DNA from: Methanomassiliicoccales archaeon | Lineage (GTDB): Archaea; Thermoplasmatota; Thermoplasmata; Methanomassiliicoccales; JAAEEP01 | NCBI GenBank assembly: GCA_013415695.1 | Contig: JAAEEP010000003.1 | Coordinates: forward strand, 74,882-138,881 | DNA length: 64,000 bases | Reading direction: 5' to 3' | In this document: in pieces, positions 1 to 64,000 of the stretch | How positions within the stretch are numbered: position 1 is the first letter of the stretch | Layout of the letters: each line of letters opens with the position of its first letter | Notes under the pieces: generated by a model | What the model was told of the DNA's origin: nothing | The model's input: the letters and a program-made list of their open reading frames with translations, nothing else | Databases searched by the model: none | Position numbers and translations under genes: made by a program

Positions 1-68
1 TATGTGCAGCATGAACCTTCTTTGCCATGATGACCCGAAGGCGGTCATTGGATAATATTTCATCGATT

Positions 69-1859
69 CTAGGAGCTGACCCGCTTCATCTCCTTTCCGG
101 GAATCCGCTTGATCTTCCCGGTATCAAGAGCCCACTGGAATCTATCCATCTCGCTCTCGGAAATCGTTATACGCTCTCCAGGCTGGTACTTCCTTCTGGA
201 TTTCCATTCTGTGAATGGCGATACTACCCTGTAGACCAGAGCCTCTTCTACCTTTGTAGACTGAATCGCCCTACCCTTCAGACTTGAATAGTTGCCCAAA
301 TGGACATCCAACCTCCCATCGCGCAGAAGGCCAACCTTGTTGCACACGGCATCCATGAGATAGCGGTCATGTGTTACTATCAAAAGTGTACCAGGGTACT
401 CGGAAAGTGCCGATTCAACGGAGTGTTTTGCTGGAATGTCCAAGTAATTAGTTGGCTCGTCCATGATCAAAAGGTTCCTACGATCTGCAATGAGAACAGC
501 CAGGGCCACTCTTGCCCTCTCACCGCCAGAAAGGGTGCCGATGGGGCGTTCCACCAGCTCTCCCGTCAAAAGAAGCTTTGCCAATAGCCTTCTCACGGTG
601 AGCCGTTCCTCCTCGCCCATTATCTTCAATAGCTGCTCCTCTGGTGTCATGGTATTGCTCAGCATGTCGTGTCCCTGAGCATAGTACCCTATCCTCGCCC
701 CAGGAGCGATCCACATCTCCCCCTTATAGGAGAGTTCCTGAAGAACCGCCTTGATCAAGGTCGTCTTCCCTGAGCCATTGGGTCCGAAGATACCAAGTTT
801 GTCCCCGGTCTCCAAGGAGAGATCAAGCCCTCTGAGAACCTCGTTCCTGCCTCTTCGGACTTGAAGGTCTTTAGCCAGTATCATATTCTTGCCAGATTTA
901 CCGCTGACCCCGATATCGATCATGATCTCCTTGTCCTTGAACGGCCTCTCCACCTGGTCCATTCGATCGATCATCTTCTGACGAGTCTTGTGAGTCGTGC
1001 CGAACCACTCCCGTCGATGGAGATCCTCCATTACTCTCTCCTGCCTCTCTTTCTCGATGCGGATCTTTTCGGACTCTTTCCACTGTCTCTCCACGTCCAA
1101 GGACTTCTTCTCGGTGAAAGAGGAGTAGTTACCAGAATACGCTCTCAGCTTCCCCGTTTCCAGCTCGACCACCTTGGTCACCACGTTATCAAGGAAGTAT
1201 CTGTCATGAGATACCACGATCTGAGTGCAGTCGAGCTTCAGAAGGAAGTCCTCCAACCATTCAACCGCGGATATATCAAGATGGCTAGTTGGTTCATCGA
1301 GGATAATGAGATCAAAATCCTCAACCCTCAGCAGGACCTTGGCCAGCATCACCTTGGTCGTTTCTCCACCACTGAGCTGAGCTGTCTTTTTCAGTAGCAT
1401 TTCCTGGTCGATTCCCATTCGCTTGAGAATGTCACGTTCCCTGGAGTTGAGGTCTCCTGAGAAACGGTCCATCTGCCCCCTAAGGTGCCCGTACTCTTCC
1501 GCAATGTCGTCCCAGGTAAGCCCGTTCTCCGGAATGCCAGAGGACATCATATTCTCCAGCTCCCCGATCCTTTGTGAGAGGGAAGACGAGATGCTAGCTC
1601 CCTTCACAGCTTCCAACACCGTCTCATCACCATTGAAGGTGGGCATCTGGGGAAGATACCCAACCTTGTCGGTCTTGATGATCAATTCTCCCATGTCGGG
1701 TTTCAACTTTCCTGTGAGTATCTGAAGAAGGGTGCTCTTTCCAGATCCGTTGATGCCTATCAGAGCTATCCTGTCTCCTCTGTTGATCTGGAGCTTAATC
1801 GACTTGAGAACCTGGTTTGGTCCGAACGATTTGGCCACTCCCTCTGCCCTGATAAGCAT
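69..1859 (-). CDS. ABC-F family ATPase (duplicated ABC domain protein)
   Basis: A soluble protein with two ABC ATPase domains and no membrane segments, the layout of the ABC-F family (Uup/EttA/YheS type) that acts on ribosomes. The first Walker A, GINGSGKS, is at residues 35-42, with a LSGGE signature and an LDEPTSHLD Walker B. The second half repeats this with GPNGSGKTT, LSGGERAR and MDEPTNYLD. A charged linker rich in Arg, Glu and Lys (about residues 240-310) sits between the domains, as is usual for the P-site tRNA interaction motif. Length is 596 aa, normal for the family. The start is the ATG at 1859. It is divergent from the oxidoreductase gene at 1950. Which ABC-F subgroup it belongs to cannot be told from the sequence alone. 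Confidence 0.92.
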   Translation of the reverse strand: MLIRAEGVAKSFGPNQVLKSIKLQINRGDRIALIGINGSGKSTLLQILTGKLKPDMGELIIKTDKVGYLPQMPTFNGDETVLEAVKGASISSSLSQRIGELENMMSSGIPENGLTWDDIAEEYGHLRGQMDRFSGDLNSRERDILKRMGIDQEMLLKKTAQLSGGETTKVMLAKVLLRVEDFDLIILDEPTSHLDISAVEWLEDFLLKLDCTQIVVSHDRYFLDNVVTKVVELETGKLRAYSGNYSSFTEKKSLDVERQWKESEKIRIEKERQERVMEDLHRREWFGTTHKTRQKMIDRMDQVERPFKDKEIMIDIGVSGKSGKNMILAKDLQVRRGRNEVLRGLDLSLETGDKLGIFGPNGSGKTTLIKAVLQELSYKGEMWIAPGARIGYYAQGHDMLSNTMTPEEQLLKIMGEEERLTVRRLLAKLLLTGELVERPIGTLSGGERARVALAVLIADRRNLLIMDEPTNYLDIPAKHSVESALSEYPGTLLIVTHDRYLMDAVCNKVGLLRDGRLDVHLGNYSSLKGRAIQSTKVEEALVYRVVSPFTEWKSRRKYQPGERITISESEMDRFQWALDTGKIKRIPGKEMKRVSS

Positions 1860-1949
1860 GTCCTCTTCATGCCGAAGCTCGGATAAAACCCTTGCCTAAC
1901 AGAGGCCAATGAAAAAAACAATCTACCCTGAGAACCATTGTATTGGCGG

Positions 1950-2537
1950 ATGGGCGAAGGCATTTCAATCAGGTTTGCCGGCAAAGGCGGTCAGGGAATC
2001 ATATTTTCCGGAATTGCTCTAGCCCGGGCATTCTCTCTCTACGAGAATGGACACGGCAAGGAGTACTATGCATACCAAACCCAATCCTACGGTCCTGAGG
2101 CGAGAGGTGGAGCCTCAAAATGTGATATCAGAGTCACCAACGATGAGTCTTCATACCCATTTGTAGAAAAACCGGACTTCCTTGTCCTAATGTCTCAAGA
2201 TGCCTTTGATAAGTATATCGAGGATACGAAACCAGGCACGTTGGTGATTTTGGACAAGGGTCAAATCAAGGGGTACACCGATCTGATGCATTACATAATT
2301 CCAGCTACCGAGAAGGCAGAGGAGTTGGGGGCAAAGATAGTGGCCAATGTGATCATGCTCGGTGCCTTTGTGGAAATCTCTGGCATCATTACCAAGAAGG
2401 CCATCTACGAGGCGCTTGGTGACATATCACCTCATGGAACAAAGGAGATGAACAAGAAGGCTTTCCGCCTGGGAAGCGCGCTGGCAAAGCAGGTTCTCGC
2501 AAAGAAATTCGAATCAGGCAAGAACAGAGAGGAATGA
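1950..2537 (+). CDS. korC: 2-oxoacid:ferredoxin oxidoreductase, gamma subunit (KorC-like)
   Basis: Gamma subunit of a CoA-dependent 2-oxoacid:ferredoxin oxidoreductase, probably the 2-oxoglutarate type. The N-terminal glycine motif GKGGQGI and the QTQSYGPEARGGASK segment are characteristic of KorC. Length from the chosen start is 195 aa, usual for the subunit. The ATG at 1950 is preferred over an upstream in-frame TTG at 1938 because family members begin just ahead of the IRFAGKGGQG segment. The alpha and beta subunits, which carry the thiamine-PP site, are not adjacent: an ABC-F gene lies upstream on the other strand and an acyl-CoA synthetase subunit follows with a 4-nt overlap. The subunit is therefore separated from its partners, or serves a noncanonical enzyme. 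Confidence 0.88.
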   Translation: MGEGISIRFAGKGGQGIIFSGIALARAFSLYENGHGKEYYAYQTQSYGPEARGGASKCDIRVTNDESSYPFVEKPDFLVLMSQDAFDKYIEDTKPGTLVILDKGQIKGYTDLMHYIIPATEKAEELGAKIVANVIMLGAFVEISGIITKKAIYEALGDISPHGTKEMNKKAFRLGSALAKQVLAKKFESGKNREE

Positions 2538-3256
2538 ACGGTGGGTTGACTGTGGTCAAGAAAATGGACATCCTCAGAATGAGAAAGGATGGGAGAACAA
2601 CTCTCTCGGAGGCAGAGGCCAAATCATTGCTGAGGGAATGGGGAATACCCACAACGAATTTCCTCCTGCCGAAAAGGGAAGAGCTAGCATCGCTTCGTAT
2701 AAGATTCCCGGTGGCAGTGAAGGTCAGTTCGCCCAACGTACTCCATAAGACAGATCAAGGTGGAGTGTTCATCGATGTCAAGGACTGGGAAGAATTGACA
2801 AGACGTTTCGACACCATTGAGAGGAGGTTTCCGGAAGGGCAGGTACTCGTCGAATCAATGGAAGAAGGAAATGCTGAGTTCATTGTTGGCCTACTCAAGG
2901 ATCCGGTTTTCGGCCTCATCATCATGTTCGGAACGGGGGGCGTGTTGACCGAGCTCTATCAGGACATCTCCTTCAGGAAGGTTCCCATAACCCCGGAGGA
3001 CGCGGATGAGATGATGGACGAAATCAAGGCAGGGAAGCTTCTTAGAGGATTCAGAGGAATAAAGGCCGACAGGGGGGCTGTCAAGCAGATCCTCCTTGAG
3101 GCTTCAGATATGGGAATCGAACTCGAGGAGCACATCAATCAGATCGATCTGAACCCGGTAATCGTTAAGGAGCACGGTTGTGTAGTCGTTGACGCGAAAA
3201 TCATTTTCGAACCCCTTGAACAAAATCTGCATGTTGAGCCCCTAATCACCAGATAG
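2534..3256 (+). CDS. ADP-forming acyl-CoA (acetyl-CoA) synthetase, beta-subunit type ATP-grasp protein
   Basis: ATP-grasp protein of the ADP-forming acetyl/acyl-CoA synthetase beta family, which phosphorylates ADP using acyl-CoA in archaeal energy conservation. The sequence has the family's early segment (LSEAEAKSLLREWGIP), then PVAVKVSSPNVLHKTDQGGV, a glycine-rich MFGTGGVLTEL and a terminal IDLNPVIV motif. Length is 240 aa, the size of a free-standing beta subunit. No alpha subunit (CoA-binding and ligase domains) is nearby. It overlaps korC by ATGA, so the two are probably translationally coupled. This makes sense functionally, because oxoacid oxidoreductases produce the acyl-CoA that such synthetases consume. 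A downstream in-frame ATG near 2564 could also serve as start. Confidence 0.85.
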   Translation: MNGGLTVVKKMDILRMRKDGRTTLSEAEAKSLLREWGIPTTNFLLPKREELASLRIRFPVAVKVSSPNVLHKTDQGGVFIDVKDWEELTRRFDTIERRFPEGQVLVESMEEGNAEFIVGLLKDPVFGLIIMFGTGGVLTELYQDISFRKVPITPEDADEMMDEIKAGKLLRGFRGIKADRGAVKQILLEASDMGIELEEHINQIDLNPVIVKEHGCVVVDAKIIFEPLEQNLHVEPLITR

Positions 3257-3304
3257 TTTAATTAAAATAATCTCGACTTCGATAGATGAAAAGAGGTAAA
3301 TCCT

Positions 3305-3685
3305 ATGTCCAGACGGGAAGAATTGGCTTCCAAGTACTTCCAATGCGATATAAGGGAACGAGCAGCTTTCGAGGCTGGAATCAAGTTGGGGACGATCTAT
3401 CATCAATTCGTTGGAACACCGGTAGCATCGTCGAATGTCGCTAGCCTGGAGAAGGCCATCGAGGAAGGAGTCATGGTGCAGCCGTTCGTCGAGAAAGTCA
3501 AGGTGTGTATCGATAGAACCCAACTTAGGGAGAAGAAGAATAAGTTCGATTACCAGAGCCTTACCGGGAGCATGATCAGTGTTGAGCTCACTATCAAGGT
3601 GGATGAGGTTCTCGTGATCGCTGTGATGCGATATATCGAGGAATTGAACTATCCCTTGATGTACATCAAGGAGATACTTGATTGA
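3305..3685 (+). CDS. mptD: Archaeal dihydroneopterin aldolase (MptD family)
   Basis: A 126-aa protein of the archaeal MptD family, which cleaves 7,8-dihydroneopterin to 6-hydroxymethyl-dihydropterin on the way to tetrahydromethanopterin or folate. Family-like segments are the N-terminal SKYFQCDIRERAAFEAGIKLG, IYHQFVGTPV, and the C-terminal MRYIEELNYPLMYI. Length matches the family (about 115-130 aa). The start ATG at 3305 has an AGAGGTAAA ribosome binding site about 8 nt upstream. It stands alone between the acyl-CoA synthetase gene and THEP1. Its presence indicates that the organism makes a pterin C1 carrier. Assignment rests on recognised sequence similarity. Confidence 0.85.
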   Translation: MSRREELASKYFQCDIRERAAFEAGIKLGTIYHQFVGTPVASSNVASLEKAIEEGVMVQPFVEKVKVCIDRTQLREKKNKFDYQSLTGSMISVELTIKVDEVLVIAVMRYIEELNYPLMYIKEILD

Positions 3686-3876
3686 GCGGTTGAATGAGTC
3701 GCCCCTATCGCTGATCTACCGCCGATCTGATATTAACGGTGATGGGTTCGAATTTCATTCACCCAGGGATTTACTTTCTTGCACAAAGATAATTAAGAAG
3801 AAGTAGCATATCGGATGGCGTTGGTTTGAGGTTCCGAGGGGAGACGATTATCTTGCTTTCTTTACGGTGAATTTAT

Positions 3877-4422
3877 ATGAATCGAGGCATGAAGATAGGT
3901 ATTACTGGTCTTCCCGGAGCGGGGAAGACCCATGCTTTGCTTAAAGTTATTGAGATGCTTGAGGCAGAGGAGCTGAAGGTGGGTGGAATGATAACCCAGC
4001 CCATCATAGAGGACAAGAAACGAACTGGATTTCATGTGATAGATTGGCAAACAAAAGAAAAAGCGGTCCTGGCCCATGTTGATATCCAGAGCAAGTTCAT
4101 GGTCGGCAAGTTCGGTGTGGACCTTAATGCCTTGGAAGAGGTGGGAGTCGCTTCTCTTCGCAGAGCTAGTCGGGAATCAGATGTCATTGTAATAGACGAG
4201 GTGGGAAGAATGGAAGTTGAGAGCCCATCTTTCGTGAAGGCAGTCAAGGAAGCCTTGGAAGTTGAAAAACCAATCATCCTAACACTTCACAAGAAATCCA
4301 GAAACCCACTTCTTCAGGATATTAGAAGAAGAGATGATGTTCGAATTTTAGAAGTTACACCAATAAACAGGAATCTTCTCCCATACAAGATTATGAAACT
4401 CATGAAGGGAGAACTGCTGTGA
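3877..4422 (+). CDS. THEP1-type nucleoside-triphosphatase
   Basis: A P-loop NTPase of the archaeal THEP1 family (COG1618), which hydrolyses NTPs in vitro and whose cellular role is unsettled. The Walker A GLPGAGKTH is near residues 11-19, and the Walker B VIVIDEVGRMEVESP is near 107-121. The LTLHKKSRNPLL stretch late in the protein is also typical. Length is 181 aa, the family norm. The ATG at 3877 is used; a second ATG (MKIGITG) four codons later is possible. The stop overlaps the trm1 GTG by 4 nt, so the two genes are probably cotranscribed. Confidence 0.88.
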   Translation: MNRGMKIGITGLPGAGKTHALLKVIEMLEAEELKVGGMITQPIIEDKKRTGFHVIDWQTKEKAVLAHVDIQSKFMVGKFGVDLNALEEVGVASLRRASRESDVIVIDEVGRMEVESPSFVKAVKEALEVEKPIILTLHKKSRNPLLQDIRRRDDVRILEVTPINRNLLPYKIMKLMKGELL

Positions 4423-5522
4423 GTCCTTTTCTTGAAAGAATCGAAATCAGAGAAGGACAAACGAAATTGGAGATCCCTGAAGACCATTCAATTAACGGCC
4501 CTGGAAAAAGGGTCGGCAAGGTCTTCTATAACAGGCAAATGGGGTTCAACAGGGACGTTTCCGTGTGCCTGTTCCCCGCCCTCGATCTTAAGGGAAGAAC
4601 CGCCCTTGATGCTATGGCAGGCACCGGTGCCAGAGGTGTCCGTATCGCGAACGAGGCGGAAGGCGGTTTCGATATTTGGATAAACGATGCGGTACCAGAG
4701 GCCTATGAGATAATCGAAAGGAATATTGAGCTGAATGATCTTGAGAATGCCTCCCCAATCAACGAAGATCTGAGATGTCTCTTGACCAAGCGAGTGTTCG
4801 ACTACGTGGATATCGACCCTTTCGGTTCTCCCGTGCCCTATCTCCATTCGGCGATAATCGGATGCAAGAGGAACGGAATCCTTGCGGCTACAGCGACTGA
4901 TACCGCCCCGCTTGCCGGTACCTATCCCAAGAAGTGCGTTCGAAGATATGGAGCCAGACCTCTGAGGTGCAGGTTCGGCCACGAGGTCGGCCTTCGCATA
5001 CTCATTGGACATATTGTCAGAGAAGCCGCAAAATATGATCGCGGGGTCGATCCCATACTATGTTTCTACGCAGACCATTATTTCCGCGTCCATCTGAAGA
5101 TGAGAGAAGGCGGTGGAAGTGCGGATAAGAGCCTGGATCTACTGGGCTTTATTGAATATGAGACTGAAACTGGCAGGAGAACTCTGTCTAAAGATCCCGG
5201 ACCGACGAATTATGGACCGTTGTGGATCGGTCCCTTATTCGATCCATTGATTCTTGGCTCCATGGAGTCTGGTATAGAGCTCGCAGAACCGAGGAGGATG
5301 GAGAAGATGCTAGAGACTTGGAGAAATGAGCTGGATATTCCATTCTTCTACGATAGCGACGAGGTCTCTGCCATATTGGGAATGTCCCCTCCCCCACTGG
5401 ACGCGATTCTCGAGAAACTTGGAGAAAGAGGCAATGTATCACGCACGCATTTCTCCCCAACAGGATTCAAGACCGAAATGGATTTCGATGAATTGCTCGA
5501 TTCCTTCAAGGAACTAGTATGA
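4419..5522 (+). CDS. trm1: tRNA (guanine26-N2)-dimethyltransferase Trm1
   Basis: An S-adenosylmethionine-dependent enzyme that methylates G26 of tRNA to N2,N2-dimethylguanosine. The SAM-binding motif DAMAGTGARGVR is at about residues 63-74, followed by the catalytic motif DIDPFGSPVPYL, and a Trm1-specific stretch CVRRYGARPLRCRFGHEVGL. Length is 367 aa, typical of archaeal Trm1. The start is a GTG in a GTGA overlap with THEP1, without a better upstream ATG. The tail (about residues 290-367) has the winged-helix-like Trm1 C-terminal domain. Confidence 0.95.
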   Translation: MSPFLERIEIREGQTKLEIPEDHSINGPGKRVGKVFYNRQMGFNRDVSVCLFPALDLKGRTALDAMAGTGARGVRIANEAEGGFDIWINDAVPEAYEIIERNIELNDLENASPINEDLRCLLTKRVFDYVDIDPFGSPVPYLHSAIIGCKRNGILAATATDTAPLAGTYPKKCVRRYGARPLRCRFGHEVGLRILIGHIVREAAKYDRGVDPILCFYADHYFRVHLKMREGGGSADKSLDLLGFIEYETETGRRTLSKDPGPTNYGPLWIGPLFDPLILGSMESGIELAEPRRMEKMLETWRNELDIPFFYDSDEVSAILGMSPPPLDAILEKLGERGNVSRTHFSPTGFKTEMDFDELLDSFKELV

Positions 5523-5574
5523 CCTGTAGCGAACCATTTATCTATTCCTCGCATTATGGCTAACTGGTGACTAA

Positions 5575-6879
5575 ATGCCGACTCTGGCTGTCGTAGGGAC
5601 CCAATGGGGTGACGAGGGAAAGGGCAAGATCACTGATTATCTGGCCGAGGATGCCGATATGGTGGTCAGGTTCCAGGGGGGAACGAACGCTGGACACACC
5701 ATAGGAATCGGGGACGAGGTGTTCAAACTTCACTTACTTCCATCAGGCATACTCAGAAAGGGAACCGTTTCAGTCATAGCTAACGGTGTCGTATGTGACC
5801 TGGAGGAGTTGGGAGAGGAGATAGAACAGGTGGTCTCCTCCGGAAGGAGCGTGGAGGGCCTGAGAATCTCGGACCGGGCTGCAGTCATCCTCCCTTATCA
5901 CAAGATCCTGGACGGCGCGGAGGAGCGTTACAGGGGCAAGAAAGGAGTAGGCACTACCGGAAGAGGTATTGGCCCCTGCTACGCCGATAAGATCGCCCGA
6001 TATGGGATCAGGGTTGGCGACCTTCTGGAACCGGATTATCTGTCAGAACGGTTAGACATGCTTCATGTAATCAAGGAGAAGCTAATCGAAATCCTGGGGG
6101 GGGAGGTTCCGGATCGTGATGAGGTAATGAAGGACCTACTTGGTTTCGGTGAATCTTACGGAAAATACATTACAGATACCTCGGTCCTGATCAACGATTT
6201 CATTTCCAAGGGCCACAAGGTGCTTTTTGAGGGTGCCCAGGGAACAATGCTTGATATCGATCATGGTACATTTCCGTTCGTCACATCGTCCAACTGCGTC
6301 TCTGGAGGCATTTGCTCTGGAGCAGGAGTACCTCCCACAGCGATTGGCGAGATCGTGGGCATAGTCAAGGCTTACACGACAAGAGTGGGCAGCGGACCAT
6401 TCCCCACTGAGTTACACGGAGACCTGGGAGAGCATCTCCTTAGAAAGGGCGGAGAGTTCGGGACCACAACAGGCCGCGCCAGGAGATGCGGATGGTTGGA
6501 CCTGGTCATAGTGAACCACGCCATCAGGTTGAGCGGGATCAGTCAAATAGCTGTCACGAAACTTGATGTCCTAAACGGGTTGGAGAGTGTGAAGGTGGCC
6601 ACTGCCTACGAGATAGATGGAGAGGAAACCAGATATTTCCCAGCCAGCCTGAACCGGCTGGCAAAGGTCGAGCCCATCATGACGGAGATGGATGGATGGG
6701 AAGATTGGGAAGAGAGCTCGATCGATATCGCCCGCAAGGGAATCGATGCCCTTCCCATGGAGATGAGGGATTACCTGGCGTTCATTGAGAAAGAGACGGG
6801 GGTTAAGGCCACGATACTAGGGATCGGGCCTAAGAGAGAAGAGACCATCGATCTTGACAGAGACCGCTGGACACACTAG
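5575..6879 (+). CDS. purA: Adenylosuccinate synthetase
   Basis: Catalyses GTP-dependent condensation of IMP with aspartate, the first committed step from IMP to AMP. The GTP-binding loop GDEGKGK is near residues 11-17. The IMP-binding segments GTNAGHT and GTTGRGIGPCYADK are both present, as is the C-terminal TKLDVL guanine-binding motif. Length is 434 aa, full size. The start is the ATG at 5575. The TAG stop overlaps the stop of the opposing UbiD-family gene, so the two genes are packed tail to tail with no spacer. Confidence 0.97.
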   Translation: MPTLAVVGTQWGDEGKGKITDYLAEDADMVVRFQGGTNAGHTIGIGDEVFKLHLLPSGILRKGTVSVIANGVVCDLEELGEEIEQVVSSGRSVEGLRISDRAAVILPYHKILDGAEERYRGKKGVGTTGRGIGPCYADKIARYGIRVGDLLEPDYLSERLDMLHVIKEKLIEILGGEVPDRDEVMKDLLGFGESYGKYITDTSVLINDFISKGHKVLFEGAQGTMLDIDHGTFPFVTSSNCVSGGICSGAGVPPTAIGEIVGIVKAYTTRVGSGPFPTELHGDLGEHLLRKGGEFGTTTGRARRCGWLDLVIVNHAIRLSGISQIAVTKLDVLNGLESVKVATAYEIDGEETRYFPASLNRLAKVEPIMTEMDGWEDWEESSIDIARKGIDALPMEMRDYLAFIEKETGVKATILGIGPKREETIDLDRDRWTH

Positions 6880-8138
6880 AGGATGGCTTTGTCAAACTCG
6901 TCGGTCCACATAGGTTTGGTAGCGTCAATGCCCACCTTTGAAGTCAATCCAGTCGAGCTTGGATCAAGAGAGGACCCGGCAGCGTCGTTGATAACGACCA
7001 TATCACTTGATGCCTGGAATCTGGTTGCCACCGCCCATTCTACCGCTTGATCATCGTATACGTCAACATCCCCGTCCACCACCGTCACCTTCTTCATGGA
7101 GGGGTGACCTGTGAAGGCAGCCATTATCGCGTTTTTCCCATCACCTTCCTTGTTCTTGGTAATGGATACGACGCCATGCAACCAGCAGCATCCCCCTTCT
7201 GTCAGTCTGACCTCGTGGACACGTGGCACCACTTGCCTGACCGTCTTGAATATGATCGGTTCACGGGGCATGCCCATGAGCAGATAGTGCTCCAGTCCTC
7301 CCGGAAGAACGATGTGAAATATGGGATGATCACGGTGATGAATGCGATCTATTTCGACCACCGGCTGCTCCCTAATCCGGTCGTAAGTGCCCGTGATGTC
7401 TACGAAGGGGCCCTCATTAGTCGTCTGTGAGGTAATGCGCCCTTCTAGAACGTACTCGGCATAAGCAGGTACTGGAAGACCTCCATTGGAACGGGCGATT
7501 TCTACCCGCTGTCCCAGACCTGATCGTCTCAAGGCGCTCGCTATCTCCATCTCGTCTTGACCAAAGTCTACGGAAGAAGCTCCAGCCAGAAGTATGGACG
7601 GGCATACGCCTATGCAGAATGCCACAGGAAGATCCTCTCCCCTTTCTATAGCGATACGATGCATTGTGAAAAGGTGCCTTGGCACAAGGCGGATGGCGAA
7701 CCTCCTATCGTCAAGAAGCATCATCCTGTGGAAAGATAGATTCCTTCTCCCGTCCTGTTCGGCAATGGCCACTGCCGAGGTTATGTACCTTCCGCCGTCC
7801 CCAGGAAAGAACTTGGGAATGGGAAGATCCCTGAGATCAAAGTCTTCCATCACATTCTGTCGGAAGGGGGCATCATCCACCTCCACGGTCTTCTCCGGAG
7901 AGGAAAGAGCGTTGAGTAAATTACCAAGAATCTCTCCGGGTTGCATACCTAGTGCCTTGGCAATCCTCGTCCTGTCGGTCCAGAGGTTGGCAATCGCCTC
8001 ATTACCGTTGAGGTTGAGGAAGTGTATGGGGCTCTTTGGGTTCTCGAGCATGATCCGGGTTGCTTCAAGGTCAACAGAAACCTCATTCTCCACCGTGATC
8101 GTCTCCTCCGATCCTGTGATGGCAGCCCTTAGGGACAT
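6876..8138 (-). CDS. UbiD-family decarboxylase, likely anhydromevalonate phosphate decarboxylase
   Basis: A UbiD-family protein of 420 aa. The family uses prenylated FMN for decarboxylation of unsaturated acids. Matching segments include DLRDLPIPKFFPGDGGRYITSA near residue 100, the E-rich GPFVDITGTYD block near 243 and the C-terminal VDVYDDQAVEWAVATRFQ. Archaeal members of this size are known as anhydromevalonate phosphate decarboxylase in the archaeal mevalonate pathway. That assignment is inferred from length and taxonomic setting rather than from a diagnostic residue. The ATG at 8138 lies 25-30 nt downstream of a TATA box (TTAATATA, minus strand, about 8163-8170), suggesting a leaderless transcript. 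It ends in an overlapping stop with purA. Confidence 0.8.
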   Translation of the reverse strand: MSLRAAITGSEETITVENEVSVDLEATRIMLENPKSPIHFLNLNGNEAIANLWTDRTRIAKALGMQPGEILGNLLNALSSPEKTVEVDDAPFRQNVMEDFDLRDLPIPKFFPGDGGRYITSAVAIAEQDGRRNLSFHRMMLLDDRRFAIRLVPRHLFTMHRIAIERGEDLPVAFCIGVCPSILLAGASSVDFGQDEMEIASALRRSGLGQRVEIARSNGGLPVPAYAEYVLEGRITSQTTNEGPFVDITGTYDRIREQPVVEIDRIHHRDHPIFHIVLPGGLEHYLLMGMPREPIIFKTVRQVVPRVHEVRLTEGGCCWLHGVVSITKNKEGDGKNAIMAAFTGHPSMKKVTVVDGDVDVYDDQAVEWAVATRFQASSDMVVINDAAGSSLDPSSTGLTSKVGIDATKPMWTDEFDKAIL

Positions 8139-8160
8139 GGTTCCCGAATCCCACTCAGAG

Positions 8161-8171
8161 GTATATTAATC
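8161..8171 (-). promoter_or_regulatory. TATA box for the UbiD-family gene
   Basis: On the minus strand the sequence reads TTAATATACC, centred about 28 nt before the ATG at 8138. This is the archaeal TATA-to-start distance for a leaderless mRNA. No ribosome binding site is seen between. Confidence 0.55.
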
Positions 8172-8356
8172 ATCCATTCATTTGTTGGCTTGAGAATCCT
8201 TCTTCACCCATTCAAGATATCACAAAATTCAATTCGATTCTTGGGAAGTTGAGGGTAGAACTGGTCAGCCTTGAATAGATAGTACAGGCGGCCATCCTTT
8301 CAAAGACCTAACTGGCCATCGAAAGTTACAATAGGTCAATCGTGAATGGCCGTTTG

Positions 8357-10042
8357 ATGGCCGAGGATACTGAGCAGATCATAAGGAAGTACGCTCTCCA
8401 GAATGCGGTACTGTATAAGGGAAAGGCCAATCCCAAGGCAGTCGTGGGGAAGGTGTTGGCTGAAACCCCAGAGCTGAGACCAAGGGCCAAGGAGCTAATG
8501 TCACTGACACAGGATATTGTGGATGAGATCAATTCAATGACCCCCGAGAATCGGATAAAGGCCCTGGGGGAGATAGACGCTTCCCTTCTCGTCAAGCAGA
8601 AGGGGGAAAGAGCATCCCGTCTTCCAGATCTGCCCGGCGCTGAGAGCGGAAAGGTGGTCATGAGATTCGCTCCTGGGCCTTCTGGTCCTTTGCACATCGG
8701 CCATTCCAGGGTGGCCATCCTGAATGATGAGTACGTGAAGAGATACAATGGCAAATTCATCAACAGGATGGAGGATACCAACCCAGACAAGATTGATCCA
8801 GAAGCTTATCGGATGATACCCGAGGACCTCGAATGGTTGGGTGTCGATGTCCACGAAACAATCATTCAGAGCGAGAGATTCGAACTATATTACCAAGTAA
8901 CGAAGGAACTGCTAGAACTAGGTAAAGCTTACATATGCTATTGCCAGGCAGAGGATTGGAGGTCTCTCAAGGAGAAATCAAGAGCTTGCCCTCACCGGGA
9001 CTTACCTATAGAGGAACAGCTTGAATCATACGAACGAATTCTCGCTGGAGATTACGCAGAGGGAGAGGCCGTGGTGGTCATCAAGACCGATCTCCGTCAT
9101 CCAAACCCCGCTATCCGGGATTTCATAGGTCTTAGAATCGTGGACAAACCCCATCCAAGAACAGGTGATAGATATCACGCTTACCCAATGATGAATCTCA
9201 GTGTTGCAGTGGATGATCATACGTTGGGACTTACACACGTGCTCAGGGGTAAGGATCATCTCAACAATACTCTGAGGCAGGAGTATATCTTCAACTATCT
9301 GGGATGGAAAATGCCCTGGTATCACCACTACGGATTCGTTTCCATTCCAGAGGCTGTCTTGAAGACCTCGGTCGTCAGGGAAGGTATCAACAAGGGGGAG
9401 TTCACAGGCTGGGATGATGTGCGTCTGGGAACCTTCCGCTCGCTCAGGCGAAGGGGGATTCAACCGGAGGCGATAAGAGCATACTGGGTGGATGTAGGCA
9501 TGAAGGACGTGGACATCCAATTCTCATGGGAGAACCTCTACGCTTTCAACAAGGAGATTGTGGATCCGGAGGCCAACAGATACTTCTTCGTCTGGAACCC
9601 AGTAAAGATCAGGATAGAAGGGGTGAACGATCTGACGTCAAGGGCGCCATTGCATCCTGATCATCCTGAGAGAGGAGCACGGATCACTGAGCTCCATGGT
9701 GATCCTATCGAGATACTGCTTACACCTGAGGACCATTGCCTACTGGTAGAGAATGGCAGGATAAGGTTGAAGGACCTCTGCAACCTGGAATACGTTGACG
9801 GAAAAGCCTGTTACATCGGCAATGACCTCTCTATAGTAAAAGAAGGAGCCAGGATAGTGCACTGGACAACAGTTGACGGGCCGAGGTGCGAGGTCATAGA
9901 GCCAGATGGGATCATCAAGAAAGGTGTTTCAGAGTCATTACCAGATCATGAAGTTGGAGAAGTGGTCCAGTTCGAGCGCTTCGGTTTCTGCATGATCGAG
10001 CAGACAACCCCGATTGTGAAAGCGGTCTACTCCCATCGTTGA
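8357..10042 (+). CDS. gltX: Glutamyl-tRNA synthetase, archaeal type
   Basis: Charges tRNA-Glu (and possibly tRNA-Gln in archaea using the GatDE route). It has the archaeal N-terminal extension (IIRKYALQNAV), then the class I HIGH signature within FAPGPSGPLHIGHSR near residue 110, and GLTHVLRGKDHLNNT. The KMSKS loop is degenerate, reading VLKTSVVREGI. The C-terminal half carries the beta-barrel anticodon-binding domains of the archaeal/eukaryal GlnRS-like class. The ATG at 8357 (MAEDTEQIIRKYA) is preferred to a GTG at 8342 because archaeal family members start at this point. That gives 561 aa, the usual size. Confidence 0.95.
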   Translation: MAEDTEQIIRKYALQNAVLYKGKANPKAVVGKVLAETPELRPRAKELMSLTQDIVDEINSMTPENRIKALGEIDASLLVKQKGERASRLPDLPGAESGKVVMRFAPGPSGPLHIGHSRVAILNDEYVKRYNGKFINRMEDTNPDKIDPEAYRMIPEDLEWLGVDVHETIIQSERFELYYQVTKELLELGKAYICYCQAEDWRSLKEKSRACPHRDLPIEEQLESYERILAGDYAEGEAVVVIKTDLRHPNPAIRDFIGLRIVDKPHPRTGDRYHAYPMMNLSVAVDDHTLGLTHVLRGKDHLNNTLRQEYIFNYLGWKMPWYHHYGFVSIPEAVLKTSVVREGINKGEFTGWDDVRLGTFRSLRRRGIQPEAIRAYWVDVGMKDVDIQFSWENLYAFNKEIVDPEANRYFFVWNPVKIRIEGVNDLTSRAPLHPDHPERGARITELHGDPIEILLTPEDHCLLVENGRIRLKDLCNLEYVDGKACYIGNDLSIVKEGARIVHWTTVDGPRCEVIEPDGIIKKGVSESLPDHEVGEVVQFERFGFCMIEQTTPIVKAVYSHR

Positions 10043-10043
10043 T

Positions 10044-11963
10044 TCATCCGAATACCTGTAAAATGAAATTGAATATTGTCCCCAGAGTAAAGGCTATGGT
10101 TATGGAACCAAGGGTTATCTTCATCGCGTCCTTCATACCAAATTCTGACCTAAGGACGGCGAACGCCGCAATGCAGGGCATGAAGGTGGCCATCACCAAA
10201 GCGAATACGAACATCTGCTGGGGATCGAGTACCAAAGCAAGATTGGTAGTTCCGAACAACACTACCAGCAGCTGAAGGGCCATCTCCTTTCTGAGTACTC
10301 CGAAGATGAGTGCGATAATTGTGACCGCTGGCAACCCCAGAAGTCCGACGGTAAGCCATGTGAAGGGCTCGACCAAGCCGTCAAGGATACCGTATACCAT
10401 CAGGAACTCGAGTACGATGCTTCCAACCAGTAGAAGTGGGAATGCTATGAGGAAGAACTCTGAGACTCTGACCCATGTTTTCCAGAGCACGTTCTTTGCC
10501 CTCGGGATGGTCAGATCAGGAAGCTGAATGGCTAGACTCGTTGGTTCGAACTTCATGTACTTGTTCATCAACCTACCAAGCACAAGGACAAGTCCAAAAA
10601 GAATGAGATAGATGCCCAGAGCATAGCCAAGTCCAGCATAGTGGCCGACGGTTCCAATGATGATCACGGTCTGGGCTGAGCACGGTATGGCAACCACCGT
10701 GATCACCGCCAGTATCAGCCTCTCCCTCCTGGAATCAATGACCCTTGAGGCAAGAATTGCCGGTACATTGCATCCCAAGCCCACGATCATGGGAATGATT
10801 GCCCTTCCATGCAGTCCGATACGATGCATCAGACCATCCAGCATGACCACGACCCTGGGCAGATAACCTGAATCTTCCAAGATTCCAAGAATAAGATAGA
10901 ATACTAGGATGTAAGGTATGACGATGGCCAATATGGCCTGGATACTCAGATTGATGCCTTCGGCTATAGCTTCTCCCGCTTTCCCGCCAATGAGGTCCGC
11001 GAGGTTTTGGAAGAAATTGCCCACAATGGCATGATATGCATCGAGGATCAGCCCTTCGAGGGCACCTCCCACATAGACTACAGAAAGAAAGATACCAGCC
11101 AGAATCAGAACGAGAAGGGGAAGTCCCGTCACTGGTTGGAGTGTGAACCGAGATATCTTCTCCTTCAAACCAGGAGGCTTTTCTATCTTCCTGACCACAT
11201 TTGATTTGATCTTGCCGGCTTCCCCGTATCGATCACGGCCGATATGGACATCGATGGTCTCCTCATGCTGCTTCTTGAAACCCTCGGTGAGATCTTTTGC
11301 CTTGGCCTTGGTCTCTTCAGAGAACTGCCCGGTGAAGAACAGGTTACCCTCTAGGAGCTTGAGGAGAGCCCCCCTCGTGGGGAAATCCACCGCGTCTTTC
11401 TCAGCCTCAGGAGTAAGATTGTCCAGTATCTCTTCGATGTGGCTGTCATAGTGTACCTTGAATTCCGAAACTCGAACGTCTTCGAGGCATGCCGTTTCAC
11501 AGAGGGCGTCCACTCCCTCTCCAGTGATAGCAACGGTCGGAAAGAAAGGCACTCCTATTTCCTCGGAAAGGCGTTCGATGTCTATCTCGAACCTTTCTCG
11601 AGCCATGTCCATGAAGTTCAGGGCAACGACCAGCCTGAACCCCATCTCGATCATTTGCAGGATGAGAACGAGGCTCTGCTCCAATCTTGTAGCATCTGCT
11701 ACCGCAATGACGCAGTCAGCTCCATTCTCAGCGAGGAATCGAAGTGTAACCTCCTCATCCTCACTTGATCCGGAGAGTGAATATGTACCAGGTAGATCAA
11801 CGACCTCGATCGTCTTACCCTTGCAGGTCACCTTTCCCTCGAATATCTCGACGGTTGTCCCGGGATAGTTTGAGGAAATGACCCCTACTCCGGTGATACG
11901 GTTGAAAAGCATCGATTTTCCGACATTGGGGTTGCCGACAAGGGCGATCCTCAAACTGATCAC
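10044..11963 (-). CDS. feoB: Ferrous iron transport protein B (FeoB)
   Basis: Membrane Fe(II) transporter with an N-terminal G domain. G1 is GNPNVGKS at residues 10-17, G2/G3 include NYPGTTVE and DLPGTYSL, and G4 appears as LNFMD where many FeoB have NxxD. The rest holds about 8-10 hydrophobic segments with the Gate motifs (GLGCNVPAI and a later LRKEMALQLL). Length is 639 aa, normal for archaeal FeoB. The start is a GTG in a GTGA overlap with the upstream regulator gene, which indicates one transcript. No separate feoA is present: the FeoA domain is fused to the regulator. Confidence 0.95.
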   Translation of the reverse strand: MISLRIALVGNPNVGKSMLFNRITGVGVISSNYPGTTVEIFEGKVTCKGKTIEVVDLPGTYSLSGSSEDEEVTLRFLAENGADCVIAVADATRLEQSLVLILQMIEMGFRLVVALNFMDMARERFEIDIERLSEEIGVPFFPTVAITGEGVDALCETACLEDVRVSEFKVHYDSHIEEILDNLTPEAEKDAVDFPTRGALLKLLEGNLFFTGQFSEETKAKAKDLTEGFKKQHEETIDVHIGRDRYGEAGKIKSNVVRKIEKPPGLKEKISRFTLQPVTGLPLLVLILAGIFLSVVYVGGALEGLILDAYHAIVGNFFQNLADLIGGKAGEAIAEGINLSIQAILAIVIPYILVFYLILGILEDSGYLPRVVVMLDGLMHRIGLHGRAIIPMIVGLGCNVPAILASRVIDSRRERLILAVITVVAIPCSAQTVIIIGTVGHYAGLGYALGIYLILFGLVLVLGRLMNKYMKFEPTSLAIQLPDLTIPRAKNVLWKTWVRVSEFFLIAFPLLLVGSIVLEFLMVYGILDGLVEPFTWLTVGLLGLPAVTIIALIFGVLRKEMALQLLVVLFGTTNLALVLDPQQMFVFALVMATFMPCIAAFAVLRSEFGMKDAMKITLGSITIAFTLGTIFNFILQVFG

Positions 11964-12619
11964 CTTCTAACGTGGATGAGGTCCGCAAAATTCCTTGCCA
12001 GTGCGACCTTGCACTCGTCAAGCATAACGAGGAGGGGGCCGCCCATCGGAATCTCCTCCTCCATCTTCACCTTCCTCCCTGGAACAAACCCCATCGAGAT
12101 GAGTCTCCTTACCTTGCCTGGGTGTTCACAGATGAGATAGGTAATCGTGGCCTCTTCCCCCTCACTCAACTCACTCAGAGAAATGGTCGGTTCTCCTCTG
12201 CAGATCTCGCAGTCGTCGTTGCATTCCTCGAAAGGTTTTTCAAACCTGCAAGTACTGGGTTCCTGCACCATCTGACATATCTTCTTCATTGATTCATCTG
12301 AAATAATATGTTCGAGACGGCAGGCTTCCTCATGACTCTTATCTCTCTTAATTCCCAGGACTTCTGTGAGGAACTTCTCCAGGAGACGATGTCTTCTCCT
12401 GACCCTCCTTCCCTCCCTCATGCCCATATCGGTCAATGTTGCTCCCTTGTACTTCTCGTAGTGAATGTAACCCTGTTCCGAGAGCTTTCCCAGCATCTCG
12501 GACACACTCGCGGGGGAGATCTTGAGCTTCTGGGCTATGTCCTTGGTCTTGGCAGCCTGATGTCGCCGGGTCAAGACGTAGATGGCTTCGAGATAATCCT
12601 CTGTACTCTCACTGACCAT
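11960..12619 (-). CDS. DtxR/MntR-family metal-dependent regulator fused to a FeoA domain
   Basis: A 219-aa regulator. Residues 1-60 are a winged helix of the DtxR type (ESTEDYLEAIYVL ... ISPASVSEMLGKLSEQGYI), and residues 60-125 are the metal-binding dimerisation domain (HRLLEKFL, SHEEACRLEHIISDE). Next comes a cysteine cluster (CNDDCEICRGE), then a C-terminal FeoA/SH3-like domain (LICEHPGKVRRLISMGFVPGRKV). In bacteria these are usually separate proteins. The ATG at 12619 is chosen over a TTG at 12622. It is immediately upstream of and overlaps feoB, so it probably represses its own feo operon when Fe(II) is bound, through the palindrome at 12630-12641. Confidence 0.92.
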   Translation of the reverse strand: MVSESTEDYLEAIYVLTRRHQAAKTKDIAQKLKISPASVSEMLGKLSEQGYIHYEKYKGATLTDMGMREGRRVRRRHRLLEKFLTEVLGIKRDKSHEEACRLEHIISDESMKKICQMVQEPSTCRFEKPFEECNDDCEICRGEPTISLSELSEGEEATITYLICEHPGKVRRLISMGFVPGRKVKMEEEIPMGGPLLVMLDECKVALARNFADLIHVRR

Positions 12620-12629
12620 CAACAGAAAA

Positions 12630-12641
12630 TAGGCATGCCTA
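12630..12641 (-). promoter_or_regulatory. Palindromic DtxR-type operator in the feo promoter
   Basis: TAGGCATGCCTA is a perfect 12-bp palindrome just ahead of the regulator start at 12619. It resembles the TTAGG...CCTAA core of DtxR/IdeR/MDR1 boxes. On the minus strand an AT-rich TATA-like stretch (AAATATTAAATATT, about 12640-12654) precedes it. A second half-site TTAGGTTCACC lies near 12657-12668. Binding here would block transcription initiation of the regulator-feoB operon. Confidence 0.7.
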
Positions 12642-12694
12642 ATATTTAATATTTCGGTGAACCTAAACTCTTATCCTGGCTCCTACTAGTTGAT

Positions 12695-13735
12695 TCAGAG
12701 ATCCTTGAACGGTACCAGATCACAACAGGTGCATTCATGGCACATCGTCTTGAATTTCAATGGGGACATACCATAGATGATGAATGCATTTTCGGCTTCC
12801 TGAGCTAGCTTGACCATTCTTTCTGGGGTAACGGGCTCTAGAAGGCCGAGAGTTTCCTCCAGCGCTGGCCTGTTCCTGTCGTCGATCTTCAAAGCTCGGA
12901 GGGTAGCGACACAGCCCATCTTGGCCAGGAACTCAACCCCTTCGATCACGTTTTCGTCCGTTTCTCCCAGACCGTATATGATATTCGAACAGACGTTTCC
13001 CCTCCCAAAAACGGATACGGCGAACTTGATGGCCTTGACAATATGCTCAAAATTCATCTTTCCGCAGACCTTCTTGAAGATTTCTTGATCGAAAGTCTCG
13101 ATGTTGATCTTGATCTCGTCGGCCCCGGCCGCCTTCAACCGATTGATGTCCTGGAAATCATCGATATAAGGCTCAACCCCGATGGGAACCTCAGGACCCA
13201 GCTTCTCCCTCACGACACTGATAATATAAGCCATTCTCATGACGGTTTTATGTGGATCGTCGGGAACGGCGCTTGTGAGTGCCACTCCCTTGAAATCAGG
13301 CCTGGTTGAGGCCTCAAGTATCATGCCAATTACCTTTTCGGGGTCCAGATTCTTTGTATAATCCTTTTCAAGTCTTGGTGAATTGCAGAATTTGCAGTCG
13401 TAGATGCATTCCTGACTCAGATTGAAGAACGCCTGCTGAGGCGCATGATAGAGAACCGGTTGGATCTCCACCTCTTCCAGAAAGGGTTTTCCCTTCCAGA
13501 GAAGTTTGTATGGAGTCACGTTCCCAACCAGCTCGAACTCCCCCTTATCATTGGAGATGGCCTTCTTCACCCGGGTTCCCTTAAAACCGATCACAATGGA
13601 GGGATGCCCCGCTCCTGGTCCAGCGGTCGATCTGCTCAGTCTGAAAGGTGGCTTGAAGTTCTCAGGGACCTTGATGGAGCCTCCAGTGATCAAAACGGCC
13701 TTCTTGTAGGCAACACTGTTCAAGTCCACTTCCAC
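12695..13735 (-). CDS. Radical SAM protein of unknown specificity
   Basis: Radical SAM enzyme of 346 aa. The [4Fe-4S]-SAM motif is CIYDCKFC (C-X3-C-X2-C) near residues 109-116. An unusual N-terminal domain of about 100 residues precedes the barrel, and the C-terminus carries an extra cysteine cluster (MCHECTCCD), which could hold a second cluster. The barrel resembles the BioB/PylB/archaeal lipoyl-synthase-type group, but I cannot assign a substrate. Translation probably starts at a GTG, overlapping the 3' end of cysS by 16 nt, so it is cotranscribed with cysS. It may act in sulfur insertion or cofactor synthesis, given the cysteine genes around it; that is inference only. Confidence 0.82.
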   Translation of the reverse strand: MEVDLNSVAYKKAVLITGGSIKVPENFKPPFRLSRSTAGPGAGHPSIVIGFKGTRVKKAISNDKGEFELVGNVTPYKLLWKGKPFLEEVEIQPVLYHAPQQAFFNLSQECIYDCKFCNSPRLEKDYTKNLDPEKVIGMILEASTRPDFKGVALTSAVPDDPHKTVMRMAYIISVVREKLGPEVPIGVEPYIDDFQDINRLKAAGADEIKINIETFDQEIFKKVCGKMNFEHIVKAIKFAVSVFGRGNVCSNIIYGLGETDENVIEGVEFLAKMGCVATLRALKIDDRNRPALEETLGLLEPVTPERMVKLAQEAENAFIIYGMSPLKFKTMCHECTCCDLVPFKDL

Positions 13736-15117
13736 TTGACTCCCTCCGCCGTATCTTCAACCTTGACCCCACTCTCAGCGAGACGGTCTCTGATCTCGTC
13801 AGCCAGGTCAAACGCTTTTCTCTTCCTGAGTTCCTGCCTGATATCTATCAGTATCTGCACGATAGCGTCTGCCTCGCCTGATGTGGTGCTCTCGGAGGGA
13901 AGTATTCCCAGTACCTCGTCCATGTTCTCAAGTGCTTCGAGTAGATTCGAAGCACCCTTCTTGCTGAGCCGGTCTTCGGAGATCAGCCTGTTCAGCTCCC
14001 TCACCATCTCAAAAATCGCAGAAATAGCCGCTCGGGTGTTGAAATCATCGTCCATGTTCTCTTCGAATTCTATCAGCACATTGCTCACAAGCTGTTCTGC
14101 GTCTTCTTCACCCACTCCGTTCTCTGCCACATTCTTCAGCTCGAAATAGGCATTTTGAAGTCTCTTGTGAGAAGAAGCTGCCTCCTCAAGAGCCAAATCG
14201 CTGTAGCTCAGAGGACCACGGTAATGGGTATTGAGCAGGTAGAATCTGACCTCTTCCTTACTGAAGCGCTCAAGTGTCTGCCTGATCGTGAAGAAGTTCT
14301 TCAACGATTTGGACATCTTCTCATCCTGGATCTGAAGCATACCGTTGTGAAGCCAGTAATTTGCAAGCTTCTCACCAGTAGCAGCCTCTGTCTGAAGAAT
14401 CTCATCCTCATGATGTGGGAATATCAGATCGTTACCGCCCCCGTGGATGTCTATGAGGTCTCCAAGGTACTTTGAGCACATAGCCGAGCACTCGATGTGC
14501 CAACCGGGCCTGCCCTTTCCCCAAGGGGTATCCCAGGCCACTTCCCCGGGCTTTGCCGCCTTCCAGAGTGCGAAGTCCATGGGATTCCGCTTTCCATCCT
14601 CGATGTCGACACGGGTTCCTGAGACCATGTCTTCCAGCTTCTGGCCGGTGAGACGACCGTAGTTTTCGACTTTGTCCACTGAGAAATAGACAGAGCCATC
14701 TTCCGCAACGTAAGCATAACCATTGTCCATTATCTTCGCGATCATGTCGATTATATCCTGGATGCACTCCGATGCCTTCGGGTAGATATCGGCTCTCTTG
14801 ACGCCCAGGGAATTCACATCCTCGAAGTACTTGTTTATGTACCTCTTGGACAGCTCCAGGGCGGGGATGCCTTCCTCCGCCGCCCTGTTTATGATCTTGT
14901 CATCAATATCCGTGAAATTCGTTACGTGGGTGACATCGTAACCTTTCCATCGAAGGTATCTGACGATCATATCGAAGACCACGATGGAACGTGCGTGACC
15001 CATGTGCATGTCATCGTACACCGTCATTCCGCAGACGTACATCTTGACCTTGTTGTCATCAATTGGTCTGAAGTCTTCTTTCTGCTTCGAGAGCGTGTTG
15101 TACATCTTCAGGGTCAT
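13720..15117 (-). CDS. cysS: Cysteinyl-tRNA synthetase
   Basis: Class I synthetase charging tRNA-Cys. The HIGH-type motif is HMGHARS, the zinc-binding residues are in [18 protein letters not shown] and [15 protein letters not shown], and the KMSKS motif is intact (KMSKSLKNF). Length is 465 aa from the ATG at 15117. An upstream TTG at 15150 is in frame, but the ATG directly follows an AAGGTG ribosome binding site and gives the normal N-terminus ([13 protein letters not shown]). Direct charging by CysRS means the organism does not depend solely on the SepRS/SepCysS route. Confidence 0.96.
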
Positions 15118-15220
15118 CACCTTCGCCTCAGAATGCGAAGATTGTTCCAATTATATCTCATTTTTCATGCGCCATATCTGGATTGCTATTAGCAAACGAG
15201 ATTCATCCAGGAGATAAGAA

Positions 15221-15865
15221 TCATTTATCCTTATCAATGGCCTCTTCAAGGACAGAGATCCTGTGCTCGAGTTTGTGGATGGTGTCAACCATGTCCTTCA
15301 TTGCGTCCAGAATAGGGTCGGGAATCTGGTCGTGCCTGAGGTCCACCTTTTTCTCACCCTGTCGCTTGACAACCTTACCCGGCACCCCTACGACTGTGGA
15401 ATCCGGCGGAACATCCTTTACCACGACAGAGCCGGCTCCGATCTTGACATTCTCCCCAATGGTTATGTTGCCCAGTATGGTGGCGTCAGCACCAACTACC
15501 ACATTATCTCTGATGGTGGGATGTCTCTTTCCCTTAGAAGTGCTCACGCCACCCAGCGTTACCCCCTGGAACACAGAGACATTGTCCCCGATCACGGTCG
15601 TCTCGCCGATTACTACTCCCGTTGCGTGATCGATGAAGAACCCTTTCCCTATCTGGGCACCAGGATGGATGTCGGCCCCCGTGAGGAAATGGGCGAAGTA
15701 GTTGAGAGCCCGCGCTATGGTTATCTTCCCATCGTTCCAGAAGCGATGGGAAATACGATAGATGATGACAGCGTGAACGCCCTGGCTAAAGAACATGGCT
15801 TCCTTGAACGAGCGAGGTGCTGGGTCCCTTTCAAGGACTGTGTAGACATCGTCCTTCCAGCTCAT
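15221..15865 (-). CDS. cysE: Serine O-acetyltransferase
   Basis: Transfers acetyl from acetyl-CoA to serine, giving O-acetylserine for CysK. After a helical N-terminal part, left-handed beta-helix hexapeptide repeats run from about residue 65 to 165, including the typical IDHATGVVIGETTVIGD and GNITIGENVKIGAGSVV. The short form (214 aa) resembles the EpsC/CysE type. The last 35 residues are charged and coiled-coil-like (DAMKDMVDTIHKLEHRISVLEE). The ATG at 15865 is preferred over a TTG at 15874. It is followed on the same strand by cysS after about 100 nt. Confidence 0.94.
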   Translation of the reverse strand: MSWKDDVYTVLERDPAPRSFKEAMFFSQGVHAVIIYRISHRFWNDGKITIARALNYFAHFLTGADIHPGAQIGKGFFIDHATGVVIGETTVIGDNVSVFQGVTLGGVSTSKGKRHPTIRDNVVVGADATILGNITIGENVKIGAGSVVVKDVPPDSTVVGVPGKVVKRQGEKKVDLRHDQIPDPILDAMKDMVDTIHKLEHRISVLEEAIDKDK

Positions 15866-16040
15866 TGGAGTCAAGTCTCAAATAGCAATGTGGACTAATA
15901 TCTTTTGGCTTCAATTCTATGACTGGGTATAGTATCTCTTTCTGCACTCGCAACACCAACCCAACCCCTCGATGAATACACAAATGCATAGGCTGGATAC
16001 TATCAAATAAATGTAGGCGATCGATCAGAAATTGCCCAAT

Positions 16041-16964
16041 TCATAGAGGAATATCAGACCAAAGCGGAGTTGATAGGTACCTCTCTCCACCGTCTGGAAG
16101 AAGCGCGAGAACGGTCTTCTTAGGTCCAAGCTCTCGTGCGATCTCCAAAGAGGCGAACAGTGCTGCACCAGAAGAAATTCCAACCATTATGCCTTCTTCC
16201 CTTGCCAACTTCCTGGCACAGTCGATCGCGTCCTCATCGTCAACGGTAATGACTCTGTCGACAACGTCCATGTCGAGGATGCTCGGTATGAAATTAGCTC
16301 CGATTCCCTGGATACCATGAGAACCCGACTTTCCTTGAGAGAGCAGAGGTGACCTGGCTGGTTCAACGGCCACCACCAATGTTCCAGGAGAGGCCCTCTT
16401 GAGGGCGCGTCCGACCCCTGTAATCGTCCCGCCTGTGCCGACTCCAGCCACGAACGCATCCAGATTTGGCACATCGGACAGTATCTCCTTGGATGTTGTC
16501 TCTTCGTGCACCTCCGGGTTTGCTGGATTCTCAAACTGCTGTGGCATGAAGGTATTAGGATCGGAATCGACTATTTCCTTGGCTCTCTCTACCGCCGAAT
16601 TCATTCCACCTTCCGCCGAGGTCAGGATCAACTCTGCCCCAAGCGCCATCATCAGCTTCTTCCGCTCCTCGCTCATGCTCTCGGGCATCACTATTAGTAG
16701 ATGGTATCCTTTGGCCGCGCAAACCATTGCTAATCCTATACCCGTATTTCCAGAAGTAGGTTCTACTACCGTCATTCCGGATTTCAGCTCCCCCCTTTCC
16801 TCGGCATCTTCTATCATGCCCAGAGCGACTCGGTCTTTTACCGAATGCATGGGATTGAAGGACTCGATCTTTAAAAGTACGGTGGCGTCGCCCGGAGCAG
16901 TAAGTTTATTCAGCCTCACCACCGGAGTATTTCCGACCGTGTCCAAGATCGAGTTAAATATCAT
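16041..16964 (-). CDS. cysK: Cysteine synthase (O-acetylserine sulfhydrylase)
   Basis: PLP enzyme that makes cysteine from O-acetylserine and sulfide. The PLP lysine lies in MHSVKDRVALGMI near residue 45, the phosphate/substrate loop TSGNTGIGLAM follows, and the GVGTGGTITGVGR loop is near residue 175. Length is 307 aa, typical of CysK. The ATG at 16964 is used rather than the preceding TTG. Together with cysE and cysS on the same strand it forms a local cysteine supply and usage cluster beside a tRNA-Cys gene. Confidence 0.95.
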   Translation of the reverse strand: MIFNSILDTVGNTPVVRLNKLTAPGDATVLLKIESFNPMHSVKDRVALGMIEDAEERGELKSGMTVVEPTSGNTGIGLAMVCAAKGYHLLIVMPESMSEERKKLMMALGAELILTSAEGGMNSAVERAKEIVDSDPNTFMPQQFENPANPEVHEETTSKEILSDVPNLDAFVAGVGTGGTITGVGRALKRASPGTLVVAVEPARSPLLSQGKSGSHGIQGIGANFIPSILDMDVVDRVITVDDEDAIDCARKLAREEGIMVGISSGAALFASLEIARELGPKKTVLALLPDGGERYLSTPLWSDIPL

Positions 16965-16985
16965 CAATACACCCCAGGACTGCGT

Positions 16986-17396
16986 CTATGGCACAAGGAT
17001 GACAGGTTTCTTGGCTTCCTTCATTACCTTCTCAGTGACACTGCCCATGAAGAGAGTCTCAATCACTCCATGGCCCTTGTAACCCATAACGATGCCATCG
17101 TACTTGTTTGACATCTCGACGATCACCTCGTCCGGATCGCCTATCTGAATGGACTCGATGTAATCGACACTGGCATCATTCAAAGCGTTGACCGCGAACT
17201 CAATTCGATGTTCGATGGCACTCCTTCGAATCTCCTGGTTATCATCCAGATGTTCAATCGCCTTCTTCTCTGGCACTACATGGAGCAAAGTGACCTTGAT
17301 GTTGGAGCATGCTGCCAATCTGGCCAGGTAAGAGGCCGCTCTGTTTGAATTCTCTGATCCGTCAACACATAAAAGCATCAGCATCTTATTTTCCAT
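16986..17396 (-). CDS. Universal stress protein (UspA family)
   Basis: A 136-aa UspA-fold protein. The N-terminal MLLCVDGSENSNRA and the C-terminal glycine-rich segment (IVMGYKGHGVIETLFMGSVTEKVMKEAKKPVILVP) match the ATP-binding G-2X-G-9X-G(S/T) pattern of the family. The ATG at 17396 is preferred to the one at 17435 because it has a strong GGGGTGA ribosome binding site 5 nt upstream. It sits 21 nt ahead of cysK on the same strand and may be cotranscribed with it. Specific function unknown. Confidence 0.9.
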   Translation of the reverse strand: MENKMLMLLCVDGSENSNRAASYLARLAACSNIKVTLLHVVPEKKAIEHLDDNQEIRRSAIEHRIEFAVNALNDASVDYIESIQIGDPDEVIVEMSNKYDGIVMGYKGHGVIETLFMGSVTEKVMKEAKKPVILVP

Positions 17397-17497
17397 GACT
17401 TCACCCCAGCTTCGTTGGATGTTGTTCACAATCATGACCTAACTCGGAGAAAATACTTTGGGTCGAACAGAAGGATTCAAAAGATGGGGGAAATTAT

Positions 17498-17585
17498 TGG
17501 GGCCGGGACCGAGATTTGAACTCGGGTGTACGGATATCCACCACGTGGGCTGCAGTCCGCCACATAGCCGCTCTGTCATCCCGGC
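17498..17585 (-). tRNA. tRNA-Cys (GCA) with a 14-nt intron
   Basis: Cloverleaf on the minus strand. The acceptor stem is GCCGGGA (17585-17579) paired with TCCCGGC (17508-17502). The D arm is ACA...TGT, and the T arm is CCGAG-TTCAAAT-CTCGG. The anticodon stem GCGGA pairs with TCCGT, and the anticodon GCA is at 17553-17551. The stem only closes if 14 nt (17549-17536) are removed after position 37, the canonical archaeal intron site. The junctions form a bulge-helix-bulge: CTGC pairs with GTGG (two G-U pairs), with 3-nt bulges AG/C and AT/A. CCA appears encoded (17500-17498). The discriminator base would be C, unlike the usual U73 of tRNA-Cys. It lies close to cysS, cysE and cysK. Confidence 0.9.
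17536..17549 (-). other. tRNA-Cys intron (14 nt, position 37/38)
   Basis: The intron reads CCCACGTGGTGGAT on the minus strand. Both predicted splice sites fall after the second nucleotide of a 3-nt bulge flanking a 4-bp helix, which is the substrate of the archaeal tRNA-splicing endonuclease. It is among the shorter plausible archaeal introns. Confidence 0.8.
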
Positions 17586-17699
17586 GTCTGATGGCCCATA
17601 TCGAGTTATCAATTATCAATCTTTTCCTGGTCATATATCAATCATCCGCAGGCTCGATGACCGAATAAAGAAATATAGTCTCGATACGATGCGAGAGTG

Positions 17700-18563
17700 A
17701 TGATCCCGGACCATTGCAAGGACGTTTCAATGAGGAGGGTGGACTTCGACCTCGATGCAGAGGAGATCGCCCATCAGATGAAAGGGCGAAAGGCATACAC
17801 CAGGACGGATCACCTGATCCTCGTCAACGGTGAGGATATGGCCGTTGTCCGGGTCATGAAAGAGAATACCAAGGAGCTCTTCAAACCCATAATTGGTTTT
17901 GAGATAGTGTCCCTTCCAAATAACACAGTCTTTGTAAAGGATGAGAGAGTGGATGTGCTGAATCCATCTCATCTTGCGCGGTTGGCAGAGGAGCATGCTG
18001 GTAAGGTAGTGGTCGTGGAGGGGATGTTCAACCATGTCTCCTTCGTCAAAGACATTGTGCCAATCAAGCTCAGGGTGCTTGATACCGTACCCCCTAGCCC
18101 TTCGAAACTATCCTGCCTAGTTGAAAATGCCCTTGCATCAGGTTACATCGACCTCCCAATTCTCCCAATCTTGGAGGAGATCGATCTCAACGAGCTGGCA
18201 AAGGGTGTGAAAAATGAGGGAGTGATTTTCCCCTGTAAGGCATCAAACATGAGCTCGGACAAGAGGTATTTCTTTTTGGATGAGACACCAGAGCTGGACA
18301 TCGAGACCGACCTGATAGGGTGTGACCTATCGGCCAGGATCTTCAGGTCCATATACAAAAAGGAACCTGGACTCGTCAACATATGCCCCTGGGACCTGGC
18401 GCCCAGAGATGGGATCCCTACGATCGTGAAATGCTGTAAGGTGAAGTCAGACCACTTGATAGATGAAAACATAGTTGTGGTTCAGTGGGGCGCTTCCGTG
18501 AGAGAGGTCACCGAGGCCATCAACGCCTTCTTCGATCAATGGGAAGTTGACTCAACTCCTTGA
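17700..18563 (+). CDS. Conserved archaeal protein of unknown function
   Basis: I do not recognise a named function. The 287-aa protein is soluble, with no signal peptide or membrane segment. An N-terminal alpha/beta part (about residues 12-115) is followed by a linker PPSPSKLSCL and a C-terminal part with conserved-looking cysteines (FPCKASNMSS, IGCDLSAR, NICPWDLAP, VKCCKVK). Those cysteines could bind metal or be redox active. Starts at GTG 17697, ATG 17700 and ATG 17730 are all possible; the last gives MRRVDFDLDAEEIAHQ. The 3' end overlaps the convergent TPR gene by 12 nt. Codon use resembles its neighbours. Confidence 0.75.
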   Translation: MIPDHCKDVSMRRVDFDLDAEEIAHQMKGRKAYTRTDHLILVNGEDMAVVRVMKENTKELFKPIIGFEIVSLPNNTVFVKDERVDVLNPSHLARLAEEHAGKVVVVEGMFNHVSFVKDIVPIKLRVLDTVPPSPSKLSCLVENALASGYIDLPILPILEEIDLNELAKGVKNEGVIFPCKASNMSSDKRYFFLDETPELDIETDLIGCDLSARIFRSIYKKEPGLVNICPWDLAPRDGIPTIVKCCKVKSDHLIDENIVVVQWGASVREVTEAINAFFDQWEVDSTP

Positions 18564-18989
18564 GAGTAGTCTAGCTTTCGAGATGCAGCTATACCCTTCT
18601 TCCAAACGCCCTACTCGACAGAGGGCCTCGCCTCTCACATAGAGCGCCTCAGCGTCCTCAGGGCATTCCTTGATGTGTTTGTCTAGCAGACCGAGAGAAT
18701 GTTCAATAGATCCCCTCTCCAATAGATCCCTTGCCCTCTGGGCAACGGACCGCGTCTCCAAGAGCTTCTGCTCTCTTCCAGTCCTTGCATTCTCCACGAT
18801 AATGTCCAGAGCATACCTGGAAAGCCAAGGGTACCTTGAGGCCAGGAGGTCCCGGAATTCTTCGACACCTTTCGGATCGAGCACTGCGGTGTTTCCTTTG
18901 AAAATGCTGTAAGGAACACTGATAGAAAGACTGCCATGTGTTATCTTGAAGTAACTTCTTCGGCTCTCGACAACATCGCTCAGTGACAT
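18552..18989 (-). CDS. TPR-containing small protein, unknown function
   Basis: A 145-aa protein from the ATG at 18989; a TTG at 19061 would give 169 aa. The C-terminal 55 residues form about one and a half tetratricopeptide repeats (LLDKHIKECPEDAEALYVRGEAL, then CRVGRLEEGYSCISKARLL). The N-terminal region (SYFKITHGSLSISVPYSIFKG) is unassigned. It is convergent with the preceding hypothetical gene. The repeats suggest a protein-binding role; no partner can be named. Confidence 0.65.
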   Translation of the reverse strand: MSLSDVVESRRSYFKITHGSLSISVPYSIFKGNTAVLDPKGVEEFRDLLASRYPWLSRYALDIIVENARTGREQKLLETRSVAQRARDLLERGSIEHSLGLLDKHIKECPEDAEALYVRGEALCRVGRLEEGYSCISKARLLSRS

Positions 18990-19216
18990 TCCATACTTGT
19001 TATCCGCTCCTGATATGAATAATTGCTCCCTTGACTGCCTTGACAAGGATCCTGGGTACAATTTTCGTCAATGCGTGACATCAGTGGTTCATCGAGCATG
19101 CACTTGAGGCAATCGGTCAATTATTGGCTGTTCTTCTAGATTTCGGCTTGAGTTCATTGATTGTCGAAGTGTATGGTCGAAAGCTTAAAGAAAAGGCCAA
19201 AACGTTTTGGTGGAGT

Positions 19217-20380
19217 ATGGAACCCAGCGCTCTTAGTCCTTTCAACCCTTCTCTCGAATTATCCAAGATTGTCGTCTACGACTCCACCTTAAGGGATGGT
19301 GAGCAGATGCCAGGAGTGGCTTTCAACCTGGAACAGAAGGTTGCTATCGCTACCTTTCTAGACGAGATACGGGTACCTCAAATCGAGGCTGGATTCCCGG
19401 CAGTTTCCGAAAATGAGTTCGATTCCATCAGGGAGATCACATCCATGGGATTGAACGCCGAGATATTGGCTCTGTCTAGGCTTGTGAAGAAGGATATAGA
19501 CGCCGCTGTAGAAAGTGGAGTTGACATGGCCCTACTGTTCATTGCGACCTCGGACATCCACCTGAAGTACAAGCTCAAGAAGCCGAGAGAGTGCATTGTG
19601 CAGATGGCTGTCGATGCTATTGAATACTGTAAGGATAGAGGAATAAGGGCTAGCCTGAGCTCTGAGGACTCAACTCGGACCGATCTGGACTTTCTTCTGG
19701 AGCTGTTCAAGGCATCTGAGGAGGCAGGAGCTGAAAGGCTTGGTCTCACAGATACGGTTGGCTGCGCTGCACCCGAGGCTATCACCACCATTGTCTCTAA
19801 GGTCGTCAATAAGACAAACACCCCCGTTTCGCTTCATCTTCACAACGATTACGGTCTAGCCCTGGCAAATGCAATCGCAGGTGTGAAGAGCGGGGCCAAG
19901 GCCATAACTACCACCGTGAACGGCGTCGGGGAGAGGGGCGGTAATGTCCCGCTCGAGCAGTTCGTCGTCTCCATGAAGTATCTATACGGGTCGGATCTGG
20001 GAATTGATACCACCAGACTCAAGGATCTCTCTGAAATGGTCACCAATTTCACAGGCAATCCCATGCCTCGGAACCAACCACTTGTAGGGGAAAATGCCTT
20101 CGCTCATGAATCCGGAATTCATGTAGCTGCGGTTCTCAACTGCCCATTCACTTACGAGTCCATCCCACCGGAGGCGGTCGGCAATCACAGGCAGCTCAGG
20201 ATGGGCAAGCACAGTGGTATCACCTACATCAAGAAAAGGATCGATGAGCTTGGATACAAGACCTCGGAAGAGCACATCTGCGAGATCCTTCTTAGGGTCA
20301 AGATAAAAGGGGAGGAGAATGGGATCGTGGACGACAACGAGTTCCGTCGAATCGTGGAAAAGGTTCTCTCATCCAATTGA
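19217..20380 (+). CDS. Homocitrate/2-isopropylmalate synthase family enzyme without regulatory domain
   Basis: A DRE-TIM metallolyase that condenses acetyl-CoA with a 2-oxoacid. The catalytic signature STLRDGEQMPG is near residues 24-34, the metal ligands are in SLHLHNDYGLALAN, and the substrate/flexible motif GENAFAHESGIHVAAVL is present. From the ATG at 19217 it is 387 aa and ends soon after the catalytic subdomains, so it lacks the leucine-binding regulatory domain of standard LeuA. The HESGIHV segment and length fit homocitrate synthase (AksA/NifV/LysS type) better than isopropylmalate synthase. Re-citrate synthase or citramalate synthase are alternatives. An in-frame TTG at 19124 is unlikely as start. 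It is convergent with pyrK with no spacer. Confidence 0.88.
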   Translation: MEPSALSPFNPSLELSKIVVYDSTLRDGEQMPGVAFNLEQKVAIATFLDEIRVPQIEAGFPAVSENEFDSIREITSMGLNAEILALSRLVKKDIDAAVESGVDMALLFIATSDIHLKYKLKKPRECIVQMAVDAIEYCKDRGIRASLSSEDSTRTDLDFLLELFKASEEAGAERLGLTDTVGCAAPEAITTIVSKVVNKTNTPVSLHLHNDYGLALANAIAGVKSGAKAITTTVNGVGERGGNVPLEQFVVSMKYLYGSDLGIDTTRLKDLSEMVTNFTGNPMPRNQPLVGENAFAHESGIHVAAVLNCPFTYESIPPEAVGNHRQLRMGKHSGITYIKKRIDELGYKTSEEHICEILLRVKIKGEENGIVDDNEFRRIVEKVLSSN

Positions 20381-21157
20381 TCAAAGCCTTGTCTTCCTGC
20401 CGGACTGATCTCTCTTGTACTTACCGAACTCAGAACATTTTGTTAATTCACTTCCCCAGAAAACCGGCCCATCGGCACATACCCTTATGCCGTTGATTGC
20501 ACAGGATCCGCAAAGGCCCACGCCACATTTGATGAATCTCTCCAGGGAGAGCTGCGATTCCACCCCGGCCTTCATGCATACTTTGTGAAGTGCGTCCAAC
20601 ATCAACTCAGGGCCACACCCCAGGAGCATCTGATATTCGCCACTCTCCAACATGGGCTTGATCATATCGACGACCGTCCCATGGAACCCTTTCGAACCAT
20701 CATCGGTTGAAACGATGACCTCACGACAATTGCCAATGGCCCGGTCCTCGAATAGGAGTTCTGATTTTGTCGGGGCTCCGATGGCAACATCCACCAATCT
20801 CCGGTCCTTGAAGGAGGTAACTGCAGGCATTATTGCTGCCATGCCCACTCCCCCGCCGACACAAAGTGTTCTCTCCTCAGATATTGCGAAGCCCTGTCCG
20901 AAAGGGCCCCTTACACCAATTTGATCTCCTACCTTAAGGGAACAGAGGGCCTTGGTGGCCTCTCCCACCTTTTTGACCGTGACCCCTTTCATCCTTCCAA
21001 GATATGAGAGCGACATGGGGATCTCATCTATTCCGGGGATCCACATCATTATATATTGACCTGGAAGGAAATGACCATCATACCTGAACCTGAGGGTAAT
21101 GATATCCTCGGTCTCCTTCACGACCTCTTCGATGATTACCACTGATCTTTCACTCAT
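20381..21157 (-). CDS. pyrK: Dihydroorotate dehydrogenase electron-transfer subunit
   Basis: Flavin and [2Fe-2S] subunit that passes electrons between PyrD and NAD(H). The N-terminal FAD-binding barrel includes FLPGQYIMMWIPG, and a nucleotide-binding domain contains CVGGGVGMAAIMP. The C-terminal [2Fe-2S] ligands are in KCGVGLCGSCAINGIRVC (C-X4-C-X2-C-X7-C). Length is 258 aa, normal. It overlaps the 3' end of pyrD by 8 nt and so is translated with it. The pair forms a class 1B enzyme of pyrimidine biosynthesis. Confidence 0.95.
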   Translation of the reverse strand: MSERSVVIIEEVVKETEDIITLRFRYDGHFLPGQYIMMWIPGIDEIPMSLSYLGRMKGVTVKKVGEATKALCSLKVGDQIGVRGPFGQGFAISEERTLCVGGGVGMAAIMPAVTSFKDRRLVDVAIGAPTKSELLFEDRAIGNCREVIVSTDDGSKGFHGTVVDMIKPMLESGEYQMLLGCGPELMLDALHKVCMKAGVESQLSLERFIKCGVGLCGSCAINGIRVCADGPVFWGSELTKCSEFGKYKRDQSGRKTRL

Positions 21158-22058
21158 GGGCTATCCCCACCATCGATTCGATGCTATTGAAACCTGAGAT
21201 GTTCATGTAATTCTCTATGCCTCCCAGAATCTCCCTGAAGGAGTCCAGACCCTTCCTGCCCAGGACGCTTCCTACTTGAATTGCCGTGGCTCCAGCCATG
21301 ATGTACTCGAGGGCATCCCTCCAATTCTCGATACCCCCCACCCCAATCAATGGGATATCCAGCGCCTCGTACAGCTCGTAGACGCATCTGACCCCTATAG
21401 GTCGGATGGCGGGTCCAGAGAGCCCTCCGGTAATGTTGGATAGAACTGGCCTTTTCATCTCCACGTTGATGAACATTGCCTTCACTGTATTTATTGCGAC
21501 GACAGCATCTCCCCCACCCTCCTGAACTGCCTTCCCGACATCCACCAGTTTCTCGGTGTTGGGAGTGACCTTGGCAAAGACTGGAATGTTGATTGACCCC
21601 TTGACCGCGGTAACTATGGATCTGACTGTCTCTGGATCGGTCCCCAGTTCCATACCGTAGCCTTCAGCATGGGGGCAGCTCAAATTGAGCTCTACAGCAT
21701 ATGCTCCGTAATCCTCCATTCGACCTGCCAGTTCTGCGAAACCATCTTCGTCGGAAGCGAAGATACTTCCGACAATCGGGATATTAGCCGTGGAAGCTAT
21801 GCTCATTTCATCTCCAAAGGCTTCGATGCCGGGATTGGGCAGACCCATACAGTTGAGGTAGCCAAAGGGCAGCTCCACCAATGTTGGGTTCGAATATCCA
21901 AACCTGGGCTCGATGCCGATGGATTTGGTGACCAGAGCCCCTGCTCCCCACTCGGCCATCTTCACCAATGAGGGTCCTGTCTCCCCCATTATGCCCGAGG
22001 CAAGCATCGTAGGATTGTCCAGATCCATTCCTGCTATCCTCACTGAAAGCGATGACAT
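21150..22058 (-). CDS. pyrD: Dihydroorotate dehydrogenase, catalytic subunit (class 1B)
   Basis: FMN enzyme oxidising dihydroorotate to orotate. Family motifs include NPTMLASGIMGETG near the N-terminus, ELNLSCPHAEGYG with the catalytic cysteine of class 1 enzymes, PVFAKVTPN, and the FMN phosphate loop GVGGIENWRDALEYIMAGA. Length is 302 aa, typical of PyrD-1B. The start is the ATG at 22058. It is the first gene of the pyrD-pyrK operon, divergent from the desulfurase gene. Confidence 0.95.
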   Translation of the reverse strand: MSSLSVRIAGMDLDNPTMLASGIMGETGPSLVKMAEWGAGALVTKSIGIEPRFGYSNPTLVELPFGYLNCMGLPNPGIEAFGDEMSIASTANIPIVGSIFASDEDGFAELAGRMEDYGAYAVELNLSCPHAEGYGMELGTDPETVRSIVTAVKGSINIPVFAKVTPNTEKLVDVGKAVQEGGGDAVVAINTVKAMFINVEMKRPVLSNITGGLSGPAIRPIGVRCVYELYEALDIPLIGVGGIENWRDALEYIMAGATAIQVGSVLGRKGLDSFREILGGIENYMNISGFNSIESMVGIAHE

Positions 22059-22194
22059 CTAAATTCCAGATATTGTCTCAGAAGATAAGAAGATTGTCAA
22101 GAGGAAACCATGTTGAATATCGAATCCCGATTTCCCTAACCTTGGTACCTCCCGAAATGAGAATATAGTACATAGGGATTCATTGACGACACCC

Positions 22195-23400
22195 ATGGAT
22201 GTTGCACGAATCAGGAAAGACTTCCCGTTCTACGACAAGTATGGAAGCGAGCTCATCTATTTCGATAGCGCATGCCAGACACTTCGTCCCGATCAAGTCA
22301 TAGATGCTATCAACGAATACTACATAGAGTATCCAGCATGCGGAGGTCGAAGTGTTCATCGACTCGCCACACAAGTGACCCTGAGAATGGACGAATCCCG
22401 AGAGGCTCTTTCCGATTTTCTTAATGCATCACCGGACGAGATTGCTTTCACCAAGAATGCCACAGAATCGATCAACATTGTCGCTAATGGATATCCATTC
22501 AAGAAGGGGGAGAAGATACTCACAACCGACATCGAACACAACAGCAACCACCTTCCGTGGCTAAGAGTTGCAAGGGACAAGGGCACAGATAGGGTCTTCG
22601 TTCCTACAATAGATGGAATATTTGATATTGAGGTTTTCAAGGAGAAGATGTCGAGGGAGGTCAAGATGGTCAGTCTTGTCCACACCAGCAACGTGACTGG
22701 AACAACAATTCCCGCTAAAGAAGTGATAGAAATTGCTCACGACAACGGGGCCTTGGTAATGCTTGATGGTTCACAAGCCGCCCCTCACCATGTAATTGAT
22801 GTTCGTGATCTGGACGTGGATTTCTACGCACTGTCACTCCATAAAATGCTAGGTCCGTCTGGGGTTGGAGCCCTTTATGCTAAGGAGGATATCCAAAAGG
22901 AGCTAGAACCTCTTATACTGGGCGGAGGAGGGGTCAGCCTTTCATCCTACGAGGGAATGGACCTGCTTCCACCTCCCGAGAAGTTCGAGGCGGGGCTCAT
23001 GAACTATGCTGGGATAATAGGATCAGGGCCAGCCATCCGGTATCTTCTGAAAATCGGTATGGAGGAGATCGACGAGCACTTGACCACTTTGAACAAGGAA
23101 CTTTCGAAGAGAGTGATCGATCTGCCCGAAATAGACGTTGTGGGACCGCGGGACCCCGAACTGAGGGGGGGAATCCTATCCTTCAACGTCAGAGGAATGA
23201 AATCTCATGATGTGGCGACCATATTCGATGAGATGGGCGGTATTCTACTAAGATCGGGGATGCATTGTGCCCATCCCTTTTTCCACTCCAGGAGGATCGA
23301 AGGATCGGTAAGAGCCTCTTTGTACATATACAACTCAATAGAGGAATGTCAGCGATTCGTGAATGTTCTAAAGGAGATCATTGAGCTTTTCGCTAGGTGA
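22195..23400 (+). CDS. Cysteine desulfurase, SufS/class V aminotransferase type
   Basis: PLP enzyme that releases sulfur from cysteine for Fe-S and other sulfur pathways. The PLP lysine is in SLHKMLGPSGVG, the cofactor-binding segments TTDIEHNSNHLPW and VSLVHTSNVTGT are intact, and the sulfur-accepting cysteine is in RSGMHCAHPFF near the C-terminus. Length is 401 aa, normal for group II desulfurases. The ATG at 22195 is preferred over a TTG at 22183. No sufBC genes are adjacent. The 3' end overlaps the convergent pilin-like gene by 52 nt. Confidence 0.9.
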   Translation: MDVARIRKDFPFYDKYGSELIYFDSACQTLRPDQVIDAINEYYIEYPACGGRSVHRLATQVTLRMDESREALSDFLNASPDEIAFTKNATESINIVANGYPFKKGEKILTTDIEHNSNHLPWLRVARDKGTDRVFVPTIDGIFDIEVFKEKMSREVKMVSLVHTSNVTGTTIPAKEVIEIAHDNGALVMLDGSQAAPHHVIDVRDLDVDFYALSLHKMLGPSGVGALYAKEDIQKELEPLILGGGGVSLSSYEGMDLLPPPEKFEAGLMNYAGIIGSGPAIRYLLKIGMEEIDEHLTTLNKELSKRVIDLPEIDVVGPRDPELRGGILSFNVRGMKSHDVATIFDEMGGILLRSGMHCAHPFFHSRRIEGSVRASLYIYNSIEECQRFVNVLKEIIELFAR

Positions 23401-23810
23401 ACTGTCAAACATGGATAGTTCTCAGAACCACTCCTCTCTATCAGAATGATGCTCTGATGATTCAAGCAGATCCAGAAATCCTTCTTAAGTTCACCTTCTG
23501 CAGAAACAAGTAAGGTCGGTATTTGATACGAACAAGAAAATGAGATATCCTCTCTTGATAATCTGAAGGACCCATTTTCAAACTCGAGGGCCTCTCCCTC
23601 GCAAATCATTCCCTCAAGAGACACTGCAAGGTTTGACCCTATAGGCAAATCGGAAATATCGTCGAGAACCTTCAAAATGTTCTCCATTTCGGCTTCCATA
23701 TCCCTTATCTGACAATCCCTGTCTATCGCATCGAAGGAGATCACAAGAACGCCAATTAGGGCAAGACCGAAAAATACTGTCCAAAGCTTGGATAACACGA
23801 ACTCGATCAT
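23349..23810 (-). CDS. Pilin-like minor protein (third gene of a surface-filament operon)
   Basis: A 153-aa protein with an N-terminal hydrophobic segment (WTVFFGLALIGVLVISF) right after a short IEFVLSKL leader, then a helical region and a beta-rich extracellular domain with five cysteines. This is the outline of a minor type IV pilin-like or pseudopilin protein. The ATG at 23810 is used because it forms an ATGA overlap with the upstream gene and has GAGG upstream; a GTG at 23858 is the longest alternative. Its exact family is not recognised. The 3' end overlaps the convergent desulfurase gene. Confidence 0.68.
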   Translation of the reverse strand: MIEFVLSKLWTVFFGLALIGVLVISFDAIDRDCQIRDMEAEMENILKVLDDISDLPIGSNLAVSLEGMICEGEALEFENGSFRLSREDISFSCSYQIPTLLVSAEGELKKDFWICLNHQSIILIERSGSENYPCLTVHLAKSSMISFRTFTNR

Positions 23811-24292
23811 GATAAAGGCCTCGCTTCTATCCATGACCCTGTCTCGTCCTGAAGGCACTCGAGGATCAGTTTCGCACCGGGTGCTGTTATGATGATTGCG
23901 TCACCTTCTGCGGATGTGATGTCTATGGGAAGATCTTCAATGAATTTCGTTCCACTTACATCTCCAACATGATACCTCAAACTCCTTGCTTGAGCGGAAC
24001 CACACTTGCCCCCGATCTCGATCATGACGTTTTGAGCCTCAGAACCTGTAGGCAGATGCAGATCGACCGTCCTCTTACTACCTGGACCTCCTAGAAATAC
24101 GGAGATTGCTGCCGATTCTAGCCTTTCCATCTCAGCCTCTATGGCTTCCGAGAAGAGGGCGCATGTGTAATGGTGGTAGGTATTGATGAAAATGGGAAAG
24201 GAAATCGAAATGAGAAGGAGGACTATCATCAACCTGAGGGGAAGGCCCTCAAGCGCTCTACTGTCCTCATGCATTCTCTTCATCATTCGCAT
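23807..24292 (-). CDS. Pilin-like protein with EGLPLRLM signal segment
   Basis: A 161-aa predicted envelope protein. A positively charged N-terminus (MRMMKRMHEDSRAL) leads into EGLPLRLMIVLLLISISFPIF, a single hydrophobic helix, followed by an extracellular domain. That layout matches archaeal type IV pilin-like proteins, where a prepilin peptidase cuts near the charged/hydrophobic border. The same EGLPL-x-LMI motif occurs in the gene upstream. It overlaps that gene by 10 nt and the next by 4 nt, so the three form one operon. Function unknown. Confidence 0.72.
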   Translation of the reverse strand: MRMMKRMHEDSRALEGLPLRLMIVLLLISISFPIFINTYHHYTCALFSEAIEAEMERLESAAISVFLGGPGSKRTVDLHLPTGSEAQNVMIEIGGKCGSAQARSLRYHVGDVSGTKFIEDLPIDITSAEGDAIIITAPGAKLILECLQDETGSWIEARPLS

Positions 24293-24765
24293 ATCACTGG
24301 CACCTGCAGCCCACCTTCAGACCCGTACCCGCTCTTTGTGACGGTCACTGTAACGAATCCCAAAGGGCCTCCCGCCAGAGAGACTTCGAGCTCGCTCAAA
24401 GTCAGCTGTCCTGAAGAATCGGTCATCCCGTGAACGGTTCCATCATTCAGTTGGTAGGAGATACCGGCACCCTCCAGTAGAACCGTTGCTCCCTGGATCC
24501 CGTTGCCTTCACGGTCCAGAACCGTGACCTGGATAGTGATATCCTTCGCCTGGAATATTCCGTCTCCATCTGTATCGGTGAGAATGATCTCCCCAGGATA
24601 TGCGTGAACGCTTCCTATGGAGGATGGAGGCTGAAGGCCCGACATCCAACCCAGAATGACCGTGGTGCCGACTCCGGCTATAACTACCATGATCATCAGC
24701 TGGAGGGGCAGACCCTCTATGCCGGCCTTCCAATCCTTCTTGAAGGTCTTTATTTTCCTCATCAT
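24283..24765 (-). CDS. Pilin-like protein with Ig-like/carboxypeptidase-regulatory-like domain
   Basis: A 160-aa protein. Residues 1-17 are basic (RKIKTFKKDWKAG). Then comes EGLPLQLMIMVVIAGVGTTV, a hydrophobic helix like that of archaeal pilins. The exterior domain holds an acidic, possibly Ca2+-binding DTDGDGIFQAKD stretch and a beta-sandwich (VTVLDREGNGIQGATVLLEG) of the bacterial Ig-like or CarboxypepD-regulatory type. It is first in a three-gene operon with the two genes that follow. The start is ATG ATG at 24765. Confidence 0.74.
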   Translation of the reverse strand: MMRKIKTFKKDWKAGIEGLPLQLMIMVVIAGVGTTVILGWMSGLQPPSSIGSVHAYPGEIILTDTDGDGIFQAKDITIQVTVLDREGNGIQGATVLLEGAGISYQLNDGTVHGMTDSSGQLTLSELEVSLAGGPLGFVTVTVTKSGYGSEGGLQVPVICE

Positions 24766-24858
24766 CTTATCCCTGTGATGAGGAATCTCAGCACCTTTTA
24801 TGAACAGGACTTTTACAGTTAATATTCATCAACCAATGATCCCTAGAAAGGGGATCGA

Positions 24859-25413
24859 TCAGAGTAGCCCAACCTCTTCAACCGTGAAATAGGTGGGACC
24901 TTTCGGCCCTAGCACGCTCTTCTTAAGTCTGATCCTATCGACAACCTGACTCCCAAAATCAGTATTCCCCCAACGTTCCATTATCTCCTGGACCCTATCC
25001 ATTCCCTGAGGGGTTTTGGCTCGGGCTACAGTCAGATGAGGTCTGAATTTGCGCTTCTCCATCTCGAAACCGAGGGGTGATAAGCCCTCATCGAGTCTCT
25101 CGGCGACGCTCTCGAGCGGTCCAGGGTCAGGTATGCCTACCCAAACCACCCGTATCCTGTTCTTGTTGGGAAAAGCGCCAATATCGTGCAACTTCATTTC
25201 AAATCTACTTACATCATGGACCGAGTCCCTGATAACTCTGGATATATCCTCGACCAATGGTTCCTCCACATCCCCCAGGAACTTCAAGGTGATGTGCATT
25301 ATATCTGGATTGACAACCTTCAGTGCTGCTCCACTCTGTTTCAGCTCCCTGCAGAGTTCACGAAGTGATTGTCCAGCATCGATATCGATTGATATGAAGG
25401 CCCTGAAACTCAA
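24859..25413 (-). CDS. thpR: RNA 2',3'-cyclic phosphodiesterase (ThpR/LigT)
   Basis: 2H-family phosphoesterase opening 2',3'-cyclic phosphates at RNA ends, with in vitro ligase activity in some members. Both catalytic HxTx motifs are present: HITLKFLGD near residue 40 and HLTVARAK near residue 126. Length is 184 aa, the usual size. The start is a TTG in a TTGA overlap with the macro-domain gene upstream. Pairing with a macro-domain protein is notable because both act on cyclic-phosphate or ADP-ribose products of tRNA splicing, which the intron-containing tRNA-Cys would generate. Confidence 0.93.
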   Translation of the reverse strand: MSFRAFISIDIDAGQSLRELCRELKQSGAALKVVNPDIMHITLKFLGDVEEPLVEDISRVIRDSVHDVSRFEMKLHDIGAFPNKNRIRVVWVGIPDPGPLESVAERLDEGLSPLGFEMEKRKFRPHLTVARAKTPQGMDRVQEIMERWGNTDFGSQVVDRIRLKKSVLGPKGPTYFTVEEVGLL

Positions 25414-25940
25414 TCCCCTCCCCCCAATTCAAAAAGAACATTCCTGAACATTGATTCGTTCCGCTCATCAAAGAGAACGAAACGTACCAGTGTCAAATCT
25501 GTGTGTCCGCGCACATATTCGATGACAGTCCCCAACATGGCTTTAACGGCAGCTTTTAAAGGAAATCCTCCAACTCCCGTTCCAAGAGCTGGAAATGAAA
25601 TGATTGATAAATTCTTCTCGACTGCCCTTATCAGATTTGTTTCCGTCCCTAAGGAGACCTTTTCCTCGTCTGTCTTGAGGTCTTCTCCCATGACAGCCGC
25701 GTGAATGATCAGCCTCCTGGGTGTACCTACATCCGTTACCATGATGTCGCTCATCTCCAAAGGGCTCTTGGAAATCGCGTCCCGCTCTATGTCTTCGCCA
25801 CCCTTCACCTTAATGGCTCCGGCAACTCCTGATCTCATCCGTAAGTGGGTGTTGGCCGCATTGACAATGGCCTCGGTATCCTGCTCCGTTATGTTGCCAC
25901 CAACAACCTCGATCAGGACCCCATCGATTTCCCTTCGCAT
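25410..25940 (-). CDS. Macro-domain protein (ADP-ribose-binding/deacylase type)
   Basis: A 176-aa protein made of one macro domain. Segments include GNITEQDTEAIVNAANTHLRMRSGVAGAI, with the conserved NAAN and the loop that grips ADP-ribose, and FPALGTGVGGFPLKAA, the second phosphate loop. Family members hydrolyse O-acetyl-ADP-ribose or ADP-ribosyl phosphates. The start is the ATG at 25940. Translation is coupled to thpR by a 4-nt overlap. Confidence 0.93.
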   Translation of the reverse strand: MRREIDGVLIEVVGGNITEQDTEAIVNAANTHLRMRSGVAGAIKVKGGEDIERDAISKSPLEMSDIMVTDVGTPRRLIIHAAVMGEDLKTDEEKVSLGTETNLIRAVEKNLSIISFPALGTGVGGFPLKAAVKAMLGTVIEYVRGHTDLTLVRFVLFDERNESMFRNVLFELGGGD

Positions 25941-26020
25941 GCAATTTCATTTGTTTGTAGATATGTAATATTTTCCAGTGACAGCAAGGTTTATGGGTAA
26001 TCAGCTGAATAAAACGACCA

Positions 26021-26968
26021 ATGAGCCTTGACCTGGTGATCATCGGTGCAGGACCCGCCGGTCTTACCGCCGGTGTCTATTGCAGATCGAGGAAGCTCAC
26101 CACACTTATACTTGATGCTGGAGAAGCGGGGGGGCAACTTACCAGCCTATACCCTGACAAGGGCATAGCAAACTATCCCGGTTTCGTGATGACCCAGGCA
26201 AAGAAGCTGGCGGAAAGGATGATAGCGCATGCCCAGCACATGGGCTGTGAGATGCACGAGAATGAGAAAGTAGTGGACATCGTAGACAGCGAAGGGCAGC
26301 TTCTAGTGAGAAGTGATAAGAAGGATTATCCCTGCAAGGCGGTGATCATTGCAGCAGGCATCGGGCTTTTCAAGCCGAAGAAGCTGGGCATTCAAGGTGA
26401 GAAGGAATTCTACGGAAAGGGAATCACCTACAAGATTCCTGAAAAGGACACCTTGATCGACAAGAAGGTATTGTTCGTCGGTGGGGGTAACAGTGCTCTT
26501 GAGATGGCCTTGATCGCCTCGCAGGTAGCCGAGACATACGTACTCCACAGGAGGGATGAATTCCGGGCTGACGAGGGCATCGTGGAGCAGGTCGAGAACT
26601 CCAGCATTCAGACCATTATGAGCGGACAGATTGAGGACATCCGGGGCAACGAAGTGGTCGAGGAAGTGGTTATCAAAGTTGCGGACATGGAGGAAAACTT
26701 GATCCTGAAGATCGATCTTGTGGTCATCAATATCGGATTCACACCAGAGCTCGAAGAATTGAAAAGGTGGAATGTCGAACTTAAAGGCACTCAGATTGTG
26801 GTGGACCCCGATATGCGAACTTCCAGGCCAGGTGTTTTTGCTTGCGGTGACATCGTCACCTATCCTGGAAAGTACAAACAGATCGTAACTGGATGTGGAG
26901 AGGCCGCTACCGCTGCCAACAGCGCCTACAAGTTCATTAAGAATCCATACTGGGCCAGATCAGGATAA
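26021..26968 (+). CDS. Thioredoxin-reductase-like flavoprotein lacking the CxxC (ferredoxin-NADP reductase type)
   Basis: A 315-aa two-domain flavoprotein. The FAD motif GAGPAG is at residues 9-14, and the NAD(P)H domain motif VGGGNSALE is near 153-161 followed by HRRDEFRA, which suits NADPH. The second FAD motif (TSRPGVFACGDI) is near residue 268. At the place where thioredoxin reductases carry the redox-active CxxC, after GKGITY, this protein reads KIPEKD, so it cannot reduce thioredoxin in the normal way. This fits the TrxR-like ferredoxin-NADP+ reductases instead. The partner could be the small ferredoxin at 27861-28031. Assignment is by architecture. Confidence 0.85.
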   Translation: MSLDLVIIGAGPAGLTAGVYCRSRKLTTLILDAGEAGGQLTSLYPDKGIANYPGFVMTQAKKLAERMIAHAQHMGCEMHENEKVVDIVDSEGQLLVRSDKKDYPCKAVIIAAGIGLFKPKKLGIQGEKEFYGKGITYKIPEKDTLIDKKVLFVGGGNSALEMALIASQVAETYVLHRRDEFRADEGIVEQVENSSIQTIMSGQIEDIRGNEVVEEVVIKVADMEENLILKIDLVVINIGFTPELEELKRWNVELKGTQIVVDPDMRTSRPGVFACGDIVTYPGKYKQIVTGCGEAATAANSAYKFIKNPYWARSG

Positions 26969-27703
26969 GGCACTGATCCTTCTCCTTGTCCATGAGACCG
27001 AAGCTATGACTAGAATGAAAGCGAAGATCAACCCGATCAACGCTGCCGTCTCGCCAAGCGTGCCCTTGAACAGTTCTCCAAAGGATGCGAATAGATTGAA
27101 CGATGCGTGCATGAGCACCGCCAATAGGTAGTAAGGTAGCCATGAACCACCTCCCAAGGAGGATTTCGCAATTCCGTAGCCCGAAACCGAGGTCGCCGAA
27201 GCGTGCATCAGTGCCGAGGAGAATGTTCTTACCACGGCAATTGCGATGAAAGCAGAAACCCCTCCCTCCATTAGAGCCCCTCCCTCGTACAGGAGATTCT
27301 CGGTGGCGGCAAATCCCAATCCCGCGGCTGCTCCCAACACAAGACCGCTTCTTGGCGTTCCTAGAGCCCGCGTCATGCTCTTTGAGACTCCCAGTGCCTT
27401 TGCCGCCTCCTCCACGATAGGGGCCACAACGATGACCATAACGAAGGTGAAGGCCGTAGGATCCAAGGCGAATATATCGTATTCTCGCACGACAGGACTG
27501 GAGAGAAGGCCCATGGCGACCATCTCGAGTACAAGGGCGATGATGATGGCGCCAATGGCACCGAAGAGATAGGACAAGATGACAACAGACCAAGGCTCTC
27601 TTATCCTCTTTCCAGTGGCCCTGAACCACGCCATGAATGCAATGGTGGGAATGAATGCCACCAATATCAGCAAGGTCACAGTCCACAGTACCTCTAGGTC
27701 CAT
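26960..27703 (-). CDS. PrsW-family intramembrane metalloprotease
   Basis: A polytopic membrane protein of 247 aa with about eight hydrophobic helices. The PrsW metal-site residues are visible: EEAAK (residues about 115-119), GFAATENLLY, a histidine in SSALMHASAT and another in AVLMHASFNLF. PrsW proteins cleave membrane anchors such as anti-sigma factors in bacteria; the archaeal substrate is unknown. The ATG at 27703 is preferred over the upstream start at 27745, which would add a polar 14-residue tail. The 3' end overlaps the convergent flavoprotein gene by 9 nt. Confidence 0.88.
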   Translation of the reverse strand: MDLEVLWTVTLLILVAFIPTIAFMAWFRATGKRIREPWSVVILSYLFGAIGAIIIALVLEMVAMGLLSSPVVREYDIFALDPTAFTFVMVIVVAPIVEEAAKALGVSKSMTRALGTPRSGLVLGAAAGLGFAATENLLYEGGALMEGGVSAFIAIAVVRTFSSALMHASATSVSGYGIAKSSLGGGSWLPYYLLAVLMHASFNLFASFGELFKGTLGETAALIGLIFAFILVIASVSWTRRRISALS

Positions 27704-27751
27704 CCATGAACCGATAGGACAACCCCTTTTTAACCCATGGTTCACAATTAC

Positions 27752-27780
27752 GAAAAAGAGAAAAATTCCTCTCGAGGAAT
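27752..27780 (-). terminator. Hairpin plus T-tract terminator of the ferredoxin transcript
   Basis: On the minus strand the perfect 7-bp hairpin ATTCCTC-GA-GAGGAAT (27780-27765) is followed by TTTTCTCTTTTT. It lies about 80 nt beyond the ferredoxin stop and resembles an intrinsic terminator. A second small hairpin TCCCTTAGGGA is at 27811-27801. Confidence 0.6.
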
Positions 27781-27860
27781 CAAAGGTAAAAAATCAAATA
27801 TCCCTAAGGGAAAGTGGTTTGGGTCGAATCCTTCACAAAGTTTGGCGAAGGTGATTGTTT

Positions 27861-28031
27861 TCAGTCGACCTCAATGGCGTCGTTGGGACACTCATCGACA
27901 CAGGTGGCGCAATCGGTGCACTCGTCGGCATCCACCACAGCGATGTCATCTACGGTGATAGCACCGACGGGGCAGGCGTCCTCGCAAGCTCCACAACCGA
28001 CACACTCATCCTCATTGATCTTGGCAACCAT
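27861..28031 (-). CDS. Ferredoxin, 2[4Fe-4S], 56 aa
   Basis: A bacterial-type dicluster ferredoxin. The two cluster motifs are CVGCGACEDACP near residues 10-21 and CTDCATCVDECP near 38-49, each C-X2-C-X2-C-X3-C plus a Pro. The sequence is highly acidic, as usual for low-potential carriers. It is monocistronic, with a GGTG ribosome binding site before the ATG at 28031 and a TATA box (TTATATA) about 35-40 nt upstream. It may serve the oxidoreductase and Hdr-type enzymes in the window. Confidence 0.95.
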   Translation of the reverse strand: MVAKINEDECVGCGACEDACPVGAITVDDIAVVDADECTDCATCVDECPNDAIEVD

Positions 28032-28061
28032 GTTAACACCTTGTCCCGCCGAATTGAATGG

Positions 28062-28112
28062 CCGTATATAATCGTTTCCGAACGAACACCTATCAGGTTA
28101 AATATATTATAT
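28062..28112. promoter_or_regulatory. Divergent promoters of the ferredoxin and amidohydrolase genes
   Basis: A minus-strand TATA element at about 28065-28072 serves the ferredoxin. A plus-strand TTAAATATATTATAT at about 28098-28112 lies 20-30 nt before the amidohydrolase ATG at 28130, as expected for a leaderless transcript. Confidence 0.6.
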
Positions 28113-28129
28113 CTGCAATTCCACCGTCG

Positions 28130-29203
28130 ATGGAATACGTGGCTGGGGCAATCCTCACACCCGAAGGATTCGTGGAAGGATATGTGGGATTCGAGGACAA
28201 TCTTATCGTTGAGGTCGAGAGAGGAGAACCTCCAACCCACATAGCCAAGGGGATCGTGACCCCCACGCTCATCAATTCCCATACTCATGTGGCCGATCTA
28301 CGTGTCCCGGTTGACCTGTCCTTGTCCTTGGAGGAACTAGTAGCCCCTCCAGACGGGCTAAAGCACAGAATGCTTAGCTCAATGAGCAAGGTAGAGTTGC
28401 GCGATGTCTTCCGGGAGGCGTCGGAGTTCATGTTCCAAAGGGGCGTTTCCACCTTCGCTGATTTCAGAGAATCGGGCATTGAAGGGTCGCGCCTCCTTTA
28501 CCAGAGCGATTGCGGAGGGGCTCTCCCAGTGATAATGGGGAGACCTATGGACCTCAAATTCGACAGGGAGGAGATGATTTCCCTGTTATCGGTAGTGAAC
28601 GGAGTGGGCATTTCAAGCATCTCCGATTGGAACTACTCAGAACTGATGGAGGTCGCGGAACTCACCCATCAAAAGGGAAAGATGTTCGCCCTTCACGCCA
28701 GCGAGAGGTTACGCGAGGACATCGACCTGATATTGGACCTTAAGCCGGACTACTTAGTGCATATGACGATGGCCACAGATTCAGACCTGGAGATCTGCTC
28801 CGACCATGGATTGCCAGTGGTGGTCTGCCCGCGCTCCAACCTCTTCTATGGAAGGAAGCCTCCTCTCGCAAGGATGCTCGATGCAGGTGTCACCATCGCC
28901 CTGGGTACAGACAATGCCATGATCTCCTTGCCAGACATGCTGACGGAGATGGAGTTCGCGGGCAGAATTCTCAGACAACAGGGTTTCAATAGAGTTGACC
29001 CAGTTCTTCATATGGCCCTATGCAATGGCCGAAAGATTTTAAACCTGAATGAGACAATAGGTATCCAGCCCGGGTCGCCCTGCGACCTATTGGTAGTTGG
29101 ACCTAGGAGGGGGGAAGCTGTGACTGATTTCGTACTCCGCTCGGGATCGGCGAATCCACTCCTGGTGATTAAGGGCAAGACAACAAGGAGGGAACCAAGG
29201 TGA
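28130..29203 (+). CDS. Amidohydrolase/deaminase family metal-dependent enzyme
   Basis: A 357-aa metallohydrolase of the amidohydrolase superfamily. Visible ligands are the HxH pair in INSHTHVADL, a histidine in ALHASER, and a catalytic Asp in LGTDNAM; the loop VCPRSNLFYG is like those of cytosine, guanine or SAH/MTA deaminases. A substrate cannot be assigned from this. The ATG at 28130 is chosen because it lies just downstream of a strong TATA element and because the longer form would include non-conserved sequence. It is followed by a Usp gene with a GTGA overlap. Confidence 0.85.
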   Translation: MEYVAGAILTPEGFVEGYVGFEDNLIVEVERGEPPTHIAKGIVTPTLINSHTHVADLRVPVDLSLSLEELVAPPDGLKHRMLSSMSKVELRDVFREASEFMFQRGVSTFADFRESGIEGSRLLYQSDCGGALPVIMGRPMDLKFDREEMISLLSVVNGVGISSISDWNYSELMEVAELTHQKGKMFALHASERLREDIDLILDLKPDYLVHMTMATDSDLEICSDHGLPVVVCPRSNLFYGRKPPLARMLDAGVTIALGTDNAMISLPDMLTEMEFAGRILRQQGFNRVDPVLHMALCNGRKILNLNETIGIQPGSPCDLLVVGPRRGEAVTDFVLRSGSANPLLVIKGKTTRREPR

Positions 29204-29643
29204 GCCTGTTCAATAGAATACTGATACCAACTGACGGAAGCGAGTATACGAAAGCAGCCATCGAGAAGGGCATCCACCTAGCAAAGCTAAGTAATGCCAA
29301 GGTCACCGCCATATACGTGGTCGACCAGACATCGTTCGTGAACTTCCCGATGGATTCCACCATTGTCAATGTCTACTCCCTCTTGGAGAAAGAAGGTAAT
29401 GATGCCCTTGAATATGTCAATGAGAGGGGGAAAGAGCTAGGCGTAGAGGTCACCACCAAGATAGAGGAGGGCTCACCCGTGAAGAAGATCGTGGAAGCGT
29501 CCAAGAACCACGATCTGATCGTTATGGGCACGCTGGGAAGAACAGGTGTGTCCAAGTTGTTGCTGGGAAGTGTGGCCGAGCGTGTGTTGAGACATGCCTA
29601 CTGTCCAGTTCTCGTGGTTCGGGCGTCCTCGGAGGAATCTTAA
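29200..29643 (+). CDS. Universal stress protein (UspA family)
   Basis: A 147-aa Usp-fold protein: ILIPTDGSEYTKAAI at the N-terminus, and a complete nucleotide-binding motif VMGTLGRTGVSKLLLGSVAERVLRHA near the end. It starts at GTG in an overlap with the amidohydrolase stop and is followed directly by a CBS-domain gene whose ATG abuts the stop. Usp and CBS proteins both sense adenylates, so the pair may report energy status; this is inference. Confidence 0.93.
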   Translation: MSLFNRILIPTDGSEYTKAAIEKGIHLAKLSNAKVTAIYVVDQTSFVNFPMDSTIVNVYSLLEKEGNDALEYVNERGKELGVEVTTKIEEGSPVKKIVEASKNHDLIVMGTLGRTGVSKLLLGSVAERVLRHAYCPVLVVRASSEES

Positions 29644-30492
29644 ATGGTCCTCATCGAAGAAGTAATGACCACAAACCCCATCGTCGCCCAGATTCCAGGC
29701 AGCAGGACCGAGGTCCTCAAGATAATGGTCAAACACAATCTTACCGGCCTGCCTGTAGTCAAGAGGAGTGACGGTTCCCTTGCAGGGATGATAACCAGAC
29801 AGAACATATTCGAAAAGCCAGATGAAGATCAGCTAGCTCTGATCATGAATAAGAATCCAGAGATCATCACACCCAAGGATACCGTAAATCAGGCGGCGAA
29901 GATTTTCCTTGAGGGGCGTGTTAAGCACCTTCCCGTGGTCGAGGGTGATAAGCTCGTGGGAATAATCACCCCCACGAACCTGCTAGAAGTAGTGGAGAAA
30001 GTTGGGACTGAAGCGACGGTTGAGAGCGTGATCTCGTCTCCCTGCATACCAATATACCAGGATGCTCCTTTGGCCGTGGCGTTGGTCACTTTCAAGGTGA
30101 GCAAAGCCAGTGCACTGCCTGTGTTAGATGACGGAGGACGGCTGGCTGGTATACTTACTGATAGGGACATCTTCAACAAGTCCCACATAAACGGATCGGT
30201 CGCCATCTCTGACCTTGGTATCGGGCAGGACGAGGATGATTGGTCCTGGGAGGGTCTCCGAAACGTCATGAAGCTGTGGTACGAGGTCTCCAAAATCGAG
30301 ATCCCCGGGCTACCAGTGAAGGAAATCATGGTTCCCTGCCCTACGACAGTGTTCAAGAAGACCACCGTCTCGGAGGCAGCCAGGATAATGAGGAAGAACG
30401 ATTTCGGTCAACTGCCCGTCCGAGATTCGAAAGATAGATTACTCGCTATGATATACGACATTGATGTAGTCTCCATTCTAGCAGAGGAATGA
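29644..30492 (+). CDS. CBS-domain protein with four CBS motifs
   Basis: A 282-aa protein made of two CBS pairs. Each repeat follows the pattern of hydrophobic strand, LPVV or LPVLD, and GIITxxN/GILTDRD (for example at residues about 38-52, 98-112, 158-178 and 256-276). CBS pairs bind adenosine nucleotides or SAM. There is no attached catalytic domain. It is cotranscribed with the Usp gene upstream and overlaps glyS by ATGA, placing it within a translation-related operon. Confidence 0.92.
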   Translation: MVLIEEVMTTNPIVAQIPGSRTEVLKIMVKHNLTGLPVVKRSDGSLAGMITRQNIFEKPDEDQLALIMNKNPEIITPKDTVNQAAKIFLEGRVKHLPVVEGDKLVGIITPTNLLEVVEKVGTEATVESVISSPCIPIYQDAPLAVALVTFKVSKASALPVLDDGGRLAGILTDRDIFNKSHINGSVAISDLGIGQDEDDWSWEGLRNVMKLWYEVSKIEIPGLPVKEIMVPCPTTVFKKTTVSEAARIMRKNDFGQLPVRDSKDRLLAMIYDIDVVSILAEE

Positions 30493-32201
30493 AAATGGTT
30501 GATGCTTCGGACGTTCTTTCGCTTTGCAAGCGTAGAGGTTACCTGTGGCCCGCTTACGAGATCTACGGCGGAGTTGCGGGTATGTACGACTACGGCCCTC
30601 TAGGCATAGGGCTCAAGAACAACATCATAGAGGTTTGGCGCAACGCCTACACTTTGGGCGAGGGATTCATAGAAATCGATGGACCGACCATCGGACCTGA
30701 GATGGTCTTCAAGGCCTCGGGTCACGTTGACGAATTCTCTGATGCCATAGTCTCCTGCAGGGTATGCCAGGAGAGCTATAGAGCCGATCATCTGCTTACT
30801 GATTATCATCCAAATCCAGACTCGCTCTCCAAGGAGGAGATGCACTCCTTGATGATGAAGAACGAAGTGAAGTGCCCCGAGTGCGAGGGGGAGCTCACCC
30901 CTCCTGAGGAGTTCAATCTCATGTTCAGGACCACCATTGGTCCCGGTACCGGACGAGTGGGCTACCTTCGTCCAGAGACCGCTCAAGGCATCTTCGTGAA
31001 CTACATTCCCTTCTACCGTTACATGAGAGAGAAGCTTCCATTCGGGGTCATACAGATCGGTAGAGGCTACCGAAACGAGATCTCCCCAAGGCAGGGAATG
31101 ATCCGCCTCAGGGAGTTCAATATGATGGAGGCAGAGCTGTTCGTTGACCCAGAGGACAAGAATTGGGAAGCCTTTGAAGATGTCAAGGACGAGATGCTCA
31201 AACTTGTTCCCCAGGACGGCGAGGAGCTGGAAATGAGCCTAGATGAGGCTGTTAATAAGGGCATCATCGCCCACCAGACCATTGCCTACTTCATGTGGTT
31301 CACCTCCGAGTTCCTGAAGATGGTTGGTGTGGATCCAGAAAGGATGCGATTCAGGCAGCATCTCTCCACTGAAATGGCCCATTACGCAGCAGATTGCTGG
31401 GATGCTGAGGCCCTTCTCTCCTACGGCTGGACGGAACTGGTGGGCATTGCCGACCGTGGATGCTGGGACCTCTCTCGGCACATTGACTACTCCAAGGCGG
31501 ACATGTCCGCATTCAAGCGCTTCGATGAGCCCAAGGAGATCGAAAAGGAAATCATCAAACCCAAGTTTGGACTGCTGGGTCCGGAGTTCAAGGCCAAGTC
31601 GGCCAAGATCGGCAAGGCACTGGAGGAGATGACCCCTTCCGGAGTGGAGGAGGGCATAACAGTTTCGGTCGATGGAGAGGATATCTTAATCGACCCGAAG
31701 TTCTTCGAGGTCACCACGGTGAAAGAGAAGGTCTCGGGGGAGAAGGTAATACCCCATGTGATAGAACCTTCCCACGGCCTGGACAGAATACTCTTCACGG
31801 TGATGGAACACGCCTTCACCCAGAAGGATGATGGCTATACCATTCTGAGACTCAAGCCCGAAGTGGCACCAATTAAGGTAGGTGTTTTCCCACTCATGTC
31901 AAGGGATGGCTTAGAGGAGAAAGCCATGGAGGTGGACGAAGACCTCCGTTTGAGCGGGGTTCCCACCTACTACGACGACTCGGGGTCCATTGGGCGTAGA
32001 TATGCGAGAATGGACGAGATAGGGACTCCGTGGTGTATCACCGTAGACTATGAGACCCTTGAGAACGGTACTGTAACCATAAGGGACCGGGACACGGCGG
32101 AGCAGGTGAGAATCCATGCAGATGATGTGCCTGTAGTAGTTGGGGCACTAATCTACGGCCTGGAGTTCACCGATATCGGGGAGATGCTCGAGGGCGAGTA
32201 A
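30489..32201 (+). CDS. glyS: Glycyl-tRNA synthetase (dimeric, archaeal/eukaryal type)
   Basis: Class II synthetase charging tRNA-Gly. The N-terminal RRGYLWPAYEIYGGVAGMYDYGPLG is characteristic. Motif 2 is seen around QIGRGYRNEISPRQGMIRLREF, and motif 3 around EPSHGLDRILF. A Cys-X2-Cys pair (CRVCQES, CPECEGE) suggests a zinc site in the insertion. The anticodon-binding domain is at the C-terminus (VGVFPLMSRDG). Length is 570 aa. The ATG at 30489 overlaps the CBS gene stop. A tRNA-Gly gene lies 5.5 kb downstream. Confidence 0.97.
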   Translation: MKMVDASDVLSLCKRRGYLWPAYEIYGGVAGMYDYGPLGIGLKNNIIEVWRNAYTLGEGFIEIDGPTIGPEMVFKASGHVDEFSDAIVSCRVCQESYRADHLLTDYHPNPDSLSKEEMHSLMMKNEVKCPECEGELTPPEEFNLMFRTTIGPGTGRVGYLRPETAQGIFVNYIPFYRYMREKLPFGVIQIGRGYRNEISPRQGMIRLREFNMMEAELFVDPEDKNWEAFEDVKDEMLKLVPQDGEELEMSLDEAVNKGIIAHQTIAYFMWFTSEFLKMVGVDPERMRFRQHLSTEMAHYAADCWDAEALLSYGWTELVGIADRGCWDLSRHIDYSKADMSAFKRFDEPKEIEKEIIKPKFGLLGPEFKAKSAKIGKALEEMTPSGVEEGITVSVDGEDILIDPKFFEVTTVKEKVSGEKVIPHVIEPSHGLDRILFTVMEHAFTQKDDGYTILRLKPEVAPIKVGVFPLMSRDGLEEKAMEVDEDLRLSGVPTYYDDSGSIGRRYARMDEIGTPWCITVDYETLENGTVTIRDRDTAEQVRIHADDVPVVVGALIYGLEFTDIGEMLEGE

Positions 32202-32335
32202 ACAATCCCCGACCAGGAGGAAAACGTATTGCGTTCAATCCTTCAAAGGGGACACCCCCTTGAAACGCTTGTGCGATTTATTCAGATTGAATCATATTTC
32301 GGTCGGGATCTGCCCGACCGTAGGGAGTGATTGGA
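32202..32335 (+). promoter_or_regulatory. Structured leader upstream of the CBS/HPF-like gene (candidate cis-regulatory RNA)
   Basis: The 134-nt spacer is rich in self-complementarity. A long hairpin uses GCGT/ACGC (32231-32234 with 32265-32268), TTCAA/TTGAA (32242-32246 with 32260-32264) and GGGG/CCCC (32248-32251 with 32255-32258). A perfect 8-bp hairpin CGGTCGGG-ATCTG-CCCGACCG occupies 32300-32320. The upstream CCCGACC at 32208-32214 can pair with the same GGTCGGG, so two structures exclude each other. TTCAATC (32234-32240) also complements GATTGAA (32285-32291). The ribosome binding site GGGAGTGATT follows the second hairpin. No known riboswitch class is recognised. Confidence 0.5.
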
Positions 32336-33514
32336 ATGGGTGTTGAAGAACTGGAAGGTATCAAGAAGAGAGAGATTCTCAGGTCCAAGATCGATTCGAA
32401 GAGCCTGAGTGGCATGATGAGCGAGGAGTTCGACACCGTGAATGTGGAAACTCCGCTCTACGATATCCTGGCGAAGATGAAATCCCAGGATCTGCACGAG
32501 ATCCCCGTACTCGATGGAAATGGAATGGCTGGGATCGTGAGCTTCGGTACCCTTCTTAGAAGGAAGACCGTGGCCGTGACCACAAAGGCACGATCGGTCA
32601 TGGAGTCCCCACCAGAGGTAGGAACCGACACGCCTCTGACGGAGGTGGCGGAGAATATGGTCTCGACTGGCTACAGGCAGATGCCCGTAGTGAAGGGACA
32701 CAAGATCGCTGGGATAATATCCAGGACGGATATAATCAAGATCATCCCCCAGATCAAGGACCTCAGAAACCTCGTCGTGGCTGATATCATGACCGAGGAT
32801 GTCAGGACCATCAAAGAGAATGATGCGGTCAGAGATGCAGTGGAGCTCATGCGCAATCTCGATATTCGAACCCTTCCTGTTGTTGACGATGATGGAAGAC
32901 TCACGGCAATTGTGGGCGTTAAGGATATCGTCCGCTACAATTGGAGAGAGAAGCAGAAGCAGACGGTCGGGGAGATCACCGGGAATAGTTCGCCGGTGGA
33001 GATTAAGGTCGAGTCCCTTTCGGTAAACTCACCCACCACCGTATCACCAGACACCACGCTGGGCGAAGCGGTAAAAATCATGCTCGAAAAGAACATATCC
33101 ACCCTCCCCGTGATCATGGGAAAGGACATAGTTGGAATCGTGACGAACTATGATATGGTGGAGCTTGTGGCATCATTGAGGGAAAGGGACATGGTCTACG
33201 TGCAGATAACTGGCCTAGAGGAAGAAGACCGCAGGGAACTCGAGGTGATGGAGAAAGAGATCCAGGCAGGTTTGGCCAAGATCGCTAAGGTCTCTCGCCC
33301 AATGCTATTCACCATGCATGTCTCCAAGTATCACGAGAAAGGCAACTCATCCAAGTACAGTCTCTCTGGAAGGCTGACGACCGAATACAACGTATACGTG
33401 GCAAAGGCTGTCGACTGGAACATCACCAGGGCGACCATCCAGCTGATGGAACACCTTGAACGACGGGTCATGGAGAAGAAAGAGGAGCGCCTGCACAGGC
33501 GCAAGGGGCGCTAG
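32336..33514 (+). CDS. Four-CBS protein with C-terminal HPF/RaiA-like domain
   Basis: A 392-aa protein. Residues 1-280 hold four CBS motifs (HEIPVLDGNGMAGIVSF, RQMPVVKGHKIAGIIS, RTLPVVDDDGRLTAIVGV, STLPVIMGKDIVGIVT). The last 110 residues (from VYVQITGLEEED) have a beta-alpha-beta pattern ending in DWNITRATIQLMEHLERRV and a basic Lys/Arg tail, which resembles ribosome hibernation factors of the HPF/RaiA fold. This suggests nucleotide-gated binding to the ribosome. The CBS part is clear; the HPF likeness is my reading. The ATG at 32336 is chosen over the GTG at 32327, with GGGAGTG upstream. It sits between glyS and valS. Confidence 0.82.
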   Translation: MGVEELEGIKKREILRSKIDSKSLSGMMSEEFDTVNVETPLYDILAKMKSQDLHEIPVLDGNGMAGIVSFGTLLRRKTVAVTTKARSVMESPPEVGTDTPLTEVAENMVSTGYRQMPVVKGHKIAGIISRTDIIKIIPQIKDLRNLVVADIMTEDVRTIKENDAVRDAVELMRNLDIRTLPVVDDDGRLTAIVGVKDIVRYNWREKQKQTVGEITGNSSPVEIKVESLSVNSPTTVSPDTTLGEAVKIMLEKNISTLPVIMGKDIVGIVTNYDMVELVASLRERDMVYVQITGLEEEDRRELEVMEKEIQAGLAKIAKVSRPMLFTMHVSKYHEKGNSSKYSLSGRLTTEYNVYVAKAVDWNITRATIQLMEHLERRVMEKKEERLHRRKGR

Positions 33515-33558
33515 CCCTCAACAACCTTTTTTAATCTGGGCTCATTTCCCATCCTGCC

Positions 33559-36180
33559 ATGACTCAGTACGATCCTGTTCCCACAGAGAGAAAGTGGCAA
33601 AAGCAGTGGAAGGAGTGGGAGCTCTACAAGTTCGACTTCGACTCCGACCGGCCGGTGTACAGCGTTGATAACCCTCCCAGATACACCTCGGGTTCGCTGC
33701 ACCTTGGACATGCCACAGGCTACTCGCTCATCGATTTCGCTGCCCGTTACCGCCGGCTGAGAGGTTACAACGTGTTCTTTCCCCTATGCTTCGATGTCAA
33801 CGGCACACCGACCGAAGTCAGGGTGGAGAAGAAGTACGGCATCAACAAGTTATCAGTGGGCAGGCAGGAATACATCAAACTCTGCTCTGAGTACGCCGAG
33901 AGCTTCATTGACGAGATGACCTTGCAGTTCGAGATTCTCGGGGAATCCATGGACCCAAGCATCTACTATCAGACCGACGCACCCTACTACCGCCGTATAA
34001 CCCAGATATCGTTTCTGAGGCTACTGGAGAAGGGGTTGGCCTACAAAGGAACCTACCCAGTGAACTGGTGTCCCCGCTGCATGACCGCCTTGGCAGATGC
34101 CGAGGTGGAGTATACTGATAACGTGACCAAGCTCAACTTCATCAAATTCAGGGTCAAGGGAACGGACGATTACGCGGTGATCGCGACCACTAGGCCAGAG
34201 CTTATCTGTACCTGTCAAGTCGTGGCGGTCCATCCCGAGGACAGGGCACGGGGCCACCTCATAGGCAAGAAGCTTCTCACTCCCATCTATGAGAAGGAAG
34301 TCGATATAATCGCAGATCCCAAGGTCGATCCCGCTTTCGGTTCTGGAGTGGTGATGATCTGCACCATCGGTGACAAGGACGACCTGGAGTGGGTAATGAA
34401 GTACAACCTGCCACTGGAGAAGGGGATCGACGAGCAGGGCAGGATGACCGAGGTCGCCGGTAAGTACGAAGGACTTCCAGTCAAAGAGGCTAGGAAGCTC
34501 ATCATAGAGGACATCGAGTCTGCCGGTCAGCTCATGAAGAAAGAAGAGCTCCAGCAGAACGTGAGCATATGCTGGAGATGCCACGAACCCATCGAGTACC
34601 TGCAGGTACCACAGTGGTTCGTGAAGATACTTGACTTCAAAGATGATGTTCTCAATAAAGCGGAAGAAATCGAGTGGTTCCCTGAGTTCATGAAGGTCCG
34701 TCTGCAGGACTGGGTTAACTCGCTGGGGTGGGACTGGGTCATCTCCAGACAAAGGTATTTCGCTACTCCCATTCCGCTATGGGAGTGCGCCGAGTGTGGA
34801 CATGTGGTTCCAGCCCGTGAAGAGGATTGCTACATCGATCCCACTACTGATCCTCCCCCCTTGGAAAAATGCCCAAAATGCGATGGCGAGCTCAAGGGGT
34901 GCGAGGACGTATTCGACACCTGGATGGACTCTTCAATATCTCCACTGTTTAACACATTCTGGGAAAGGGATGCGGAGAGGTTCAACTGGCTCTATCCCAT
35001 GTCACTGAGGCCTCAGTCCCATGACATCATTAGGACCTGGGCATTCTACACGATTCTAAGAGAACACCTCGCGGTAGGGAAGAAGCCCTGGGATCATATC
35101 ATGATCCACGGGTTCATTATGTCGTCTGATGGCACCCCCATGCACTCATCGCTGGGAAACGTAATCGATCCCATCCCCATTCTGGAAGATTACGGGGCAG
35201 ACGCACTCCGATATTACGCGAGTACCTGCTCCCTGGGAGAAGACAACGCATTCCGGGAGAAGGATGTCAAGCATGGTAAGAAGCTATTGACCAAGCTCTG
35301 GAACATTGGGAGGTTCATTAGCAACTTCGTGAAAGAGAAACCCGAACAGGGGAAGTTGAAGCTTCCGGACATGTGGATCCTTTCAAAATTCAGCAGGCTA
35401 GTCGAGTCCGTTACTTCCCACTACGACAACTACAACTTCGACAAAGCCATGAGGGAGCTTGAGGCATTTGCCTGGCATGAGCTGGCCGATCATTACCTGG
35501 AAATGGTGAAGTACCGAAATCGCGACCCGGACGATGAAGGTGTGAGGTTCACACTCTACACAACATTCCTTGGAGTGATCAAGATGATGGCCCCAGTTAT
35601 CCCACATGTCACCGAGGAGATCTATCAGAGCTTCTTCCAGGAGATGGAAGGGGCGAAGAGCGTCCACGTGAGCGGTTGGCCAGAACCCATTCTCATCGAC
35701 GAGGACGAGGAGGAGCGAGGTGAGTTCCTGAAAGAGGTTATCTCTGCCATCCGCAACTGGAAATCGGAGAGAGGGATGGCACTTAACGAAGAAATCGAAC
35801 TGGTGGAATTGGTGGGAGAGAAAGCCTCATACCTGCTTGGAGTGGAGAGGGATATCCTTGAGACCATCAGGGCCAAGAGGCTCCAGATCACGAGCGAGAT
35901 CGAACTGGAGGAGAGGATCACCAACATCAAACCCGTGCTTTCGAAACTGGGTCCAGAATTCAAGCAGGGGGCGAAGGAGATCATCTCCAAAGTTCTGCTA
36001 TTCGATCCTGAGGAGATAGCCTCATCCATCGAGAAAGGGACCCTCGAGATCGAGCTATCTGATGGCACTCAGGTCAAACTAGAGGGAGAGTACTTCCAGG
36101 TGGAGAAAAGCCTTACACTCGGCGGAAAGGAGGTCGAAACTCTCCAGGTAAGAGAAATGCTGATTGCCATCCAGCTTTGA
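33559..36180 (+). CDS. valS: Valyl-tRNA synthetase
   Basis: Class I synthetase of 873 aa. The HIGH motif is in PPRYTSGSLHLGHATGYS, and the editing (CP1) domain holds NWCPRCMTALADAEVEY and TTRPELI. A zinc-type cluster is seen in CAECGHV and CPKCDGE. The KMSKS loop is altered, reading PMHSSLGN, whereas the flanking LGNVIDP, YGADALRYYA and LTKLWNIGRF match archaeal ValRS. The anticodon-binding domain and a C-terminal helical tail follow. The start is the ATG at 33559. A 44-nt spacer separates it from the CBS/HPF-like gene, so one transcript with glyS is plausible. Confidence 0.95.
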   Translation: MTQYDPVPTERKWQKQWKEWELYKFDFDSDRPVYSVDNPPRYTSGSLHLGHATGYSLIDFAARYRRLRGYNVFFPLCFDVNGTPTEVRVEKKYGINKLSVGRQEYIKLCSEYAESFIDEMTLQFEILGESMDPSIYYQTDAPYYRRITQISFLRLLEKGLAYKGTYPVNWCPRCMTALADAEVEYTDNVTKLNFIKFRVKGTDDYAVIATTRPELICTCQVVAVHPEDRARGHLIGKKLLTPIYEKEVDIIADPKVDPAFGSGVVMICTIGDKDDLEWVMKYNLPLEKGIDEQGRMTEVAGKYEGLPVKEARKLIIEDIESAGQLMKKEELQQNVSICWRCHEPIEYLQVPQWFVKILDFKDDVLNKAEEIEWFPEFMKVRLQDWVNSLGWDWVISRQRYFATPIPLWECAECGHVVPAREEDCYIDPTTDPPPLEKCPKCDGELKGCEDVFDTWMDSSISPLFNTFWERDAERFNWLYPMSLRPQSHDIIRTWAFYTILREHLAVGKKPWDHIMIHGFIMSSDGTPMHSSLGNVIDPIPILEDYGADALRYYASTCSLGEDNAFREKDVKHGKKLLTKLWNIGRFISNFVKEKPEQGKLKLPDMWILSKFSRLVESVTSHYDNYNFDKAMRELEAFAWHELADHYLEMVKYRNRDPDDEGVRFTLYTTFLGVIKMMAPVIPHVTEEIYQSFFQEMEGAKSVHVSGWPEPILIDEDEEERGEFLKEVISAIRNWKSERGMALNEEIELVELVGEKASYLLGVERDILETIRAKRLQITSEIELEERITNIKPVLSKLGPEFKQGAKEIISKVLLFDPEEIASSIEKGTLEIELSDGTQVKLEGEYFQVEKSLTLGGKEVETLQVREMLIAIQL

Positions 36181-36199
36181 ATTATTGAAGAGGATGGGG

Positions 36200-37603
36200 T
36201 CAATCTCTGAATGGCTGAGCCCTGATTTCCTTTCCCTTGAACTTCATCTTTCGGAGGCGCCTTATCATCTTCTCTGCGTAGTCCTTATGCACTTCGACAA
36301 CGGACTCCTCCGTACCGACCTCAATGTTGCCTATTGCGATGTTGCTTACACCGCCTTCTTCCATGACGAAGTCCCCGATATCCACGAATTTCATCCCGTC
36401 CTTGGAGCCGAGGTTGATACGGAACTTAACCATCCCAAAGATGTCCGACATCTCGTCAAAGTCCCACACCCTGCGCACGAGGTCCTTGCCATTCTTCTGC
36501 GGAACATCGGTCTCAGAAATGCTGGACCTAGCGAAATCCGTTATGTTCTTTAGAAGATGCCTCTCGTCCCAGGAGACGAAGGTTATTGCCTTTCCCTCAT
36601 GTCCCGCTCGTCCCGTACGGCCGATGCGGTGAACGTATACCTCTGGGTTCTCAGGAATGTCGTAATTGATCACATGAGTGACATTATCGATGTCCAGGCC
36701 TCTCGCCGCAACGTCCGATGCTACGAGAACATTGATCTTGCCGTTCTTGAAGTCCTTTAGGATCTTCTCCCTCTTTGCTTGGGTAAGATCGCCATGAAGG
36801 GGCTCCGCGGCATAGCCGTATGATTGAAGTTTCCTCACTAATATGTCGACCATCCTCTTGGTGGAGCAGAACACAATGGCCTTGGGCTTCTCCTTGTCCA
36901 GTATTCTGCATAGAGCCCAGATCTTGTTCTTTCTTCCAACACTGATGTAGGCTTGTTCTGTTGAGGGAACAGTGAGTTCGTCCTCACTTACGATAAGAGT
37001 CTTAGGATCCTCAATGTAGCTCTTAGCCAGCCTACGGACCTCGGGTGGGATAGTGGCCGAGAATAATGAGGTTCGAACTCCCTTCTTGACATGCTTCAGG
37101 ATGTACTCTATGTCCTCGATGAAACCCATGTCAAGCATCCTATCCGCCTCGTCCAGGACAACGAATTGTATCTCTCCAAGTCTCAGCGTTCCCCTTCTGA
37201 TGTGATCGATCAGACGACCAGGGGTTCCAACAATTATCTCCCTTCCTTGTTCTAGAGCCTGGATCTGGACGTTTATGGACTGTCCCCCATAGATTGCCAA
37301 TGATCTTACCTTTGAATACTTGGCCAGGTTATCTATTTCTTCCGCAACCTGAGTCGCCAACTCCCTTGTTGGAACAATGATTAGAGCCAGAGGCTTCTTC
37401 TCAGGCTTGATTAGCTGAATAATTGGTATGCCAAAAGCAGCTGTCTTTCCAGTACCGGTCTGGGCTTGAGCCATGACATCGGTACCCCCAAGCATAAGCG
37501 GTATAGTCTCCTCTTGGACCGGTGTGGGTTCCTCGAATCCCATATCTCCAATCGCCTTGAGTATTCTGGGCTCGATCTTGAAATCCTCGAAACGTTTTCC
37601 CAT
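36200..37603 (-). CDS. DEAD-box RNA helicase with DbpA-like RNA-binding tail
   Basis: ATP-dependent RNA helicase of 467 aa. Helicase motifs in order are the Q motif (FEEPTPVQEETIP), AQTGTGKT, PTRELA, GTPGRL, DEAD, SAT, ARGLDI and HRIGRTGR. The last 80 residues (FGMVKFRINLGSKDGMKF ... FVMEEGG) form the compact RRM-like DbpA RNA-binding domain and end in a basic tail. Such helicases act in rRNA processing, ribosome assembly or cold adaptation. The start is the ATG at 37603. It is convergent with valS (20 nt between the stops). Confidence 0.96.
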   Translation of the reverse strand: MGKRFEDFKIEPRILKAIGDMGFEEPTPVQEETIPLMLGGTDVMAQAQTGTGKTAAFGIPIIQLIKPEKKPLALIIVPTRELATQVAEEIDNLAKYSKVRSLAIYGGQSINVQIQALEQGREIIVGTPGRLIDHIRRGTLRLGEIQFVVLDEADRMLDMGFIEDIEYILKHVKKGVRTSLFSATIPPEVRRLAKSYIEDPKTLIVSEDELTVPSTEQAYISVGRKNKIWALCRILDKEKPKAIVFCSTKRMVDILVRKLQSYGYAAEPLHGDLTQAKREKILKDFKNGKINVLVASDVAARGLDIDNVTHVINYDIPENPEVYVHRIGRTGRAGHEGKAITFVSWDERHLLKNITDFARSSISETDVPQKNGKDLVRRVWDFDEMSDIFGMVKFRINLGSKDGMKFVDIGDFVMEEGGVSNIAIGNIEVGTEESVVEVHKDYAEKMIRRLRKMKFKGKEIRAQPFRD

Positions 37604-37706
37604 GGGCTATCACTTGATTTCCAAGTCTGTATTGTCTTGTTTGTAATAACCTTTATCATAGGACGGGTTATTTACATCTGCGATGACTGGATAGCATGAA
37701 ACAAAG

Positions 37707-37714
37707 TTTATAAG
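37707..37714 (+). promoter_or_regulatory. TATA box of tRNA-Gly
   Basis: TTTATAAG is centred about 34 nt before the mature 5' end of the tRNA. That suits an archaeal core promoter with a short 5' leader removed by RNase P. Confidence 0.6.
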
Positions 37715-37743
37715 AGGTCATGCCATACAGTGAATTCAGTTAA

Positions 37744-37817
37744 GCGGGCGTAGTGTAGTCTGGTTATCACTTAAGCTTGCCAAGCTTAAAACTCGGGTTC
37801 AAATCCCGGCGCCCGCA
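37744..37817 (+). tRNA. tRNA-Gly (GCC)
   Basis: A complete cloverleaf of 74 nt. The acceptor stem GCGGGCG pairs with CGCCCGC, the D arm contains GTGTAGTCTGGTTATCAC, the anticodon stem TAAGC/GCTTA encloses loop TTGCCAA with anticodon GCC, and the T arm has TTCAAAT. The discriminator is A. CCA is not encoded and no intron is seen. Confidence 0.96.
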
Positions 37818-37827
37818 CTCTTTTTGT
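37818..37827 (+). terminator. T-tract terminator of tRNA-Gly
   Basis: CTCTTTTTG follows the tRNA 3' end directly. A short run of Ts after a tRNA is a usual archaeal termination signal. Confidence 0.5.
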
Positions 37828-37997
37828 CCGGGGTTATATTCATTATGGATTTTATCATATAAACAATGTTAACATAGGTACACCCTCAGTGGATGACCGA
37901 TGTTGCTAGTTAGGTGTATTATTCGCTGCGTCTAAGAAGAGTATGAGAATACCCTTCAGTGGCTTGGTATGCCATTCAACAATGGGGAACGTCCGGC

Positions 37998-38507
37998 ATG
38001 AAAAAAAGGAAAATGCATATCTTGTCATGCGTTTGGAGTCCTTTATTGGTGGCCCAATTCGTAATCGTATTTTTTCTTGGGATATTCAATGAGGCTGAAC
38101 TCGATCTAGTGATGTACGTCGGGTGGGTGATCTGGGTGATTTCCTTGATCCTTGGGTGGCTACCAATATTCATTTTGAAGAGAAGGGGTGGTGTTCCAAC
38201 GGGGAAAGGATATGTCCATACGACAAGACTTGTTGACAGTGGACTTTATTCGATCGTTCGCCATCCTCAGTATACGGCGGGAATATTGCTTAGCATTTCA
38301 CTGATTCTGATTTCGCAAAGCTGGTTAATTTTGGCAATTGGTGTTTTGGTGATTTTATTGCTGTATATAGATATTTTAATGACAGATAAGCACGAGCTCG
38401 AGAAATTCGGAGAAGAGTACAAGCTCTATATGAAAAGGGTTCCAAGAACGAATTTCATACTGGGGATTATTAGATTATTAAGACGAGGAAGTAACGAAGG
38501 GAAATGA
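37998..38507 (+). CDS. Isoprenylcysteine carboxyl methyltransferase (ICMT/PEMT)-like membrane protein
   Basis: A small polytopic membrane protein of 169 aa with four or five hydrophobic helices. The C-terminal signature of the ICMT/phospholipid methyltransferase fold is present: SGLYSIVRHPQYTAGILL, then a late EKFGEEYKLYMKRVPRTNF. Members methylate carboxyl groups or lipids using SAM; the substrate here is unknown. The ATG at 37998 is preferred to a GTG at 37959. It is the first gene of a region of short, often poorly conserved genes. Confidence 0.82.
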   Translation: MKKRKMHILSCVWSPLLVAQFVIVFFLGIFNEAELDLVMYVGWVIWVISLILGWLPIFILKRRGGVPTGKGYVHTTRLVDSGLYSIVRHPQYTAGILLSISLILISQSWLILAIGVLVILLLYIDILMTDKHELEKFGEEYKLYMKRVPRTNFILGIIRLLRRGSNEGK

Positions 38508-38919
38508 TAGACATTGGCTTGTATTAGTTCTCATAACTCACCTATCATCCATTTGGATCAAACCATCGATGGAGGCGGGAATCGGCCCCTCACCATCTAC
38601 AAGCATACTCCCCCTGAATTTCAATATCACTCTAGCAATGATATTTTCAAATTCTTCAAGGTGAAGAATGTCTATTTGAAGATGATTCTTATTAACGGAT
38701 TTCACGGAGTGAAACCTGATGATTCAATAACATTGGGTTGCTCGAACTACAGGTGTTGAAGATTGAAAAAGGAATTTGTCTCGAAGAATCGAAACCAGAG
38801 GAGAGTTGAGATTTGTAATTATTTAGGGGCTCCTCTACCTGTCGGATTGAGAAACAAAAAAAAATCAATAAAAGAATGATAAGAAAAATTGAAAAAACTA
38901 CTGATATGGAGTGTAACTC
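38508..38919. other. Gene-free stretch, A/T-rich
   Basis: I find no credible gene in these 412 nt. A short open frame at 38514-38759 begins with TTG and shows no domain or codon pattern. The distal part (about 38850-38905) is rich in A runs on the plus strand, which read as T tracts on the minus strand and probably end the zinc-ribbon transcript. Confidence 0.5.
38850..38905 (-). terminator. T-rich termination region after the zinc-ribbon gene
   Basis: On the minus strand several T runs (TTTTTT, TTTTT, TTTT, TTTTTTTTT) follow the stop codon at 38920 within 70 nt, typical of archaeal oligo-T termination. Confidence 0.5.
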
Positions 38920-39075
38920 TCAGTATCGGTTGCGCTTAGGTGGGCGGTGCTTCTGGTAGCAGTCGCGGCAGTAGACCGGTCGGCCCTCAGTGGGCTTGAA
39001 CGGTACTTCGCACTCTTGCCCACAATCTGAGCAAGTTGTCTTGTGCATCTGTCTGGGTGCCCTGTCGTTGTACAT
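38920..39075 (-). CDS. Small zinc-ribbon protein, CxxC...CxxC type, 51 aa
   Basis: A 51-aa basic protein with CSDCGQECEVPFKPTEGRPVYCRDC, that is, two CxxC pairs separated by 17 residues. This matches the small CxxC-x17-CxxC family found in methanogens and other archaea; members are thought to bind zinc and probably nucleic acid. The ATG at 39075 has a very strong AAGGAGGTGAG ribosome binding site. It ends in the basic tail KHRPPKRNRY. It is monocistronic. Confidence 0.9.
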   Translation of the reverse strand: MYNDRAPRQMHKTTCSDCGQECEVPFKPTEGRPVYCRDCYQKHRPPKRNRY

Positions 39076-39418
39076 TCTTTCTCACCTCCTTCAATTCTAC
39101 CTAAATACGGATTATTCCTCTAGCTTGCCTGACTTCCTGGTGAAGGAGCTAGGACACCAGCGAATCTCCTATCTAGTTAATTCCAGTCAGACCTTATTAC
39201 TATTTTAATCTATTGGAAGTAATGATACCTTACAAACTCTGATGATCAATAGGTAATGGTCAATAGATTGAAACAATCAAGTGCGAAAATTACTCTTGAG
39301 ATTCATACGAAAATTGGCATTGTTTTATTGCATTTTCATATGAAGTCGTGAAGTGCATTACTCAAAAGAAGAGAAAGAATTAGTATGATTGAGTATCATT
39401 GTTTCTCGGGGTAATTTT
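39076..39418. other. Intergenic region without recognisable gene
   Basis: These 343 nt separate divergent genes. They hold the ribosome binding site and promoter of the zinc-ribbon gene at one end and the GGGG ribosome binding site of the DUF5661-like gene at the other. The middle is A/T-rich. No RNA gene or coding frame is supported. Confidence 0.4.
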
Positions 39419-39688
39419 ATGACTTCTGGAAAGATTACCGACGAGGAAGCGAGATCAATAGGGGAGAAACTGGGAATCAAGTGGGACAAATTCGATGTCG
39501 ATCAATTCAAGAGAGGGATGGAAGTGGAACTTGAACATGGTATCAGGGATCCCTCAACAAATGTTACCAATAATGATCTGCTAATGACTGGAAAGATCGC
39601 CTTGGCTCATCTCAACGAATTTCCGGACTACTATGATCGACTTGAGAAGATGGAAAAGGAAGCCGATGAGTTTTGGGGCAAGGACTGA
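39419..39688 (+). CDS. DUF5661-like small protein
   Basis: An 89-aa soluble protein. Segments such as ITDEEARSIGEKLGIKWDKFD, FKRGMEVELEHG and TGKIALAHLNEFPDYYDRL correspond to the DUF5661 family as I recall it. Function is unknown. It is acidic and helical, with no cysteine. The ATG at 39419 has CGGGGT upstream at good spacing; the first in-frame codon at 39389 is less likely. Confidence 0.85.
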   Translation: MTSGKITDEEARSIGEKLGIKWDKFDVDQFKRGMEVELEHGIRDPSTNVTNNDLLMTGKIALAHLNEFPDYYDRLEKMEKEADEFWGKD

Positions 39689-39881
39689 ATTGAACACCTC
39701 CCTATTTTCCATTTATTCGATCAATTGAAATAATAATTAATTTCAATTCTCAAGTGTCTGACCTATTGATGTTCTCTGAATGATTTGATCATTTGCCTAA
39801 AGCCTTATAAGCAGCAGGCAACTAGATTATTCATTAGTCCAATCAATTGGAAAGATTGGAAAGAATTGGAGGAATTATAAT

Positions 39882-40373
39882 ATGGAAGGGAACGAAATGC
39901 TCGAGGACGAGAGAAGGCGCCCTCCGAGCTGGATGTATCGAGAAGAAAGCCCTCCATCTGAAGATTCCTACTTCGAGAATATGGCAAGGGTGATATTTCT
40001 CGCAGGATTCTCATGGAAGGTTATCAATGATAGATGGCCCGAGTTCAGGAAGGCTTTCAATAATTTCTCGTTGAAGAAGATCGCATTGTTCGGACCCGAT
40101 GATGAGAAGAGACTGCTCTCCAATCCCAAAATCATTAGGAATAAAGCCAAGATAGAGGCAACCATAGAAAATGCGAGAAGAATCATAGAGATTCAGAGAG
40201 AATATGGTTCTTTTAAGAATTATATCAATTCCCTGGATAAGAGAGATAATTACTCTGAAGCCATCAAGGATATTAGTAAGAGATTCATAAGAATGGGTCC
40301 ATCTTCTTCCCGAATATTTCTCTACAGTATCGGTGAGGACATACATCGTCCCCAGGAGATGTCAAGGGATTGA
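39882..40373 (+). CDS. DNA-3-methyladenine glycosylase I (Tag)-like protein
   Basis: A 163-aa protein resembling Tag-family base-excision glycosylases. Segments matching the family include SYFENMARVIFLAGFSWKVI, RKAFNNFSLKKIALF, LLSNPKIIRNKAKIEATIENA, and a C-terminal RFIRMGPSSSRIFLYSIGE. The N-terminal zinc-binding cysteine and the C-terminal zinc histidines of E. coli Tag are not evident, so it belongs to a shorter, zinc-free variant. The ATG at 39882 follows a GGAGGAATTATAAT ribosome binding site. It stands alone in the accessory region. Confidence 0.82.
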   Translation: MEGNEMLEDERRRPPSWMYREESPPSEDSYFENMARVIFLAGFSWKVINDRWPEFRKAFNNFSLKKIALFGPDDEKRLLSNPKIIRNKAKIEATIENARRIIEIQREYGSFKNYINSLDKRDNYSEAIKDISKRFIRMGPSSSRIFLYSIGEDIHRPQEMSRD

Positions 40374-40616
40374 TCTGAATCAGTTGAGTAGATTTTTGAA
40401 ACCGACCATCAACCGCATTCTTGGCTTCCAGGTATCTTTGATAGGTCAACATTTCTTCCTAGTAATTGAAGTGGGAAAGTATCTAGCATGAAGCTATCGC
40501 CACATTTAGGATAAATGATCGAAATATGTGGTTAATACTGATTGCTTGAAGTATCTCTGGATACAACCCATCATATGCAAGTCTCTAGGAAGGCCTTCTT
40601 CATTCAAAGAATGACT

Positions 40617-40850
40617 TCAAAATGGAGTCGCCGGAACAAAATACACTGAAAATTCCCTGTCTCCAGAGACCTCCAAGGCATTCTCCTCAACCTCGGCCAG
40701 GGTCGTTCCGGTCGCTATTATCTCGCAATCGATGACCGCTATCCACTCCTTGGAGTGCTCTTCCATAAGGACGAGTAGATTCTCCTTGAACCATTCATCG
40801 TTCCTCAGGTCCTCTTCGGATTCTACCACATCATCTTCCCATTCTGTCAT
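40617..40850 (-). CDS. DUF5678-like small protein
   Basis: A 77-aa acidic protein. The second half, WIAVIDCEIIATGTTLAEVEENAL ... FSVYFVPA, resembles the DUF5678 fold (a short beta-alpha-beta unit often seen in toxin-antitoxin or housekeeping contexts). Function unknown. The ATG at 40850 is preferred to a GTG at 40856 because GGGTGA stands just before it. No partner gene overlaps it, so a toxin-antitoxin role is not supported here. Confidence 0.72.
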   Translation of the reverse strand: MTEWEDDVVESEEDLRNDEWFKENLLVLMEEHSKEWIAVIDCEIIATGTTLAEVEENALEVSGDREFSVYFVPATPF

Positions 40851-41017
40851 GTTCACCCTACTCTCAGTAATTATTGCCTCCCAAAATATTTGAATATATA
40901 GCTATCTGGATGCCTACCCGACACGATTTTCCTATCGATCATCGTAAATTTTCTTTCAATATTGAATTCAGATTTCCTAAATAGCGTATTGACCATACTC
41001 TTGTGTCAGGGGCCTTA

Positions 41018-41755
41018 ATGACTGCTGAAAAGAAGCACCGAGTGCCATCGGACAACGTTGAGTGGGGAGATAAGGCCAGAGATCACTGGCGGATCCTTCT
41101 CTCCGAGAACATCCATATCGTAATGGGAGAAGACGCACTCGAGGATCTCGTCCCGAATTTCGATCCTGACGAAGAGTATTCCGAGGAAGAGAATATCGAA
41201 TGGACAGCGGAAGCAATGGAAAGGCTGGATGAATGCTTGGAGGAAGTTGATAGAATAGAAATACTAACGAGATGCGCGCATCAGATCCCTGATGAATTCC
41301 TTGACGATCTCCGTAGAGTGTGGAAGGAGACGGAGAGTGTTGATGACCTCCACCGTTACTGGCAACGGCGTTTTCTTGACAATCTCGAAAAATGGGCTGG
41401 TGATATTCCCAACGAGTGGAAAGAGGTCATCATCGAGAACTACTGGGGAGAGGCAGGTCGAAAAGAGGACAACGTGGTAGTTGCGACTAAGATCCCTTCC
41501 AATATGAAGGGTTACTTTGAATCAGATGATCCCAGGGAGAAAAGGTACCACTACTGTCACTGCCCAAGGATACGATCGGTTGTCTTGAGCGATGAAAATG
41601 AAATATCCCCCACTTACTGCTACTGCGGAGGGGGATTCTACAAGTCCAACTGGGAGCGAGTCATTGGAAGACCCGTTAGGGTTGAGCTCATGGAATCGGT
41701 CCTCAGAGGGGATGACGTGTGTAAATTCCGAATAATCCTACCTGAGGGCCTCTGA
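41018..41755 (+). CDS. Conserved protein with C-terminal cysteine-containing DUF6144-like domain
   Basis: A 245-aa soluble protein. The N-terminal two thirds are helical and acidic with many tryptophans. The C-terminal part (YHYCHCPRIR ... TYCYCGGGFYKSNWERVIGRPVRVELMESVLRGDDVCKFRI) resembles the domain seen in DUF6144 and ATC-hydrolase/V4R-type proteins. Its CHC and CYCG motifs could bind a metal. Function is unknown. The ATG at 41018 has AGGGG five nt upstream, and the GTG at 41003 is rejected. Confidence 0.75.
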   Translation: MTAEKKHRVPSDNVEWGDKARDHWRILLSENIHIVMGEDALEDLVPNFDPDEEYSEEENIEWTAEAMERLDECLEEVDRIEILTRCAHQIPDEFLDDLRRVWKETESVDDLHRYWQRRFLDNLEKWAGDIPNEWKEVIIENYWGEAGRKEDNVVVATKIPSNMKGYFESDDPREKRYHYCHCPRIRSVVLSDENEISPTYCYCGGGFYKSNWERVIGRPVRVELMESVLRGDDVCKFRIILPEGL

Positions 41756-41917
41756 TTCTTCTTCGATGGAAAGAATGAGGGGATTTTCATTGAAGATGGA
41801 TTTTCTAACATGGACAAGTTAGATTCGTCATGTTCCTTATGAAAGATGGTCAATTTCAAGATGGGAAAGAGCTTTAGATAGGTCCACTCCATTAGAAAGG
41901 GCTCCAGGGGCCAATGA

Positions 41918-42490
41918 TTACTTGACGAGACCATCCTCGTTGCCCATTAGATATCCGCCAAAGGCCGCTGCCCAAAGCATGACCGGATAGAAGATCATTC
42001 GCTCCATGCCGCCCACGCCGATTCCAAGATAGACACCGGCTCCCTGCAGTATCAGTGCGATAATGCTGATAGTCCCGAGGGCAAACGAAAGCAGGGCGAA
42101 AGGGCCCTTCACTATCTTGAATGTGAATATGGCAGATAGCCCTCCAAAGAAGAACGCAAGGAACGCCATTAAGACATGGATTGCCCCCAGGTCCTCATGG
42201 AATAGGCCTACACCCGCCGCTCCGATGCCAGCTATAGCCAGTAGAATCGCGTTCAACCGCTTTCCAAATAAGGTGTCAACTAGATAAGCGGAGTAAAGGG
42301 CCAAAAGGCCAAAGATGAACACGGAGATGTTGAATATCCAGTAAGCTGGTGAGGGACCCACTCCCAGGTCGCTAATATAATTCTCGGAGATGCTGTAACC
42401 AGGGTAAGTCGCTTCCGCCAGCATCAAACAAATGATGAGTTGAGTGCTCGCTATGAACATCATCAATCCAGGACTGCGATACCATCGCAT
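41918..42490 (-). CDS. DUF998 family membrane protein
   Basis: A 190-aa protein with about six hydrophobic helices. It has the DUF998 pattern of an N-terminal YSISENYISDLGVGP segment after the first helix, a middle FHEDLGAIHVLMAF and a C-terminal GGMERMIFYPVMLWAAAFGGYLM. Role unknown; the family is common in archaea. A second DUF998 protein is at 62574. The ATG at 42490 is the start. Confidence 0.9.
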   Translation of the reverse strand: MRWYRSPGLMMFIASTQLIICLMLAEATYPGYSISENYISDLGVGPSPAYWIFNISVFIFGLLALYSAYLVDTLFGKRLNAILLAIAGIGAAGVGLFHEDLGAIHVLMAFLAFFFGGLSAIFTFKIVKGPFALLSFALGTISIIALILQGAGVYLGIGVGGMERMIFYPVMLWAAAFGGYLMGNEDGLVK

Positions 42491-42611
42491 GTATCCGTCA
42501 AGACCGGTCCTGCATAAAGGCTCTCCCTTTCCATTGTCAATTATTGTATAGCTCTGTCGCTTCGTGGCTGCAACAGGTTAATATACATCAGTGGCAGAGT
42601 TGAACAGCGGT

Positions 42612-43103
42612 ATGGAGGGGGAGTTCGGAGATCGTGTATTCACAAACAGCATAGACCTGATCAACGAGGCTTTGACTTGGTCGCTGATCTTGTTCATTGG
42701 GATACTTGTAGGATTGCTACTCTTCTGGACAATGGAACCTGGTTGGATGTGCCTGGCATTCGCGTTACTTCTTACCTCTGCAATATCGATAATACTATGG
42801 TTGGAATGGTTCCCTGAACGACCGTCCCACATATGTCTGAGCAGGAGATCGATCGATATCTATTTCCGATCGGGTAAGCGGGGCCAGATATCCTGGGATG
42901 AAGTGTAGAAGGTCAGTATGATCGTGGTAGAAGATCCAGGAGTTCTGCTTGATCCCGTTCTTGTAGCTTTCATCAGGATAAGGCCCTTGACGAAAAGAGC
43001 CAGGTTGTATTTGAAGGATGGAAAGAGGTGCGAAGTGACAGCACAGATCGGGGAAGCGATTCAAATGACATATTGTTCGTTGAGGGGTCGATGGGCTTTA
43101 TGA
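42612..43103 (+). pseudogene. Membrane-anchored PH-like protein interrupted by an in-frame TAG
   Basis: Two adjacent open frames share one reading frame, separated only by TAG at 42906-42908. The first part has two hydrophobic helices (SLILFIGILVGLLLFW, MCLAFALLLTSAISIILWL), then ICLSRRSIDIYFRSG ... ISWDEV. The second continues as KVSMIVVEDPG ... ARLYLKDGKRCEV ... IGEAI. Together they give the beta-strand rhythm of a bacterial PH domain. TAG is an ordinary stop for neighbouring genes (purA, the ABC-F gene), so this is most simply a nonsense mutation. A TATA element (TTAATATA near 42578-42585) supports a start at ATG 42612. Confidence 0.6.
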
Positions 43104-43141
43104 GTAGAATCCTTCCCGTTTTCTCGTGCTAACGGAAGATA

Positions 43142-43945
43142 TCATCGAAATGAATTTTCCTGAAGGAATTCAAGGATCTGCATATTGAGCAATTCGGGCT
43201 TCTCTACAGGAAGCATGTGGGTCGTGCCTGGAACGATGCTCAACTCTCCCTCGGGAACATTAAAGAAATAATCCACGAGGTGGTCCAGCTTGATGATGTC
43301 TTTGTCAGCGGCGATGATGAGGGTGGGTACCTTCAATTTCTTGAGATCCTCCTTGGCATAATCTGGATGTGTAGTTGCCTGTGCTTTGACCTTCTCGAAG
43401 AACTCAGGGAAATGGTCAGCACCATCAGGTGAGTTGCGCCTGTAGATCTCGATCATGACCTTTCCCAATGACTTGGGAGTCGAACTATCAAACCATCTTA
43501 GGAAGTGTTCGTGGTACCCTTTCCTATGGAATGTCCCGCTGATAGGGATAAAACTCGAAAATAGTCCCGGATCCTCCATGGCCATCATCAGACCCACGAT
43601 TGCGCCAGCGCTCCACCCTAAGAGATGGGCCCGTTCTATCCCAAGCTCGTGAATTAGGGAGAACATATCCTTGGCGCCTTGTGCGTAGCTATAGGGCCCA
43701 GGAGTGTCCGCACTTCGACCATGTCCTCTTCTCTCAGGGATGATTATTCTGTATCGGGCACAGAAGTCCCCAGCCTGATTGAGAAAGGACTCCACAGAGG
43801 ACCATGCGCCGTGGAGAAGTATCAATGGTTCGCCGTCTCCATGTTCTTCGTAATAGATATTGGCCCCATTGATCTCCGCGAAGTCACCCCCTTTTCCAAG
43901 AGTGCTGCCATCAGGCAGCTGCATGAGATTGCCAGCCTTCTTCAT
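43142..43945 (-). CDS. Alpha/beta hydrolase fold protein
   Basis: A 267-aa hydrolase. The oxyanion region is LILLHGAW, the RRGHGRS strand-4 motif follows, the nucleophile elbow is GWSAG near residue 119, and the catalytic acid and histidine lie in IIAADKDII and PGTTHMLPVEKPE. The closest outline is the epoxide hydrolase/haloperoxidase/esterase group, with substrate unknown. The ATG at 43945 has GGAGGG three nt upstream. It is monocistronic. Confidence 0.9.
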   Translation of the reverse strand: MKKAGNLMQLPDGSTLGKGGDFAEINGANIYYEEHGDGEPLILLHGAWSSVESFLNQAGDFCARYRIIIPERRGHGRSADTPGPYSYAQGAKDMFSLIHELGIERAHLLGWSAGAIVGLMMAMEDPGLFSSFIPISGTFHRKGYHEHFLRWFDSSTPKSLGKVMIEIYRRNSPDGADHFPEFFEKVKAQATTHPDYAKEDLKKLKVPTLIIAADKDIIKLDHLVDYFFNVPEGELSIVPGTTHMLPVEKPELLNMQILEFLQENSFR

Positions 43946-44086
43946 TTTCCCTCCAAAGAGTCATTTGCGGTAATTTTCTTCCTAATGGATAGAATGGAAA
44001 CTGGTACTAGTTCAAATTCACCATGGATTGTTGCACTGAAAAGAAAAATTGAAGAGAAAGGGGTTTGGAACCCCGTTCAACCGGGA

Positions 44087-44275
44087 TCAGTATCTTAGGG
44101 TCTTTCGGGCACTGTCATCGGTGCACCTTTGGCGCAACTCTTTCATGGTCTTCTTCCAATACTTGGAATGCTTATCCACGATCATCCCGCCCTCAAAATC
44201 AAACAGGATGTCGCCATCGGAGTCCGTTCCAGGTCTGTGAGGCACATGGTTGGTTCTATGACCCTTTCTTCCCAT
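44087..44275 (-). CDS. Possible small basic protein, unknown
   Basis: A 62-aa open frame. It reads MGRKGHRTNHVPHRPG, then SDGDILFDFEGGMIVDKHSKYW and a basic helix KKTMKELRQRC. A TATA-like AATATAT lies roughly 20 nt before the ATG at 44275, which would give a leaderless message. I recognise no family; the opposite strand also has open frames, so coding status is uncertain. Confidence 0.4.
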   Translation of the reverse strand: MGRKGHRTNHVPHRPGTDSDGDILFDFEGGMIVDKHSKYWKKTMKELRQRCTDDSARKTLRY

Positions 44276-44357
44276 GGTAATCCCGGGAATATATTGTAAT
44301 TTAAAGAAGATAAATCTATGTATACCCTTTACTTATAAGATAATATTCGCATTAATT

Positions 44358-44405
44358 ACGATAAATATAAATTATATCGTTACAATTTTACTATTACTCG
44401 TAATA
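44358..44405. promoter_or_regulatory. AT-rich promoter region with two inverted repeats before the MFS gene
   Basis: ACGATA (44358-44363) pairs with TATCGT (44375-44380), and TATTAC-TC-GTAATA at 44392-44405 is a perfect palindrome. Both sit within 80 nt of the transporter start in a very AT-rich stretch and could be operators for a local regulator. No regulator gene is adjacent. Confidence 0.4.
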
Positions 44406-44437
44406 TTGATAGGGAAATGCACATTGCTTAAATTCGA

Positions 44438-45673
44438 ATGCGTAGGAAATCGGAATCAATTATAAGGAACCAGTCAATCACCCTGCGAATGGAAGAAGGC
44501 GAAACCGCGGAATGCAACTACAATATCAGGGCGATAATTGCCATCAGTTTCTTCGCCCATCTCTTGGTGCATACCTATATGGTCATTTTCCCTGTCCTGA
44601 TTCCGTTCGTGGTAGAGGAGTTCGGCGTGGACTACCTTGTAGTAGGCGCGATATACACCGTCTCCAACATCGCCTTCGGATTTGGGGCCATAGGAGCCGG
44701 GTTCCTTGCTGACAAGATAGGATCTAAGAAACTCATCGTTGCCTGTGCTTTGGGAATGGGCTTCTCTTCCCTGCTGGTAGGAATGACATCTAGTCTTGAA
44801 GGTCTCGTCGTTACGCTTTTCTTGCTTGGGCTGTCAGCAAGCCTGTATCATCCAGCGAGCTTCAGTCTCATCTCCAAAGCTACCGCAGCGAGGGGCAAGG
44901 CTTTCGGCGTCCATGGTGTTGGTGGGAGCATTGGCCTCGCAATTGCGCCGCTAATCGGGGTTCCTATTGCACTTGAATGGGGCTGGAGAGCTTCATTCAT
45001 CGTCATTGCCATACCGGGGATAATCCTGGGACTCGTGACGGTTGCCACCAAGTTGGGCGAGGAGATAACCAGGATAAAGAGATCCTTACCAGCATTCCGC
45101 ACCCTGTTCACCCGTGCCTTCATAATAACACTCGGCATTTACGCATGTTACGGCCTCTGCTTCCAGGGAGTGGTGGGTTTCCTTCCAGCATTTCTTACGG
45201 AGGTTGGGGGGATAGTTCTTGGTGGAATACTTGCCAGCACGATCACGTTGGCGATGGGGGCTCCCGGTCAGCTCGTGGGGGGTATGCTTACAGACAGGAG
45301 TGGTACGATCAAGTTCCTAAGTATGGTTTTCGCGCTGCTGGGAATTGTCTTGGTCATCATGGCGATTGTGCCAGGAGCGCTTGCAGTCTTGATAGGATTT
45401 GCCGCTGGTTTCCTGATATTCTCTTCCCAACCCGGAACCGGAACCCTGCTTGCCGAACAGTCCTCCGCTCAGGTGAGAGGTTTCGCCTATGGTCTAGCCT
45501 TCATGGCGAACTTTGGAGTAGGCGCCTTCGGGACGTCCCTTGCAGGATTCATTGCTGATGAGACAGGCAACCTCTCATACATCTTTCCCGCAATGGCCTG
45601 CTTCATGGGATTGGCACTCATCCTTCTGGTCATACTGAGATGGAAGGGTGTAGTGTCTTCCGATCAGTCATAG
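44438..45673 (+). CDS. MFS transporter (fosmidomycin-resistance-like)
   Basis: A 411-aa major facilitator with about 12 hydrophobic helices. The motif A region between helices 2 and 3 reads GAGFLADKIGSKKLI. The LYHPASFSLISKATAARGKAFGVHGVGGSIG segment in the N-half is characteristic of the Fsr/fosmidomycin-resistance-like subgroup. Its substrate cannot be deduced. The ATG at 44438 or the ATG at 44489 may be the start; the second gives a normal short cytosolic N-terminus. The AT-rich upstream region suggests its own promoter. Confidence 0.88.
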   Translation: MRRKSESIIRNQSITLRMEEGETAECNYNIRAIIAISFFAHLLVHTYMVIFPVLIPFVVEEFGVDYLVVGAIYTVSNIAFGFGAIGAGFLADKIGSKKLIVACALGMGFSSLLVGMTSSLEGLVVTLFLLGLSASLYHPASFSLISKATAARGKAFGVHGVGGSIGLAIAPLIGVPIALEWGWRASFIVIAIPGIILGLVTVATKLGEEITRIKRSLPAFRTLFTRAFIITLGIYACYGLCFQGVVGFLPAFLTEVGGIVLGGILASTITLAMGAPGQLVGGMLTDRSGTIKFLSMVFALLGIVLVIMAIVPGALAVLIGFAAGFLIFSSQPGTGTLLAEQSSAQVRGFAYGLAFMANFGVGAFGTSLAGFIADETGNLSYIFPAMACFMGLALILLVILRWKGVVSSDQS

Positions 45674-45751
45674 ACTTGGAAAGAAGAATATCGTTTGAAT
45701 CAGCAAAATTATATTTCTCATGATAATATGTAATCTTGGAAGGTGGGGAAA

Positions 45752-46132
45752 TTGAGTTACTGCCCTTATTGCGGTGCATATGTAGAGAGCAACTGGGCTT
45801 ATTGTCAGAAATGCGGTCAGTATCTAAGGGGATTGCTTGAAGTATCACAGACGCCAGTCTATATTGGAAGAAAAAAGGATCCGATGATCGCCCTGCTTCT
45901 CGCACTCGTACCGGGTCTCTTTGGAATATGGGGTATCGGTCACTTTTACGTAGGGGAATTCGGTAAAGGCATCCTGCTTCTTGGACTGGGGATATTCCTT
46001 GCCTTCATCATGATCCTCAGCATCATCTGCGGTTTGGTCATTCTTATCATCGGTTTCTTCATCTGGCTCTGGCAAGGATACGATGCCTACAGCATAGCCA
46101 AGGATACGCAGATTTCATATCATTATTATTGA
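45752..46132 (+). CDS. Zinc-ribbon plus TM2-domain membrane protein
   Basis: A 126-aa protein. An N-terminal zinc ribbon (CPYCGAYVE ... YCQKCGQYL) is followed by a linker and a TM2-like domain of two to three helices (DPMIALLLALVPGLFGIWGIGHFYVG ... FIWLWQGYDAYSIAKD). Function unknown; such proteins are common in archaea. The start is probably the TTG at 45752, five nt after AGGTGG, and not the GTG at 45743 that overlaps this ribosome binding site. Confidence 0.85.
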   Translation: MSYCPYCGAYVESNWAYCQKCGQYLRGLLEVSQTPVYIGRKKDPMIALLLALVPGLFGIWGIGHFYVGEFGKGILLLGLGIFLAFIMILSIICGLVILIIGFFIWLWQGYDAYSIAKDTQISYHYY

Positions 46133-46243
46133 TTTAGAAAGATCTCCGAACGGTTTTGATTAGAGCAATTGTCGAATTTCATCGATTCCTGACAATAGGA
46201 AGGAGAATTCGTTATTTCGCTATGCAGATTCTGCTGTCGTTTC

Positions 46244-46253
46244 AAAAGTATTA
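46244..46253 (+). promoter_or_regulatory. TATA-like promoter of the hdr/frd-type operon
   Basis: AAAGTATTAA lies about 20-28 nt before the hdrC ATG at 46272. There is no ribosome binding site before that ATG, consistent with a leaderless operon transcript. Confidence 0.4.
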
Positions 46254-46271
46254 AACTGCCTAAACTGCTGA

Positions 46272-46715
46272 ATGGTTCTTGACGAGTCCGATACTGAACT
46301 CAGGCTCGGAATCTGCGGAACGCGAGGGATGGAATTGGCAGACAGTGAGTTGCTCATCAGGATCACGGAACTGAGCGGAGAGAACCTCAGGTCGTGCTAT
46401 CAGTGCGGGAAGTGCTCGGCCTCCTGCCCAATGACTGACTTCATGGACCTATTCCCACGAGATGTTATCAAACAGATTCTAGAAGGGAAGGAGCAGGTTC
46501 TCTTAAGTGAGACACCATGGGTTTGCGCATCTTGCTTCTCGTGCACGGTAAGATGTCCCAACGAGATCGATATCGCCGGGGTGATGGAGGCCGTGAGGCA
46601 GATCAGGCTGAGGGAGAAGTACGACAGGTTCCATCCTTCAAGAATTCCCTTGGATGAACTCGAAGGGTTGCCACAGATCGCCCTTATCGGATGCTTCAGG
46701 AAGATGACTGGATGA
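46272..46715 (+). CDS. hdrC: HdrC-like iron-sulfur subunit
   Basis: A 147-aa ferredoxin-type subunit of a heterodisulfide-reductase-like complex. It has two [4Fe-4S] motifs, C42-X2-C45-X2-C48-X3-C52 (CYQCGKCSASC) and C85-X2-C88-X2-C91-X3-C95 (CASCFSCTVRC), spaced as in HdrC. It passes electrons between the flavin subunit HdrA and the CCG subunit HdrB. It is the first gene of the six-gene operon, and its stop overlaps the hdrB start as ATGA. Confidence 0.93.
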   Translation: MVLDESDTELRLGICGTRGMELADSELLIRITELSGENLRSCYQCGKCSASCPMTDFMDLFPRDVIKQILEGKEQVLLSETPWVCASCFSCTVRCPNEIDIAGVMEAVRQIRLREKYDRFHPSRIPLDELEGLPQIALIGCFRKMTG

Positions 46716-47593
46716 AGAGTATCACCTACTTTCCGGGTTGCACCCACCATACAAACGGGCGCAATATGGAATCCAGCGGAAAGGCCGTTCTGGAAACCCT
46801 CGGTTACCAACTTGAGGAAATGCCAGAATGGATATGCTGCGGAACGGTCTTTGGATTGAGCGAAGATGATCTGTTCCATCAAGTGGCCCCCATCAGGAAC
46901 CTGGCACGCGTGGAGAATGCGGGTGATGACAAGCTCGTAACCATGTGCGCCATGTGCTACAACACCCTTGGGAGGGCTAATCTCCTTGTGAGAAAGGATA
47001 AGGTGGCCCTCGAAGCGTTGAACAGGTTCATGGATGACGAGCCGGATTACCACGGAGTGGTTGACGTGTTCCACCTCAGCCAGTTCCTGAGGGACGAGGT
47101 GGGATTTGAGAAGATATCCAGCAAAGTCAGGCGACCATTGAAAGGGCTCAAGGTGATGCCTTATTATGGGTGCCTCTTGCTCCGCCCGGAGGAGGTCTCC
47201 ATCGACAGCATGGAGGACCCCACGATCATCTGTGATATCCTAGAAGCGGTGGGCGTCCAATCTATCAAGGGCTCATATATCTCGCAGTGCTGCGGATCGT
47301 ACCACACCGTTGACAAGAAGGAGGCCGTGGCCCGCAGGGCGTTCGAGATCATATCATCTGCAAGGAAAAAGGGGGCAGAAATGATCGCTCTTGCTTGTCC
47401 TCTTTGCGAGTTCAATCTTGACGATAGACAGCGTCTTCTGAGTGACAACGGAATGCCTGTCCTGTACTTCACAGAGCTGCTAGCCTTAGCCTTTGGACTG
47501 GAGGACAGCTGCGATTTTGACGAACATTACGTTGATCCACGTCCCCTTCTGAGGGAGAAGGGGTTGTTGGGGGGATCCAATGGGCAAGAATAA
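46712..47593 (+). CDS. hdrB: HdrB-like CCG-domain subunit
   Basis: A 293-aa protein with two CCG domains, which in methanogen HdrB bind two noncubane [4Fe-4S] clusters and reduce disulfides. Domain 1 has C10 (FPGC), CC42-43 (WICCG) and C79/C82 (CAMC). Domain 2 has C154 (YYGC), CC193-194 (SQCCG) and C229/C232 (ACPLCEFN). All ligands are present. The ATG at 46712 (MKSITYFPGC) is chosen over the longer form at 46691, because it overlaps the hdrC stop as ATGA and fits the family N-terminus. The natural substrate (CoM-S-S-CoB or another disulfide) is not visible from sequence. Confidence 0.94.
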   Translation: MKSITYFPGCTHHTNGRNMESSGKAVLETLGYQLEEMPEWICCGTVFGLSEDDLFHQVAPIRNLARVENAGDDKLVTMCAMCYNTLGRANLLVRKDKVALEALNRFMDDEPDYHGVVDVFHLSQFLRDEVGFEKISSKVRRPLKGLKVMPYYGCLLLRPEEVSIDSMEDPTIICDILEAVGVQSIKGSYISQCCGSYHTVDKKEAVARRAFEIISSARKKGAEMIALACPLCEFNLDDRQRLLSDNGMPVLYFTELLALAFGLEDSCDFDEHYVDPRPLLREKGLLGGSNGQE

Positions 47594-48263
47594 GATCAGC
47601 GTCTACATCATGGGAAAGGAGCATCGGGTGCCTGAAGGTTTGACCATCATGAAGGCACTGGAGTACGCAGGATACCGATTGATAAGGGGGTGCGGCTGTA
47701 GAGCGGGGTTCTGCGGAGCCTGTGCCACGATCTACCGGAAGAAAGGTGATTACAAACTGTACACCGCGCTGGCCTGCCAGACCACGGCGGAGAACGGCAT
47801 GTATCTCACCCAGCTTCCGTTCATTCCGGCCAACAAGTCCGAGTATGATCTCGAGAAGATCCGGGCTGGGCCCAACACAATACTGTCAATCTATCCCGAG
47901 GTGGCAAGATGCGTTGCATGCAACACCTGCACCAAGGCTTGTCCCCAGGACATTCAAGTTATGGATTACATTCAGGCGGTCAAAAGGGGCGATATCACCA
48001 GGGCCGCGGATCTCTCGTTCAACTGCCTCCAGTGTGGACTGTGTACCGCCCGATGCCCTGCCGAGATAAAGCAATACCATGTTGCTCAATTGGCTCGAAG
48101 GCTTCACGGTAGATACCTGGCAATAAAATCAGAGCCACTCTCGAAAAGGATCAGTGAGCTAGAAGAAGGGTGCTTTGAGAACGAGATAGACGAGATGATC
48201 GAACTGAAACCCGAGGATCTCAGGAAGAGGTACTTCGAAAGGGAGATCAAGGTCTCGGAGTGA
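47580..48263 (+). CDS. Iron-sulfur protein with one [2Fe-2S] and two [4Fe-4S] clusters (fumarate reductase/TfrB N-terminal type)
   Basis: A 227-aa electron-transfer subunit. Residues 1-75 form a plant-type [2Fe-2S] ferredoxin domain (C38, C40, C45, C48, C66). Then come two [4Fe-4S] motifs, C111/C114/C117/C121 and C149/C152/C155/C159. This resembles fumarate/succinate dehydrogenase iron-sulfur subunits, and the first part of methanogen TfrB, where the CCG part is fused. Here the CCG part is the separate hdrB just upstream. It overlaps hdrB by 14 nt, and its stop overlaps the flavoprotein start. It probably wires the flavoprotein to the Hdr subunits. Confidence 0.9.
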   Translation: MGKNKISVYIMGKEHRVPEGLTIMKALEYAGYRLIRGCGCRAGFCGACATIYRKKGDYKLYTALACQTTAENGMYLTQLPFIPANKSEYDLEKIRAGPNTILSIYPEVARCVACNTCTKACPQDIQVMDYIQAVKRGDITRAADLSFNCLQCGLCTARCPAEIKQYHVAQLARRLHGRYLAIKSEPLSKRISELEEGCFENEIDEMIELKPEDLRKRYFEREIKVSE

Positions 48264-49918
48264 TGGACATGAAATTCATTGACGGCTACCCAGAATATAT
48301 GAGACAATCGATAAAGAAGGTCGAGGCCACCCGTGAGAAGAGGATCTCGTTGGATATGGAGCCCATGTCTGCCGAGGAACGGGAGGAGGTTCTCTCAACA
48401 TATCACCCCGACTATGTGAAAGGGGGAAAACGTTCTCTGAAGGTGGGGGCAAGTAAAGGTGAGATGGTCCATCATGAGACCGCCAATATTCTCGAGGCGA
48501 GGCCGCAGGTGAATCCCGATGAAATCGATCTCGGCTGCATCAACCGTGATGTCGACATCCTCATTATAGGGGGCGGGGGAGCTGGAACCGTCGCTGCACT
48601 TCACGCGGTCTACGAAGGAATTCTTCCAGAGGATATACTCATAACCACCAAGCTGAGGCATGGAGATGCCAACAGCATGATGGCCCAGGGGGGCATTCAA
48701 GCGGCGGACGGTCTGGATGACGATCCCTCCATCCATTTCCTCGATGCGATAGGTGGAGGACACTTCGCCAACAAACCAGACCTGGTCAAGGCGCTGGTAA
48801 TGGACGCCCCGAGGATCATCGATTGGCATCAAAGGCTAGGTGTCATGTACGAAAGGGAGGATGATGGCCATTTCGTAGAGAGGCCGGGTGGAGGTACGAG
48901 TAGACCTCGGCTCCACAGCGCAAAGGATTACACTGGCATGGAAATAATGAGGGTCATTCGGGACGAGGCCCGCAATCTTGGACTTGAGGTTGAGGAGTTC
49001 TCCCCAGCGGTCGAACTGCTCACCGACGGCGATACAGTAACCGGAGCGATACTCATGGATCTTGAAACCCGTGAGTACAGCATAATAAGGGCCAAATCGG
49101 TCATACTGACTACCGGCGGTTTCGGGAGACTTCATATTCAGGGATATCCCACTACCAATCATTACGGGGCAACAGCGGACGGTCTGGTTCTCGCCTACCA
49201 TGTCGGAGCCAGGATCACAGACATGGACAGCGCGCAGTACCATCCAACGGGAGCAGCTTACCCAGAACCCATATTGGGTCAGCTCATCACCGAGAAGGTC
49301 AGGGGGATGGGCGCGATGCCCGTCAACATTGACGGAGAGGCTTTTGTCTACCCGCTGGAGCCAAGGGATGTGGAAAGCGCCTCGTTCATTAGGGAGTGTA
49401 AGACCAGGGGAAAAGGCATTGAGACACCAACAGGAATGCTCGGGGTGTGGCTTGATAGCCCAATGATCGAGGAGATTCACGGTCCCGGGACAATAAAGAA
49501 GGAGCTCATCGCCATGTGGCGTATGGAGCATCAGTTCGGGATCGACATGTCTCAGGACCCCATACTGGTATACCCCACCCTGCACTACCAGAACGGAGGG
49601 GTGGAGATCGATGTTGACGGCTGGACCGGTGTGCCCGGCCTGTACGCAGGAGGCGAAGTGGCTGGAGGCGTTCACGGAAAGAATAGACTCATGGGTAACA
49701 GTTTGCTGGATTACAATGTGTTCGGTAGAAGGTCGGGTATTTCCGCCGCTAGGCATGCGAAGAAAGCATCACCTGGGAAGATCACCTTCGACCATGTGAT
49801 CAGATTCAATTCACTGCTTGACGAGGCCGGGATCGATACCGAGAGGAGATCTCCAATGTTGCTTCCCGATTACAGGGGAGAGAGGGCTATCGCGAGGGCC
49901 CTCAATATCTCTATCTGA
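48263..49918 (+). CDS. Fumarate reductase/succinate dehydrogenase-type flavoprotein
   Basis: A 551-aa FAD protein of the SdhA/FrdA family. After an N-terminal extension of about 95 residues comes the dinucleotide motif VDILIIGGGGAGTVAALHA. The fumarate-site residues of FrdA have clear counterparts: YHPTG, PRD followed by an Arg-rich helix, the His of HYQNGG, and the Arg of GKNRLMGNSLLD. FAD contacts AQGGIQA and TTGGFG are present. The C-terminal helical domain of FrdA is nearly absent. Together with the preceding iron-sulfur protein it resembles thiol:fumarate reductase TfrA. The ATG at 48263 is used; GTG 48260 or ATG 48269 are alternatives. Its TGA is in frame with hdrA. Confidence 0.88.
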   Translation: MDMKFIDGYPEYMRQSIKKVEATREKRISLDMEPMSAEEREEVLSTYHPDYVKGGKRSLKVGASKGEMVHHETANILEARPQVNPDEIDLGCINRDVDILIIGGGGAGTVAALHAVYEGILPEDILITTKLRHGDANSMMAQGGIQAADGLDDDPSIHFLDAIGGGHFANKPDLVKALVMDAPRIIDWHQRLGVMYEREDDGHFVERPGGGTSRPRLHSAKDYTGMEIMRVIRDEARNLGLEVEEFSPAVELLTDGDTVTGAILMDLETREYSIIRAKSVILTTGGFGRLHIQGYPTTNHYGATADGLVLAYHVGARITDMDSAQYHPTGAAYPEPILGQLITEKVRGMGAMPVNIDGEAFVYPLEPRDVESASFIRECKTRGKGIETPTGMLGVWLDSPMIEEIHGPGTIKKELIAMWRMEHQFGIDMSQDPILVYPTLHYQNGGVEIDVDGWTGVPGLYAGGEVAGGVHGKNRLMGNSLLDYNVFGRRSGISAARHAKKASPGKITFDHVIRFNSLLDEAGIDTERRSPMLLPDYRGERAIARALNISI

Positions 49919-49930
49919 GGGGGCGTCAGA

Positions 49931-52471
49931 ACGGGCGATAGAATCGGAGTCTTCATCTGTCACTGCGGCAACAACATCGCTGGTGAGGTGGACATTGATG
50001 CCCTTAGCAATGATGTTGCCCGGTGGGAGGACGTCTACGTGGACGACGAGCTCTTCCTGTGCTCCGAAAGTGGTCAGGAAAAGATAAGGAGATCCATTGA
50101 CGAGCAGGGGCTGGATAAGGTCGTGATAGCCGCTTGTAGCCCGGGTCACCATTACCATGTCTTCCGGGACTGCATAGGGGAAAGGATCAATCCCTTCCTG
50201 TGGGAGTTCGTCAACATCAGGGAGCAGTGCAGCTGGGTACACAAGGGGAAAGAGGCCACCGAAAAGGCACTGGCACTCATCAAGGGCGGTGTCGAGAAGA
50301 CCAGGCTCCTCGATCCCATTGGGACGGTCAAGGTTCCGGTGAGTAAGGACATCTTAGTAGTGGGAGGAGGTATCGCAGGAATCCAAGCCGCTATCGAGTT
50401 GGATTCCAAAGAACATAGAGTGTACCTGATAGAGAAGGAACCAAGCATCGGGGGGAACATGGTCAAGCTGGACAAGACCTTTCCCACCGAGGACTGCTCA
50501 ATGTGCACCATCTCCCCAAAGCTGAGCGATGTCGCAAGGAGAAAGAATGTCGAACTTCTCACCTACTCCGAGGTGGAAGAGGTCTCAGGGAGACCAGGTG
50601 AATATCACGTCAAAATAAGAAGGAAACCCAGATTCGTGGACGAAAAGAGGTGTACGGGCTGCGGTGCATGCGATCAGACCTCATATGAGAAGCTCGTCGT
50701 CCCTAATGGAATAGAGATAGTGGACAGGCTATCGATCGACCGGGAGTTGTGCACCAACTGCGGGGCTTGTGCCAAGATATGCGCGAAAGCTGGACATGAG
50801 GCGATGAAAAAGGGGGAGGATCTTCCATCCTATGATAGCAGCCATTGCGTGGGTTGCTTCAAATGCGTGGAGAAATGCCCCAAGGACGCTATCACCATCA
50901 TTAATGCCTGCCCGGTGAGGGTCAGCTCGGAGTTTGACCACGGCATCGGTTCCAGGGCAGCAATATATGTCCCATTCGCTCAAGCCCTCCCAGCCACCAG
51001 GACCAGGGATCCAGTCAATTGCCTCAGACTAAATGGCACCATGCCCGACTGCGTGGGGTGCGAGACCATCTGCCCGGCTGACGCCATAGTCCACGAGGAC
51101 GAGGAGTCCTTCGTGGAGGTCACGGTTGGAGCTATAATTGTGGCAACGGGATACGAGCTCAAGGACATGTCGGGAACGGAGTACAATCTCGCCCATCCTG
51201 ATGTCATAACAGGGCTGCAGCTTGAGCGCCTTCTGAACGCTTCCGGTCCGACTGGGGGAGAGCTCAGGAGACCGAGCAACGGACTGCTGCCGACGACGGT
51301 GACCTTCATACAGTGCGTTGGAAGCCGGGACCTGAGGTACAATCCCTACTGCTCTAAGATTTGCTGTATGTACGCCATTAAGCAGGCCCGTCTCATCAAG
51401 CAGAGATGGCCTCAGGTCGATGTGAACATATGCTACATGGATCTCAGGGCAGCGGGAAGGTGGTACGAGGAGTACTACAAGACGGTCAGAGAGATGGGCG
51501 TCACTTTCATACGCGGGAACGCGGCCGACGTCCTTGACAATGAGGAGAACAACATAGTCAGGGTGGAGGATACCCTCGACCTTGAAAGAAAGATCCAGCT
51601 GATCGAATCCGATCTGGTTGTGCTGAGCGTGTCCATGAATCCTTCGAAAGGGACATTGGACATCGCCAAGATCCTAGGTGCCAAGATGGGAGAGGACTCG
51701 TTCCTCAATCCGTTGCACCCCAAGATCGAGCCGGTAGACACCGTGCTTGACGGCATCTTCATAGCGGGGACATGCTCCGGTCCCAAGCCCATCCAGGAGT
51801 CCATTGCGGAAGCGAACGCCGTGGCCAGCAGGGCAAGCACATTCCTGCACAATGACGAGATGGAGGTGGACCTGACCACAGCCTGCATAGATCCTTTGGT
51901 GTGCATTGGCTGCGAAGTCTGCAAAGAAGGCTGCAACTACTCCGCTGTCATGAAAGAAGAGGATAAGTTCACTGTTGGTGAGATAAGCTGTAAATCATGT
52001 GGTAAATGCGTTTCCTCTTGCCCCAGCGGTGCCCTCCAGCTGAGGGGTTTGACCGATGACCAGATCGAGGCTCAGATCAAGGGAATTCTTGAACAGGCTC
52101 CAGGTTCCATCGTGGCGCTCTGCTGTCAGCACTGCAGCTACAACGCAGCCGATCTCGCTGGGCTGGCTAAGCGCAAGTACACTTCCAAGGTGAAGATCAT
52201 CAGGACACCTTGCACTGGCAGGATCTCCATGAATCATATTCTCACTGCCTTTGTCAACGGCGCTTCAGGGGTGATGGTGGCAGGCTGCATGGAGGATGAC
52301 TGTCATTACGTGGACGGTAACTACGCGGCAAAGGAGAAGGTCAAGAAGATCAGGGAGATGCTTGAGCTGATGGGCATCAGCGGTGAGAGGGTGGAGATGT
52401 TCAATATGTCTTCCTCGATGGGAGGAAGGTGGATCGAGTGTGTCAACGAGATGGAGGGGAGATGCCAATGA
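49931..52471 (+). CDS. hdrA: HdrA fused to an MvhD-like domain
   Basis: Flavin subunit of a heterodisulfide-reductase-type complex, about 846 aa. In order: an N-terminal cluster region (VFICHCG, ACSPGHH), an FAD domain (ILVVGGGIAGIQAA, EKEPSIGGNMVKLDKTFPTEDCSMC), several [4Fe-4S] motifs (CTGCGAC, CTNCGACAKIC, CVGCFKCVEKC, CIGCEVCKEGC, CKSCGKCVSSC), and a C-terminal MvhD-type [2Fe-2S] domain (ALCCQHCSYNAADLAG ... GCMEDDCHY). HdrA is the electron-bifurcating flavoprotein in methanogens. The conserved N-terminus begins upstream of the first standard start (GTG 49988) and has no ATG, GTG or TTG before it. The ACG at 49931 has GAGGGGG at suitable spacing and is the best guess. Confidence 0.9.
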   Translation, partial: TGDRIGVFICHCGNNIAGEVDIDALSNDVARWEDVYVDDELFLCSESGQEKIRRSIDEQGLDKVVIAACSPGHHYHVFRDCIGERINPFLWEFVNIREQCSWVHKGKEATEKALALIKGGVEKTRLLDPIGTVKVPVSKDILVVGGGIAGIQAAIELDSKEHRVYLIEKEPSIGGNMVKLDKTFPTEDCSMCTISPKLSDVARRKNVELLTYSEVEEVSGRPGEYHVKIRRKPRFVDEKRCTGCGACDQTSYEKLVVPNGIEIVDRLSIDRELCTNCGACAKICAKAGHEAMKKGEDLPSYDSSHCVGCFKCVEKCPKDAITIINACPVRVSSEFDHGIGSRAAIYVPFAQALPATRTRDPVNCLRLNGTMPDCVGCETICPADAIVHEDEESFVEVTVGAIIVATGYELKDMSGTEYNLAHPDVITGLQLERLLNASGPTGGELRRPSNGLLPTTVTFIQCVGSRDLRYNPYCSKICCMYAIKQARLIKQRWPQVDVNICYMDLRAAGRWYEEYYKTVREMGVTFIRGNAADVLDNEENNIVRVEDTLDLERKIQLIESDLVVLSVSMNPSKGTLDIAKILGAKMGEDSFLNPLHPKIEPVDTVLDGIFIAGTCSGPKPIQESIAEANAVASRASTFLHNDEMEVDLTTACIDPLVCIGCEVCKEGCNYSAVMKEEDKFTVGEISCKSCGKCVSSCPSGALQLRGLTDDQIEAQIKGILEQAPGSIVALCCQHCSYNAADLAGLAKRKYTSKVKIIRTPCTGRISMNHILTAFVNGASGVMVAGCMEDDCHYVDGNYAAKEKVKKIREMLELMGISGERVEMFNMSSSMGGRWIECVNEMEGRCQ

Positions 52472-54414
52472 AGAAGCGCATCGGCAACCAGGAGGCTGAT
52501 TGTACCTCGTGCCGACTATGCGAATCGAAATGCCCCACCGAGATCAAGCTCGATCGCTTGGTCAGGCTCAATAGATACATCGAGAAAAAGAGGGGTAGTC
52601 ATGGATCAATGTTCCTGACAATGGGGCTTCTCTCCAGCGACTCATCTTGGGAATACGATGAGGGTGAGACATCTGAAGAATCAGACATAGTCTACTTCCC
52701 CGGCTGCACGCCGTTGTACGATGTTGCGTTCAAGACGGTGGAGGAACAGCCCTACGGCAACTACTCTGCCATGGGAAGGGAGAGGAAGTACTCCCAGATC
52801 GGCCTTGCCGGTTTGAAGCTCCTGAACAAGATTGAGATCAGACCCAGAATGGTGACAGTCTGCTGTGGCCATGACCAGTACTACGCCGGTATGCTGGATG
52901 AGGTGGATGTCCAATCTTCCAGATTGAAGGAAGCAATTGGCAATGCAAAGATGATAGTCACACCATGCGCGGAATGCAGACACATGCTTGTCGATGTGCA
53001 TGGCCTCCCTGCAGTCCATATTTCAGAGTTACTGGCCGAGAGAGCTGATGACCTTCAACTCAAGAGAACAGGGTTGAAGGTCATGTACCACGATCCCTGT
53101 CGTCTGGGAAGGGTCTCCGGAATATATGATGATCCAAGGGATCTGATTTCCCTGGCGGCCGATCTCTCGGAGTTCAGCAGAAACCGGGAGGAAGCGGTGT
53201 GTTGCGGAGTCTCCAGTTGGATCAACTGCAATCGTGTCTCAAAGGAGCAGCGTGAGCGCAAGATAAAGGAATTTGAGGATTCCGGTGCAGATTATCTGGT
53301 TGTCTCCTGCCCGAAGTGCGCCATGCACCTCGACTGCCTCTACTTCGAGGAAGGCGAGGAAGGAAGGGAGAGGGATGACCCCAACATCATCGATTTCTCG
53401 GAGCTGTTGGCAATCTCCGCCGGGATCCACTCCATCGAGGAGATGGGAGAAGGTCATTTTCGAACAAGGAACAAACCAGAAGGGCCAATTGTGCTCGAGA
53501 AGGTCAACAAAGACCCGATCGACCACATCGACGACGAATTGACAAGCGATCTATTCAACTGTTCCACCTGTTTCCAGTGCGTGGAGGTCTGCGAGACCGG
53601 TCACCTCACCCCACATCTTATGGAAGAGCTCAGATCATTCTTCATCTCGAAGGAGATGAATCCAGAGAAACACAGGAAAATGCTATCCAGTATTGATTCC
53701 ACTGGCAACCCTTTCGGTGAAGAGGAAGGGTACTCTCAGGTCAAGGACGATGCGGAGTTCATCTACTTCCCTGGCTGCACCGGAGTCTACCGAATGAAGG
53801 GGATATTCGACGGTACAAAGAAGATTCTTGAGGAGATGGGAGTGAGTTATTCCATACCGGAAGGGTTGATTTGTTGTGGCTCACCACTCATGAGGGTGGG
53901 ATACGACGCCGAGGAAGTGAGGACCAGGAATACCGAATTGCTGGATCGGAAGGTGCTGGTATCATGCGCAGGTTGCTACGCTGCTCTCGCCAACGACTAC
54001 GAAGGGGTGGAAGTTGAGCACATTATCGAACTCCTTGCTAGAAAGGCGAAAGAGATGGCCCTCAAGCCTCTGAATATGAAGGTTGCCTATCACGATCCAT
54101 GCCATCTGGGAAGAGAGTTCGGCATCTACGATGAGCCTCGAGAGGTTATCAAAGCGATTCCCGGAGTGGAGCTCATCGAATTCTCCGAGAACAGGGAGAA
54201 CAGCAGATGCTGTGGAGGCGGAGGCGGACTAAGATCTTGGAATCCCGAGAAGGCCGCTGAGCTCGCCAGAGTAAGGATGAGTGAAGCGGAGGAGCAGGGC
54301 GTGGATGCAGTGGTCTCCGCCTGTCCGTTCTGCAAGCTCAATCTTCAGGCGGTGACGGATATCGAGGTTCTGGACATCACCGAGCTTCTGGTCAGGTCTC
54401 TTCAATCGGAGTAA
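52468..54414 (+). CDS. Tandemly duplicated HdrD-like protein (two [4Fe-4S]-CCG-CCG modules)
   Basis: A 648-aa protein built of two similar halves. Each has one [4Fe-4S] motif (C12-C22; C365-C375) and two CCG domains. These are C80, CC132-133, C167/C170; C211, CC245-246, C281/C284; C437, CC469-470, C500/C503; C545, CC581-582, C619/C622. All four retain the ligand pattern. Ordinary HdrD has one such half, with two [4Fe-4S] motifs. The ATG at 52468 overlaps the hdrA stop and is preceded by GGAGGGGAG. It is the last gene of the operon and a likely second disulfide- or thiol-handling site. Lactate or glycolate oxidase iron-sulfur subunits (GlcF/LldE) share this fold, so another role is possible. 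Confidence 0.86.
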   Translation: MKKRIGNQEADCTSCRLCESKCPTEIKLDRLVRLNRYIEKKRGSHGSMFLTMGLLSSDSSWEYDEGETSEESDIVYFPGCTPLYDVAFKTVEEQPYGNYSAMGRERKYSQIGLAGLKLLNKIEIRPRMVTVCCGHDQYYAGMLDEVDVQSSRLKEAIGNAKMIVTPCAECRHMLVDVHGLPAVHISELLAERADDLQLKRTGLKVMYHDPCRLGRVSGIYDDPRDLISLAADLSEFSRNREEAVCCGVSSWINCNRVSKEQRERKIKEFEDSGADYLVVSCPKCAMHLDCLYFEEGEEGRERDDPNIIDFSELLAISAGIHSIEEMGEGHFRTRNKPEGPIVLEKVNKDPIDHIDDELTSDLFNCSTCFQCVEVCETGHLTPHLMEELRSFFISKEMNPEKHRKMLSSIDSTGNPFGEEEGYSQVKDDAEFIYFPGCTGVYRMKGIFDGTKKILEEMGVSYSIPEGLICCGSPLMRVGYDAEEVRTRNTELLDRKVLVSCAGCYAALANDYEGVEVEHIIELLARKAKEMALKPLNMKVAYHDPCHLGREFGIYDEPREVIKAIPGVELIEFSENRENSRCCGGGGGLRSWNPEKAAELARVRMSEAEEQGVDAVVSACPFCKLNLQAVTDIEVLDITELLVRSLQSE

Positions 54415-54605
54415 TGAGTGGAATCGCATTCCATGTCGAAACTCCCGCTCTTGCGGAGAACTCCCAATAAGAAATCAAGCTTCTCGCTGTCGGCGGCGTA
54501 GATGAACCCTTTGATGGGCTCCTGGGTCTGGGATTTGACCTTCACGATCTGAATGACGCCGCCCTCGCTGTTAGCGTCCTTGATGAGCCTGACCTTGAGT
54601 GCCAT
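54402..54605 (-). CDS. Conserved small protein, unknown function
   Basis: A 67-aa protein with a beta-rich N-terminus (ALKVRLIKDANSEGGVIQIVKVKSQ) and a helical end (SEKLDFLLGVLRKSG). I recognise no family. The ATG at 54605 has GAGGTGAT at good spacing. The 3' end overlaps the convergent duplicated HdrD-like gene by 13 nt. A second small gene lies 4 nt upstream on the same strand, and the two probably form one transcript. Confidence 0.7.
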   Translation of the reverse strand: MALKVRLIKDANSEGGVIQIVKVKSQTQEPIKGFIYAADSEKLDFLLGVLRKSGSFDMECDSTHYSD

Positions 54606-54609
54606 ACCA

Positions 54610-54798
54610 TCACCTCGGCAGGACCATTACACTGGCCCCTCCTCTCTTGAGCGCGTCCAGGAAGAACTCCTTCTCGTTCTGATTGTCATATTCTATCATT
54701 CCCAAGCGGACCATGCATGTGATGGTCTTCCTCTCGAGGATCTCCATCACACCTGGAGATCCCTCGTCCTTCTCAATGAAGCGCACCATTAGGAACAT
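54610..54798 (-). CDS. Conserved small protein, unknown function
   Basis: About 62 aa with the outline of a compact alpha/beta domain: MVRFIEKDEGSPGVMEILERKTI, then MIEYDNQNEKEFFLDALKRGGASVMVLPR. Several in-frame ATGs (54810, 54798, 54789) could be the start; 54798 has GGGA at fair spacing. Only 4 nt separate it from the next small gene, implying coupling. Function unknown. Confidence 0.6.
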   Translation of the reverse strand: MFLMVRFIEKDEGSPGVMEILERKTITCMVRLGMIEYDNQNEKEFFLDALKRGGASVMVLPR

Positions 54799-54888
54799 GT
54801 GGATTCCCATCGAGCTTAATGCGGATTGCAATGATAATGTTAACTATGGTGAGTGGACGGGTGGGCGATAAATCATCCTCTCTCCCCT

Positions 54889-55701
54889 CTATATACATTC
54901 GAACCCGTCCAGGAATTCATTCAGGAGGTCTTCGAATAGATCCTCCTTATCGACCTGAAGATAGTGCCCGGCTCCATCCAGCACGGCGAAGGTCGCCCTC
55001 GGATAATTATCCAATATATCCCAGGCGTCCTTGAAACCTACCATGCGATCCTGCCTTCCGGTAAGGAATAGAACCGGCCCCTGAAATGGTTCTTCCAGTT
55101 CATCAACGTCGAACGAAAAAGAGTATGAGTCCCTCCTGAATTTCTGGATGAAATCACTCTGTGTTTCAAGTGCGGTCTTGATCTCCTTATTGTACCTCTC
55201 TATCACCCTATCTTTCACTTTCTGAGAGATAGTCGAGAGTACCTGCGAATCGTCTTCGAGCTCGTTGAAAGGCACGGGAGGAGAATCCAGCTCATCACTG
55301 GAAGGAAGGTTCCTGAGATCGTCCCGGGCTATGATGAGAGGACATATGAATGCCGCTCCGATGATCCTATCCGCCTGGTGCTTGACCAGGCCCCTTCCGA
55401 TGTAGCATCCGTAAGAATAGCCTATCAGAAGGTATCTATCTTCTGAGATTCTCATTTCGATGAAGCGCTCGATCACATCCAGCATGTCATCCGAATTGCG
55501 TACCCGGTCACCAGGGATGGAATTACCCATTCCTGGCATGTCGAGATATATGCGCCGGTACCCCGGTCTTCGACAAAATATCGGCTCCATGCATCCCTTC
55601 ATTACCTCCTTGTCAAGCGGAAATCCATGCAGCATGATGACTGGTATACCCTCTCCTACCTCCTCGAAATCTATCTCGGCCCCTTCAATAGTGATTCTCA
55701 T
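54889..55701 (-). CDS. Alpha/beta hydrolase fold protein
   Basis: A 270-aa hydrolase. It has the HGFPLD oxyanion loop, DMPGMGNS, the nucleophile elbow GYSYG, and an acid/histidine pair in TGRQDRMV and GAGHYLQVDKED. The cap region (about residues 130-190) is acidic. Substrate unknown. The ATG at 55701 (MRITIEGAEIDFEE) avoids overlap with the upstream GyrI-like gene and has GGGGATT upstream; the longer frame to 55761 is less likely. Confidence 0.88.
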   Translation of the reverse strand: MRITIEGAEIDFEEVGEGIPVIMLHGFPLDKEVMKGCMEPIFCRRPGYRRIYLDMPGMGNSIPGDRVRNSDDMLDVIERFIEMRISEDRYLLIGYSYGCYIGRGLVKHQADRIIGAAFICPLIIARDDLRNLPSSDELDSPPVPFNELEDDSQVLSTISQKVKDRVIERYNKEIKTALETQSDFIQKFRRDSYSFSFDVDELEEPFQGPVLFLTGRQDRMVGFKDAWDILDNYPRATFAVLDGAGHYLQVDKEDLFEDLLNEFLDGFECI

Positions 55702-55727
55702 GGACGAATCCCCTATGCGGTGAATGA

Positions 55728-56189
55728 TTATCTCACCAAAACGAATATCTCGGTCACCCATTTGGAAGGATCGGGTTCACTGTTGGGATCCGTGAGGTAA
55801 TACTCCCACATGGCTTCCTCGAGGTTGATATCCATTTCTTTGGCGTAGGCCATCATAGCGTTGTAGGTCTCTTCCAATCTATCATAGGGGCCAATGTGCA
55901 CCGCGCGAAGTGCATTTCCCGATGGGAGCTTGCCCGCTTGAACACGCCCCTCTCCTTCAATCGGTAACGAGACCGGCACACCGCACTCCATGTCGATCTT
56001 CTCTGGAGAGAACGAATGGTAGTATGCGAACGGAGGACCGACTAGCTGGATTCCATTCCTTCCAACGAAACCGAAAAGCTCCCCAAACAGCTCTCCCATC
56101 TTGGCTGGTATGGCTGAGACCTCAACGACTGCCCGAATCCCCATGTAATCCTGTTCCTTGATCGCCACAACTCCAATTTCTAGGCTCAT
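55728..56189 (-). CDS. GyrI-like small-molecule-binding protein
   Basis: A 153-aa protein of the GyrI-like/effector-binding (SOUL-fold) family. Segments include VVEVSAIPAKMGELFGELFGFV, GPPFAYYHSFSPEKIDMECGVPV, and the typical ending GPYDRLEETYNAMMAYAKEM ... EYYLTDP. It lacks the DNA-binding domain of the BmrR/AraC type proteins, so it is a stand-alone binder or enzyme. It is followed 26 nt later by the hydrolase on the same strand. Confidence 0.88.
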   Translation of the reverse strand: MSLEIGVVAIKEQDYMGIRAVVEVSAIPAKMGELFGELFGFVGRNGIQLVGPPFAYYHSFSPEKIDMECGVPVSLPIEGEGRVQAGKLPSGNALRAVHIGPYDRLEETYNAMMAYAKEMDINLEEAMWEYYLTDPNSEPDPSKWVTEIFVLVR

Positions 56190-56236
56190 CCAAAATAATA
56201 GGTTCTAGCTACTATAGAAGAACTGTGATAAGGAGT

Positions 56237-56359
56237 TCATTCCTCTTTTGTATCTTCAGCCTCCGAGGCCTTCTCCTCCTCACGGCGCTTCCGAGCATCA
56301 TCCTCGAGTTTCTTTGCCAACCGGTACTGCGCGAGGAGACCGTACTGCGCTCCGATCAT
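56237..56359 (-). CDS. Possible 40-aa charged small protein
   Basis: A short frame with MIGAQYGLLAQYRLAKKLEDD, then an Arg/Glu/Lys-rich tail. It has no ribosome binding site and I recognise no family. The amphipathic helix and charged composition look protein-like, but the length gives little power. It lies upstream of the GyrI-like gene on the same strand. Confidence 0.35.
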   Translation of the reverse strand: MIGAQYGLLAQYRLAKKLEDDARKRREEEKASEAEDTKEE

Positions 56360-56494
56360 ATTGATCGTTTTTCATTTCAGAGCTCCTGCGATTTGAATCT
56401 TCCCCTTATACAGGAGCAACGAGACCCTAGGATATAATTCAATACTGGACAATGCGTTCACATTTCTGTAATGCATTGTATATAAGTGATTTCC

Positions 56495-57373
56495 ATGACC
56501 TGGATCCTGCACATGAGTGACCTCCACATCGGCTACCCGGGTACCCTCGATCGTTTCAGGCGAATGGTGAGAGGGCTTTCCACCAATCCTCAACTTGAGC
56601 CAGAGAAGATCGTGGTTGTCATCACTGGTGACCTAGTCAATAAGGTCAGCGGTAGAAAGGACCTCAAGGTCGTCAGAGATGAGCTGAAAGCACTCACTTC
56701 ATCAGGATACCAAAGAATCCTGGTCGTACCGGGAAATCATGATTATGGAAGTGGAAGCAGGGGTAACAAGATCTACGTACCAATATTCAAGGAGGTCTTC
56801 TACGGTAAGAAAAGGACATACCCCATCCTGGATTTTGTTGATGATATAGCCTTCATCGGTCTCGACACCATGGCGGAGGAGCTCAATTGGTACGATCGCC
56901 TTTGGGCCGAAGGGGAAATCGGTACAAGTCAGTTGAAAAGACTCCGATCACTCCTTCAACTGGATGAGGTAAGGCAATGTGGCAGGAGGGTGATCTATCT
57001 GCATCACCATCCATTTGACTGGCAGCCACTACATCAGCTCAAGGATTCGATACAATTTGGCGAGATATTGGAGTCCACCATAGTGGAGGGCACATCCATC
57101 GACGCGATCCTTTATGGTCACCAACATCGTGGAAGATCCTCCAATGGACACTGGGGAATCAAGAGGTGCTATGATGCTGGAACAGCAACTCTAAAACCGA
57201 GGCAGAGGGTTCAGAAGATGCTGCCCTGGTTCTGGGAGGTTCGCAATTCCACCCGTCTTTTTGACCTGGAGAAGTCCGTCAGCGAGGATAGGTTGATCAC
57301 GATCCGTTCGGAAGCCACAAGTGAGTTACCATCTAGGGAGATGGAAGGGCAACAAGGATTCAAATCCGATTGA
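56495..57373 (+). CDS. Calcineurin-like metallophosphoesterase
   Basis: A 292-aa phosphoesterase. Metal-site motifs in order are SDLHIG near residue 7, GDLVN near 46, GNHDYG near 80, YLHHHPFDW near 166 and LYGHQHRG near 206. This is a full set for a dinuclear metallophosphatase (PDE or nuclease type); substrate unknown. A TATA element TATATAAG near 56477-56484 is close to the start, so ATG 56495 or even ATG 56513 could be used. The zinc-finger-like gene at 57391 follows it. Confidence 0.92.
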   Translation: MTWILHMSDLHIGYPGTLDRFRRMVRGLSTNPQLEPEKIVVVITGDLVNKVSGRKDLKVVRDELKALTSSGYQRILVVPGNHDYGSGSRGNKIYVPIFKEVFYGKKRTYPILDFVDDIAFIGLDTMAEELNWYDRLWAEGEIGTSQLKRLRSLLQLDEVRQCGRRVIYLHHHPFDWQPLHQLKDSIQFGEILESTIVEGTSIDAILYGHQHRGRSSNGHWGIKRCYDAGTATLKPRQRVQKMLPWFWEVRNSTRLFDLEKSVSEDRLITIRSEATSELPSREMEGQQGFKSD

Positions 57374-57390
57374 GGCGATTATCGATCACA

Positions 57391-57621
57391 ATGATCACCA
57401 TCAGGTGCGCGAAGTGCAAACGAAGGATTTTCCGTTATGCCAAGATGAAGAAAGTTAAGGTTCTTCACTGCTGGAAGGACAGGATAGAACGGGATGACAG
57501 CATCAGAGATGGTGAGAAGGTACTCTGCCATTGTGGCAACCAGATAGGGGTGGACGAAGGCAAATGGATTAAGATGAAACAGGGTTCATTCACCTACTCT
57601 GGCACGGTCATGAATCAGTAA
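57391..57621 (+). CDS. Small zinc-ribbon protein
   Basis: A 76-aa basic protein. CAKCKRRIFRYAK forms one CxxC and LCHCG gives a second Cys pair, the pattern of a short zinc ribbon. The rest is basic and has no recognised domain. The ATG at 57391 (MITIRCAKCK) is preferred, although a TTG at 57370 overlaps the preceding gene's stop as TTGA. Possibly nucleic acid binding. Confidence 0.7.
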   Translation: MITIRCAKCKRRIFRYAKMKKVKVLHCWKDRIERDDSIRDGEKVLCHCGNQIGVDEGKWIKMKQGSFTYSGTVMNQ

Positions 57622-57724
57622 GCAATGGCCCCTGTGACCCAAGAAAAGTCATTCGTTTTTCTAAAGAATCCTAGAATACGCGGTCGTTTGAACATTGAAT
57701 TCGACTCATGAAAGGGCTGGAGCC

Positions 57725-58054
57725 TCATTCCTCGAACTCTATGGTGTTCCTCTCCTGACTCATGGCCAGGTTCTTGGACCAGAGACCTGCTTCCATCCAA
57801 CCTGCCGAAAGAATCCCGTGAGGAACCAAGCAGGTTGCGCTCATCTGGGAGTTCCTCATTCTGTCAAAGATCCTGCTCGTGTACTTCTCGACAAGATCGT
57901 CCATGGTGATTCGATTCAAACCCTTCATAAAGGCCAGTACGTTCGGACAGTCCGACTCGACAACCAGGCTGAAGTTGTTCTTTCCAATGGTATCGACAAT
58001 AATGATGTGCTCCTTTCCACAAATGTTCATCTTGACCTTAACACGAGACACCAT
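57725..58054 (-). CDS. DUF6951-like conserved protein
   Basis: A 109-aa protein. Its pattern is an N-terminal beta hairpin with a cysteine (VKVKMNICGKEHIIIV), then LVVESDCPNVLAFMKGL, and a C-terminal block ATCLVPHGILSAGWMEAGL. This corresponds to the small archaeal DUF6951 family as I recall it, with three conserved cysteines. Function unknown. The ATG at 58054 has AGGTGA 4 nt upstream. It is the last gene of the permease-thioredoxin gene row on this strand. Confidence 0.82.
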   Translation of the reverse strand: MVSRVKVKMNICGKEHIIIVDTIGKNNFSLVVESDCPNVLAFMKGLNRITMDDLVEKYTSRIFDRMRNSQMSATCLVPHGILSAGWMEAGLWSKNLAMSQERNTIEFEE

Positions 58055-58075
58055 GTTATCACCTTCAGTGAGCTA

Positions 58076-58315
58076 TTATCTTAGTTCTCTCAGCATTTCA
58101 GTTATCTCATCGATGCTTGGAACCCGCCCCATTGCCTTTGGCTCCCCGTCGATGAAGAGGGCCGGAGTGATCATGACCCCCCTGTCGATGATTTCCTGAA
58201 TGTCCTGGACCTTGACCACTTGCGCCTCAATACCTGTCTCGAAGACAGCCTTATTCACATTCTTCTCCAGCCTCTTACACTTGGCGCATCCGGAGCCGAA
58301 CACCTCGATTCTCAT
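58076..58315 (-). CDS. Small thioredoxin-like protein (redox-active disulfide protein 2 type)
   Basis: A 79-aa minimal thioredoxin fold. The redox motif GSGCAKCKR puts the CxxC at residues 10 and 13. TPALFIDGEP supplies the cis-Pro. Such small proteins are commonly found beside ArsP-type permeases. It overlaps the upstream small gene by ATGA and belongs to its operon. A role in handling metal or metalloid thiol chemistry is plausible. Confidence 0.93.
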   Translation of the reverse strand: MRIEVFGSGCAKCKRLEKNVNKAVFETGIEAQVVKVQDIQEIIDRGVMITPALFIDGEPKAMGRVPSIDEITEMLRELR

Positions 58316-58566
58316 TCACCATACCTCCACTCGTACTCCTGGATAAGGGCTTTCTCATACTCCGAACTTGCGCTCGGAGGTACGTAGTTGAAAATCTTGA
58401 CTCTCCGTATCAATTCCCTTCCGATCTCATTCCGCTCCAACCCCATCGAATTCACCTCTTCCATGATCTGATCGAGCTGAGCAATTCCCACACTTGTCTC
58501 GCCCACTGTCATTCTCCTTATCTTATACGCCTTATCTAACTCGCAAGGACATGATTCATCTTTCAT
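58312..58566 (-). CDS. Small conserved protein of the permease operon
   Basis: An 84-aa protein with CPCELDK near the N-terminus, then a helical body (TSVGIAQLDQIMEEVNSMGL, RNEIGRELIRRVKIFNYVPPSASSEYEKALIQEYEW). I recall similar proteins beside permeases of this type, but know no function. The ATG at 58566 follows GGGGTGA; a GTG at 58569 is also possible. It lies between the permease and the thioredoxin-like gene and overlaps the latter. Confidence 0.78.
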   Translation of the reverse strand: MKDESCPCELDKAYKIRRMTVGETSVGIAQLDQIMEEVNSMGLERNEIGRELIRRVKIFNYVPPSASSEYEKALIQEYEWRYGE

Positions 58567-58570
58567 CACT

Positions 58571-59644
58571 TCACCCCGTTAAACCCCCATAGATCATTCC
58601 AGAGATTGTCGCGAGAAGGAGGGTCAGGAGAACATAGACCAGCGTCTTTCTCCCACCCATTATTCGGTTAAGGACTATGATGCTGGGAAGACTTATCGTC
58701 GGACCAGAAAGAAGCAGGGCTAAGGCGGGACCGTTGGCCATGATGCCCGATGTGAAACCAAAGGTGGTACCGATGATGGGGACCTCGAGAAGCGTTGGCA
58801 TGTAAAGGATTACTCCCAGTAATGAGGCTAGGAAGACAGAGGGCAGAGAATTGTCGCCAAGATAGGGCTGGAAGGTCTCAGGGGGCAAGAAGTAGGCTAT
58901 GACACCGACGATGAATGTTCCGATGATCAGTATGGGGAGGATCTTCTTGGTAAGATCCCATGTCTCGTAACCCCAATCTGTGACCTCGTCCTTCTTGAAG
59001 AAATATATAAGAAGGAGGGCTAGAGCCACGGTCAGGGCGTAGATTATCATCAGCTTGATGACGGGATCTAGGCCCGAGGCCCCGAATATCAATATGCATA
59101 TTAGCAGTATGAAGAAGAATACTACAACCCACTTGGGTCTTTCCCTTGGTTGTGTCGGCACCCCCAGAAGGTTCATTTTCTCCTTTTCCACCAGGTCTCG
59201 ATCGTGCTTCTTGAAGATCATCGACATGATCAGCCCAAGAAGTATGGCACTGAAGATTGCGGCCACAGCCCTGGCTAGACCCAGTTCGTATCCCAGTACC
59301 TGGGCAGTGTAGATGATCGCAAGAACATTGATGGCGGGTCCTGCAAAGAGAAAGGTCGTCGCGGGTCCTATGCCGCTTCCCTTCTTGTATATACCAGCAA
59401 AGAGCGGTATGATCGTGCAGCTGCACACGGCTAGAACGGAACCCGAGATGGACGCCAATCCAAATGAGATCCATCGCTTTGTGATCGGCCCGAAGTACTT
59501 CAGTATTATATCCTTCTTGATGAAAGCGCCTATCGCGCCCGCAATAAAGAAAGCGGGAACCAGGCAGGTCAAAACATGCGCGGAGAGGTACTCTAGAACG
59601 CTATCGATACCGCTGACGAATGCTGCTATTATAGCCTCAAGCAA
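58571..59644 (-). CDS. ArsP/DUF318-type permease
   Basis: A 357-aa polytopic protein of the COG0701 permease family, which includes ArsP methylarsenite exporters. About eight to ten hydrophobic helices run along it. Family features include CSCTIIPLFAGIYKKGSGIGPATTFLFAGPAINVLAI in the first half and the mirrored PTLLEVPIIGTTFGFTSGIMANGPALALLLSGPTISLPS in the second, a clear internal repeat. The start is a TTG preceded by AGGGAG. It is divergent from an ArsR regulator, with inverted repeats between them. Substrate (metalloid or other) is not determined. Confidence 0.92.
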   Translation of the reverse strand: MLEAIIAAFVSGIDSVLEYLSAHVLTCLVPAFFIAGAIGAFIKKDIILKYFGPITKRWISFGLASISGSVLAVCSCTIIPLFAGIYKKGSGIGPATTFLFAGPAINVLAIIYTAQVLGYELGLARAVAAIFSAILLGLIMSMIFKKHDRDLVEKEKMNLLGVPTQPRERPKWVVVFFFILLICILIFGASGLDPVIKLMIIYALTVALALLLIYFFKKDEVTDWGYETWDLTKKILPILIIGTFIVGVIAYFLPPETFQPYLGDNSLPSVFLASLLGVILYMPTLLEVPIIGTTFGFTSGIMANGPALALLLSGPTISLPSIIVLNRIMGGRKTLVYVLLTLLLATISGMIYGGLTG

Positions 59645-59660
59645 TGCTCTCCCTACCTAT

Positions 59661-59726
59661 TTCAAATTTTCTTGAATGGTAATATCCAGTAAGGATATAA
59701 AGGTTACGGATTCAAAAATATTTGAA
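59661..59726. promoter_or_regulatory. Inverted repeats in the permease/arsR intergenic region
   Basis: TTCAA-N6-TTGAA at 59661-59676 and TTCAAA-AATA-TTTGAA at 59711-59726 are two related inverted repeats between the divergent genes. They are candidate operators for the ArsR-type regulator; the second lies in the region where the promoters should be. Confidence 0.6.
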
Positions 59727-59769
59727 ATATCATACAATTTGACTAGGGTTGAAATATTATATTGGCAAT

Positions 59770-60153
59770 ATGAGATTTGTGAACGGGGAAAGGAAATCTG
59801 AACGAAGCATCTGCTTGGGTGAAGTGAACGTTTTAGCACCTGGAGAGGTTGTTGAGAACGTAGAAATCTTGGGTGGATTGGATTCTCTGAGATCAAAGCT
59901 ACCCCTAGATGATGAAATAGAGAAAATGGCTCACTCCTACAAGGCTCTGGCAGATCCCATCCGTATCAAGGTTCTATGGTCACTCTCCCTTAGCGATCTC
60001 TGTCCTTGCATTCTCAAGGAGATACTGGACCTCTCTGATTCAAAGCTCTCATATCATCTGAATATCCTTGAGAGTGCAGGTTACATTGCCAGCAGAAAGG
60101 AGAAGAACTGGAGGATCTACTCCCTTACTGAGAGGGGGTCTTCTGTTCTTTAG
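59770..60153 (+). CDS. ArsR-family transcriptional regulator
   Basis: A 127-aa winged-helix protein of the ArsR/SmtB family. The HTH region is YKALADPIRIKVLWSLSLSDLCPCILKEILDLSDSKLSYHLNILESAGYIASRKE. DLCPC sits at the start of the DNA-binding alpha3 helix, where ArsR proteins carry the metalloid-binding ELCVCDL motif, so metal or metalloid sensing by thiols is likely. The ATG at 59770 is preferred over the TTG at 59749. It probably controls the divergent permease operon. Confidence 0.9.
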   Translation: MRFVNGERKSERSICLGEVNVLAPGEVVENVEILGGLDSLRSKLPLDDEIEKMAHSYKALADPIRIKVLWSLSLSDLCPCILKEILDLSDSKLSYHLNILESAGYIASRKEKNWRIYSLTERGSSVL

Positions 60154-60213
60154 CTAGACTGAAGCAATCAAGGTCAACTTTTTATTTGGATTGCACCATA
60201 ACCCGGCGATAGC

Positions 60214-60471
60214 ATGGCTGTGACTTATAGATTCAAAGTTGGTGAGGGGCCAAGTGATAAGTTGAAGAAGATACGCGACAACATGGGGCCAAAAGGAATA
60301 AGATTCACATGCAATCCAGACGGTACTGGATCCTTCGGGGGAATGGGACTTGCGGGCAATTACTACCGGGAGGGAGACGAGATAGTCCTTACCCTGATCA
60401 CAGTGCCGCCGTTCACCACCTTCGAAGCGGTTGCTGAGGGGATTCGAAAATCCATCGAGGGAAACGATTAG
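60214..60471 (+). CDS. Conserved small protein, unknown function
   Basis: An 85-aa protein predicted to be a small beta-rich domain: VTYRFKVGEGPSDKLKKIRDNMG, FTCNPDGTGSFGGMGLAGNYY, GDEIVLTLITVPPFTTFEAVAEGI. I recognise no family. A TATA-like TTTTTATTT lies about 30 nt upstream of the ATG at 60214, supporting a leaderless start. Confidence 0.72.
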   Translation: MAVTYRFKVGEGPSDKLKKIRDNMGPKGIRFTCNPDGTGSFGGMGLAGNYYREGDEIVLTLITVPPFTTFEAVAEGIRKSIEGND

Positions 60472-60580
60472 GGCAGCTGGCCGTGATTTATTAGGCTCCT
60501 CATATCGGACTTGATGAAAACGTCATCGGCTATTGGGGATACCATTTCCAGTTCAAACCCAACGAAATTGAGGCCAGTAT

Positions 60581-61213
60581 ATGGTTGGAAATATCGATAA
60601 GGGAGAATTCCTAGGTCTCACGACCCATCGGATAGAGGCTCTTACCGACGGTGTTTTCGCAATTGCCATGACACTTCTCGTTCTCAGTCTGAATCTTCCC
60701 GAGATAACCAGCCAGGAGAGCTTTCATGACCTCCTTTACGGCCAAGTCCATGTCTTCCTCGCTTATGTTCTGAGTTTTCTTCTTCTGGCTGTATTCTGGA
60801 TAATTCATCATTACCAGTTTCATAGAATAGAGAGGACCGACAGGGTCCTTCTATGGATCAATATCATCATCTTGATGTTCGTCGCCCTTATGCCCTTTTC
60901 GACATCCATAGTGGGAGATTATCCATCCGAGCCTCTGGCCAAGGCCTTTTTCGATATGAACTTGTTTATCCTAGGCCTGCTCTTCTACGTGAACTGGAGG
61001 TACGCATCAGGACAGCATCGCCTCATCGATCCGAATATGCCTCAAGAAAAGATAGAACTGGTGGGTAGGAAATCATTGGTGATCCCGATCGTTTCTCTTG
61101 TATCATTTGTACTGGCTTTCTTAATAACAGATTACTCCTCGATATCATATTTACTGATACCCATCATCCTCTATCTTCCTTATTTCCGGGGGTCAAGCCC
61201 TTCGGTCCCATAA
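60581..61213 (+). CDS. TMEM175/DUF1211-family membrane protein
   Basis: A 210-aa membrane protein with six hydrophobic helices. The family hallmark is helix 1, RIEALTDGVFAIAMTLLVLSL, with the FAIAMTLL pore-lining pattern of the TMEM175-type K+ channels. FWIIHHYQFHRIERTDRVLLWINIIILM in the middle is also typical. Prokaryotic relatives form tetrameric K+ leak channels. It is independent of its neighbours. Confidence 0.9.
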   Translation: MVGNIDKGEFLGLTTHRIEALTDGVFAIAMTLLVLSLNLPEITSQESFHDLLYGQVHVFLAYVLSFLLLAVFWIIHHYQFHRIERTDRVLLWINIIILMFVALMPFSTSIVGDYPSEPLAKAFFDMNLFILGLLFYVNWRYASGQHRLIDPNMPQEKIELVGRKSLVIPIVSLVSFVLAFLITDYSSISYLLIPIILYLPYFRGSSPSVP

Positions 61214-61221
61214 CGTATTGA

Positions 61222-61644
61222 TCATGCGCCCATCATCCATTGGCTTACCATCTCACAGTCAAGTAAGGTGATCTCATTGCCATCTGGATCCTCGATTTTG
61301 GCGATTATTCCTCTCCAGGGGCGCCTCTGTGGGGGAAGTGTGAATTTCGCCCCCTTCTCCTTTGCCTTATCGATTAGTGAATAGATATCATCGACCAGGA
61401 GCATTATTCCAGTTGGCCCCCCTGGCTCTCTTATTCCATCCTTCTTCTGAACAAGTGCCAGCCTCCCAAGAGATTCCTCCGGGCCCAACTCCACCCAATT
61501 GTACCGCCTTTCGTCGACCCTAACCACCATTCCTAGTACGCCTGTATAGAAATCAATGGCCTTGTCTAGATCGGTCACCACGATCGAGGAGGCTCGAAGG
61601 CCTATTGCCCTGCCCCCAGCATCGTGTCTCTTGCCTTCCATCAT
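61222..61644 (-). CDS. Glyoxalase/VOC-superfamily protein
   Basis: A 140-aa protein with the two beta-alpha-beta-beta-beta units of the vicinal oxygen chelate fold (LRASSIVVTDLDKAIDFYTGVLGMVV ... GIMLLVDDIYSLIDKAKEKGAKFT ... IAKIEDPDGNEITLLD). The final PDGNEITLLD is characteristic. Function cannot be assigned from this. The initial MM is ambiguous (ATG at 61644 or 61641). Confidence 0.88.
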   Translation of the reverse strand: MMEGKRHDAGGRAIGLRASSIVVTDLDKAIDFYTGVLGMVVRVDERRYNWVELGPEESLGRLALVQKKDGIREPGGPTGIMLLVDDIYSLIDKAKEKGAKFTLPPQRRPWRGIIAKIEDPDGNEITLLDCEMVSQWMMGA

Positions 61645-61713
61645 CAACCACGGAATCCGAAAGCAAGGTAAATATTCTTATTCGTCTGAAGAAACGGGAT
61701 CAGGACCGGGCAC

Positions 61714-61920
61714 CTACTCATTCTTGGAGTTCCTACTGTTATCAATCAAAGTTCTTACAGCCCCAATTCCTATCCCAATAGCGAATCCCAACGGGATCAG
61801 CATGACATATATCTGGTCCAGCGTCAATGTGTAGAAACCCATTGCTAGTATAGCGCCTAAGCAGGTGCCGGTGAACATGCCATATAAGAAGTGACGCCTG
61901 GTCCAGGGTTCCCTCTCCAT
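61714..61920 (-). CDS. Small two-helix membrane protein, unknown
   Basis: A 68-aa protein with a basic N-terminus (MEREPWTRRHFLYGM) and two hydrophobic helices (TGTCLGAILAMGFYTL, IYVMLIPLGFAIGIGIGAV), ending in NSRNSKNE. There is no recognisable family. Tandem-helix proteins like this often act as accessory subunits; that is not supported by context. Confidence 0.6.
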   Translation of the reverse strand: MEREPWTRRHFLYGMFTGTCLGAILAMGFYTLTLDQIYVMLIPLGFAIGIGIGAVRTLIDNSRNSKNE

Positions 61921-61992
61921 GCAGACTAAATTGGCAGTATTGGAGATAAATTCTCTGCTGGAAAGCCATCTTGTTGAAACATGCCTTTCAGC

Positions 61993-62475
61993 TCACCGTA
62001 TCCTCTCGATATTACCTACGTATCTTTCTATGAGCGCCACATGCTTCTTCTCATCAGAAATTAGGTGATCAAGTATGGAGAAGAACTCGTCCTGATGTCC
62101 CTCCTTGAGAAGGGTTGAGGAGCCGGATTCCTCGATAGCCTCCTTGATTCCGTTGTAGATATCGAGGGCAAGCCTGTCATACTTGAGAAGCTCGTTCAGG
62201 ATCTCCTGGTCCTTCATGTTAGAGAAGTGGAAATTCCTGTCCTGGAGCGGGAGGGATTTCCTTCCTGATTCGATCTTGATCATCTCTAATATATCCTCGA
62301 TCAACTTGGTGTGCTCGTGGGATTCTGAGCTGAGGGTGAACAGCAGATCTCGCATCTCTGTTGTCTTCATCTCGATATATCCTTCCCAGATGGAAGTGGA
62401 TTCGAATCCCATTTCGATCTGTAGCGCCTTGTTCAGAATGTCTGCCAGCTCGTCACCCGAATTAATCGCGACCAA
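61993..62475 (-). CDS. Ferritin-like (rubrerythrin-fold) protein
   Basis: A 160-aa four-helix-bundle protein. Glutamate-and-histidine motifs are spaced as in ferritin-like proteins: ALQIEMGFESTSIWEGYIEM, SSESHEHTKLIEDILEM, YDRLALDIYNGIKEAIEES and LISDEKKHVALIERYV. A di-iron site is likely, but not every ligand can be assigned by eye. The start is the TTG at 62475, with GGTGAT nearby. It may store iron or reduce peroxide. Confidence 0.82.
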   Translation of the reverse strand: MVAINSGDELADILNKALQIEMGFESTSIWEGYIEMKTTEMRDLLFTLSSESHEHTKLIEDILEMIKIESGRKSLPLQDRNFHFSNMKDQEILNELLKYDRLALDIYNGIKEAIEESGSSTLLKEGHQDEFFSILDHLISDEKKHVALIERYVGNIERIR

Positions 62476-62573
62476 TCGATCACCGAACCACTATTGAAAT
62501 CGGATCATGATAATGATTACACCATTCGTTCCGTCTTATTTAATAATCCACATGCCCTTGAAACATCGATATC

Positions 62574-63173
62574 ATGGAGAAGAAGAATCTGATGAGGACC
62601 ACAGCAATCATTGGCCTGATAGGGGCCATACTCTTCGCCCTGTTATGGACCTCAGCGGTAATTGCCGACGGAAACTGGGTACTGGGTGAGGAGACCTTGA
62701 GCGAGCTTGGTGGAGATCGGCCAGGGAGACTCTACTTCAATACTGGCGTCATTGTGATGGGAATAATGGGGCTGCTATTCGCCGTTGGTCTGTTCCTCAT
62801 CCTCAAAGAGGATCTTCTCGGTAGAATTGGCACTTCAGTATTGTTCGTGGGGGCTGTTGCCCTGATCGGAGTTGGGATATTCCCCATAACCACAGGCGAA
62901 TACCACACGTTCTTCTCCTACGCATTCTTTGGCCTGATGCTGGTCACGATGTTTCTTCTGGCATTGCCGATATGGCGGGAGTGCAGGCTTGGCCCATTAG
63001 GGGGGATTGTGACTGTTGGAGCTCTTGCCGTCTCACTGGTTTTCCTGTTCACAAGCTCCATTCCATTGACTGAAGCTGTTGCGGTAATATGCCTTCTGAT
63101 ATGGACCGTGACCATCTCCACTTTAATTCTGACACTGCCTATGAGGAGAAAGGGATTTGGAGCTGGGAATTGA
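62574..63173 (+). CDS. DUF998 family membrane protein
   Basis: A 199-aa membrane protein with six hydrophobic helices. The DUF998 pattern after helix 1, EETLSELGGDRPGRLYFNTGVIVMGIMGLLFAV, is present, and a mid-protein IGVGIFPITTGEYHTFFSYAFFGLML follows. It is a relative of the gene at 41918. Function unknown. A TATA-like TTATTTAATA lies about 30 nt before the ATG. Confidence 0.9.
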   Translation: MEKKNLMRTTAIIGLIGAILFALLWTSAVIADGNWVLGEETLSELGGDRPGRLYFNTGVIVMGIMGLLFAVGLFLILKEDLLGRIGTSVLFVGAVALIGVGIFPITTGEYHTFFSYAFFGLMLVTMFLLALPIWRECRLGPLGGIVTVGALAVSLVFLFTSSIPLTEAVAVICLLIWTVTISTLILTLPMRRKGFGAGN

Positions 63174-63184
63174 TGAGAGAATAT

Positions 63185-64000
63185 TCACTTCCTGCCATAT
63201 CTATACTTGATGTTACAGCTTCCTTCCATGGACACCATGCAAGGGCCCATGGGATGAATTGGTGAACACCCCTTCCCAAAAGCGGGACATTCCTCCGAGT
63301 CCATGATCCCCCTTAGAACCTCTCCGCATCTGCAGCCCTTGAGCTCCTCTTCAACCGGCGGAAGGTCGGAAAGGAGTTCTTCATGAACCAGACGGGCATT
63401 ATGAGCGTCGAATTCATCCCTCAGTTCCAAGGCGCTTCCTCTAATGACGGGGAAACCTCTCCACTCCCGGTCAACCGGCTTGAATACCTGGGATATGGCC
63501 TCTATCGCTTTTGGATTGCCCTCATCCCTTACCACCCTCGAGTATTCATTCTCGACTTCATGTCTGCCTTGCTTTATTTGTTTAGCCAGCATATAGATTG
63601 ACATCATCAGGTCGAGCGGTTCGAAACCAGATATCACCTGCGGGATCTGATGGCTCTCGGAGAACGGCCTGAAGGGTTCAAGGCCTATTATGGTGGCCAC
63701 GTGCCCAGGTTGGATGAACCCATCGATGCGTATCTCACCCATATCAAAAAGTGCCTTCAAGGCGGGAGGGATCTGCCTGTGACAGCTATATATGGAGAAG
63801 TTCTCCGGAACGCCATCAAGAAGGGGGAAGGCCGTCGTCGGTATGGTGGTCTCAAAACCAATTGCCATGAAGACCAACTTATCCACCTTCTCAGCCATTC
63901 TTACCGCGTCCTCGATGGAGTAGACTATCCTGACGTCTGCTCCAGAGGCTTTCACCTCCGCCAGAGACCCCAATGGCGTAGGAACCTTGAGCATGTCTCC
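63185..64000 (-). CDS. hypD: Hydrogenase maturation factor HypD (C-terminal part, truncated by window end)
   Basis: HypD works with HypC, E and F to build the Fe(CN)2CO centre of NiFe hydrogenases. Visible segments are the core GFETTIPTTA, SCHRQIPPAL, IDGFIQPGHVATIIG and SGFEPLDLMMSIYMLAKQI. The C-terminal [4Fe-4S] cysteines are in CRCGEVLRGIMDSEECPAFGKGC. The gene continues past the window's right edge: the frame runs open to position 64000, so the ATG at 63994 is internal (GDMLKVPTP). Its presence implies a NiFe hydrogenase in this organism, a possible partner for the HdrA-MvhD fusion. Confidence 0.93.
   Translation of the reverse strand, partial: GDMLKVPTPLGSLAEVKASGADVRIVYSIEDAVRMAEKVDKLVFMAIGFETTIPTTAFPLLDGVPENFSIYSCHRQIPPALKALFDMGEIRIDGFIQPGHVATIIGLEPFRPFSESHQIPQVISGFEPLDLMMSIYMLAKQIKQGRHEVENEYSRVVRDEGNPKAIEAISQVFKPVDREWRGFPVIRGSALELRDEFDAHNARLVHEELLSDLPPVEEELKGCRCGEVLRGIMDSEECPAFGKGCSPIHPMGPCMVSMEGSCNIKYRYGRK

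Follow-up and report, generated by a model that had tools for sequence, protein, structure and literature searches.

The locus at 46272-54414 of the window (the whole stretch of 64,000 nt of Methanomassiliicoccales DNA that was analysed) raises the question of what reaction is carried out by parts of heterodisulfide reductase (Hdr) encoded together with a fumarate-reductase-type flavoprotein. Six genes, all on the + strand, encode in order HdrC, HdrB, a [2Fe-2S]/2x[4Fe-4S] protein, an FrdA-type flavoprotein, HdrA-MvhD, and a doubled HdrD-like protein. The tight packing with overlaps described in a sequence-only reading of this DNA was confirmed by the ORF coordinates, the family matches, and the conserved cluster cysteines. 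Chance clustering was ruled out because Ca. Mnemosynella biddleae, the one other locus found with all six genes in this order, encodes proteins that are 56-71% identical, and because the linkage is conserved in relatives. DNA across the FrdA-HdrA junction had no match in the viral contigs searched.

Alignments showed that the predicted Fe-S cluster cysteines of the operon proteins are kept across relatives. The HdrC-like subunit (46272..46715, +, 147 aa, 2x[4Fe-4S]; NCBIfam HdrC, 71 bits) has two CxxCxxCxxxCP motifs, at residues 42-53 and 85-96, and all eight cluster Cys are invariant (n=48 sequences). The HdrB-like subunit of up to 300 aa (ORF 46691..47593, +; likely start ATG 46712; TIGR03288, 148 bits) has two CCG motifs, predicted to bind a pair of noncubane [4Fe-4S] clusters; its ten cluster Cys are all present, each kept in 96-100% of 53 sequences, and it aligns to the solved HdrB structures 9sfi/8rvu/5odc. 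The third gene (47580..48263, +) encodes an SdhB/TfrB-N-like iron-sulfur subunit of 227 aa with Fer2 and Fer4 domains, in the FrdB role, in which the plant-type [2Fe-2S] cysteines C40/C45/C48/C66 and two [4Fe-4S] motifs were recognised, with cluster Cys that are 99-100% conserved (n=71 sequences).

Downstream of the flavoprotein gene lies an HdrA2-type subunit of about 847 aa with an inserted ferredoxin domain and a C-terminal MvhD/FlpD fusion (about 49928..52471, +; NF040770, 899 bits; PF02662 FlpD, 144.7 bits). The mechanical ORF begins late, at 49988, and the true start is uncertain, with no ATG, GTG, or TTG present ahead of the conserved HdrA N-terminus. This subunit aligns to the solved HdrA 8rvu/5odc, and E433 and K485, the aligned counterparts of the Lys/Glu at the flavin site in those structures, are invariant among 51 HdrA sequences. 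The last gene (52429..54414, +) encodes the doubled HdrD-like protein of up to 661 aa (PF02754 x4), built of two repeats of [4Fe-4S] + CCG-CCG and so containing four CCG domains and two [4Fe-4S] motifs; in all full-length homologs, 30 of the 31 Cys are conserved. Its ortholog in Ca. Mnemosynella has the same operon position and 56% identity, and an HdrD-like protein was found next to FrdA only in these two genomes (1/120 other loci).

The flavoprotein (48260..49918, +, 552 aa; PF00890, 224.6 bits) has an N-terminal extension of ~95 aa and is without the C-terminal Succ_DH_flav_C domain. It carries the catalytic residues of the fumarate reductase/succinate dehydrogenase superfamily (His, Thr-Glu, Arg, His, Arg): H328, T344/E345, R369, H442, and R476 correspond to E. 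coli FrdA H232, T244/E245, R287, H355, and R390 and are invariant in 49 diverse relatives, so that the earlier claim of a retained fumarate site was upheld by alignment. The AlphaFold model (pLDDT 91.1) had E. coli fumarate reductase FrdA (1kf6) as its best PDB match. These catalytic residues are common to L-aspartate oxidase, and the extension has no assigned role, both of which would suit a flavoprotein acting on another substrate, e.g., aspartate or another enoate. We regard this as highly improbable. E. coli NadB Glu121, which we take to be the substrate-selecting residue of L-aspartate oxidase, is replaced by Gly210 in the flavoprotein, and sampled relatives have either Gly or Ala there; a NadX-type (aspartate dehydrogenase-family) gene is present in the genome; and the neighbours of related flavoproteins across many phyla are fumarase, SucCD, 2-oxoglutarate:ferredoxin oxidoreductase (Kor), and malic enzyme. 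Aspartate oxidase identity was thus rejected, and neither residues, tree, nor structure match placed the flavoprotein with this enzyme or with APS reductase, an alternative raised at the outset.

The sequence-only reading had also likened the flavoprotein to TfrA, and this did not hold. TfrA (NF004900) was the best family match, but at 292.8 bits against a curated cut-off of 718 bits for this equivalog, and true TfrAB identity was rejected on this score, on architecture, and on a separate position in the tree. Methanogen TfrAB resembles the operon in its soluble FrdA and its [2Fe-2S]/[4Fe-4S]/CCG parts; however, TfrB is one fused chain ([2Fe-2S] + 2x[4Fe-4S] + CCG) where the operon has the 227-aa Fe-S protein and HdrB, and no HdrA lies near TfrAB. 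In the tree, the flavoprotein belongs to a large clade of bacteria and archaea (at least 591 loci), separate from TfrA, SdhA, FrdA, and NadB, with the Ca. Mnemosynella FrdA as its sister (support 98) and the Cloacimonadota members within the same clade. Among 120 loci of this clade, the Fe-S protein is near FrdA in 114, HdrA or HdrB is within 5 kb in 95, Kor, SucD, or malic enzyme in 53, and MvhA in 22; such Hdr or Kor/SucD/malic enzyme neighbours were found at 0/22 TfrA-type control loci. Kor, SucCD, malic enzyme, MvhA/MvhG, and FlxA/FlxB-like NADH-input proteins near the relatives were identified using family models. Judged by sequence, the comparison shows a clade definable by the N-terminal extension and by an Asn at the covalent-FAD His position. 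In many phyla, both bacterial and archaeal, it is linked to HdrABC, and the donor modules that accompany it are interchangeable.

These comparisons bear on a thiol:fumarate reductase, in which CCG sites of HdrB and/or the HdrD-like protein would oxidise CoM-SH + CoB-SH while fumarate is reduced, and HdrA-MvhD would only re-reduce the heterodisulfide. For Ca. Mnemosynella biddleae JdFR-21, Adam et al. (2022, PMC9635834) noted the Hdr-like/TFR locus as a thiol:fumarate reductase adjoining Hdr; the main text of that paper does not define its subunits and family. The host carries mcrA and therefore uses CoM and CoB, HdrB keeps both CCG motifs, the best score of the HdrD-like protein is to TfrB (296 bits), and two other members of the order have a true TfrA/TfrB-like pair elsewhere, together with an HdrA-HdrD-like module; TfrB-like chains of about 518-543 aa adjoin TfrA in genomes G300 and G266. 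In the TfrA copies of the order, the covalent-type His is retained and the N-terminal extension is missing. With the flavoprotein outside the TfrA clade and far below its cut-off, TfrA-type loci without Hdr neighbours, and the HdrC-HdrB-FeS-FrdA core found in many bacteria, with mcrA in 0/22 tested carrier genomes (Ca. Mnemosynella included, unlike the host), we consider this reading unlikely. The disulfide substrate proposed from the sequence is likewise not needed.

The reading that we favour, and hold to be probable on the present comparisons, is that the six gene products form a single fumarate reductase that is soluble, cytoplasmic, and electron-bifurcating. The FAD of HdrA would receive electron pairs from a donor whose potential is close to that of H2. 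This could be H2 itself, with the genome's separate Mvh hydrogenase docked on MvhD, or a different donor whose electrons come in by way of the HdrD-like subunit. The downhill electron would pass from HdrC to HdrB, the [2Fe-2S]/[4Fe-4S] protein, and the flavoprotein, reducing fumarate to succinate, and the uphill electron would pass from HdrA to ferredoxin. The fumarate/succinate potential of +33 mV (PMC5861303) would leave ample drive for bifurcation. Succinate would then be converted to succinyl-CoA (SucCD), and reduced ferredoxin would drive carboxylation to 2-oxoglutarate (Kor); each bifurcating reduction of a fumarate would yield one two-electron ferredoxin equivalent, the amount that one carboxylation requires.

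The host encodes fumarase, SucCD, and Kor (KorDAB+C), and a search of its genome gave no further FrdA/SdhA/NadB homolog. KorC, the gamma subunit of 2-oxoacid:ferredoxin oxidoreductase, lies in the window outside the operon (1938..2537, +; NF006323, 178 bits), and KorD-A-B lie on the same contig, about 4 kb ahead of the first position of the window (L203:8474-10687); neither Kor nor SucCD adjoins the operon in this genome. None of the six genes is an input gene of the hydrogenase, formate dehydrogenase, FrhB, or Flx kind. Two NiFe hydrogenases are encoded in the genome, one beside HdrA and MvhD genes, and MvhA/MvhG are located elsewhere, outside the operon. The link to H2 suggested earlier is plausible, but no hydrogenase catalytic subunit belongs to the operon. 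The many further HdrA copies in the genome count against a single complex, since partners could be exchanged. The proposal of a soluble complex linking H2 or ferredoxin, a disulfide, and fumarate/succinate stood in part: a fumarate/succinate flavoprotein with Hdr parts, probably soluble, with ferredoxin a likely partner, was retained, and the disulfide substrate was not. That the HdrA flavin serves all three arms on one machine, sending its high-potential electron to fumarate or to CoM-S-S-CoB (or taking thiol electrons) via the doubled HdrD-like subunit, is quite improbable; if true, one soluble machine would link methanogenesis, ferredoxin supply, and 2-oxoglutarate synthesis. An upstream MFS gene was considered as the operon's conserved dicarboxylate transporter; this was unsupported because the MFS gene in the window and the one that, with fumarase, flanks the same operon in Ca. 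Mnemosynella are unrelated.

The direction of the reaction is suggested by the flavin site. The covalent-FAD His position is N138 in the flavoprotein and Asn in every clade member sampled. Mutants of H44 in E. coli FrdA show that, without this His, fumarate reduction is favoured over the oxidation of succinate, and by this comparison N138 would have the same effect. Hdr systems can be reversible and, to judge from their taxa, many carriers probably live as fermenters or syntrophs, which would allow a confurcating succinate dehydrogenase merging electrons of succinate and reduced ferredoxin into H2 or another mid-potential carrier. This is very improbable: succinate, oxidised at about +30 mV, makes a very poor electron donor, the His is replaced throughout, and Kor adjacency in relatives and methanogenesis in the host better fit reductive 2-oxoglutarate synthesis. 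Membrane quinone-linked complex II (SdhABCD/FrdABCD) binds FAD covalently through the His and includes a membrane anchor subunit; the operon differs in N138 and in that none of its six proteins had a Pfam match to a membrane-anchor domain.

The operon shares HdrA, HdrB, HdrC, and MvhD, with all cluster cysteines, with HdrABC-MvhADG, and differs in the fusion of MvhD to HdrA, the absence of MvhAG genes from the six, and a fumarate site as proposed acceptor. FrdA, FrdB, and HdrABC stand in one cluster, as in published Hdr-linked fumarate reductases, so the system is not undescribed as first supposed: besides the Ca. Mnemosynella locus, such clusters have been published for bacteria (PMC6315080, PMC7282089, PMC8542988). 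The tfrAB-korABCD-flxABCD-hdrABC clusters of tubeworm symbionts and Thioflavicoccus (PMC6315080, PMC11636981) are alike in that fumarate reductase is interspersed with Hdr and Kor, and a complex that shuttles electrons to both was proposed; they differ in NADH (Flx) input and a full rTCA. The succinate operon of Pseudoclostridium thermosuccinogenes combines fumarase, Hdr, and fumarate reductase, and a ferredoxin-reducing fumarate reductase was proposed, as related in PMC7282089 citing a 2019 preprint; it has Flx/NADH input and serves fermentation to succinate, and the account given there mentions no doubled HdrD-like subunit. The TFR-OGOR-Mvh-Hdr-SucCD cluster of Ca. Celaenobacter (Cloacimonadota), an H2-driven version (PMC8542988), differs in its internal hydrogenase genes and rTCA carbon fixation. 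The adjacent Kor and/or Mvh/Flx input module of the published clusters is absent from the operon.

An Hdr-linked fumarate reductase is therefore not a new idea, since Frd/Tfr-Hdr clusters had already been put forward in tubeworm symbionts, Pseudoclostridium, and Cloacimonadota. What is new is its occurrence in a methanogen, together with the anatomy of the HdrD-containing variant and the sequence definition of the flavoprotein clade. It is unsettled how many anaerobes make succinate and 2-oxoglutarate when no membrane fumarate reductase is present, and published readings are split between thiol:fumarate and bifurcating fumarate reductase. With only six genes, the minimal version in this methanogen offers a tractable target, and fumarate reduction would, if the bifurcating reading is true, pay for the ferredoxin of the next carboxylation.

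The six open reading frames at 46272-54414 lie on one strand, overlapping or almost abutting, and all six gene assignments were backed by family scans, which confirmed the packed operon claimed in the sequence-only reading. HdrC (46272-46715) and HdrB share an ATGA that holds the HdrB start (ATG at 46712), the Fe-S protein frame (start at 47580) overlaps that of HdrB by 14 bases, FrdA begins at a GTGA at 48260, HdrA lies about 9 bases past the FrdA end, and the start of the HdrD-like frame falls within HdrA. The expected cluster cysteines were present and conserved among relatives in HdrC (eight), HdrB (ten), and the Fe-S protein (four plus eight), and 30 of the 31 cysteines of the HdrD-like protein were conserved among its few full-length homologs. 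Alignment to solved HdrA showed its cysteines kept in the window HdrA, together with Glu433 and Lys485, which correspond to the flavin-site residues of the Methanothermococcus structure. At 49916-49990, the TGA that ends FrdA lies in the HdrA reading frame, and this stretch offers no ATG, GTG, or TTG ahead of the conserved HdrA motif IGVFICHCG, whereas Ca. Mnemosynella HdrA has a normal ATG at that position; read-through, an erroneous base, or an unconventional start codon may be responsible.

The FrdA-type flavoprotein (552 residues) comprises an N-terminal extension of ~95 residues and the FAD-binding and capping domains; the C-terminal helical domain is absent. Its AlphaFold model (pLDDT 91.1), in which the extension is well ordered, had E. 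coli FrdA (1kf6) as its best solved-structure match. H328, T344, E345, R369, H442, and R476 correspond to E. coli FrdA H232, T244, E245, R287, H355, and R390 and were invariant across 49 diverse relatives, as was Asn138, which occupies the position of the covalent-FAD histidine. E. coli FrdA without this histidine retains fumarate reduction and loses succinate oxidation, so the window flavoprotein would be expected to run reductively. Grouping with NadB was not seen: Gly210 replaces Glu121, the substrate-selecting residue of NadB, and the tree set the relatives of the flavoprotein (the FrdA clade) apart from Tfr, Sdh, Frd, and NadB (SH-aLRT 99, branch 2.16), with an exact root position that is unsure because the reference branches are long. 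The host carries a separate aspartate dehydrogenase-family gene, and a search of its genome found no further FrdA, SdhA, or NadB homolog. The flavoprotein was sister to a Ca. Mnemosynella sequence (support 98) though the hosts differ in phylum, which suggests horizontal transfer.

The FrdA clade was found in 56 of 390 genomes of the host phylum and at no fewer than 591 loci across bacteria and archaea. Neighbors were identified using family models (KorA/B/C, SucC/D, MvhG, MvhA, malic enzyme, and FlxA/FlxB-like NADH-input proteins). The neighborhood counts cover 120 loci, which are not independent draws because they came from best-hit lists and some duplicate one genome (e.g., L039 and L089). 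Counting same-strand genes no more than 5 kb away, an Fe-S gene was present in 114/120 loci, HdrA or HdrB in 95/120, Kor, SucD, or malic enzyme in 53/120, and MvhA in 22/120, all minima because many loci end at contig ends; as a control, none of these lay near the TfrA-type gene at 22 loci of the host phylum. The recurring core is HdrC-HdrB-FeS-FrdA with HdrA close by, and the donor module differs between loci (MvhAG, Flx-like, or none). A second, divergent HdrA-like protein of ~850 aa (12023-14572 in locus L032) adjoins the FrdA clade repeatedly in several Thermoplasmatota and bacteria.

Among the 120 loci, the identical six-gene order recurred only in Ca. Mnemosynella biddleae (identities: HdrC 67%, HdrB 57%, FeS 67%, FrdA 71%, HdrA 67%, and HdrD-like 56%), where a fumarase lies beside the operon in divergent orientation. 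A few other genomes of the host order encode HdrA-MvhD and the doubled HdrD-like protein beside HdrC/HdrB pairs but lack FrdA there (L165 8462-14611; L166 233-8943; L167 8011-9918); the two proteins thus form a module that can be separated from FrdA and perhaps gives electrons another way in or out. In two of these genomes, a classical TfrA/TfrB-like pair lies at another site (L246 1133-4418; L247 282-3532); their TfrA scored 715 and 698 bits, slightly below the 718 cut-off, and these pairs had no Hdr neighbors.

The sequence-only reading was supported in part: it held up in joining a fumarate-type flavoprotein to Hdr, but its view of the combination as an undescribed system was not supported by the literature. 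The products of korABCD, tfrAB, and flxABCD-hdrABC were proposed as one complex by Rubin-Blum et al. (PMC6315080; later co-expression work in Endoriftia, PMC11636981), Pseudoclostridium thermosuccinogenes has been proposed to have a ferredoxin-linked fumarate reductase (PMC7282089), Ca. Celaenobacter has a reported TFR-OGOR-fumarase-SucCD-Mvh-Hdr cluster (PMC8542988), and Adam et al. noted synteny between an Hdr-like complex and the thiol:fumarate reductase of Ca. Mnemosynella (PMC9635834). Given these proposals and reports in the open-licence literature, to which more prior work may add, the concept of an Hdr-linked fumarate reductase is already known, and what the window locus adds is a new variant carried by a methanogen.

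The host genome (1.99 Mb, 99.6% complete, with the window on contig 3) is the sole representative of its taxonomic family in the order sample, and its mcrA scores above the curated cut-off; the host is a Thermoplasmatota methanogen and, given where MCR is known to occur in that phylum, most likely belongs to the Methanomassiliicoccales. mcrA was found in none of the 22 FrdA-clade carrier genomes tested, Ca. Mnemosynella included, so that, within the limits of some incomplete assemblies, the core complex clearly has no dependence on methanogenesis; in the host itself, it may still have a thiol role. Two NiFe hydrogenases are encoded in the host, one beside HdrA and MvhD genes. Contig 6 (stretches L205 and L206) holds a dense run of HdrA, MvhD, HdrD-like, and MvhAG genes, and 40 stretches of the genome match HdrA-MvhD at E ≤ 1e-20. 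ARAGORN called a tRNA without a defined anticodon at window 17498-17585 (minus strand), which Rfam did not confirm.

The host also encodes fumarase, SucCD, KorDAB, and KorC (window 1938-2537), and thus a route from fumarate through succinate and succinyl-CoA to 2-oxoglutarate, with fumarase preceding. KorC lies ~6 kb from KorD-A-B (L203 8474-10687); in relatives the two adjoin. As the fumarate/succinate couple stands at +33 mV (PMC5861303), H2-level electrons reducing fumarate can pay for ferredoxin reduction. Each fumarate would then yield one ferredoxin equivalent (two electrons), which is what Kor would need per succinyl-CoA.
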